Shown here: positions 1 to 31,768 of the stretch, piece after piece
Numbering within the stretch: position 1 is the stretch's first letter
Layout: every line of letters starts with the position of its first letter
Origin: a virus
Direction: 5' to 3' (one strand)
DNA: 31,768 bases
IMG/VR virus record: IMGVR_UViG_3300036770_003530
Span: 1-31,768 of that record
Position numbers and translations under genes: made by a program
The notes under the pieces: model-generated
The model's database searches: none
The model's input: only the letters and a program-made list of their open reading frames with translations
Told to the model about the DNA's origin: nothing

Positions 1-486
1 ACTCCTGGTGGCGGCACTCCTGGTACTCCTGGTGGCGGTGGTGATTGTCCTCCTTATGGTAACCCTAATGAAAAGAAAAAGGACGTAAATAATCAATCAA
101 TTCCTTGTGGTCAAGGTGCAAGAATTGTTAAAGCTTCGGCTGATCCTGCTAGGAAATATATTAACTGGGAATTTTCAGGAGTAGTAAACAAATACGAAAT
201 AAAGTTGTTTGTGGCTGGTGTACTAAAAGAAACTATTGCTACAGGAATTCGTGGCCCTGGAGAGGAAGAAAGCAACGGACCGGAAGACATGAATGTCGCA
301 CCCTATTTAAGAAATTCGCAATATGTAGGAAAAAGATGCGAGTTTCAAATCGTACTGTACGGCAATGGCAAGGATTATGAAATAGCTGATTTCACAATAA
401 ACAATTTCGCCGATAAAACTTCGTTTACTAGATGTGATTGTACAGTGCCGCCCTGGAGTCCTAGTTTAACAGGGACCTTAGGATAA
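1..486 (+). CDS. C-terminal part of a structural (tail/fibre-type) protein, 5' truncated by the window
   Basis: The reading frame is open from base 1 and stops at TAA 484-486, giving 161 visible residues with no start codon belonging to the gene in the window. It opens with a Thr-Pro-Gly/Gly-rich linker made of repeated ACTCCTGGTGGCGG-type units, then a short globular end with cysteines spaced as C..(about 20)..C, a single C, and a terminal CDC. Gly/Pro linkers of this kind join domains in phage fibre and baseplate proteins, and the two genes downstream on the same strand carry similar Pro/Thr linkers, so a virion structural role is inferred from context. I do not recognise the C-terminal domain. 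An internal ATG at 205 exists, but the open frame upstream shows that the gene starts outside the window. Confidence 0.7.
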   Translation, partial: TPGGGTPGTPGGGGDCPPYGNPNEKKKDVNNQSIPCGQGARIVKASADPARKYINWEFSGVVNKYEIKLFVAGVLKETIATGIRGPGEEESNGPEDMNVAPYLRNSQYVGKRCEFQIVLYGNGKDYEIADFTINNFADKTSFTRCDCTVPPWSPSLTGTLG

Positions 487-518
487 CAGATAATTTGTAA
501 AATTTCTAATTTTAGCTG

Positions 519-526
519 AATAAATA
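519..526 (+). promoter_or_regulatory. Late-type promoter motif AATAAATA before the first fibre gene
   Basis: AATAAATA lies in the 45-nt gap between the partial structural gene and the 1436-aa fibre gene, and resembles the T4 late promoter TATAAATA. Start-site spacing as in T4 (about 6 nt downstream) would place +1 on the ATG at 532, so the message would be leaderless. No Shine-Dalgarno sequence is visible before that ATG. It may instead be AT-rich spacer. Confidence 0.35.
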
Positions 527-531
527 AACAT

Positions 532-3500
532 ATGGCCAAACAATTTATAGTAAGATTAAGAACTGGTAGCCCCACTGGGCCTATTGTAGCGAATAGCCAA
601 GTCATTACGGTTGAAGGACTAGGGTCTGGTCCTATCGCTGCACGCGATTTCGCCGATGGTGCATTAACTGGTATAGTAAATACTAGTGCTCAGTCTGGTG
701 GATTTTATAAGCAATTAAACCAAGCTCGCTGGGCTTTAATTTCAACTACCGACAGCACTATCGCTGGCAATGATATCATTCTAAATTGGATTGTAACAAT
801 TCCTGATACTGAACCAGCGTTACGCTGGTATGCAGTAGAACCTGACAGTTTAGTTAAATACACCGGGCCGGGGTTAGTTTCAAATACAAATACATCTATT
901 CTTAATACAGCAGGATTCACTAGTTCCATTAATGTATCCACGAAACCAATTGAATCTAACAGACAAGTTCAGTTCACACTGTGGAATGGTGAGTTTAACA
1001 TCGGGAAACTTCTTGCCAGGTCCCCGACAGTGCGATTAGTTGCCAAAGAGTTAGATGTTGCTGTAAATTCTTCTGCTGTATATGCATCACCTATTCCAAT
1101 GATTATTTCCGGTTATCCTAATGAACTAGTTGAATGGATCGGCGGCGGATCAGCATCCGGGATCAGAGGAAATGTAACATTAGATAGCACAGGTAAGTTT
1201 TATGTACCTGACCTTCGTGGCGGATTTAATACTCCACCAAATACATACACTTATAGATTTGATGGAAACTTAACAGCTAATCAAGTTGAAAAACGTATTA
1301 CTATTACTGCTGATTATATATTAGCCTGGGCGGTTGACCCCCCTGGCAGTGCAGCGTCTGGTGAACCTATTAATATCAGCATTAAAGGAGCACCAGGGGA
1401 TACAATTAATTATACAGGCCCTACCAATGGATCTATTTTACTAAACAGTGTAACTGGAATCGGAAACCAAGAACTGTTAGGTAGCACAACCTTAAGTGTT
1501 AACACCAATCCAACATGGCAGTTTGACCCAGCACCGAATAGTAAAACATTTGGATCATTGACTTTGCAGGTTAAGATAACGTCAGCTAGAAATCTTACTG
1601 TAACCATGCCGGCGTCGGCTAACGAACTTACATCCTTTATTACTACTATAACAGGTGCATTAAACGAAAGAGTTGACTATAAATATCAAACACCAAATTT
1701 TCCGGTTCCTTATCTAGATTATTATGAAGATGCAGCAGCAGGATTTGCTACCAGTGGTACTGCCGATCCAGAAGCTTATGCTACCAATCACTATAATGAA
1801 GTAACTGCACAAGGTCAATCAAGACTAACTAATCAGCAACTAAAAGATCTTCCTAAACCCGTTGACGGTTTTGTGATTCTTGACACTGATATCGGTGGGG
1901 GATTAGGTAGTAAAACTATCGATTTGTCAGGCGGCATTGGGTTCAGAGGTCGTAAAACTAGATATGCCTGGAATTTCGTAAGTTCAGTTACACAAGATAA
2001 TATAACTAAAGATATTAAAATAAACAGAGGGTTTACATTGTCTGTTAGGTCTGAGCCAACCTACGCAGAAAAAGGTAAGCCTGTTAACGTTACTGTATAT
2101 GGTGCACCAAATGAAAGAGTTGATTATGGTGGTGCTAGCTCAGGATATTTTATAATGCCTGCTACCGGAGAGTATACGTTTGACATCGCTCGTGGGTTAA
2201 CCAGTCTTAATGTTGGTAATACTTACAATTGGTTATTTTCTGGCAATATCTCAGATCCTGACAATGTACCTTATAGTTGTAGAATTGTTAGCTCAATTGA
2301 TTTCATGGTAGAAGGTCCCAGCACTGTTACGCCAAACCAAGATATTATAGTTAAAATTTATGGCCAACCGGGGGAAACAGTAGAGTATACATATCAGCCC
2401 CCTGTGCTCAGTGTACATCCTTATTTAGATATTTACGATGATGTTTATCAAGCCTTCATGGCACAGAACTATGGAATTTCTAACACTTCGATTTATGCGA
2501 CTAGCCATTTTGAACAATATGGATCGCAAGAAAATAGAATCAGTCCTGCTAGTGCTCAGAGTGATTTTGACACAAAGCCTATTAGAACAGCACAGCTAAC
2601 TCAAGCATTAACACGTCTTACAGATGGGACCGAACGAGGATATTTGGAATTAAGTTTAGGCAAATTTGATTATGGAAGAACAAGTTCTTATACTTGGAAC
2701 TTCAAAGGAAACAAAACCAATACTAATTGGCCATATACTGTATCTGTAAAATCAGGAAGATTCCTGGGTGTCACTGCACCGGCTACCAGTCAAATTGACA
2801 CCTTACTAGTAACCATTACCGGATTCGTCAATGAACAAGTTACTATTCGATATGTAGAAGTAACAACAACCGGAATCAGTAAACCTATTACATCTAAAGG
2901 TATCAAGATTGTTACTTTAGCCAGTGATGGATCATCTGACGGCGGTGTTTGGTCCGGAGACATTTTAGCTGGATCTGATGGGTTATCAGACATGGAATCT
3001 GGGGTAGTTAATAATTTTCGATTTGACGGAAATAAAACACCAAATAGCATAGAAAAATCAGTTACGTCTGCTGCGGTAAGTATTATAACCGGAAGAGGGT
3101 ATCTAATAGATTTTTCAGATGTTTCGGGTTCTTCATTATTTCAAAATCCAGTTTCATTGTCATTGTCCGACGGAAGTGGAACGTATGCTGTATTACCAAG
3201 TCAAGCCTGTTGGCTGATGTTTGCAGTAGTAGGCGGTGGTGGTGGCGGTGGTGGCTACGATGGCGACGGAGCCGGTGGATCAATACTAGGCGGTTCGGGA
3301 ATGGGCGGCGGATTGCACCGTGGCATAGTTAAATTGCCAGCTACAGCAACAGCTAAAACATTAGTAGGTGTAATAGGACGTGGTGGAGCTGGAGGAAAAT
3401 ACGGCGGCCTACCGGGAACCGGCGGAGGCGGCGCCACAATTAGTGCTACCGGAACTATAATCAATGGCTCAGGGGGTAATGGCGGAGCAGCCGGAACAGC

Positions 3501-4842
3501 AGGATCTTCGGGCTCCGGTGGAGGTGGTGGCGGAGCTAGCGTATTAGCATTTAGAACAGGCGGTACCTCCGACGTGATTCCTGTTGCCAGCGCATCTGGT
3601 GGAGGTGGCGGCGGTGGCGCTAGTCTTGCTACATTAGGTGGTAGTGGCCGGACAAGTACAGCTATTCCTGCCAGCTATGGAGTTACAGGAACATTCAGCG
3701 GGTTTAATGCAGTATATCATGATGACGGCATACCACTAAGGTCAACGCTAAATGGACTTGGTGAACCAGGAGAATCAGCCGGCTCCAACGACGGTGGCGG
3801 TGGCGGTGGTGGTGCAGGTGGCGGCGGTCTTAAAGGCTTTAGCGGAAGAGATGGCCCAGGTACTGTTACTAATCCTATTTCTGGTGTATCAAATTCCTTA
3901 GGTGGCACAGGCGCTTATCAAATTGCTCATAAGAAATCAGACTTTGTGTGGTCAAACAATAATGGGTATCATGGCTCGGGCATAGTTCCTAGTACTGTAT
4001 ATGATATAAGAAACTTTTATGGCTACGGCGGTCAAAGTGAAGGCAAAGGCACTAATGGAGCCATTGCTGTGTTTTGGACAACTGCCTCTTTAGCACCAGC
4101 AGATTGGTCGTTATTGCCGAGGTTGCCGGATCCAGTAGTGATACCAGCGCCTATCCCAGTTATACCTACACCAGTTATACCTACACCAGTTATACCTACA
4201 CCAGTTATACCTACACCAGTTATACCTGTTCCGCCCGCCGTGCCATCTTTTGTGTGGAAAATACCTACTACTATTACAATCAATGGATTCATAAGAAATG
4301 CTATAGATGATTTTAATAAATTAAATGACATATATTACACAATTTATGGTAAAAATGAATTAAAACTTAACGCCGATGGGACAGCACGTTGGGGCAAATA
4401 TGATGTTCCGGTTGGAAAAGAATTAAGTTTTGTAGGCGATTTTATTGGTAACAGCGAATATGCACAAACTGTTGGAGAGTGGATATCGCCTACTGCGTCT
4501 GGCATCAATAATCGATTCCAGTTGCGAGTAGCTATTAACGATCAACAAAGACAAACATACAAATATGGAAACAGTGGCGGAAATTGGGTTACCAATGGCG
4601 TAAAATGGTCTTTTGCTGGATATACAATTCCCACTGGTAACCAATTTGGAAGCTGGGTAGACATGTCTAATACTGGACTTACAATTCAATTAACACCAAT
4701 TAATGGTGCAAGAAGTGCTACATCTATATCTAATACGCCTTATGATTACAATGAAAGACAAAAAGGCAAAATAATTATCGAGATTAGAGATAAGTTGAAT
4801 CCGTCAAACTCTAGACAAATAACTGTGAATTTTAATGCCTAA
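532..4842 (+). CDS. Giant fibre/adhesin protein 1 (1436 aa), Ig-like and YPDV-type repeats, poly-Gly domain
   Basis: Probably a host-recognition or tail-fibre protein. The N-terminus (MAKQFIVRLRTGSPTGPIVA) is closely similar to that of the next gene and supports ATG 532; the shared head probably anchors both to the virion. Several Ig-like modules follow, marked by G.PNE.V.Y signatures (around residues 193-200, 376-384, 523-533, 610-620 and 765-775). Two modules of the Y.D.Y.D...AF...YA..H(Y/F)...G type lie near residues 392-433 and 628-673. Residues about 898-1110 are extremely glycine-rich, reminiscent of the polyglycine sandwiches of T4-type adhesin tips. A Pro-Ile-Pro-Thr-Pro-Val linker (about 1203-1233) leads to a C-terminal domain. 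There is no chaperone or autocleavage signature that I recognise. It directly abuts the next gene (TAA then ATG), so they are one operon. The repeat content makes length variation likely. Confidence 0.8.
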   Translation: MAKQFIVRLRTGSPTGPIVANSQVITVEGLGSGPIAARDFADGALTGIVNTSAQSGGFYKQLNQARWALISTTDSTIAGNDIILNWIVTIPDTEPALRWYAVEPDSLVKYTGPGLVSNTNTSILNTAGFTSSINVSTKPIESNRQVQFTLWNGEFNIGKLLARSPTVRLVAKELDVAVNSSAVYASPIPMIISGYPNELVEWIGGGSASGIRGNVTLDSTGKFYVPDLRGGFNTPPNTYTYRFDGNLTANQVEKRITITADYILAWAVDPPGSAASGEPINISIKGAPGDTINYTGPTNGSILLNSVTGIGNQELLGSTTLSVNTNPTWQFDPAPNSKTFGSLTLQVKITSARNLTVTMPASANELTSFITTITGALNERVDYKYQTPNFPVPYLDYYEDAAAGFATSGTADPEAYATNHYNEVTAQGQSRLTNQQLKDLPKPVDGFVILDTDIGGGLGSKTIDLSGGIGFRGRKTRYAWNFVSSVTQDNITKDIKINRGFTLSVRSEPTYAEKGKPVNVTVYGAPNERVDYGGASSGYFIMPATGEYTFDIARGLTSLNVGNTYNWLFSGNISDPDNVPYSCRIVSSIDFMVEGPSTVTPNQDIIVKIYGQPGETVEYTYQPPVLSVHPYLDIYDDVYQAFMAQNYGISNTSIYATSHFEQYGSQENRISPASAQSDFDTKPIRTAQLTQALTRLTDGTERGYLELSLGKFDYGRTSSYTWNFKGNKTNTNWPYTVSVKSGRFLGVTAPATSQIDTLLVTITGFVNEQVTIRYVEVTTTGISKPITSKGIKIVTLASDGSSDGGVWSGDILAGSDGLSDMESGVVNNFRFDGNKTPNSIEKSVTSAAVSIITGRGYLIDFSDVSGSSLFQNPVSLSLSDGSGTYAVLPSQACWLMFAVVGGGGGGGGYDGDGAGGSILGGSGMGGGLHRGIVKLPATATAKTLVGVIGRGGAGGKYGGLPGTGGGGATISATGTIINGSGGNGGAAGTAGSSGSGGGGGGASVLAFRTGGTSDVIPVASASGGGGGGGASLATLGGSGRTSTAIPASYGVTGTFSGFNAVYHDDGIPLRSTLNGLGEPGESAGSNDGGGGGGGAGGGGLKGFSGRDGPGTVTNPISGVSNSLGGTGAYQIAHKKSDFVWSNNNGYHGSGIVPSTVYDIRNFYGYGGQSEGKGTNGAIAVFWTTASLAPADWSLLPRLPDPVVIPAPIPVIPTPVIPTPVIPTPVIPTPVIPVPPAVPSFVWKIPTTITINGFIRNAIDDFNKLNDIYYTIYGKNELKLNADGTARWGKYDVPVGKELSFVGDFIGNSEYAQTVGEWISPTASGINNRFQLRVAINDQQRQTYKYGNSGGNWVTNGVKWSFAGYTIPTGNQFGSWVDMSNTGLTIQLTPINGARSATSISNTPYDYNERQKGKIIIEIRDKLNPSNSRQITVNFNA
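4156..4227 (+). repeat. 15-bp tandem repeat (about 4.8 copies) inside fibre gene 1
   Basis: The unit CCAGTTATACCTACA repeats perfectly four times (4156-4215), followed by a 12-nt partial copy. It encodes Pro-Val-Ile-Pro-Thr. Each unit is a multiple of three, so slippage changes linker length without a frameshift. Confidence 0.95.
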
Positions 4843-7800
4843 ATGAAAAAATTTGTTTTACGTTTACGAAAAGGTGGTATTAACGGACCTATAGTAGCGA
4901 ATAGCCAAATAGTGTCAATTTCCGGATTAGGTATCGCCCCAACATCTACCATTGATTTTGCCGACGGCAACCTAAGTGGAAAGTTAATAACCACAGACCG
5001 CAAAGCGTGTTTGGTTAAGACTGTTGCTAGTCCAAATTGGGCTGTTACTGAGTTAGCTAATTTGATTAATAGTACACAAGATGCATTATTTTCTTGGTCT
5101 ACAAATATATTAGGAATCGCTGAAACAGTAAATTGGTATGCGGTATATCCCTACACTAATAGTCAATTCAGTGGGTTAGGATTGCCTATTGTATCGGGTA
5201 TGGTTCCGGTCATAGGTTACACAGGAGAAATAGCACTAGCTACTACCCCGATCACTAATAGTCAGCAATTTCAACTTACAATTTGGTCCGGTAATTTAGG
5301 TACAAGTAAATTATTAGCCAGGTCTGGTATAGTTACAGTGGTTCCGAGAAAACTTACAGTATCGGGTCCTGCCACTGGGATCACTGGCCAACAAGTTTAT
5401 ATAACAGTGTCCGGGTATGTAGGTGAAACTGTAACATATTCTGGGTTTACTAACGGTGAAGCAGTTATTGGTCCCACTGGTAAAGTAGCCATTGATGTGA
5501 GTCAAAAACAAAAAATTCCCACTGGTACATATACTTGGACTGTTAAAGGTAACATTACTGCTAACCAGGAACCTTATGATGTTACTATGATTGATATTGC
5601 AGGATCTCTGACCATTGTATTACCTAAAGACGGAAAGGATGGTAAGGATGGTAAAGATGGAACCGATGGAAAACTTGGTACCGATGGTAAATTTGGTGTA
5701 CCTGGCGAACCGGGCACAGTGCCGGCGGCTGGTATTCCGGGAATCCCGGGAATTCCGGGTGTACCTGGTGGGTCTGGCACAGTAGTCCCTACACCAGTTA
5801 CACCTACACCAGTTACACCTACACCAGTTACACCAACGCCGCCAGACGACGGAACTGTGCCCATTCCGGTAGTGGTACCAACTCCGCCGATAGTCAGTGA
5901 AGTTCCTGAAGTAACTGATCCTGCCGACGGCACATGGGCGTTAACTACTAATAAAACAACTTACTCAGACAAAGAAAAGATTAGCTTAGAAATTAAACCA
6001 CCAGCCCCAATTTCTCCAGCTAGGACTTTTTATTGGTTTCTAGTAGAAAGAGATACCAGCATTGTATTTTCTGGCACTTTATTTGATTCGTCCTCTGGAG
6101 AGAAGTCTATCTCTTCTAGCATTGAGAATCTTGAAAATTTTGTAACCATTAACCAACAATTTACTATATCTTCTACTAACGCTGATTTTCAGTTAACAGG
6201 AAAAGGATATAATCCTACAGATTCAAAAGTCTTCCTTCAATATGCTGCTGACACTCAACCAGTAGTAGCTTTGTCAAGGGCATTTACATATTATGGATAC
6301 CCTCAGGAAAATAAAACGCAAATTTATATTGCAGAAAGTTACAAGGTTGAAAATGGAATTATTGTTCCTACCACTGATGTTCCTGACATAGTAGCTGATC
6401 AAAATATCAATACTATTTATTTTGAGAAAACTTCTACTAGTTACAGATTTCTCCAAACAGGCAATAAATTAAACATTATGCCGTTACAAGGGGACAGGGC
6501 TGTTGTTCTGTTAACAGTAAATCCGAAAGGCGATAAATTAATATTCAGTAATGGAAAAATTAATATTATACCTGAGAATACAGGTGGCGGTTGGAAATTT
6601 AAGGCCTTTTCGTCTACACAAAGTAAAATAATTTCTTCAAGTAATTTTGAGGTTATTACGGATGTTTTAGATGTAACAGAAAACAGTAAGAATGTAGCAC
6701 TAGCTGCAATTAGTCTTAGCTCATCGGCGCCCTCTACTGCATTTCAGTTTATTATTACAGCTGAAAACAAGTCTGATAGTAAATTATATGGAAGATCTAA
6801 TACTTTCATTTTAGCTCCTATACATTCAGCCAATACCGAATATGATCCCATAATCGAAATTGCTATCCCGGCGGATAGAAAACCAGTGCTAGGTATTCCT
6901 TACTCCTATAGTATCATTGGTGCACCACCTAATACACAAATTACACAAACTATTGTTAGTGTTGATTCTGCATACAATAATTTTTCTAAACCTGTGTTTT
7001 TAGTAGATGGTGTAGGATCTGCAAAAGTATACCCGGTTACTAAACAAACCAGACCATTAACCACTACAGTAAGCGGCACTAAGAATGGTTATACAGCAGC
7101 GCAAATTGCAACCACTGTAAACGAATGGTATAATAAACATGCTTATAGATATGCCGAACAAGAAGGTTTAGACTATTGGGTACGTGATTATATTAATAGA
7201 GATGTTTCTTTTGCTGACTTAGAAAATACGTTCAAAACTGCTGTAGCTGAAGAATTAACCAAAGGATACACTAAGCCGGAAGAATTATTCACACCTCAAA
7301 CCACAGCAGGTACTACAACCATTACTGTTGAGTTCAAAAATTTTTCAGGGAAAATTAAAACCGATTCTAGACGTACTCTTAGCTTAGATGTCGGTGGTAA
7401 AGAATACGATGTAAAAATACTACCAATTGACGAAACACGCGATAAGAAAACTCTTAAAGTGCTTGAGGATATTAAAGCAGAGATCAAAGACGGCCCACCT
7501 AATGCTAAAATTACTATACTACGTAGTACCAATGCCGAAGGTGTAGATTTCACCGGCACCTCAGTAATTACTCTAGATGGTAATGGTTACTTTATTATGG
7601 ATCAAGCTGTACATTTTACAAAACGTGGAGTTTACACACAAACTTTGACGTTTAGTGATTTTACAGGATCTATTCGAGGCGGTTCAACAAGGACCTACGA
7701 GATCACCGTAACCGACGGTAGCAAGGAAGAAACCCAGATGGATGTTACAGAATACGACATTCAACTTACACCGTTTGACACAGTAGAAAATGGTACTGTG

Positions 7801-10800
7801 TATAAGAAAAGGTTAAAAGTAGGTGATAAATTCAGAATTGGTGTAGTAAACGGTCCGGGTAATGCACAATGGGAAGTATATAAAGTAAGCGATCCTCCAG
7901 GTTGGGTTACTCCAGGAGTTGACGATATAGTTAAAGGTAATCTATTAGATGATGGAACTTTTTTAAGTGGTGAAGGCGAATTTGGTAGCAAAGGAACCTA
8001 TACCTACAACCTGACATTTTCTGGATTTGGGCAAAATAAAAGTATTAAAAACGGTAATACCAGAACGCTGGTGTTTAATGTATTTGAAGACCCTAAGCTA
8101 ATTGTAATACCATATGGCGAAGGAGCACTACCTACTTCATTGGCAATTAAACCAGGCGAGAGAGGATACTGTGATTTAGCCGGTGAAAAAGATGACAAGG
8201 TTACAGTGACGCCATTGGTACCACGTAGCGCAGATAATCCTTACATGGTATTTTATCCAGACAGTTTAACTGCTTTTATTGAAAAATTTCCTGGCAAGAC
8301 AGCGGCCGATATTAAAAGTGATGAAGCTAAAGCGTATTCTAAAGAATGGCATGATAAATTTGGTGCAGCCGTTGGATATGTCAGCCCCGACGATCTTAAT
8401 TTGTTAACAGATAATCCTTACTTTATGTTTAATCCCACCGACTTCGATGCATATAAACAAAGCGGCGGCAACGGAATGAGTCCTAAGGATTATGCAGCAG
8501 CGGCCTATAAAACAGCTAAGGCTGCATATGACAAGCTGGTGGCAAACCAAGCAGCCAAAGAAAAAGTTGCCAAGCAATATAAGCCACCTAGAACAGTGGC
8601 CCCATTAAAAGCAGTGGCTCCAACCAGTCCTGATACTGCTGAGAAAAGTTACAAAGATCCATTGAGCGGTGGTGGTAAGAGCATAACATTAAACGATCAA
8701 GGTAGACGTCGTGCAGACATTACCGGTGGAAAGAACTTAAAAATTAGAACACTGCCATATGTGTTTAGTTTCAAGGCCGAAAAAACCCCTAACACTGAAG
8801 TAATGAGATTATGGGTAACTACCGAAGGCGGGCAAGGAACCAAGGAAAAATTAAAAACTCCAAGTATCTATACACTAAAAGTCAATGGCAAAACTGATCT
8901 GGTAACTACAACTGCACAAGAAAAACAAACCATTTTACTTAAACTCGAAGGTGGTCCAGAAGAGACTGTGATAATTAGTCCTGTAAAATTAAATGATATT
9001 TGTGCAGGATCGCAGCCAGCTAGTTACAGAAAAAAGAAAACACCTATTCATCCTTACATGCAGTTATACCCTGACGTTGCTGCTTACTATGCTAAAAATA
9101 AAAGTGGTGACCAAAGTACAGAAGATGCTGATAAGCATTGGACATTACATGGAAAAAATGAAGGTAGAATCAGTCCATGGAGATTAGCTCATTTAGTGCA
9201 TATAGCTTACTTTGCCTATAACCCAGATATAGAAGCAGCCTATAACAGTGAAAATCCAGGTGCAGAAACTGACACAGACAAATTTGATGTAGCTAAGGCT
9301 AAAAAATGGATCACTAACTATGTCAAGGACAAGACTAAACCTAAAGAAGCCGACGCCAAAGCCAAAGATACTAAATTTAAGAATCTTCCTAAATTTGACA
9401 TTCCTAAGATTTTAGACAAATTCAGTGGCACGTTAGAGTGGAACTATAGCGAGCCGGCATTGGTTACGAGAACTCATCCATATGGGTTACAGTTAGATGG
9501 TAATAAAACTGATAACGTAGTAATACTAGTAGTCAATGTCGGCGGAGTCGGCAACGAAGTAACCACTAGTAATAATCCTTCTAAGGATGAGACACCAGCA
9601 GTCACAGTTAACAAGACTGAGGAAACACAACCAGAAATTGTTGCGGCTCCTGTTGAGTTGCCACCAGTTAAACCATTTACTGTAACTCCTGTTACGCAAA
9701 CTGTTGAATATGGTAATCCGATTAATTTAACTTTTGAAGGACCACCGGGCGCCGATGTATTTGTAAAAATTGTAGATATAGCTGTACAAGATGAAATGTT
9801 ATATTTTGAATACTATCCAGACGTAGCAGAGTATTGGGAAAAAGAAAAAAACACTAGTCTCAAAGATACTACAGTATTCAAGTTCATGCAGACTCATTAC
9901 AACAACTACGGTAAAAATGAAGGTAGAAAGAGTCCTGCAGAATTAACCGAATACCATAAAGTTTTTAGAAATCCTATTAGAAAACCATATGGAAAATTGC
10001 CTGCTGACAGTGGTAAAATTACATTAGACATTACCGAAGGTGGCAAGTTTAACTTGTTAGCAAGAAAGAGTCCATATGTCTGGGCAGTAGATTGTAATAA
10101 ATCGCCAGAGAAAGTCAACGTAGCAGTGACAGTTACCGCCAAGGCTTCTGCCGCAGCTACTAGCGCAACATCTCTGACACCTAAGTTAGTTAGCCAAATC
10201 CTTGGGAACGAAGGCATACTTACCTTTACTATTGCTGGCAGCAAAAATTCTAATATTAAATCTGTTGAAGTAAATGCTATATATGGTAATATTCCTGAAT
10301 TGTTGGCACCATATGTGCCGCCAACTAATGCAGATCATGTGAGACCGTTATATCCAGGGTCTTCTCTACCAGTCCCAATGGCAGCAGTAGGAGAATATAT
10401 CGACAGGATATACAGACGTTTGTTATGGAGAAGATTAGATCCTAATTCTAAAGAAATGGACAATCATATTAACGCCATTAAGGCCGATAACAGTAAATCG
10501 TTGCCTCGTCATATACTTGAAATCGAACAGGCAGTGGCTAACAGTGATGAACGTAAGTTGTTACTAGACTTGCCTGCGTATATTAAATTTGCCTTAGACA
10601 ATGGCAAAGATCTTTCAACGATAGCAGGCAAAACATATTACAAATGGCCTGCTAATCAAGCTCAAGGGGACATTTTAGTCGACGACGGCAAACAAGCTAT
10701 TCATGGGTTCGATACTACTAAATTAACATCGATTCGAGGTGATTATACTGTAATTTTAACACACAACATTACTGATAAACAAGATAAAAAATATAGTACA

Positions 10801-11325
10801 GCTACATTACCGCCCTATCCCTATACATGGTATAGTCCTGTAAGAATTTGTAAAACAGACAATGAAAAGATATCAGGAACGCAACAACCACTGTTTATCA
10901 AGGCTAAAAATGTAAACGTTTACGGTAATCTTGTTAGTGCTCAATTATCCCCCACAGTAATATTGGCCCCGACTGCTAGAAACATAACCCTTGACTCTCA
11001 AATAATGAGAATCGAATTCCCTTTAAGTTACAATGCTTATTCTTTTAGAATCAGCTCAGGTGAAAAACTAGAGGTCCTATTAGGACCAGGAACTTTCAAT
11101 CAGATTATTACTAGTATAGAAAAACCGGGGGCTGTTTGTGAGTATGTGTTCCAGGAAGGTAAGATTTACATAGCCATGGTGGGTATTAATACATTCAGGT
11201 TCTTTGGTGCTATCCAAGAATTAAACATCGGGTTAAATGCGCCCGACGGAGTAATGACCCCGTTGGCTGCTTATGCTAATGCACTATTAACTACTGACAA
11301 GTACAATAGCAGAGGTGCTAGCTAA
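4843..11325 (+). CDS. Giant fibre/adhesin protein 2 (2160 aa), collagen-like stretch and YPDV...EGR repeats
   Basis: Paralogue of the preceding gene: both begin with a basic F(I/V)(V/L)RLR.G....GPIVANSQ head. Ig-like modules with the G.(V/P).E.V.Y signature follow. A collagen-like Gly-X-Y run (about residues 263-314, first Gly-Lys-Asp, then Gly-Ile-Pro) comes next, then a Thr-Pro-Val linker (about 315-331). A DUF4214-like segment (YAEQEGLDYWV, about 768-800) is present. Modules of the type HPYM..YPDV..YY...HW..HGKNEGR.SP occur near 1132-1183 (degenerate), 1403-1446 and 1651-1699. The ATG follows the stop of gene 1 directly, so translation is probably coupled. No clear Shine-Dalgarno sequence is seen. 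A surface adhesive role is inferred; similar calcium-type YPDV repeats occur in bacterial surface proteins. The gene ends inside the convergent small gene on the other strand, with an 8-bp overlap. Confidence 0.8.
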   Translation: MKKFVLRLRKGGINGPIVANSQIVSISGLGIAPTSTIDFADGNLSGKLITTDRKACLVKTVASPNWAVTELANLINSTQDALFSWSTNILGIAETVNWYAVYPYTNSQFSGLGLPIVSGMVPVIGYTGEIALATTPITNSQQFQLTIWSGNLGTSKLLARSGIVTVVPRKLTVSGPATGITGQQVYITVSGYVGETVTYSGFTNGEAVIGPTGKVAIDVSQKQKIPTGTYTWTVKGNITANQEPYDVTMIDIAGSLTIVLPKDGKDGKDGKDGTDGKLGTDGKFGVPGEPGTVPAAGIPGIPGIPGVPGGSGTVVPTPVTPTPVTPTPVTPTPPDDGTVPIPVVVPTPPIVSEVPEVTDPADGTWALTTNKTTYSDKEKISLEIKPPAPISPARTFYWFLVERDTSIVFSGTLFDSSSGEKSISSSIENLENFVTINQQFTISSTNADFQLTGKGYNPTDSKVFLQYAADTQPVVALSRAFTYYGYPQENKTQIYIAESYKVENGIIVPTTDVPDIVADQNINTIYFEKTSTSYRFLQTGNKLNIMPLQGDRAVVLLTVNPKGDKLIFSNGKINIIPENTGGGWKFKAFSSTQSKIISSSNFEVITDVLDVTENSKNVALAAISLSSSAPSTAFQFIITAENKSDSKLYGRSNTFILAPIHSANTEYDPIIEIAIPADRKPVLGIPYSYSIIGAPPNTQITQTIVSVDSAYNNFSKPVFLVDGVGSAKVYPVTKQTRPLTTTVSGTKNGYTAAQIATTVNEWYNKHAYRYAEQEGLDYWVRDYINRDVSFADLENTFKTAVAEELTKGYTKPEELFTPQTTAGTTTITVEFKNFSGKIKTDSRRTLSLDVGGKEYDVKILPIDETRDKKTLKVLEDIKAEIKDGPPNAKITILRSTNAEGVDFTGTSVITLDGNGYFIMDQAVHFTKRGVYTQTLTFSDFTGSIRGGSTRTYEITVTDGSKEETQMDVTEYDIQLTPFDTVENGTVYKKRLKVGDKFRIGVVNGPGNAQWEVYKVSDPPGWVTPGVDDIVKGNLLDDGTFLSGEGEFGSKGTYTYNLTFSGFGQNKSIKNGNTRTLVFNVFEDPKLIVIPYGEGALPTSLAIKPGERGYCDLAGEKDDKVTVTPLVPRSADNPYMVFYPDSLTAFIEKFPGKTAADIKSDEAKAYSKEWHDKFGAAVGYVSPDDLNLLTDNPYFMFNPTDFDAYKQSGGNGMSPKDYAAAAYKTAKAAYDKLVANQAAKEKVAKQYKPPRTVAPLKAVAPTSPDTAEKSYKDPLSGGGKSITLNDQGRRRADITGGKNLKIRTLPYVFSFKAEKTPNTEVMRLWVTTEGGQGTKEKLKTPSIYTLKVNGKTDLVTTTAQEKQTILLKLEGGPEETVIISPVKLNDICAGSQPASYRKKKTPIHPYMQLYPDVAAYYAKNKSGDQSTEDADKHWTLHGKNEGRISPWRLAHLVHIAYFAYNPDIEAAYNSENPGAETDTDKFDVAKAKKWITNYVKDKTKPKEADAKAKDTKFKNLPKFDIPKILDKFSGTLEWNYSEPALVTRTHPYGLQLDGNKTDNVVILVVNVGGVGNEVTTSNNPSKDETPAVTVNKTEETQPEIVAAPVELPPVKPFTVTPVTQTVEYGNPINLTFEGPPGADVFVKIVDIAVQDEMLYFEYYPDVAEYWEKEKNTSLKDTTVFKFMQTHYNNYGKNEGRKSPAELTEYHKVFRNPIRKPYGKLPADSGKITLDITEGGKFNLLARKSPYVWAVDCNKSPEKVNVAVTVTAKASAAATSATSLTPKLVSQILGNEGILTFTIAGSKNSNIKSVEVNAIYGNIPELLAPYVPPTNADHVRPLYPGSSLPVPMAAVGEYIDRIYRRLLWRRLDPNSKEMDNHINAIKADNSKSLPRHILEIEQAVANSDERKLLLDLPAYIKFALDNGKDLSTIAGKTYYKWPANQAQGDILVDDGKQAIHGFDTTKLTSIRGDYTVILTHNITDKQDKKYSTATLPPYPYTWYSPVRICKTDNEKISGTQQPLFIKAKNVNVYGNLVSAQLSPTVILAPTARNITLDSQIMRIEFPLSYNAYSFRISSGEKLEVLLGPGTFNQIITSIEKPGAVCEYVFQEGKIYIAMVGINTFRFFGAIQELNIGLNAPDGVMTPLAAYANALLTTDKYNSRGAS
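5788..5832 (+). repeat. 15-bp tandem repeat (3 copies) inside fibre gene 2
   Basis: The unit CCTACACCAGTTACA occurs three times in a row, encoding Pro-Thr-Pro-Val-Thr. It differs from the repeat in fibre gene 1 mainly by C for T in the fourth codon (Thr instead of Ile) and sits at the analogous linker position after a low-complexity Gly-rich stretch. Confidence 0.9.
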
Positions 11326-11653
11326 AACGTAGTAAAAAGTAAGTGATATCCTGCTCGGTTAACCGAGCAGCGATCTGGTACTTATACCCGAATAACATGT
11401 AATCTTGCTGACGCTGCCAGATGGGTGTTTCTAGGGCATTTTCCATGACCCACTGGCCTTTTTCACTTTGTTGAAATTCCCATAAGGGTTGGCTGGCGTA
11501 GAGATCGGGATCCTCTACGTCGCCCATGGCGAATTCATGTACTACAATACTACGACCCTGACTCTGCGGCAAGGGTTTCTGCCATTGGGAAGATTTGGGT
11601 AATAGCTGCGGCACAAGCTCTGGCAACTTCGACATGTTCTTGCTGAGTGCCAT
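11318..11653 (-). CDS. Conserved small T4-like phage protein (VHEF.MGDVEDPDLYA family), function unknown
   Basis: The sequence carries a signature I associate with a small protein of T4-like marine phages: VVHEFAMGDVEDPDLYA, then W.(F/W)QQSEKGQWVM, and a YGYK..I.A.LTE.D..YFLLR(F/Y) end. The function is unknown. The start is uncertain. ATG 11653 has a strong Shine-Dalgarno sequence (AAGGAG, 5 nt before it) and gives 111 aa, but overlaps the end of thyX by 104 nt in another frame. Family homology seems to begin only about residue 35, so an ATG at 11527 or a non-ATG start near the thyX stop is possible. The stop overlaps the end of the convergent fibre gene. Confidence 0.65.
   Translation of the reverse strand: MALSKNMSKLPELVPQLLPKSSQWQKPLPQSQGRSIVVHEFAMGDVEDPDLYASQPLWEFQQSEKGQWVMENALETPIWQRQQDYMLFGYKYQIAARLTEQDITYFLLRFS
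11351..11370. repeat. Perfect 20-bp palindrome just past the convergent gene ends
   Basis: CTGCTCGGTTAACCGAGCAG is its own reverse complement. It lies 26 nt after the stop of fibre gene 2 and inside the coding end of the opposing small gene (Ala-Arg-Leu-Thr-Glu codons). It could fold as a hairpin on either strand and slow or stop converging transcription. There is no uridine run directly after it, so it is not a classical intrinsic terminator. Confidence 0.5.
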
Positions 11654-12239
11654 GGGCGCTCCTTAATTCAATATAGTGTATCCATGATCTCAACGTACCA
11701 TTCATGTATAATCGACTTTCCATTAAGCCTTCGGGCAGTACAGCACGAGCCTGTTCTTTAGCAATACCATTTCTAATAGCCCAATCATAAGCAGAGCGTG
11801 CAGCATCAATTACTTGTTGCTGTTTGATTTGCCAATGGTTACTTAGAATAGGATCATCTACTGCAATACTATTTTGTCTATTCTTAGTATCCTGTAATCT
11901 AGCTTCGCGGTAGACAAAGTTTAAGTCTTTAACTGGATCAGCATAGCGTTGACTAAACTCTTGGAAACTAAAACTACGGTGACGCAGAATCTGTCTAGCA
12001 ATGTCCCTAGTAGTAGTAATTTCTATACAAGCACTAACCATTTCTAGGGGAGACCAGTGCTGATTTTTAATCAAATAACGAATAAGTCGTTCACTGGTTT
12101 CGGTGTTTAATTGATTACTGGGATTACTAACACGAGCGCAATAGGCAACAAGATCCTGCACATCAGGTACAAGATGGTGTGTATATTCCGCTAACATTTC
12201 CTTAGAAGCCTGCGAATAACTAATTAGTTTTACTTTCAT
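11550..12239 (-). CDS. thyX: Flavin-dependent thymidylate synthase ThyX
   Basis: ThyX makes dTMP from dUMP using methylene-tetrahydrofolate, FAD and NADPH, supplying thymine for phage DNA replication in the host cytoplasm. The 229-residue length fits the family. The ThyX signature RHR..S..(E/Q)FSQRY is intact at residues 86-98 (RHRSFSFQEFSQR), preceded by an H.SP.EM segment (61-67) matching the family's H.S..EH. The C-terminal region with NGTLRSW...ELR..HGTQQEH corresponds to the conserved substrate-binding helix. The start ATG overlaps the stop of the upstream gene as ATGA, implying coupled translation. T4-type phages usually carry td/ThyA; ThyX is a common replacement in marine phages. Confidence 0.95.
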   Translation of the reverse strand: MKVKLISYSQASKEMLAEYTHHLVPDVQDLVAYCARVSNPSNQLNTETSERLIRYLIKNQHWSPLEMVSACIEITTTRDIARQILRHRSFSFQEFSQRYADPVKDLNFVYREARLQDTKNRQNSIAVDDPILSNHWQIKQQQVIDAARSAYDWAIRNGIAKEQARAVLPEGLMESRLYMNGTLRSWIHYIELRSAHGTQQEHVEVARACAAAITQIFPMAETLAAESGS

Positions 12240-12577
12240 AAGTTCTTAAGTATTTGATCTGTTATAGGTTGAACGGTACGAACTACATCATCTAAATTAA
12301 CATAAAAGTCAATGTCTAGAATATAAGGATCCAATGAACGGAATTTATTATCTAAGACTTCTTCTAACTCGGAGGGATCATGTCCCTCCTCTATTAGATC
12401 TTTTACATTAATATCAATTTTAGTCCCATCGATTAAGTTTACACTAATTCTCAGTAAAAAGTCAATGGGGATATCGTCCTTGTCCACATCCTTAAGAATC
12501 TGTTTCCACTGTGCCCGGGCACTAACATTAACTTTTTTGAGTTTTGGTTGCCGGCTTTTTTGTGGTTTTCTTGGCAT
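12236..12577 (-). CDS. Conserved phage protein of unknown function (113 aa)
   Basis: A small acidic protein with a basic N-terminal tail (about residues 1-20, rich in Lys/Arg/Pro). Its middle reads I(P)IDFLLRI.V.LIDGTKI.I.VKDLIEEG..P..LE, and its C-terminus ends in a TVQPITDQIL pattern. It resembles a family found in T4-like cyanophages, but I know no function. The gene overlaps the upstream gene by 50 nt and the downstream thyX start by 4 nt (ATGA), so it is part of a tight operon. No clear ribosome site precedes ATG 12577, so translation is probably coupled to the upstream gene. Confidence 0.75.
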   Translation of the reverse strand: MPRKPQKSRQPKLKKVNVSARAQWKQILKDVDKDDIPIDFLLRISVNLIDGTKIDINVKDLIEEGHDPSELEEVLDNKFRSLDPYILDIDFYVNLDDVVRTVQPITDQILKNL

Positions 12578-13181
12578 TTGGCTTGGGATTCAAATCTGCT
12601 GCTTCTTGAAGCAGTCGGTCAGCTTCACGCATTAAACGCTCTGCATCGGCTTTCATACTTTCGGCTTGACGAACTCTTTGTTGTGCAAGATCTGCATCAC
12701 TGAGAATCGCATCACCTACGCTGACAGTTGGGGCCACTCGGTCTCCAACATCGGCTGCTGTGGTGCGTCCTCGATTCTTGCCTGTGATACCTTTTTGTGT
12801 ATCTAACTCTGCTAATCGTTTAGTAGCTTCTTCGCCTTTGGCCATTTCATTTAAGATAGTGTTAAGCTCGTCTAGTCTCACGCTACTGGTGTTGTTTGGT
12901 GTGACCATAACTTGGTTAGTGGGTACCTTTTTAATTAAGCCATTAACGTGCAAAGCCTCTAAGCAGTTTTTTCCGTCGGGCATGAAGTTTCTGTGTAGTG
13001 CATCACTAAGGTTAGCAGACTGCTGCCCAGCTGCACTTTCTAGTACACTCATCACAGCGTCGTGGTAAATTCTAGGTAGTAGGTCGCTGTAAGATACTAA
13101 GCACATGTGATCTTCACCGGGCACTTCTCTCCATAGCAGTACTATTTTTTTATCGTTGTGTTTGCCAATATGTTTAAGCAT
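12528..13181 (-). CDS. Conserved T4-like phage protein with C-terminal coiled coil (217 aa), function unknown
   Basis: The N-terminal about 100 residues (MLKHIGKHNDKKIVLLWREV, later EDHMCLVSYSDLLPR and KKVPTNQVMVTP) match a family I recognise from T4-like cyanophage genomes without an assigned function. Residues about 160-200 form a likely coiled coil (A/E/R-rich heptads), and the last about 20 residues are Lys/Thr/Pro-rich and strongly basic, suggesting nucleic-acid or membrane contact. I chose ATG 13181 rather than an upstream in-frame codon because AAAGGA precedes it at normal spacing and because the upstream gene ends at 13192. It overlaps the next gene by 50 nt. Confidence 0.8.
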   Translation of the reverse strand: MLKHIGKHNDKKIVLLWREVPGEDHMCLVSYSDLLPRIYHDAVMSVLESAAGQQSANLSDALHRNFMPDGKNCLEALHVNGLIKKVPTNQVMVTPNNTSSVRLDELNTILNEMAKGEEATKRLAELDTQKGITGKNRGRTTAADVGDRVAPTVSVGDAILSDADLAQQRVRQAESMKADAERLMREADRLLQEAADLNPKPNAKKTTKKPATKTQKS

Positions 13182-13191
13182 AGCAGTTCCT

Positions 13192-13395
13192 TTATTGAGT
13201 TTCAGTTTCCTCAGTCGAGCCAAATTTGACTCCGGCACTTTCTAAAAACTGTGTTAATCGATCATAGATTTGACCAACCGTGGATAACTCATTGGCACGC
13301 CATGCACCTCTCTCAGTTACCAAACGTAACAACTCAACTACATTAGCTATGTCCTGTATATTGAGCGTTGGTCTTGTTGATTGTTCTTCGGACAT
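13192..13395 (-). CDS. Small conserved phage protein (67 aa), function unknown
   Basis: Helical, acidic protein with an LNIQDIA..V.L..L...RGA(W)...EL..VG...DRL..FL pattern that I associate with small proteins of T4-like cyanophages. A good ribosome site (TTAGGAG) precedes ATG 13395, directly after a hairpin. It ends 10 nt before the start of the 217-aa gene, with which it is probably co-transcribed. No enzymatic motif is visible. Confidence 0.8.
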   Translation of the reverse strand: MSEEQSTRPTLNIQDIANVVELLRLVTERGAWRANELSTVGQIYDRLTQFLESAGVKFGSTEETETQ

Positions 13396-13407
13396 TAAAT
13401 TCTCCTA

Positions 13408-13429
13408 ATAGCTTAGGTATTTAAGCTAT
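13408..13429 (-). promoter_or_regulatory. Hairpin with late-type TTAAATA motif just before the 67-aa gene
   Basis: Perfect 8-bp inverted repeat ATAGCTTA / TAAGCTAT with a 6-nt loop. Read on the - strand, TTAAATA spans the end of the 5' arm and the loop (13424-13418), and the Shine-Dalgarno TTAGGAG begins immediately after the 3' arm. A start about 6 nt after the motif would remove the 5' arm from the message. A second CATAAATA sits upstream at 13455-13448. Confidence 0.45.
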
Positions 13430-13439
13430 CAGCGTCAGA

Positions 13440-13730
13440 CTAGAATTTATTTATGTCGTTGAGTAACATAGCAAAGTAACTGGATTCGCTATGAATTTCA
13501 AATGCAGCACGTTTTTGTAAAATATTACGTTTGGTTCCGTTGTCTATTATATCAGTGTAGATATCACCAAAGTAAAACCTACCTTCGAGGTGTTCCCAAA
13601 TCCAATCGGTGATCTTCTTTTCGGGGCAACTTAAGTTGAAATCCACCGCAAAAAAATGCGGTGGGCAATGTGCAACTTTTCTTATGCCTGAAACGTTAAG
13701 CGGATTCAGGCTGTACGGTTTTACGGTCAT
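13440..13730 (-). CDS. Small phage protein (96 aa), function unknown
   Basis: MTVKPYSLNPLNVSGIRKVA, followed by an aromatic- and histidine-containing middle (HCPPHFFAVDF) and WIWEHLEGRFYFGDIYTD. The WIWEHL.GRFY pattern is one I loosely associate with short phage proteins, without known function. The frame extends to a TTG at 13736, but ATG 13730 is the more likely start; either way it overlaps the upstream gene by about 35 nt, pointing to coupled translation with only a weak ribosome site (GAAG). No close functional match comes to mind. Confidence 0.65.
   Translation of the reverse strand: MTVKPYSLNPLNVSGIRKVAHCPPHFFAVDFNLSCPEKKITDWIWEHLEGRFYFGDIYTDIIDNGTKRNILQKRAAFEIHSESSYFAMLLNDINKF
13448..13455 (-). 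promoter_or_regulatory. Late-type promoter motif CATAAATA
   Basis: CATAAATA overlaps the last codons of the 96-aa gene, 53 nt upstream of the 67-aa gene start. One of a set of NTAAATA motifs in this window that lie at gene boundaries on the - strand and resemble the T4 late promoter. Confidence 0.4.
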
Positions 13731-13986
13731 CTTCAATAATAATGTTAGGGCGATCTAGATCTTCTTGAGACACCTCAGGCATAGTCAAACGATCCTCAAG
13801 GCACACTTGAGCAGCCTCAACAAAAGTCTGCATCAAATGCGTCTGTTTGGTTATGTCTGCTATCTCAGCACTACGAGCTAGATCATCTAGGGCCTGTTCA
13901 CACTTGAACAACCTTTTTTGAAGGTCCAAGATAAGCTCTCTTGCTGCCTTGATCTTGGTGACTGATTTGGGATCAATAATTTCCAT
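13696..13986 (-). CDS. Small helical phage protein (96 aa), function unknown
   Basis: Predicted mostly helical: residues about 8-70 are rich in Lys, Glu, Leu and Ala, suggesting a coiled coil (KIKAARELILDLQKRLFKCE). The acidic tail is IIIEDDR. The ATG overlaps the stop of the VWA gene (TAATG), and a Shine-Dalgarno AAGGAG lies 9 nt before it, so it is translated with the MoxR/VWA module. Position and coupling suggest, but do not show, a role with that module. Confidence 0.75.
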   Translation of the reverse strand: MEIIDPKSVTKIKAARELILDLQKRLFKCEQALDDLARSAEIADITKQTHLMQTFVEAAQVCLEDRLTMPEVSQEDLDRPNIIIEDDRKTVQPESA

Positions 13987-15257
13987 TATTGCTTTGCTCC
14001 TTTCTTAAGGTTTGATTCGTAATGGCTCCAAATACCAAAGGGCGGCTCGGCATTTTTGTTGCCTTTAATAATCCATACAGTGTCGCAGTAGTCAGCATCA
14101 CCCCATGAACCATATGGCATACCATCTGTGAACACAATAAACTTCTTGGGCTCAATGCCATTCTCTTTCATGTATTCCCAATTGGCCATAAAGTCAGTGC
14201 CACCGCCACCTTTGGGTTCATAGCTAGTAATAGAGTCCATATTCTCGCTAGTAAAACTTTGATCATTATAAACTTCAGTGTCAAAACTCCACACGCGAAT
14301 CTTGTACTCGTCATAACTTTCCATGATACCTTGAATCTCGCTTAAGAAGATCTTAAGCTCATCTGCACCAATACTACCAGAAGTATCAATGGCTACACAG
14401 ATATCAATCTGCTCACCGGGCTTGAGACCAGGTAAGATGGCATCCATATGCCAAGCACGACGGCTGGGACGAGCCCAAGTGTAGTCTTGCTTGATGGTAC
14501 TTTGAATTTGTTGTAGCAACAATTCACGCCAGTCGATTACCGACTCAGTCATGTCTTGGATTAGGCGCTTTACACCAGCAGGAACATTACCTGCGCCTGC
14601 GGCCTGTGCTGCCTGTAATACAGCATCTTTGATCTCGTCACGCAGTTCTTTGGCTAGACTCTTACCAATCTTAGGCCGACCACCTTCACCATCTTCGTTC
14701 TCACCATCACCTTCTCCGTCCATGTCAAGATGCTCGTCGAGCACTTGCTTCATGAGTTCGCTGAGTGGAAGTTTTTTAGCGTCCTGATATAACAGATCAT
14801 AGACTTCTTCAAAGCTCATGCCGCGAAACTTGGGATTGAGCAGGATGGGCACTTTGGTAATTTTAGTACCAATGTTGTGATCTACCAAGTCTTGGTTGAC
14901 TACATAGTCAGCAGCAATATTAGACAGTATGGGATCACGATGTTCGCGACGAGCTAGGTGATCATATACTACATGGAGAACTTCATGTCCAAACAAAAAT
15001 TCACACTCGCGTAGACTAAGCGAATTGATAAAGTTGCTATTGTACCAAAAATGGCGTCCATCAGTAGCAGCAGTGGCACACCACTCATCTGCATTCTTCA
15101 ACTTGAGACGAGTAGCCAAGTTGCCAAAGAACCCAGCCTTGAGTAATAAACCAACACGAGCAGTGATCAGCTTTTCTAACGCTGCGGCATCTACACGGGG
15201 GTCAGTCTTAGTTTTCTTAGCAGTCTTTTCTGCTACAGTAGTGTCTTGTCTGGACAT
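13986..15257 (-). CDS. VWA-like protein with N-terminal metallopeptidase-like domain (DUF2201 type), 423 aa
   Basis: The N-terminal half carries a zinc-protease-like HEVLH motif (residues 91-95) in the context F.FGHEVLHV.YDH..RR, as in DUF2201. A disordered acidic Asp/Glu/Gly stretch (about 178-193) links it to a C-terminal VWA-like domain with a MIDAS motif DTSGS at 291-295 and a following GGGGTDF loop. Together with the upstream MoxR ATPase it forms the AAA+/VWA pair thought to act as a chaperone-like remodelling machine. The target in phage is not established. ATG 15257 was chosen over an upstream in-frame ATG because AAAGGAG lies 5 nt before it and a sigma70-type promoter sits just upstream of it. 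A small helical gene follows with TAATG overlap. Confidence 0.9.
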   Translation of the reverse strand: MSRQDTTVAEKTAKKTKTDPRVDAAALEKLITARVGLLLKAGFFGNLATRLKLKNADEWCATAATDGRHFWYNSNFINSLSLRECEFLFGHEVLHVVYDHLARREHRDPILSNIAADYVVNQDLVDHNIGTKITKVPILLNPKFRGMSFEEVYDLLYQDAKKLPLSELMKQVLDEHLDMDGEGDGENEDGEGGRPKIGKSLAKELRDEIKDAVLQAAQAAGAGNVPAGVKRLIQDMTESVIDWRELLLQQIQSTIKQDYTWARPSRRAWHMDAILPGLKPGEQIDICVAIDTSGSIGADELKIFLSEIQGIMESYDEYKIRVWSFDTEVYNDQSFTSENMDSITSYEPKGGGGTDFMANWEYMKENGIEPKKFIVFTDGMPYGSWGDADYCDTVWIIKGNKNAEPPFGIWSHYESNLKKGAKQ

Positions 15258-15274
15258 ATAGGCTCCTTTGTTAG

Positions 15275-15281
15275 TATTTAG
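15275..15281 (-). promoter_or_regulatory. Late-type motif CTAAATA before the VWA gene
   Basis: CTAAATA lies about 18 nt upstream of ATG 15257, immediately after the -10 box of a sigma70-type promoter. The close packing suggests that the gene could be read both early and late. Confidence 0.4.
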
Positions 15282-15310
15282 ATTATATGGGATAACCAAA
15301 TGGGAGTCAA
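15282..15310 (-). promoter_or_regulatory. Sigma70-type promoter of the VWA gene
   Basis: On the - strand, TTGACT (15310-15305), a 17-nt spacer, and a perfect TATAAT (15287-15282). The last four spacer bases (CCCA) are identical to those in the promoter of the MoxR gene. The leader would be about 18 nt and include AAAGGAG. Likely recognised by host RNA polymerase early in infection. Confidence 0.85.
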
Positions 15311-15313
15311 GTT

Positions 15314-15329
15314 AGGGGCCGAAGCCCCT
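15314..15329 (-). terminator. Hairpin with C(UUCG)G loop after the MoxR gene
   Basis: AGGGGC-TTCG-GCCCCT on the - strand: a 6-bp GC-rich stem closed by the very stable cUUCGg tetraloop, 7 nt after the stop of the ATPase gene and just before the next promoter. Only a weak T-rich tail (TAACTT) follows, so termination is plausible but it may instead stabilise the 3' end. Confidence 0.55.
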
Positions 15330-15335
15330 TCGGGA

Positions 15336-16436
15336 TTAGTTGCTGCTAGATACTGCGGCAACTACGTACTTGCCAAATTTTTTGTGAAACTCATCAAAGT
15401 GCTTGAGCTTGCCAGGTACAAACGGAATACCGTAGGTAGTAATTGCAACACGAGCCGCCATAACTACTAGCTCGGTATTGAAATTATCCATGATAAAACG
15501 GAAGAAGTTATCCGCCATACCATTCCACTTGTCCAACTTACCATTGGCCTTTTCGTAAGCATCTTTGAGCTCATAGCACAGACTGATAGTAAGCGAGTAC
15601 ATAGCTGACACTTCTTTTACCTTAAGCTCAGTGACCTTACCTGCCAACACTTCAACTGGGTCGGGCATCTGTCCAGACACTTTACGATGTGCCATAAACT
15701 TCACTGCCATACCTTCACCAACAGCACCAGCTACCAAGTCCACCAAACCAGCGTCATTGTCCTCGTCGAGGAGTTCTGACACAAATGTCCAGCTACGAGG
15801 AGTAGCAAAACTGCGACCTGCTGAACGCGGGTCAAAGTCAAACAAGTCACCTTTAGCAAAACTCAAGTAACCAACCACATCTTTGTTAATGCGATTGTTT
15901 ACAGCCCAAGTCTGCCAAGAGTCAAAGTCCACACGCATTTCTAAGTGAACAAAGCGATTAGCCAACGGGCTAGGCATACGATAAGTAACACCTTTGTCGC
16001 TGTCGCGATTGCCTGCTGCCACCATAACTACATTGTCAGGCAGTACATACTTGCCTACACGACGATTCAAAATCAGCTGATAAGCCGCAGCTTGAGTGGC
16101 CGGAGGAGCTGAGTTCATCTCGTCCATAAACAGTACTACGATGGGATACTGACTAGCAGTCTCAGCATCTGGCAGTTCGATCGGGGGAGCCCAATCCATC
16201 TTGCCGTTGTCTTTGTTATAAAACGGGATACCGCGCAAGTCAGTGGGATCCATCTGACTCAAGCGAATATCAATCATGAGCCCCCCGAGATCATCGGCGA
16301 TGCCAGCAACTAATTCTGACTTGCCAATGCCCGGAGGGCCCCACAAAAATACGGGACGTTGACGTTTGAAGCAACGAAGTAAAGCACGACGAGCTTCAAC
16401 ACTGGTAACGGTACGATTTTCGCTTACTACTGCCAT
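15336..16436 (-). CDS. MoxR-family AAA+ ATPase
   Basis: A 366-residue AAA+ ATPase of the MoxR type. Walker A is GPPGIGKS (33-40), Walker B is VVLFMDEMN (100-108), sensor 1 is in VAAGNRD (139-145), and ANRF at 159-162 is the usual arginine-finger region. The SAPPATQAAAYQL segment after Walker B is typical of MoxR. Such ATPases pair with VWA proteins, and the VWA gene lies directly downstream. In phage the substrate is unknown; remodelling of a host or phage complex, or metal-centre assembly, are guesses from the cellular family. It has a strong ribosome site (AAAGGAG, 6 nt before ATG) and its own near-consensus promoter, and is separated from the VWA gene by a stable hairpin, so the two subunits can be tuned independently. 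Confidence 0.93.
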   Translation of the reverse strand: MAVVSENRTVTSVEARRALLRCFKRQRPVFLWGPPGIGKSELVAGIADDLGGLMIDIRLSQMDPTDLRGIPFYNKDNGKMDWAPPIELPDAETASQYPIVVLFMDEMNSAPPATQAAAYQLILNRRVGKYVLPDNVVMVAAGNRDSDKGVTYRMPSPLANRFVHLEMRVDFDSWQTWAVNNRINKDVVGYLSFAKGDLFDFDPRSAGRSFATPRSWTFVSELLDEDNDAGLVDLVAGAVGEGMAVKFMAHRKVSGQMPDPVEVLAGKVTELKVKEVSAMYSLTISLCYELKDAYEKANGKLDKWNGMADNFFRFIMDNFNTELVVMAARVAITTYGIPFVPGKLKHFDEFHKKFGKYVVAAVSSSN

Positions 16437-16465
16437 TTCAGGCTCCTTTGTGTTAGTGTAGGACT

Positions 16466-16494
16466 ATTATATGGGAAAATAGGATCGCAGTCAA
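16466..16494 (-). promoter_or_regulatory. Sigma70-type promoter of the MoxR gene
   Basis: TTGACT (16494-16489), 17-nt spacer ending in CCCA, TATAAT (16471-16466). The predicted leader is about 25 nt and contains AAAGGAG. Near-perfect consensus, so probably a strong early promoter. Confidence 0.85.
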
Positions 16495-16495
16495 A

Positions 16496-16684
16496 TTACT
16501 TTGACAAGCGGAAAAACGGTGTGGCGAAATAACTACTCATAATCACGCTGGCTAACCAAGTTTCCACTGTATAAGGAATCTCCAAACCAACATGACCAAA
16601 TAAGGTATTTAAGGCCCAAACACTGAGGAATGGGATAGCGGCTACTATAGCCAGGGCCAGCAGGAAGATTGTAGCAGCCCGCAT
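16496..16684 (-). CDS. Small membrane protein (62 aa), two transmembrane segments
   Basis: MRAATIFLLALAIVAAIPFL forms a first hydrophobic segment (about residues 4-25) and VETWLASVIMSSYFATPFF a second (about 40-58), joined by a short loop. It resembles small two-span membrane proteins of T4-like cyanophages; the function is unknown and it is not clearly a holin. The start was set at ATG 16684 because GGAGC precedes it and the upstream gene stops right there (TAAAATG); the open frame extends upstream but only through that gene. Confidence 0.7.
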   Translation of the reverse strand: MRAATIFLLALAIVAAIPFLSVWALNTLFGHVGLEIPYTVETWLASVIMSSYFATPFFRLSK

Positions 16685-16685
16685 T

Positions 16686-16910
16686 TTACTGCTCCACGCG
16701 AGTGCAAAACCATTGTTCACGCTGGATTTTGCGACGAGCTGCTAACATGGTATTACGCAACTTACGTACTTCTAGTGTATCGGGAGCATGAATGCCACCT
16801 AATGCCTGGAGCTTTAGCAGAGCAGCATCTCTACGCTGATAAGTTTTAACAGCAGCCTCGGGCACCAAAAACTTAGCGTTTACAGCAGGGCTAGTATATA
16901 CAACACGCAT
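16686..16910 (-). CDS. Small basic phage protein (74 aa), function unknown
   Basis: Basic and helical (pattern TYQRRDAALLKLQALGG, then LEVRKLRN...ARRKIQREQW). It has a ribosome site (CGGAG) before ATG 16910 and its own sigma70-type promoter. It ends 1 nt before the start of the small membrane protein, so the two form a two-gene unit that runs up to the MoxR promoter. No motif of known function. Confidence 0.75.
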   Translation of the reverse strand: MRVVYTSPAVNAKFLVPEAAVKTYQRRDAALLKLQALGGIHAPDTLEVRKLRNTMLAARRKIQREQWFCTRVEQ

Positions 16911-16939
16911 TTTGCACTCCGTTTTGTTACTGTACCACT

Positions 16940-16968
16940 ATTATAGCTGGAATCAATAACCCAGTCAA
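16940..16968 (-). promoter_or_regulatory. Sigma70-type promoter of the two small genes before moxR
   Basis: TTGACT (16968-16963), 17-nt spacer, TATAAT (16945-16940). The third copy of the same TTGACT-N17-TATAAT arrangement within 1.7 kb. It reads the 74-aa and 62-aa genes. Confidence 0.85.
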
Positions 16969-17002
16969 ACGGCGGGTTATTCTGGTGTGTTGTAGAAAAA
17001 CA

Positions 17003-17032
17003 ACAATAAAAAACCCTGCTCAGAGCAGGGTT
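17003..17032 (-). terminator. Rho-independent terminator after the 91-aa gene
   Basis: On the - strand, the 9-bp stem AACCCTGCT / AGCAGGGTT with loop CTG is followed by TTTTTTATTGTT. It lies 23 nt after the stop of the 91-aa gene and just upstream of the next promoter, giving a clean operon boundary. It is the best intrinsic terminator in the window. Confidence 0.92.
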
Positions 17033-17054
17033 GTGCCTGGTTTTCCAGCAGATT

Positions 17055-17330
17055 TTAGCGGTTCTTTGGGGTAGCCGCGTTGACAAATGCGTACATCTTT
17101 TCCGCAGTTGCTAGCACTTGATCTAAACCAGGAAACTCGGGCATACCGATTTTGGTAGTAACATTACCTTTGTCATCTTTGGTTACGCTTAGTTCCCAAC
17201 CATGGAATTTTGAATGGTATTCTTCTGCAACCAAATCTTTGGCCATTTTGAGAATTTCGGACCTGATCTCGTATCCATTCTTGTTAAATTTTACTTCAGG
17301 TGCCTTAGGCAGTTGAAAATTGTCAGACAT
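17055..17330 (-). CDS. Conserved T4-like phage protein (91 aa), function unknown
   Basis: The pattern MSDNFQLPKAPEVKFNKNGY, then EIR.EIL.MAK.LV..EY..KF.GWE....D..GNV.T....PEFPG......A.KMY.FVN, is one I recall as conserved among T4-like cyanophages and relatives. No function is known to me. It has a strong ribosome site (AAAGGAG), its own promoter and its own terminator, so it is a monocistronic unit probably expressed at a high level. Confidence 0.82.
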   Translation of the reverse strand: MSDNFQLPKAPEVKFNKNGYEIRSEILKMAKDLVAEEYHSKFHGWELSVTKDDKGNVTTKIGMPEFPGLDQVLATAEKMYAFVNAATPKNR

Positions 17331-17361
17331 ATTGTTCTCCTTTGTGTGTGAATGTGTCTAT

Positions 17362-17391
17362 ATACTACAAAATTATTTATGTCTCAGTCAA
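17362..17391 (-). promoter_or_regulatory. Sigma70-like promoter plus late-type CATAAATA before the 91-aa gene
   Basis: TTGACT (17391-17386), 18-nt spacer, TAGTAT (17367-17362). A CATAAATA late-type motif (17381-17374) lies inside the spacer. The -35 box overlaps the stop codon of the upstream 46-aa gene. The two signals so close together suggest expression in more than one infection phase. Confidence 0.65.
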
Positions 17392-17528
17392 GTCTTACGA
17401 CGATTGTTTGGGGTAACAAAATCCCATTCTTCACCCAAAGTTCGATCCCGACTTAATAGTTCGTCGATGGCCACGACCCCACATAAGAAGGCGAGTAAGC
17501 CAAATGTAAATAATAAACTTGGTTCCAT
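17388..17528 (-). CDS. Micro-protein (46 aa) with one transmembrane segment
   Basis: Starts MEPSLLFTFGLLAFLCGVVA and ends TPNNRRKT. One hydrophobic segment (about residues 4-21) is followed by a charged tail (about 22-46). ATG 17528 lies 2 nt after the stop of the preceding micro-gene (TAA-TC-ATG) and has no ribosome site of its own, so translation is probably coupled. It is the last of four coupled small genes. The hydrophobic/charged layout and the exact fit between neighbours argue for a real gene, but there is no family match that I know. Confidence 0.6.
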   Translation of the reverse strand: MEPSLLFTFGLLAFLCGVVAIDELLSRDRTLGEEWDFVTPNNRRKT

Positions 17529-17530
17529 GA

Positions 17531-17638
17531 TTATCGATTCATTAATCGTGCGGCGCTTTGCCAGCGACCGCGGCGAGCGAGTTGAGATGCCAATAAACCT
17601 TCACACCATACAGAATATAACATTGTAAGAAAATTCAT
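17531..17638 (-). CDS. Micro-protein (35 aa), basic amphipathic helix
   Basis: MNFLTMLYSVWCEGLLASQL begins a short protein ending in ARRGRWQSAARLMNR. An AGGAG lies 7 nt before ATG 17638, an ideal ribosome site, and the ATG overlaps the upstream stop (ATGA). The layout (hydrophobic N-terminus, then a basic A/R-rich helix) is like that of the 37-aa protein upstream and loosely like DUF1127-type short proteins. The function is unknown. Confidence 0.6.
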   Translation of the reverse strand: MNFLTMLYSVWCEGLLASQLARRGRWQSAARLMNR

Positions 17639-17748
17639 TCCCATGCTCCTGTACGGTGATTGCTGAGATATCTGCGAGCACGAGCACGGCCGCTGGCCTC
17701 TAGTGCTAGATAAATTTTGTGAAATACTGCTAGTACGTAGGTAATCAT
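17635..17748 (-). CDS. Micro-protein (37 aa), basic C-terminal half
   Basis: MITYVLAVFHKIYLALEASG followed by RARARRYLSNHRTGAWE. AAGGA lies 7 nt before ATG 17748, which overlaps the stop of the 57-aa gene (TAATG). The hydrophobic start and Arg-rich end resemble the 35-aa neighbour, so the two may be diverged copies. It has no recognised function and could be a small membrane-associated or nucleic-acid-binding peptide. Confidence 0.6.
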   Translation of the reverse strand: MITYVLAVFHKIYLALEASGRARARRYLSNHRTGAWE

Positions 17749-17921
17749 TATTTTTCCTTGTGAGAATTGTATTCGAACTCTTTGATATAGTTGTCAAGAG
17801 TGGCCGCATCTGTTATACTGCGGCGTGCCAAATATGCTTCTAAGCGTGATTGATAACCATCTTGTGGAAACATTTCGGCTAGACGCTCAAGGATATTGAG
17901 CATGAATTGTGTGATAAACAT
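17748..17921 (-). CDS. Small protein (57 aa), first of the micro-gene cassette
   Basis: MFITQFMLNILERLAEMFPQ, then a helical segment with LEAYLARRSITDAATLDNYIKEFEY. The pattern of a linker and LARRSITDAATLD is reminiscent of short phage proteins whose function is not known. The start was set at ATG 17921 because GAGGAC precedes it at normal spacing; the open frame upstream runs only through a hairpin leader. It is coupled to the next gene by TAATG. Confidence 0.65.
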   Translation of the reverse strand: MFITQFMLNILERLAEMFPQDGYQSRLEAYLARRSITDAATLDNYIKEFEYNSHKEK

Positions 17922-17941
17922 TGTGTCCTCTATATCTGTGT

Positions 17942-17971
17942 TTATGCTGCTATGCAGCATAATTATTTATC
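17942..17971 (-). promoter_or_regulatory. Late-type motif GATAAATA followed by a 9-bp hairpin
   Basis: GATAAATA (17971-17964) overlaps the stop codon of the 130-aa gene and is followed at once by TTATGCTGC-ATA-GCAGCATAA (17962-17942), a perfect 9-bp stem with a 3-nt loop. It sits about 20 nt before the start of the 57-aa gene. It may be a late promoter, a processing or stabilising hairpin, or both. Confidence 0.45.
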
Positions 17972-18355
17972 AAGTTGATCGTTGTTGTCTAAGTACTTCT
18001 GTAAGTCGTTATCGTATAGACTAAGAGTCACACTGGTAGCTTGATCAAATAATCTTAGTTCGCAATCATAGGTTATATAGTAGGGACAAGGAAAATATTT
18101 CTCCATCTGCAGGAGTGTTTTTGGCAGTAAAACACCACCAAAGTCATGTCGATAATGCTGGATTTCAGCAGTCTTGGTACAGAATTGAAAGCCGGTCTTA
18201 GTAAGACGCATACTAGTAGCATTAAGTGGATTAAAAAACCAAACTTTTCGAAAGTGATCAATGCTGTCTTTTACACTGCCATAGAATATGCTTTTAGCAT
18301 ACAATTCGCTATTATCAATAAGCCAACGAGTAAAGGTTGGTTGATCTAGGCGCAC
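17963..18355 (-). CDS. Unknown phage protein (130 aa), GTG start
   Basis: A globular protein with many aromatic residues (for example DHFRKVWFFNPL, then KYFPCPYYITYDCELRLFD). I do not recognise the family. The only plausible start is GTG 18355, whose G is the last base of the upstream TAG stop, so translation is coupled. Codon use and the aromatic-rich beta-like composition look like those of neighbouring real genes. Confidence 0.65.
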   Translation of the reverse strand: MRLDQPTFTRWLIDNSELYAKSIFYGSVKDSIDHFRKVWFFNPLNATSMRLTKTGFQFCTKTAEIQHYRHDFGGVLLPKTLLQMEKYFPCPYYITYDCELRLFDQATSVTLSLYDNDLQKYLDNNDQLDK

Positions 18356-18645
18356 TATTGTTGGTAAATCACCGAACCTTGATTTAACAAGACCACTGTA
18401 AACTTATCGGTCTTAAATTGATTGTTTAATTTTTTAGCTAGACTGATTGCGTGGCCAGGGTTCGAAAAACTGACCTTGCGATACTTAGGACCAGGATAGC
18501 TGACTAATATATTCTGTGTCTTTAAGTTAACTGGTTTGCCTTCATAGTAAACAGCCCAAATTCCTTCACTGGCTAATACTTGATCGCTTTTGTAAGTAAT
18601 TTTATCTAAAACTTCTAGAAGAACTGTGGGCTTAGGTCGACTCAT
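18355..18645 (-). CDS. Conserved phage protein (96 aa), function unknown
   Basis: Contains NILVSYPGPKYRKVSFSNPG and HAISLAKKLN..F.TDKF.V, a pattern that I associate with small conserved T4-like phage proteins. The function is unknown. It starts at ATG 18645 and its stop overlaps the GTG of the following gene. A CTAAATA motif lies about 30 nt upstream. Confidence 0.72.
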   Translation of the reverse strand: MSRPKPTVLLEVLDKITYKSDQVLASEGIWAVYYEGKPVNLKTQNILVSYPGPKYRKVSFSNPGHAISLAKKLNNQFKTDKFTVVLLNQGSVIYQQ

Positions 18646-18674
18646 TATACATCCTTGATTTGAAACACTGTATG

Positions 18675-19142
18675 TTATTTAGCTGATTTTATTGTAGCAA
18701 TTTGATCCAAGACTTCTTGTTTGGTGCGATATGGTCCGATATATCGATTCCTGACCAAAATAATTTTTTTTGGACTAAACTCAGCAATCCATTGGTCATT
18801 AATACAAACAGCATAAAATCCAGCACAATAGTAACTTTTACTTTTGGCTGTGGTAGTATACAAAGGTAATCGATGTCTTACATCATAGATAGCGTTGTAT
18901 GGTACAGTCCGACATGGATAATCGTAGACTGAGGCTAATGCCGCTGTCTGCTTCTTCTGCCCACGCACAAATCGGATATTATGAGCAGTGCCTAACACCT
19001 TAATGCTAGGATATTTAAGTCGACGATCATCTTGTACCAGTACAACACCATCATTGGCGGCTTGTATAGTACCGATTTTTTCTCCGTCTCTTTCTACAAT
19101 CCAATATTTATTACGTACTACAGGTTTGGCTTCTATGGTCAT
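18675..19142 (-). CDS. Conserved T4-like phage protein (155 aa), function unknown
   Basis: Recognisable as a family common in T4-like cyanophages: it begins with EAKPVVRNKYWIVERDGEKI and continues with C.TVPYN..YDV...LPL.T...KSKS.YCAG.Y and a (Y/I)GP(Y/F)(R/K)T end. No function has been assigned that I know of. The ATG overlaps the stop of the flap exonuclease gene (ATGA), linking it to replication genes. Predicted mainly beta. Confidence 0.8.
   Translation of the reverse strand: MTIEAKPVVRNKYWIVERDGEKIGTIQAANDGVVLVQDDRRLKYPSIKVLGTAHNIRFVRGQKKQTAALASVYDYPCRTVPYNAIYDVRHRLPLYTTTAKSKSYYCAGFYAVCINDQWIAEFSPKKIILVRNRYIGPYRTKQEVLDQIATIKSAK
18676..18682 (-). promoter_or_regulatory. Late-type motif CTAAATA before the 96-aa gene
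   Basis: CTAAATA overlaps the stop of the 155-aa gene, about 31 nt before the next start. Part of the boundary-located NTAAATA set. Confidence 0.4.
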
Positions 19143-20137
19143 AGAGATTCCTTATAGGCTGCGCTGAAAATATCTGCAAAGTTTTGACTTTGCTCACTTA
19201 GCTTTTCTAAATTAAATCGTCCACAAAACTTAAGAAATTGTGCTCCGATCATGGGACGATTTCGTGTCTGTGCACCTTCTGCAATAGTCTCTGCTATCTT
19301 TATCTTGATGTTGTCAGGTTGCGCCTTAAGGTCAATCAAGATACGATTGCGGTTATAGTCGTCTAGAACACGATGCTCTTGTCCTTCGTGATCGGACCAA
19401 CGTTGCAACATTAGATTATTCCAATTAAATCCACGACTATTGCGGTCTTCGTAGGCTTCTTGTAAACCTACCTTGTTGCGTGATCCCTTTACTCTAACAC
19501 CAGGGTATGCACTAAACACATTGTCTGTGGGATCACCACGCATACATTTTTCAAATAAAATCCACTCGGGGTCAGGAATACGCCGGGGTTCTTTGGTCTT
19601 TTTATCAATGACCAACTTACCACGACGATCGAAAATGCCTTCTAAGGTATGAAGTTCATCCATTACTCCATTGTATTGCTTGACATTGGTAGCTAACAGT
19701 TGATGAAAATCAGTGTCGGAACTGATAATAATATTCATATCGTCAGGATGAGACTGTATCCAACCTGAAATTAAATCATCTGCTTCTAGCTCGGGATGAC
19801 GCAATACTGTACAGTTGGTGCGAGTGTCTAAGAAGTCCTTGAGTGCATCTAGGCCTTCCCAAAACAGTCGATCTTCTTCTGCTTCGCGCTCGGTCATAGC
19901 AGCACGACCTTCGGCTCGATTACGCTTGTAGGGTGGGTAGAAATCTTTACGCCAGCTGCGACCCTCGTTGAAGAATATGACATGATCACCACGTTGATCA
20001 CGCCAGCATTTGTTTACGCTACTCAATGTGACATGAATAGCAAAGGCCACCTTTTCTTCACTGCTGCTTGCACGGTGGGCTGAGTGGCGAGCACGAAAGT
20101 ACATGTTCGCTAGATCAATAAGTAGATATGTTTTCAT
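19139..20137 (-). CDS. 5'-3' exonuclease / flap endonuclease (T4 RNase H-like), 332 aa
   Basis: Member of the FEN/5'-3' exonuclease family, which removes RNA primers and flaps during lagging-strand replication. Metal-binding acids are visible in order: D8 in LLIDLANMYFRARH, the ELEADD cluster (116-121), SSDTDF (139-144), and the helix-hairpin-helix region with GDPTDN (201-206) followed by YPGV..KG..K. KRNRAEGR near 71-78 corresponds to the helical arch that threads the flap. The length matches T4 RNase H (about 305 aa). The start codon ATG 20137 sits in the 3' arm of a perfect 10-bp hairpin and lacks an obvious Shine-Dalgarno sequence. The stop overlaps the next start (ATGA). Confidence 0.9.
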   Translation of the reverse strand: MKTYLLIDLANMYFRARHSAHRASSSEEKVAFAIHVTLSSVNKCWRDQRGDHVIFFNEGRSWRKDFYPPYKRNRAEGRAAMTEREAEEDRLFWEGLDALKDFLDTRTNCTVLRHPELEADDLISGWIQSHPDDMNIIISSDTDFHQLLATNVKQYNGVMDELHTLEGIFDRRGKLVIDKKTKEPRRIPDPEWILFEKCMRGDPTDNVFSAYPGVRVKGSRNKVGLQEAYEDRNSRGFNWNNLMLQRWSDHEGQEHRVLDDYNRNRILIDLKAQPDNIKIKIAETIAEGAQTRNRPMIGAQFLKFCGRFNLEKLSEQSQNFADIFSAAYKESL

Positions 20138-20164
20138 GTCGTTATATTAGCAGTTAACGACATG
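20135..20164 (-). promoter_or_regulatory. Perfect 10-bp hairpin burying the exonuclease start codon
   Basis: CATGTCGTTA and TAACGACATG flank a 10-nt loop; in the - strand message the AUG of the exonuclease is the end of the 3' arm. A read-through transcript would have this start codon paired. The -10-like TAATAT of a local promoter lies at the loop/3' arm. Confidence 0.6.
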
Positions 20165-20173
20165 GTTTGTCAA
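20144..20173 (-). promoter_or_regulatory. Sigma70-like promoter of the flap exonuclease gene
   Basis: TTGACA (20173-20168), 18-nt spacer, TAATAT (20149-20144). The predicted start would fall on or next to ATG 20137, so the message would be nearly leaderless but free of the 5' arm of the start-codon hairpin. Good -35 and fair -10; the missing leader makes it less certain. Confidence 0.5.
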
Positions 20174-20616
20174 CTAATTTCGGATCTTCCGGATCCTAAA
20201 TCTCGTTTATTCATTCGACGTAGATCGGGATCGGCTTGTTCTTGTTCGAAATGCTGTAGTACAACATTTCGGCAAACTTCCTGAAACCACCGATCCACAA
20301 TAACATCTTCTGTTTCGTTGGCCCGAAATTGATAACCTGCTCTAACCAGATTAGCTATGAATTTATCATTCCAATCAAGTTCAAATGCACCTGAACCAAT
20401 GTTTTCTGGATCTAATTCAACTGAAATAATATTAACATAAGGTTCGCCACGTTCAGTGGCGAGTTCCTTGGCAGTTTTCTTAGGCGCAGATTTAGGTTTA
20501 CGTTTGGTAGGATGCTTTGGCTTTTCGTCAACCTTGGATTGTGAAATTAAAGCACCATGTTCGAGTCCTTGTGCACTGGTGTGCAGTACCTTTCGTAAAC
20601 GATCTAAAAAACCCAT
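20170..20616 (-). CDS. Conserved T4-like phage protein (148 aa), function unknown
   Basis: Begins MGFLDRLRKVLHTS, then a Lys/Pro-rich basic segment (about residues 30-55), then a domain with EPYVNIISVELDPENIGSGA, FELDWND.F...L..AGY and the VD.WF...CR pattern, which I recognise from T4-like cyanophages without a known function. The start is at ATG 20616, whose A is the last base of the queE stop (TAATG); an upstream in-frame ATG lies inside queE and is less likely. Linked by coupling to queE and upstream of the exonuclease. Confidence 0.78.
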   Translation of the reverse strand: MGFLDRLRKVLHTSAQGLEHGALISQSKVDEKPKHPTKRKPKSAPKKTAKELATERGEPYVNIISVELDPENIGSGAFELDWNDKFIANLVRAGYQFRANETEDVIVDRWFQEVCRNVVLQHFEQEQADPDLRRMNKRDLGSGRSEIS

Positions 20617-21461
20617 TAGGTGCCCCACTCGTTCTTAAATAACGGCACCTGAAGTCTGTCACTGTATCGTAAGCCATGCTTCATACATGCCAGTGCCACG
20701 TTCTTGTTGTTTAAGCTGTATACACTTTCGACGCCGCCTACAGGCATGAGGTATACTTCTCCGGTGAAACCTGCATCTCTAAACTCAATCGTAGCACGTA
20801 AAGCATCTTGAATATCTTGTTCTGTAGCTACCACAAATTTAAGATAAGCCCACCCTATTTGTTGATACTGGCACACTATGTCAGGTTTGATAGCATCTTC
20901 CCAACGCTCACCACTGGCAGGTAATTTCGCACTAATGGAGAAGGTAATTTCTCTATCTGCGCGATTAGACCACAGTTCTAAATAGAACTTGAAATCTTCT
21001 GTAAGACGTTGAGTACCATTTGTCTCAAATGTGATTTCTTTAAGATCAACCATAAACTCATGTTCCAACAGCTCAGGAAATGCTCTTTGCCAACCTAGTA
21101 GTGGTTCACCACCTGTGATGACCAAGTGTTCTCTCATCCACCTTTTGTAGGGTAAGAGTTCTTTAATGCGTTCAACGATCGCCTCTGTTGTAAGTAACGG
21201 TGAAAGGTCCTTGAACCTAGGATCCCAACTAGCGTAACTATCACAACCGGTACTAACAAGTGGAAGATCTCTATACTGCTTAAACTCTGTAATACGATCT
21301 GCAACTTGGTTTCGTTCATTTGATTTTTCTCCTCGTGGCATTCCAAAACCGTCACAAGTAAAATTACAACCGAATGTTCTTAGGAACACACTGGGCACCC
21401 CCATATATCGGCCTTCTCCTTGTACGCTATAGAATAACTCACTGATCTTGATTTTGCTCAT
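20616..21461 (-). CDS. queE: 7-carboxy-7-deazaguanine synthase QueE (radical SAM)
   Basis: QueE rearranges 6-carboxy-5,6,7,8-tetrahydropterin to 7-carboxy-7-deazaguanine (CDG), using SAM and a [4Fe-4S] cluster. The family hallmark S.QGEG...G.P..F.R..GCN is present at residues 12-33 and GGEP at 117-120. The cluster cysteines are unusual: C32 and C36 (GCNFTCDGFGMPRG), but the third candidate, C73 (STGCDSYASWD), comes after a 36-residue insertion, unlike the usual CX3CX2C. At 281 aa it is longer than E. coli QueE (223 aa), partly because of this insertion. ATG 21461 was chosen over an upstream TTG; it overlaps the previous gene by 23 nt and has a weak GGA ribosome site. It belongs to the deazaguanine cluster with folE, queD, yhhQ and dpdA. 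Confidence 0.92.
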   Translation of the reverse strand: MSKIKISELFYSVQGEGRYMGVPSVFLRTFGCNFTCDGFGMPRGEKSNERNQVADRITEFKQYRDLPLVSTGCDSYASWDPRFKDLSPLLTTEAIVERIKELLPYKRWMREHLVITGGEPLLGWQRAFPELLEHEFMVDLKEITFETNGTQRLTEDFKFYLELWSNRADREITFSISAKLPASGERWEDAIKPDIVCQYQQIGWAYLKFVVATEQDIQDALRATIEFRDAGFTGEVYLMPVGGVESVYSLNNKNVALACMKHGLRYSDRLQVPLFKNEWGT

Positions 21462-21657
21462 CTTTGATTCCAAAATGATTGATAATGTATGACCCGGGTG
21501 TAAACGCCGGGTACTGGTAATTCATAACTGGACTATGATTTACCGCACGAGCACATTCTAGCACAACTAGTTCAATAAGTCTACGAGTACGCTCGGGTTC
21601 GTATGTTCGACTAAACCCGGCTTGTGCTATAAGTTGTTGAGCAAGTTCGTTATTCAT
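21439..21657 (-). CDS. Small phage protein of the 'QLI.QAGF...RLIELVVLECA' type (72 aa)
   Basis: ELAQQLIAQAGF followed by ERTRRLIELVVLECAR is a pattern seen in many short phage proteins of unknown function. The remainder is NYQYPAFTPGSY and a short acidic tail. ATG 21657 lies within the last codons of the upstream gene (ATGAATAA overlap), and the end overlaps the queE start by 23 nt. No catalytic motif. Confidence 0.75.
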   Translation of the reverse strand: MNNELAQQLIAQAGFSRTYEPERTRRLIELVVLECARAVNHSPVMNYQYPAFTPGSYIINHFGIKDEQNQDQ

Positions 21658-21862
21658 TTTTGAAATAATGCTCTAGTACTTCTAACTTATCATGGTACTC
21701 GCTGATGTGTGCTAATTCTGCTTCAATAGCTGACATAATATCAGTGTGTTCAGGTATAGCAATAGGATTATCCAACATTACTTCAACATTGGTTACATGT
21801 TTAGTAATATGGCTTTTAAGGTGATCTCTTGTGGCTTCTAATAATCGTTTACGCATTTTCAT
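21650..21862 (-). CDS. Small helical phage protein (70 aa), function unknown
   Basis: MKMRKRLLEATRDHLKSHIT then NVE.MLDNPIAIPEHTD, and a second helix with IEAELAHISEYHDKLEVLEH. I associate this N.E.L..NP...H..........E.EL....EY.DKLE pattern with T4-like cyanophages. The start is either ATG 21862 or ATG 21856, both inside the end of the MazG gene, with no clear ribosome site, so translation is coupled. Probably a coiled-coil dimer. Confidence 0.72.
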   Translation of the reverse strand: MKMRKRLLEATRDHLKSHITKHVTNVEVMLDNPIAIPEHTDIMSAIEAELAHISEYHDKLEVLEHYFKNE

Positions 21863-22127
21863 ATATATTTGACCATTGTTTAAGTTTTTGTTTCTTGGCG
21901 GCTGTGGCAGCAAACAAGTTCTCTTGGCGTACCACACCTTGCTCTACTAGAATATCAATCATGGCAAGTACATCACCGATTTCAGTTTCTAGGTGCTCTG
22001 CATTGGTAGCAGGTTTTCCTGGTTTGAAGTTGTCTAACCCAAACCGAAAGCATTTGCTAACGGCTTGGGTAACTTCGGCACATTCCTCTTGTAGAATAAG
22101 CAGTGTTTCTCTAACTCGATTATCCAT
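21849..22127 (-). CDS. MazG-like nucleotide pyrophosphohydrolase (92 aa)
   Basis: Single MazG-type helical domain with the metal-binding EEXXE (LQEECAEVTQA, residues 12-22) and a second ExxD (ETEIGDVLAM, about 48-57). Family members hydrolyse (d)NTPs or alarmones to monophosphates and pyrophosphate; phage MazG proteins are proposed to alter host nucleotide or (p)ppGpp pools. A house-cleaning role for nucleotides is possible here given the base-modification cluster, but that is inference. It overlaps yhhQ by 8 nt upstream and the next small gene by 14 nt. Confidence 0.85.
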   Translation of the reverse strand: MDNRVRETLLILQEECAEVTQAVSKCFRFGLDNFKPGKPATNAEHLETEIGDVLAMIDILVEQGVVRQENLFAATAAKKQKLKQWSNIYENA

Positions 22128-22746
22128 TGGCTGTTTCTTGTTGAGCTAATTTTTGTTGAAGATGATTTAGTAATAACCCATACGCTGGTAAGATTACTAA
22201 TAAGCTAACGATGACTTTACTGATTGAGTTATTGGTAGCAACAATGTGCCAGTTAGCGGCCATGAACTCATTTTCTCCTCCGGCAAATGCTGTGAAGAAG
22301 AATACATAAGTATCAAGGAATGTGCTCACAACAGAACTCAATGCTGGTGCGATCCACCATGTGCTGTATTTCTCACGGAAATATTGAAACACATAGACAT
22401 CAAGTAGGTTACTAACAAAGTAAGCCATACCAGAACCCAATCCAATCCTAAACGCAACTGAATCAGGAGCACCGCCAGCTTTAACCACAGCCATACTAAC
22501 TAAAATAGCAGGAATAAATGCCAAGGCAATTACAGCTCGCCCAGTTTCTTTACCCAACAGTCGTACAGTAAGGTCAGTTAGAACTACCACCAGTGGAAAG
22601 GTAAACGCTGCTGCTGCCAATGGCGCACCAAACACTGTGAACTTGAATTGAACAATGTAATTGCTAATAGCAATAATAATGATGTGTAAGAGCATTAATT
22701 TATAGGCTAATCCTCTATCAACACCTGCTAACATACGATCTAACAT
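22120..22746 (-). CDS. yhhQ: YhhQ/QPTR-family queuosine-precursor transporter (208 aa)
   Basis: Integral membrane protein with about six hydrophobic segments (roughly 14-33, 40-62, 70-90, 103-120, 128-155, 170-192). It belongs to the YhhQ (DUF165, queuosine precursor transporter) family by the N-terminal SNYIVQFK segment, the PLVVVLTDL..R..GK(E)..R pattern and the conserved AYFVSNLLDVYVFQ...KY....WW....LSS..S...DT..F signature. E. coli YhhQ imports preQ0 and preQ1. Finding it between queD and queE suggests that the phage scavenges deazaguanine as well as making it, or moves a pathway intermediate. AAGGA lies 7 nt before ATG 22746. It is separated from queD by a homing endonuclease gene. Confidence 0.9.
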   Translation of the reverse strand: MLDRMLAGVDRGLAYKLMLLHIIIIAISNYIVQFKFTVFGAPLAAAAFTFPLVVVLTDLTVRLLGKETGRAVIALAFIPAILVSMAVVKAGGAPDSVAFRIGLGSGMAYFVSNLLDVYVFQYFREKYSTWWIAPALSSVVSTFLDTYVFFFTAFAGGENEFMAANWHIVATNNSISKVIVSLLVILPAYGLLLNHLQQKLAQQETANG

Positions 22747-22764
22747 GATTTATCCTTATATAAG

Positions 22765-23628
22765 TTAATCAATATAATAAAACTCTTTAATATTAGGGTT
22801 TTTCAATTTCGAATATAATTTATATTCTGATATACCTAATTCTAGCATAGCCTGCTTTAGTGTGTCAAATTCTTTTCCTTCTGCAATAATTTTTCTAGCC
22901 CTTCCATTTTCTTTTCCGGTGCATTTACCTTTTCTACCTTTACTACTATTCTCGAAAACTTCTTTTTTCTTTTCTTCAGACCAATTCGATCTTGTCATGG
23001 CTGCTTTTTGTCTTGCCAAGGCGTCAGTTTCTGGATTTCGATTCTCTGCCGCTTTTCGTGCAGCTTCTTTCCTGCGATCTAAACCCATACGCTCTTTACC
23101 TAACCGAGCACTACGCTTTCTATCTTCTGGGTCACGAGCTTTTGTTCCTTCAATCATTCTTGGAACATTATTTCGTAATTTTTCCTTTAATTTTTGTCCT
23201 TCCTCAGTTTGATACCATTCTTTAGTTTTACTATGAACATTATCTAATAATGCCTTTTTTTCTTCTTTGGTCCTATTAGCCCATACTTGCTTGATTTGGT
23301 TGCTGAACTCCTGTCGGCGTTCGTTGGTCCATCCGGCTTTAGTGTCTCCACCTATAACATCTTTAGCAACATTATAGTAGTCATCGGAATAATAGGCATT
23401 TACTTTATCTAAATAAAACTTTTCACGCTCTAAAAGATATTGTCTATCTTCTACTTCCACATACTCAATAATAGTTCTTGTGAAGTTCGTAATACCGTGC
23501 TTTTTAATAGCCCGTTGAAAAACTTTACCTGAACCAATATATCCATCGTCTATTGTACCGGTGTGAGAACCAATATACTTTTTGCCATTAAGTATATTGG
23601 TCCATTCGTAAACAAATCCATAATACAT
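22765..23628 (-). CDS. GIY-YIG homing endonuclease, free-standing (287 aa)
   Basis: The N-terminal GIY-YIG nuclease domain (about residues 1-100) shows GFVYEWTNILNGKKYIGSH for the GIY..YIG motif, a basic/aromatic KKHGI.NF segment, and E71 in the LEREKFYLD helix. The middle is very Lys/Arg/Glu-rich with repeated NUMOD3-like basic patches, and the C-terminus (ARKIIAEGKEFDTLKQAMLE) looks like a NUMOD/IENR1 DNA-recognition helix. Such SegA-like enzymes of T4 phages cut neighbouring alleles and spread by repair. The gene interrupts the queD-yhhQ order. Its ribosome site and start codon lie in a hairpin with a perfect TATAAATA late promoter. Confidence 0.92.
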   Translation of the reverse strand: MYYGFVYEWTNILNGKKYIGSHTGTIDDGYIGSGKVFQRAIKKHGITNFTRTIIEYVEVEDRQYLLEREKFYLDKVNAYYSDDYYNVAKDVIGGDTKAGWTNERRQEFSNQIKQVWANRTKEEKKALLDNVHSKTKEWYQTEEGQKLKEKLRNNVPRMIEGTKARDPEDRKRSARLGKERMGLDRRKEAARKAAENRNPETDALARQKAAMTRSNWSEEKKKEVFENSSKGRKGKCTGKENGRARKIIAEGKEFDTLKQAMLELGISEYKLYSKLKNPNIKEFYYID

Positions 23629-23661
23629 AGTTCGTCCTTTGCTACTAACTATGTATTTATA
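23626..23661 (-). promoter_or_regulatory. Late promoter TATAAATA plus start-codon hairpin of the GIY-YIG gene
   Basis: TATAAATA (23661-23654) is an exact T4 late promoter. It is followed by CATAGTT (23653-23647), a 14-nt loop holding the Shine-Dalgarno AAAGGA, and AACTATG (23632-23626), whose last three bases are the start codon. A late start about 6 nt after the motif would remove most of the 5' arm. This is the arrangement known for T4 I-TevI. Confidence 0.75.
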
Positions 23662-23666
23662 AAGAT

Positions 23667-24182
23667 CTATTCAAAACCCTCAAATAAATCTTCTCCCCAT
23701 TCTCTATGACCTTCTCTAAAAGCCATATTGGCTTGAGTTTCTCTTACTTCTACTCGATAACACCATAAGCGATTGTGCTCGCCCAGTCCCCACATGTCTG
23801 GGATATAAATGGCATTGACATATTTGTATAGCATGTCTGCTAAACTCTCGCATCCTAATTTAGGAAGAATAGTAAGTTTAGCCATTTTCTTTTCTTGAAG
23901 AAGTTTATATATTTCGAGTTCAGGGTCATCGGAACTAACTAGTAAACAATGATCGAACTTATCTTCTAATAACTTTTTAAGTTCTTTTAGGCCACCATAA
24001 TCGGCAGCCCAGTTACGTACATCTAAGTCGTTGGTGCCAAAGTAAAACTTCATTGAAAAACTATATCCATGTATCATGTTGCAGTGACTATCTGCTCGCC
24101 ACTGTCGATACGCACATGGAAACGCATCGTGGTACTCTTTGGTGCTAGTGTACTTGTACACTTGTGGTTCAAACTTTGTCAT
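23667..24182 (-). CDS. queD: QueD: 6-carboxy-tetrahydropterin synthase (phage-type), 171 aa
   Basis: T-fold enzyme converting dihydroneopterin triphosphate to 6-carboxy-5,6,7,8-tetrahydropterin, the QueE substrate. Recognisable elements are FPCAYRQWRADSHC...HGYSF (residues 21-42), D...RNW..DYG.LK.LK, FDHCLL (76-81), the CES..DMLY segment (111-119) and the C-terminal VEVRET glutamate. Catalytic C34, D77, H78 and the late Glu are kept. The zinc site is odd: by alignment with QueD (F.AAH ... C...HGH), the first and third zinc histidines are Y25 and Y40, and only H38 is retained; H33 or H18 might compensate. Start at ATG 24182, with GGGAGG 6 nt before it; an upstream ATG gives a leader without homology. 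Longer than E. coli QueD (121 aa). Confidence 0.87.
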   Translation of the reverse strand: MTKFEPQVYKYTSTKEYHDAFPCAYRQWRADSHCNMIHGYSFSMKFYFGTNDLDVRNWAADYGGLKELKKLLEDKFDHCLLVSSDDPELEIYKLLQEKKMAKLTILPKLGCESLADMLYKYVNAIYIPDMWGLGEHNRLWCYRVEVRETQANMAFREGHREWGEDLFEGFE

Positions 24183-24261
24183 CTCTTGCCTCCCTGTTTT
24201 GAGTAAGTTTGATGACATGCAGAATTTCTATAGCGGGGTGAATGTCAAGGCCGCTTACTAC

Positions 24262-24546
24262 TTAAACGGTCTTCATGTGCTCGCGCAGCCGATCCCAGTC
24301 AATATCCAGGCTGACTTTACCGTCGTGATCTACAGTGCGTACACTGTAGTTGCCAACGTGTACACCAGGTTCCTCGGGCTTGACATCAAACAACTCGGTC
24401 TTGACCTTAGCGGGTTTCTTAGGCTTTGGTGCTGTTTTTTGTACCTTTTCCGCAGTTTTTTTAGAGACTGCGCCGTTGTCCTTAGGATAGTCAGCTTTGG
24501 TTGGTTTTTTGTCCGCTGGCTTAGCAGCAGGTTTCTTAGTTGCCAT
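24262..24546 (-). CDS. Lys/Pro/Ala-rich basic protein (94 aa), function unknown
   Basis: Residues 1-48 are almost only Lys, Ala, Pro, Thr and Asp (MATKKPAAKPADKKPTK), like histone-H1-type tails, followed by a compact acidic end with GVHVGNYSVRTVDHDGKVSL and DIDWDRLREHMK. The tail suggests nucleic-acid binding. ATG 24546 overlaps the folE stop (TAATG), with AAAGGA 8 nt upstream, so it is co-translated with folE. Not a recognisable enzyme; its link to the deazaguanine pathway is by position only. Confidence 0.7.
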   Translation of the reverse strand: MATKKPAAKPADKKPTKADYPKDNGAVSKKTAEKVQKTAPKPKKPAKVKTELFDVKPEEPGVHVGNYSVRTVDHDGKVSLDIDWDRLREHMKTV

Positions 24547-25292
24547 TATCCATGTCCTTTCATTGATAAGCAAATGTCGTAAAACTCTTTCTTTAATGCT
24601 GGATCAGTTTGGAACGCACCTAACATGATTGCTGTAGTCATATCCGACTCATGCTCACGTACTCCACGCATGGTCATACAGTGATGTTCAGCTTTCACGA
24701 CGACGGCAATATTTTCGGTCCGAGCATAGTCGCGGAGTGCAGATGCAATCTGAGTTGTCATCTCCTCCTGGATCTGGGGTCTCTCGCAGATGTGATGTAC
24801 GAGCCTGTTGAATTTGCTCAAACCAATTACTTCTTCTTCGGGCACTATCCCCACCCAGCATCGTCCAACGATATTTTGAAAATGGTGAGCGCATGTTGAT
24901 CTTATACTGATTGGTCCTGTGGTATAAAGGCTTTTATAGCCCATGTTGGGAAATGCTGTGACTTTGGGAACGCTGCGATAGCGTCCACTAAAGGTCTCGC
25001 GTACAAACATCTTAGCTACACGCCTTGCAGTGTCTTGCGTGTTATGATCATTAACAGTGTCGATTACTAAACTATTTAGTACACCCTGAAATTGACCAGC
25101 AACCTCATCTACTAAGCGATCAATTTCGTCGTCGCTTTCGATGAATTCTGCAATGTTGTCGTTTGAGTGGAATCTGGCTCCTGCGTTACGAATCCGTTCA
25201 CGAATAACTTCGCTCATGGGTCTTCCAAACACTGCACCTTCATAGCCAGGATGGTAAGGTGCTTGTTCTACTAGTTGTTGATATTGATTCAT
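24546..25292 (-). CDS. folE: GTP cyclohydrolase I FolE
   Basis: Catalyses GTP to 7,8-dihydroneopterin triphosphate, the first step shared by folate and 7-deazaguanine synthesis. The T-fold core has the zinc site C134 in STCAHHF (132-138), H137, and C205 in HHCM (203-206). Also present are VGRCWVGIVP, the VIGLSKFNR(L)VHHICERPQIQE signature (155-176), and MTMRGV. The length of 248 aa is close to the family norm (about 220). QueF is excluded because its E(S)K..K pattern is missing while the FolE zinc triad is complete. A GGAG precedes ATG 25292. The leader carries a small hairpin and a sigma70-like promoter. Confidence 0.95.
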   Translation of the reverse strand: MNQYQQLVEQAPYHPGYEGAVFGRPMSEVIRERIRNAGARFHSNDNIAEFIESDDEIDRLVDEVAGQFQGVLNSLVIDTVNDHNTQDTARRVAKMFVRETFSGRYRSVPKVTAFPNMGYKSLYTTGPISIRSTCAHHFQNIVGRCWVGIVPEEEVIGLSKFNRLVHHICERPQIQEEMTTQIASALRDYARTENIAVVVKAEHHCMTMRGVREHESDMTTAIMLGAFQTDPALKKEFYDICLSMKGHG

Positions 25293-25310
25293 TTAATCTC
25301 CGAGTTATAA

Positions 25311-25326
25311 AGGACGAGGATGTCCT
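25311..25326 (-). promoter_or_regulatory. Small hairpin in the folE leader
   Basis: AGGAC-ATCCTC-GTCCT on the - strand (5-bp stem, 6-nt loop), about 20 nt before the folE start. Weak, but one of several leader hairpins in this window. It does not cover the GGAG ribosome site. Confidence 0.3.
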
Positions 25327-25336
25327 ATATTGTGTA

Positions 25337-25365
25337 AGTGTAATGTATTTAGACGGTTTTGTCAA
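25337..25365 (-). promoter_or_regulatory. Sigma70-like promoter of folE with late-type CTAAATA in the spacer
   Basis: TTGACA (25365-25360), 17-nt spacer, TACACT (25342-25337). CTAAATA (25352-25346) is inside the spacer. The -35 box overlaps the galE stop codon. The -10 box and following bases (TTACACTTACAC) are also found upstream of the gene at 31736. Confidence 0.55.
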
Positions 25366-26351
25366 TCGTTATAATATGTTTTTTTCATCCAGTTAAATGT
25401 GGTACTGGCAATATCAGCAATACTGCTATGCTTAGGTTTCCAGCCAGTGTCTTGCATAAACCTGCGTGGGTCTGCATATAATTGGTCCGGGTCTCCTGCA
25501 CGTCTCGGGCCATAACGCCAATTTAATCTAGTTCCTGCATATGCGGCCACTTGTTCTAGAACTTCCTTGTTACTTAGTCCATGTCCTGTGCCTAAATTAT
25601 AACTACGATGTTCACCAGGTTGCAACCCTGCTGCTAAACATACTGCTTCTAAATGAGCGTCGGCTAGATCCGATACATGAATATAGTCACGTATACAAGT
25701 ACCATCTCTAGTGTCATAATCATTACCATTGATAACAATTTCTTCGCCGCTTAATGTACTATTAACCACTCGGGTTACTAAGTGAGTTCCATCCTTTACG
25801 CAACCCATACCGCCTTCAGGATCACAGCCGGCGGCATTGAAATACCGCAGACTAATACCACGGAATCCATGTGCTGAACAGTGATCGGCAATCACACGCT
25901 CAGTCATTAACTTTGACCAACCATATGGATTGATCGGAGTTGACTTATAAGCAGCAGATTCACTGATTGGGCATATAGCACTGTCACCGTAGACAGCAGC
26001 ACTGCTACTGAATATGATGCTGCCTGACCAACCTCGATCCGCTAACCAATTCAGCATACGATTGGTTTTGGCAGTGTTATTATTGTAGTATTCGCCGGGA
26101 TTTTTTAGACTAGGCCCCACCAGACTGGTACCTGCACAATGAATCACTGCATCGGCTTCGCGTAGCGGAGCACAGTAATCTACTATGTCCACAAAGTCTG
26201 TACAGAGAAACTCATCAAGGTGATCTACAGCAGCAGGAATAGTGATTTGTCTATCTACTCCAATTACCGTATATCCTGCTTGTTTGAAACGTAAGGCAGT
26301 GTGTCCGCCTACATAACCAGCGGCACCTGTTATAACAATTGTTTTTGACAT
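25362..26351 (-). CDS. galE: UDP-glucose 4-epimerase GalE (329 aa)
   Basis: Interconverts UDP-glucose and UDP-galactose. The extended SDR fold starts with NAD-binding GAAGYVGG (9-16). The catalytic site has SSSAAVYG (115-122) and the Y143-K147 pair in YGWSK. NAAGCDPEG, TRDGTCIRDYIHVSDLADAH and YNLGTG are GalE hallmarks. Length is typical. GGAGG lies 5 nt before ATG 26351, immediately after a small hairpin. In a phage it could feed UDP-sugar to the glycosyltransferase encoded two genes upstream. Whether the sugar goes to DNA, virion protein or host surface cannot be told from the sequence. Confidence 0.95.
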   Translation of the reverse strand: MSKTIVITGAAGYVGGHTALRFKQAGYTVIGVDRQITIPAAVDHLDEFLCTDFVDIVDYCAPLREADAVIHCAGTSLVGPSLKNPGEYYNNNTAKTNRMLNWLADRGWSGSIIFSSSAAVYGDSAICPISESAAYKSTPINPYGWSKLMTERVIADHCSAHGFRGISLRYFNAAGCDPEGGMGCVKDGTHLVTRVVNSTLSGEEIVINGNDYDTRDGTCIRDYIHVSDLADAHLEAVCLAAGLQPGEHRSYNLGTGHGLSNKEVLEQVAAYAGTRLNWRYGPRRAGDPDQLYADPRRFMQDTGWKPKHSSIADIASTTFNWMKKTYYND

Positions 26352-26360
26352 TGAACCTCC

Positions 26361-26374
26361 GCCCTGTCTAGGGC
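26361..26374 (-). promoter_or_regulatory. Hairpin next to the galE ribosome site
   Basis: GCCCT-AGAC-AGGGC on the - strand: a 5-bp stem with a 4-nt loop, immediately before GGAGG. It could tune galE translation or mark the end of the upstream gene; there is no uridine tract. Confidence 0.35.
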
Positions 26375-26393
26375 TTGTTGATAATAGTATTAC

Positions 26394-26714
26394 TTATTGC
26401 TGTGTACAGGTACGCTCTTGAATTATGCGCCCATCTTCAGTGCGAATCTCACGCCATTCTGTGCAAATGGGTGCTGGACGTTGCACTGGTACTGTTTCTA
26501 CATATACTACGGCGGGGTTAGCATAGTGATGTATAGCGGCACCGGCTATAACACCTCCTACAATAGCAGGAGCCACCCACCCACGATGAATGTGGTGTGG
26601 ATGGTGATGGTGATGACGCATATGATGACGATGCCCATGATATCCATTAGCCTGGGCAGGAATAGCCAAAGTAAGTAAACTAGCAGCAATGAATCCGGTA
26701 ATAAATGTACGCAT
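26394..26714 (-). CDS. Secreted histidine-rich protein (106 aa)
   Basis: A typical signal peptide (residues 1-22, cleavage after AQA) is followed by a histidine-rich segment: 12 histidines within 18 residues (26-43). A Gly/Ala-rich hydrophobic stretch (AIVGGVIAGAA, 50-60) follows and could insert in a membrane. The end contains two cysteines (C84, C103) in a CTEWREI...RIIQERTC pattern that I associate with small bacterial envelope proteins. Metal binding in the periplasm or envelope is a reasonable inference. AGGAG lies 7 nt before ATG 26714 (an adjacent ATG at 26717 is too close). It is unusual cargo for a phage and may have come from a host gene. Confidence 0.75.
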   Translation of the reverse strand: MRTFITGFIAASLLTLAIPAQANGYHGHRHHMRHHHHHPHHIHRGWVAPAIVGGVIAGAAIHHYANPAVVYVETVPVQRPAPICTEWREIRTEDGRIIQERTCTQQ

Positions 26715-26731
26715 CATCTATCTCCTATATG

Positions 26732-27922
26732 CTAATATTTAGCTGGTGCTAAGTGTTTTCTGTAGTCTCGGGTCATACGCAGCATGGATTCGCCGCGTCC
26801 TTCTAAGATGTCACAGATACGATCAATAGTGCCATCGTTATAGTCACTGATCCGGCCTATGTTCTTGTGCGGATGACGCAGTAAGGGAATTAACTTTTGC
26901 ACAGCATCATCTAGACTCCAAGGTACATAAAGTCGTTCATGATCATTGGCAAAAGTTTCAGGAAAGCTGCGGTAAGCAGGATACAGAACATTAGCTCCAA
27001 GTGTATCGGCTTCACTGACTGTGTTTGACACCCAATCTTGTAAAGCACAATTAAAAAGAACCCTAGTATCATTAAGTAGATCATAGTAGTCATTCTTTTC
27101 TAAGTCCTCATAAATGACCAGTTTACCTTCTGCTTGTAACTTCCTAGTACGTTCCATATAACTAGAGTTATTACTACGCAGTTTTGCACCAGAAAACACA
27201 GCAAATTCTACCCATGGCAAATAATCTAAGCTATCAGCTAAACTGTGATAGTGTTCAATCAAGTCCATATAAAAGTCGGGCTGTTTTTCTTGATCCCAAC
27301 GTGCAGCAAAGCCTACTCTAAACGCACGATCTTCAAATGGTTTGAGTGGTCCTAGTACACGACCTCTGACTTCGTTCTTACCAAATGCCAAACCGGAAAT
27401 ATTGTAGATTGGAGCACTCCAACCTGCAATTTTCATATGTGCTACCATTTCTTCATTAGTGGCCAGCACACCTGTAACAAAGGAATTAACCATGTGCTCA
27501 TAACAAGCCATCCAGCCTTCCATGTTCCAAACATGAACGAAATCATCAGGGTCAATGGCTTGTGCAAGGCAACGGACAAATATCCTAGGACGATGAGCGG
27601 CATCAACTTGATCGAGAATGTAAGGTAAGCTCTCGATGCCTGGTTGAAAAAGGTCTTCAAAGTAGATAACATCCTCATTGGTCACTGCTCCTGCTTTCAT
27701 TAACTTGACCAGATTCATCATCTGGCTCATGCCAAAGTAACTTCTACCATGTGCGTCAAGTACTTGTCCTGTTACAATGGCTTGATCATTACTAAGAGTT
27801 TCTCCCTCTACTATGTAGTAATTGATCCCTCTACGCTCAAACACCGAGCGATTCCACTCTTGTAGTTGGTAAGTGTATCTAGCACGATACTTTTCCAACC
27901 CCATATAAAATAATCTTCTCAT
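26732..27922 (-). CDS. GT-B type glycosyltransferase-like protein (396 aa)
   Basis: Probably a GT-B fold glycosyltransferase (GT4-like). The C-terminal half opens with VGFAARWDQEKQPDF (about residues 205-220). A donor-site-like segment (about 284-332) reads RVLFNCALQDWVSNTVSEAD, then LGANVLYPAYRSFPE, matching the E.(L)..G...P....(F)PE pattern of GT4 enzymes. The N-terminal half carries W..(M)..FV.GVLA.NEEM, the usual acceptor-domain helix. Acceptor unknown. Start chosen at ATG 27922, whose ATGA overlaps the stop of the HNH gene; a TTG at 27928 with AGGA is also possible. It lies in the deazaguanine cluster with galE. Confidence 0.75.
   Translation of the reverse strand: MRRLFYMGLEKYRARYTYQLQEWNRSVFERRGINYYIVEGETLSNDQAIVTGQVLDAHGRSYFGMSQMMNLVKLMKAGAVTNEDVIYFEDLFQPGIESLPYILDQVDAAHRPRIFVRCLAQAIDPDDFVHVWNMEGWMACYEHMVNSFVTGVLATNEEMVAHMKIAGWSAPIYNISGLAFGKNEVRGRVLGPLKPFEDRAFRVGFAARWDQEKQPDFYMDLIEHYHSLADSLDYLPWVEFAVFSGAKLRSNNSSYMERTRKLQAEGKLVIYEDLEKNDYYDLLNDTRVLFNCALQDWVSNTVSEADTLGANVLYPAYRSFPETFANDHERLYVPWSLDDAVQKLIPLLRHPHKNIGRISDYNDGTIDRICDILEGRGESMLRMTRDYRKHLAPAKY
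26736..26742 (-). promoter_or_regulatory. Late-type motif CTAAATA before the His-rich protein gene
   Basis: CTAAATA in the palindromic GCTAAATATTAGC, about 22 nt before the start codon and overlapping the end of the glycosyltransferase gene. Member of the boundary-located NTAAATA set. Confidence 0.4.
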
Positions 27923-28626
27923 GTACAATATTTTCCTAATAATTGATCCACAGTAATCTCACTTTTATAACTTTTCATACGATTAAGTTTACCAGAAATG
28001 ATTCTAAGATTGTGTATACTACCCATTATTTCAGGTTTGACTTTATAAGCGAAACCTTCTACGATTGATAATATATGATCTAGATGATTGTGTCTATCTC
28101 TTATTTGACCTTTCATCATAGTCCGGTAAGTTCTATTTGAAAATTTCCAAACTTCTCTACGATAGTTTTCATAATCTGATTTAAGTTTTGGATCTCCAAC
28201 TTGACCTCGAATAAGTTTAGTTTTTTGTTGACGATCAGTTCTACAATCTAAGCAACCTAAATGTCCTTGTGCGACAGAGTACGGTACAGAAATAAATGTT
28301 TGATTATGAATCGAACAGAAAAACTCTAAATTAGTTTTAGAATTCTTGTATTCACCTTTATATGATATGTGGGGAAACTGTTGAATAATCTCTTGCCTAA
28401 ATTCAGTATCAGTTTTGTCCCACGAATTATTACATTTAGGGCATCCACCTCTACCTCTTTTCATGTCGTTGGGATACTTTGAAAAATACCCGTGAATTTT
28501 ACATCCTAAAGTAATCTTGGTATTACAATTGACATAGGTAAATTTATCATATATAAGATCGGGGTGATGCTCTTTAATTTCAAGTAGTACTATTTCAGTC
28601 GTTTTTCCATGTGTTCTACCCGGCAT
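27919..28626 (-). CDS. HNH-type homing endonuclease with zinc-ribbon repeats (235 aa)
   Basis: The N-terminal part has two related zinc-ribbon-like modules, each C.IH......F....G..GC..C (about residues 39-65 and 99-123), as in DUF723-containing nucleases. The C-terminal HNH-like domain has H..LDHI.SI..G...K..PEIMGSIHNLRIIS...N..K (about 174-212), with the usual DH and N..(R) residues. Free-standing homing endonucleases of this kind are common in phages. ATG 28626 is preferred to an upstream TTG because AAGGAG sits 8 nt before it. It is inserted between the 76-aa gene and the glycosyltransferase gene, overlapping the latter as ATGA. The ribosome site is paired in a strong leader hairpin. Confidence 0.88.
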   Translation of the reverse strand: MPGRTHGKTTEIVLLEIKEHHPDLIYDKFTYVNCNTKITLGCKIHGYFSKYPNDMKRGRGGCPKCNNSWDKTDTEFRQEIIQQFPHISYKGEYKNSKTNLEFFCSIHNQTFISVPYSVAQGHLGCLDCRTDRQQKTKLIRGQVGDPKLKSDYENYRREVWKFSNRTYRTMMKGQIRDRHNHLDHILSIVEGFAYKVKPEIMGSIHNLRIISGKLNRMKSYKSEITVDQLLGKYCT

Positions 28627-28629
28627 ATG

Positions 28630-28671
28630 CAAATCTCCTTGTAATTATTTATGACTACAAGGAGATATTTG
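28630..28671 (-). promoter_or_regulatory. Leader hairpin hiding the HNH ribosome site, with late-type CATAAATA in the loop
   Basis: On the - strand CAAATATCTCCTTGTA (28671-28656) pairs with TACAAGGAGATTTG (28643-28630), 14 bp with a 2-nt bulge. The Shine-Dalgarno AAGGAG is fully paired. CATAAATA (28653-28646) occupies the loop. A start 6 nt later would fall at about 28640, giving a message without the 5' arm. Same logic as at the GIY-YIG gene. Confidence 0.75.
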
Positions 28672-28685
28672 TAAGGTTCTAAGCC

Positions 28686-28916
28686 CTACGCATTGCGCTT
28701 GGCCTGTTTAATGGCATAGCCCCAGTTGTCACGTGGGAACTTGCCGTTTTGCCAACGAACAAAGTCAGCGTAGGGGCTATGGTTGTTGCCGAGGTGTGCC
28801 TCATTAAACACATAGCCAAACTCGCGACAGAAGTCACGGAAACGATCCAACTCGTCAAAGATGCGAGTAACTTCGGGTTTGAATTGCAGGTACTTCTTGA
28901 TGCCTTTTTTAGACAT
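28686..28916 (-). CDS. Small conserved phage protein (76 aa), function unknown
   Basis: MSKKGIKKYLQFKPEVTRIF followed by DELDRFRDFCREFGYVFNEA, then a YADF.RW..GK..RDNW segment. I associate the pattern (K..FKP.VTRIFDDL..FR.FCR.YGY.FNEA) with T4-like cyanophage proteins of unknown function. GGAAAAACGAA before ATG 28916 gives a fair ribosome site. It lies between the T-fold gene and the HNH insertion. Confidence 0.78.
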   Translation of the reverse strand: MSKKGIKKYLQFKPEVTRIFDELDRFRDFCREFGYVFNEAHLGNNHSPYADFVRWQNGKFPRDNWGYAIKQAKRNA

Positions 28917-28927
28917 TTCGTTTTTCC

Positions 28928-29374
28928 TTATACTGAGATAAGTTGTGGTTGAGATTTAAGATAATAAACAGTGGCACCATTCTCTCCGTCCTCTGCGACA
29001 GTGATTTCGATGTCACGTCCGGGATAACGAGCAGCAATGGCTTCATACAAGTCATCGCTGATCATCTCGCAGCTCTTAAAATTTAATTCAAGAGTGCCAG
29101 TATACAATTTTTCTAGCCAACGCTTAAATTGTATGAATTCGATATCACGATCCGAATGAAATACTTCAATTGAGACTGTGAAGTGAAAAATGTGTCTGTG
29201 TGGTGTTCCTAAAAATGATACATCGTACTCGTCGCCAGTGGCCAAGGCCGGGTCTGTAGCTGCCGCCGGATATTTGTGTATACCTTCCTTGCGAAAGGTA
29301 ACCCAAATCATACGACGAGCACGATCTCTAATACGTTGGCGTGTGTCTGCTAATGCTTGATCTCTTTGTTCCAT
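28928..29374 (-). CDS. T-fold protein, QueD/PTPS paralogue (148 aa), role unknown
   Basis: A second member of the 6-pyruvoyl-tetrahydropterin synthase/QueD fold. The zinc triad is complete: H33 in EGIHKYP, and H59 and H61 in GTPHRHIFHF. After that come the IEVFHSDRDIEFIQFKRWLE helix, SCEMISDDLYEAI (101-113) in place of the usual P.(S/T).E.(L/I) segment, and ITVAEDGENGATV (124-136) at the end of the sheet. However, the catalytic Cys four residues before the first zinc His of the pair is a Leu (L55), and the Asp-His pair of QueD is missing. It therefore probably binds a pterin- or deazaguanine-like ligand but catalyses something other than the QueD reaction. It sits in the dpdA operon. A ribosome site is not obvious. 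Confidence 0.8.
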   Translation of the reverse strand: MEQRDQALADTRQRIRDRARRMIWVTFRKEGIHKYPAAATDPALATGDEYDVSFLGTPHRHIFHFTVSIEVFHSDRDIEFIQFKRWLEKLYTGTLELNFKSCEMISDDLYEAIAARYPGRDIEITVAEDGENGATVYYLKSQPQLISV

Positions 29375-29382
29375 TATAGTCC

Positions 29383-29889
29383 TTAGTCTTTAATATCATC
29401 GTCGGTGTATTGATCCCAGTCAGTGAATTTATAGGGATCCATCAGGTCATGTAGTCTATGACACCATACACCGGGGTTAGTTGCTTCGAAGTCACGATCA
29501 TCAATCTTTACTGTAGTATTATAGTTGAACAGTTTAATATTGGGTATTTTAACACTAATCATAGGAATAAATCTACGATATTCACACAAACCGCCATCAT
29601 GGAATTCGTCCAAACTGTCAACATCCATATCTAGGGTACACCAGTAATCACGCTCTAGGAAATACTTAATCATATCATGCCACTGCTGATATTCATGGTA
29701 AGTAGGACGCCGGGGAAAACTCATATTAGCACCAAAGTAAATATGATCGCATCCTAGTAGACGTTCTCCAATACGATTAATTGATTGCAATCCTACCACA
29801 AATAAGGTCGGTTTACCCAGTGCTGGAGTATGTTCTACTTCAGTGCCATGAAAGAATTGAACTACTTCATCAAATCCCGGTCGGTTCAT
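29383..29889 (-). CDS. Unknown protein encoded with dpdA (168 aa)
   Basis: Contains FFHGTEVEHTPALGKPTLFV (12-31), GCDHIYFGANMSFP (46-59), WCTLDMDV (83-90), FIPMISVKIPNI (107-118) and NPGVWCHRLHDLM (138-150). These alternate like strands and helices of half a TIM barrel. It is not a family to which I can assign a function, though I believe relatives occur in T4-like phages. The start overlaps the end of dpdA by 20 nt, and it is followed after 8 nt by the T-fold gene, so the three are one translational unit. By context, a role in making, delivering or tailoring the modified base is the first hypothesis. No cluster-type cysteine motif. Confidence 0.75.
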   Translation of the reverse strand: MNRPGFDEVVQFFHGTEVEHTPALGKPTLFVVGLQSINRIGERLLGCDHIYFGANMSFPRRPTYHEYQQWHDMIKYFLERDYWCTLDMDVDSLDEFHDGGLCEYRRFIPMISVKIPNIKLFNYNTTVKIDDRDFEATNPGVWCHRLHDLMDPYKFTDWDQYTDDDIKD

Positions 29890-31402
29890 CGCTCATTCCT
29901 TCAAAAGTTTTTTCATCGTCGGTTTCGTCGGTGGTAAACAAGCTGTTAAACATAGTATTTGAGTTTAATGCTTTTTTGCCTGCAAAGCCTCTTGTGCCTA
30001 TAATTTGCATCCAATAAGTGCTGTATTTTTCAATAATTTCCATGGATTGAGATTTAGTAGGAGCAGCAAATACTCGTTCAACAATGTCCTCGAAGTATTC
30101 GTAATCTCCTCCTTGTTGTTGCATCATAGCTGGATGTTCACCAGCATCAAACCTGCGATTAGCTTCTTGTACTGCTGTGATGTGCATCCAAACATTATGT
30201 CCCATTAATAGTGCGTAACTAAAACTATCCCAACTGGTCCGACCTTCTTTACCGTTCTTGTTGAGATCTCCGGGTTTATAGTAACATATATCTTGCATGG
30301 TTAGCAAGTCACTAATAGGACTATCTTGCCAATTTGAGTAAATTCCGTCGGCTAGTACCCCAGTACTCCACCGACGTGTATCGGTTGCGTATTTTTTATC
30401 GTCGGCACTTGGTGCCATTCGATAACTCCATTTTTCATCATGGGGATATACGTTTTCGTAATAGACCTGGCCGTTGGCGGTTGCCAAGAATGGACTAGCA
30501 CAGTCAAAGCTGATAGTGAAGTTGGGATTCGCGTATCTGCGTACTGCTCGCTGTATGACTGTAAGTAAGACCGCCCACTCCAGTTTACTGGTTCCCAAAA
30601 AGTGCATCCAATCATGTAGTCCCTCCTGTAATAATCCGTCGTATTTAAGTGCAATCAAGCGTTTCAATACCAGATGCACATCGCACATATTCTGTCCGCC
30701 CATGGCCCAACCATCAAAATGGCGTCCTGGGTATTTTTTAGGATCGCAATAGTGTTTCATGGTTTTATACCAAGTTTCAGCTGAAGTATGGTTGTCACCT
30801 TGTAGTACGTTTAGAAAACGTGCTCCACCATCTTGTATTCCTCGTCTATGCTTAATAAAATACTCGTTGTTAAACTTGGTGGCATCTACTGCTTCTGGCA
30901 GTGTCCCGATCATACAAGCTGCACTAGCCTTTTCGTCGTGTATGACCCAAGTCGGAATATCTAAGATCATACCATAGTCTGAAATATTGTCAAGCCATTT
31001 CAGTACCGATTCACGTTTTTGTTGTGCTCGAGGGCATCCGGAATTAGCACGCCAATCCCCTTCCCACAGGCCTTTGGCAATCTGAAACCCACCTGAATCT
31101 CCTAGCATGAAGGTGCCGGGTTCTCGATTACGTACCATATCCTCTGACCAATCTTGCTTGTTGAGATCCAGGTTAGCATGTCCGCCTGAATACAGACTCC
31201 ACCGATAAGGAAACAGTGCTTTTTGACTGTTAAGCCAATTCAGCTGTTCCATATCAGTTATGCCCTTAGGAAAACGTGCAGGATCTACGTACGGCCCTGC
31301 AACAGGATCACGTTGTTTTCCTATAAACGTAGCATAAAATCCGGAGATGGCCGGAAGGAACACAGCATAATCTTGTTGTTTAGCTGTTAAGTTGTCTTGC
31401 AT
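29870..31402 (-). CDS. dpdA: DpdA-like DNA base transglycosylase (TGT family), 510 aa
   Basis: DpdA replaces guanine in DNA with a 7-deazaguanine base; phage DpdA proteins descend from tRNA-guanine transglycosylase. The substrate-binding motif DSGGFQ is at residues 102-107, an LNVLQGDN segment at 197-204 matches the TGT QG loop, GWAMGG at 231-236 matches GGLSVGE, and the nucleophile motif FDC (D300) is in ISFDCASPFLATANGQVY, matching the TGT FDCV.PTR region. HNVWMH near the C-terminus corresponds to the TGT H-N helix. The tRNA-TGT zinc motif CXCXXC is not seen. Start ATG 31402 overlaps the upstream gene by 23 nt, with a GAAGAAG-type ribosome site. Family assignment is firm; DNA rather than tRNA specificity is inferred from phage context. 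Confidence 0.9.
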   Translation of the reverse strand: MQDNLTAKQQDYAVFLPAISGFYATFIGKQRDPVAGPYVDPARFPKGITDMEQLNWLNSQKALFPYRWSLYSGGHANLDLNKQDWSEDMVRNREPGTFMLGDSGGFQIAKGLWEGDWRANSGCPRAQQKRESVLKWLDNISDYGMILDIPTWVIHDEKASAACMIGTLPEAVDATKFNNEYFIKHRRGIQDGGARFLNVLQGDNHTSAETWYKTMKHYCDPKKYPGRHFDGWAMGGQNMCDVHLVLKRLIALKYDGLLQEGLHDWMHFLGTSKLEWAVLLTVIQRAVRRYANPNFTISFDCASPFLATANGQVYYENVYPHDEKWSYRMAPSADDKKYATDTRRWSTGVLADGIYSNWQDSPISDLLTMQDICYYKPGDLNKNGKEGRTSWDSFSYALLMGHNVWMHITAVQEANRRFDAGEHPAMMQQQGGDYEYFEDIVERVFAAPTKSQSMEIIEKYSTYWMQIIGTRGFAGKKALNSNTMFNSLFTTDETDDEKTFEGMSDEPTGI

Positions 31403-31736
31403 CTTCTTCTCTGCATAATGCGTCCATTATTTGAAACTTTTCATAGGTGTCACGTAATCCAGGATGGCGTTCCATGCGTTGGTTCAACTCACGTTCTGCC
31501 TTCATCTTGATCACAGCCCAGGTTAGTGCTTCTTGTGCGTCAGTACTTAATCCAATGGAAGTATTATTAGCACCTAGGCTACGCCAAATAACACCATCAT
31601 TTATTTCTATTTCATTAGTGTTGGTGTTCCAACGCAGTTGCCCGGCACAAACAGAACCTGGGCTCACGTATGGATAGTTAGGGAATCCTCCTGTGACCAC
31701 AAGATATGGTCCTTGTGAAGTTAAACCTTTTATCAT
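31380..31736 (-). CDS. Conserved T4-like phage protein (118 aa), probably virion-associated
   Basis: MIKGLTSQGPYLVVTGGFPN with PYVSPGS.CAGQLRWNTNTNEIEINDG..W..LG is a pattern I know from T4-like phages, where it is annotated as hypothetical or structural. The second half is helical (EALTWAVIKMKAERELNQRM). No enzyme motif. It precedes dpdA with a 23-nt overlap; ATG 31736 lacks a strong ribosome site. The TTACACTTACAC motif 19 nt upstream resembles the folE -10 region. Confidence 0.75.
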   Translation of the reverse strand: MIKGLTSQGPYLVVTGGFPNYPYVSPGSVCAGQLRWNTNTNEIEINDGVIWRSLGANNTSIGLSTDAQEALTWAVIKMKAERELNQRMERHPGLRDTYEKFQIMDALCREEDARQLNS

Positions 31737-31754
31737 TTTGTCAGTGCTGGAATA

Positions 31755-31766
31755 GTGTAAGTGTAA
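31755..31766 (-). promoter_or_regulatory. Possible -10 region (TTACACTTACAC) of the dpdA operon
   Basis: TTACACTTACAC on the - strand is identical to 12 nt at 25343-25332 covering the folE -10 box (TACACT). Here it precedes ATG 31736 by 18 nt. A matching -35 box would lie outside the window, so the promoter is only partly visible. Confidence 0.3.
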
Positions 31767-31768
31767 GT

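Follow-up and report, generated by a model that had tools for sequence, protein, structure and literature searches.

The cluster described here raises the question of why a virus should carry, in addition to QueD, a second QueD-like protein of 148 aa (called T in the following), which keeps the zinc positions of the fold and lacks the catalytic residues. The window, which is the whole stretch of viral DNA that was analysed, comprises 31,768 nucleotides. An earlier note on it offered two ideas, namely that QueD and T are complementary subunits, or that T has taken on a different step, for example the conversion of 7-carboxy-7-deazaguanine (CDG). Of these we favour the second, a step around CDG, over complementary subunits, and we infer the reaction itself. 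In a literature search, no assigned step after CDG was found for the phage 7-deazaguanine pathways that lack QueC, and T offers a specific candidate for this post-CDG step that would be simple to assay.

The T gene and its cluster

From Table 1, it can be seen where the genes of the cluster are located; they run in one direction, in the order DpdA-like protein, p168, T, glycosyltransferase-like protein, epimerase, FolE, QueD, YhhQ, MazG-like protein and QueE. Clustering of FolE, QueD, QueE and DpdA with T is also present in relatives. Two homing-endonuclease-like genes (calls made as GIY-YIG-like by inspection and HNH-like by PHROG) break up the cluster of the window.

Table 1. Positions of the cluster genes within the window, with the evidence or residues that characterise them.
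Feature	Coordinates	Strand	Remarks
QueE, 7-carboxy-7-deazaguanine synthase, radical SAM	20616..21473	-	phrog_2076, E 2e-51
MazG-like pyrophosphohydrolase	21849..22127	-	
YhhQ/Vut_1-type transporter (preQ0 or precursor uptake family)	22120..22746	-	PF02592, E 5e-23
Homing-endonuclease-like gene	22765-23628		beside QueD
QueD, 6-carboxytetrahydropterin synthase	23667..24218	-	Tyr37/Tyr52 at two zinc positions; C46, D89, H90 kept
FolE, GTP cyclohydrolase I	24546..25292	-	PF01227, E 4e-46
Nucleotide-sugar epimerase	25362..26351	-	PF01370, E 6e-46; phrog_540; family in 64/184 GT-type T loci
GT-B glycosyltransferase-like protein	26732..27928	-	pairs with T in loci of the window's type (counts in text)
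Homing-endonuclease-like gene	27919-28632		between T and glycosyltransferase
T, QueD-like T-fold paralogue, 148 aa	28928..29374	-	predicted zinc ligands H33/H59/H61, anchor S101-C102-E103 and E128, without catalytic Cys/Asp-His; phrog_17812
p168, 168 aa	29383..29889	-	between DpdA and T; no function assigned; partner in 83/184 GT-bearing T loci
DpdA-like transglycosylase, 510 aa	29870..31402	-	assigned from its motifs and from homologues with the annotation queuine tRNA-ribosyltransferase

The open reading frame of T lies on the minus strand, with its ATG at 29374 and its stop at 28928; an AGGA ribosome-binding motif is present 7 nt 5' of the ATG, and the start is 8 bp past the stop of the preceding p168 gene. 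The sole family match of T was phrog_17812 (E 3e-32), to which no function is assigned, and the Pfam and NCBIfam searches returned no family, including Pfam PTPS and NCBIfam QueD. The family is diverse (65 clusters at 80% identity, 22 at 60%), and it is kept in hundreds of viral contigs together with genes for guanine DNA modification and without QueC. T also occurs in fusions: to an endonuclease VII-like domain in Chryseobacterium phage MA9V-3 (L096:13431-14312), to an unrecognised 262-aa domain in Vibrio phage Bakedbeans (L097:13212-14363) and, going by BFVD entries, to partners that bear the labels AAA and alcohol dehydrogenase N-terminal.

The putative DpdA has an invariant D102-S-G-G-x-Q107 together with DIP, HxLG and FDCxxP motifs, and the TGT-type residues D102-SGG-Q107, G231, H267-x-L269-G270 and D300 are invariant in 14 members. 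Searches of PDB and Pfam with this protein gave no match to a solved TGT or to a Pfam family, and we call it DpdA-like from its motifs and its relatives. QueC was not found in the 31,768-base contig, a result that applies to the contig and not to the genome, since the contig is probably a fragment. The YhhQ/Vut_1 transporter is part of the modification cluster despite the lack of QueC in the window.

Fold and conserved residues of T and QueD

Modelled with AlphaFold2, T gave a T-fold with a mean pLDDT of 94.8, for which the best solved match was E. coli QueD (4ntk), followed by other PTPS (Foldseek probability 1.00, TM up to 0.74 on the target); beyond PTPS/QueD, the solved relatives include QueF-like archaeosine synthase, another enzyme acting on a 7-deazaguanine. 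When the T family profile was compared with all PDB sequences, E. coli QueD again ranked first (E 0.04, full-length alignment), and a profile-profile comparison with phage QueD gave 86-90% probability with the same anchor motifs aligned.

The earlier note had placed H33, H59 and H61 at zinc-binding positions, with Leu in place of the catalytic Cys and the Asp-His pair gone, and the profile alignment bears this out in all three respects. The histidines pair with the zinc histidines H16/H31/H33 of E. coli QueD and are invariant in 100/100 relatives as well as in a diverse alignment of 84 sequences; Leu55, also invariant, sits at Cys27 of QueD, and D70-H71 of QueD falls in a 7-residue deletion of T. 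What that note did not contain is that T retains the base-anchoring residues, S101-C102-E103 corresponding to T84-S85-E86 of QueD and E128 to E110. In PTPS/QueD, the TSE-type motif and the anchor Glu grip the 2-amino-4-oxo ring of the substrate. In the same 100 relatives and 84 diverse sequences, L55, H73, R76, E79, F80, S101, C102, E103 and E128 show no or almost no variation, and R60/H73/R76/E79 are invariants specific to the T family when compared with QueD.

As judged from the modelled fold, the three predicted zinc histidines and the anchor Glu with its TSE-type motif, T belongs to the QueD/PTPS T-fold superfamily, and by the alignment it is not a functional QueD, with both the catalytic Cys and the Asp-His pair missing. 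Since the residues of the metal site and the base pocket are kept and the catalytic residues of QueD are gone, T appears to have lost the QueD chemistry. It would thus represent a pathway enzyme of which a copy was put to use one or two steps further along the same pathway, with the metal and base pocket kept and the chemistry dropped. QueD was present in 22/24 and 22/33 T-bearing records in two samples, and the first of these counts rules out T as a replacement of QueD.

The alignment also confirmed the description of the QueD of the window as having Tyr at two zinc positions and the catalytic Cys, Asp and His kept: Y37, C46, H50, Y52, D89 and H90 (183-aa numbering) align with H16, C27, H31, H33, D70 and H71 of QueD, and the residue numbers used earlier were lower by 12 because they were counted from M13. 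This zinc-poor pattern is a general trait of the phage QueD clade, in most members of which Phe/Tyr and Tyr take the place of two of the three zinc histidines, with C, D, H and the anchor Glu kept. It was found as F/Y-C-H-Y in 32/32 QueD genes from T-less, QueC-bearing loci, and also in phages Iggy, R5C, RHEph05, R7M, phiSM and BcepGomr, in whose whole genomes the T profile had no match. Conversely, a QueD in which none of the three zinc histidines is lost accompanies T in Vibrio phage Bakedbeans, in PA5oct (as its second QueD) and in a contig of a Nitrosarchaeum MAG. As zinc-poor QueD occurs without T and T occurs with canonical QueD, whether QueD has lost its zinc site is a separate matter from whether T is present. 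The phage clade has an extra invariant His adjoining the catalytic Cys. PA5oct (L084) has two differing QueD genes, at 169215-169715 and 171534-171944, of which one is canonical and retains every zinc histidine and the other belongs to the phage clade.

Exclusion between T and canonical QueC, and association of T with a glycosyltransferase

Canonical full-length QueC was found in none of approximately 66 T-bearing records. The phage QueC profile matched in 0/213 T loci, and among 80 loci fetched by diverse QueD, QueC was present in 0/20 with T and in 25/60 without T (Fisher p = 1.8e-4), these counts including many related loci and some contigs that were fetched twice. After clustering by QueD, the exclusion had p = 2e-4 at 90% identity, 0.01 at 80% and 0.08 at 70%, where significance is lost because the clusters mix T-bearing and QueC-bearing members, with no single locus having both. 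In phiST, T is located in a FolE-QueD-QueE cluster, flanked by genes for MazG and a kinase-like protein, and QueC is absent. Three T-bearing jumbo phages (D479, L380 and L381) encode a short divergent PP-loop protein with weak similarity to QueC, so the exclusion concerns canonical QueC only; similar proteins are also found in T-less phages. Such proteins (around 200 aa, with SGGxDS and CxxC) were noticed in L380 and L381, which have T, and in the T-less L383. The mutual exclusion of T and canonical QueC is the genomic context that supports the earlier idea that the paralogue has taken up another step, for instance CDG conversion.

One GT-B glycosyltransferase family is located beside T in about 184/225 T loci and is all but missing from loci that lack T. 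Of 184 loci whose DpdA is of the window's type or a related one, 182 showed this family paired with T in the neighbourhood analysis, although the types of T loci are partly defined by the presence of this glycosyltransferase, so that what is informative is its correlation with DpdA type (149/155 loci of the window's type, 17/17 of a second type and 0/27 of a third) and its absence from QueC-bearing loci (26/26). The two genes are on the same strand in 185/185 loci and at most 1.5 kb apart in 175/185, while the 27 T loci of the third DpdA type have no glycosyltransferase. At the whole-genome level, GT-B was present in 5/11 named T phages (ACP17, Phosso, PA5oct, X1 and BUCT-ZZ01) and absent from phiST, RHph_I1_18, MA9V-3, Bakedbeans, Ahp1 and D479; it was also missing from all 15 QueD phages or contigs tested that lack T. 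Other sugar genes near T in GT-type loci are the epimerase and an RfaE-like nucleotidyltransferase, named by sequence inspection (66/184). Genes for guanine/xanthine phosphoribosyltransferases also recur near T, in 40 GT-type loci and 10 loci of the third DpdA type (e.g., L095:9444-9905), and perhaps recycle the guanine freed by DpdA.

Proposed role of T and comparison with known systems

Since QueC is replaced and FolE, QueD and QueE are kept, and since T has a predicted zinc site and a guanine-like pocket and has no ATP or redox domain, T is best explained as acting on CDG. We suspect, with a probability of roughly one half, that T acts in QueC's place as a zinc-dependent CDG decarboxylase yielding 7-deazaguanine (DG), which would enter DNA by the action of DpdA; loss of CO2 would be the simplest reaction on CDG. 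The phage FolE, QueD and QueE would make CDG, which T would grip through S101-C102-E103 and E128, with the carboxylate held at a zinc on H33/H59/H61 and aided by R60, H73 and R76. The carboxylate would then leave as CO2 to give DG, DpdA would swap guanine in the phage DNA for DG, and a dedicated glycosyltransferase may decorate the base in the window's phage type. T would in this way fill the pathway slot that QueC holds in the preQ0-making phages.

The tight pairing with the glycosyltransferase sits awkwardly with a product that is bare of a side group at C7, and if T does decarboxylate CDG, the sugar would need to be attached directly to carbon 7 or elsewhere. It could instead be that T acts on CDG in QueC's place and gives some other 7-substituted product, which serves as acceptor for the glycosyltransferase and ends as a glycosylated 7-deazaguanine in DNA. 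The linkage of GT-B to T in neighbourhood, strand and distance, its distribution over whole genomes with and without T, and the epimerase and nucleotidyltransferase as common neighbours of T all speak for such a product; however, the 27 T loci without a glycosyltransferase mean that T must be useful without it, and T has no redox or ATP domain, whereas decarboxylation needs no further cofactor. We therefore regard another product as unlikely, if worth bearing in mind.

That T is a binder with no catalysis of its own, which delivers the 7-deazaguanine base to DpdA or acts as a regulator of the pathway, would agree with the loss of the QueD catalytic residues and with a T gene that adjoins DpdA or stands one gene away from it, but invariance of the three zinc ligands and of H73, R76, E79 and C102 across far-diverged members is typical of an active site, and the exclusion with QueC suggests a chemical step, so this seems to us rather improbable. 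As for the proposal that the zinc-poor QueD and T complement each other as subunits of a single hetero-oligomeric 6-carboxytetrahydropterin synthase, the residues missing from the QueD of the window and from T are indeed complementary, and T-fold enzymes act as oligomers with active sites at the interfaces. It was nevertheless not borne out, as the zinc-poor QueD is found in all 32 QueD genes from T-less, QueC-bearing loci and in the phages checked at the whole-genome level, and T also stands beside zinc-complete QueD, and we give it hardly any credence.

Returning to T as an enzyme acting on CDG, the data suggest that GT-type phages glycosylate the base that is made with T, or else that T yields something other than plain DG. 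More broadly, and only tentatively, T and GT-B could be the core of an undescribed DNA hypermodification, in which T converts CDG, DpdA inserts the product and the glycosyltransferase glycosylates it to a sugar-bearing 7-deazaguanine, while phages of the third DpdA type stop at the unglycosylated base. The pairing of T with the glycosyltransferase is new here and may mark such a hypermodification; it predicts a hypermodified, perhaps glycosylated, guanine in ACP17, PA5oct/Paride, X1, Phosso and BUCT-ZZ01, which is checkable by mass spectrometry. A keyword search of the publications on the T-bearing phages MIJ3, Paride and Callisto turned up no data on DNA modification.

Cui et al. in 2023 reportedly described dCDG and dDG in the DNA of phages and proposed, as a prediction, that DpdL decarboxylates CDG. 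The context expected for DpdL, FolE-QueD-QueE-DpdA without QueC, is that of the T loci, and phiST, which we take to be associated with the reported dCDG and dDG, carries T. T is a candidate for DpdL, matched by gene context, and we know of no glycosyltransferase partner described for DpdL.

With QueD (4ntk) and PTPS, T shares the T-fold, the three zinc histidines, the anchor Glu and the TSE-like motif, but it differs in having Leu for the catalytic Cys, the Asp-His pair deleted and its own R60/H73/R76/E79, and it is below the detection of Pfam PTPS. QueC consumes CDG, the product of QueE, in the next step of phage 7-deazaguanine clusters (PMC6884629). T and this 7-cyano-7-deazaguanine synthase would occupy the same pathway slot and were not found in the same locus, although QueC is a PP-loop ATPase with a fold unrelated to that of T. 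The 7-deazaguanine DNA modification systems of phages 9g, CAjan and Iggy consist of FolE, QueD and QueE with a DpdA-type transglycosylase (PMC6884629); these components are common to both, whereas the window has T and not QueC, and in addition GT-B and sugar genes.
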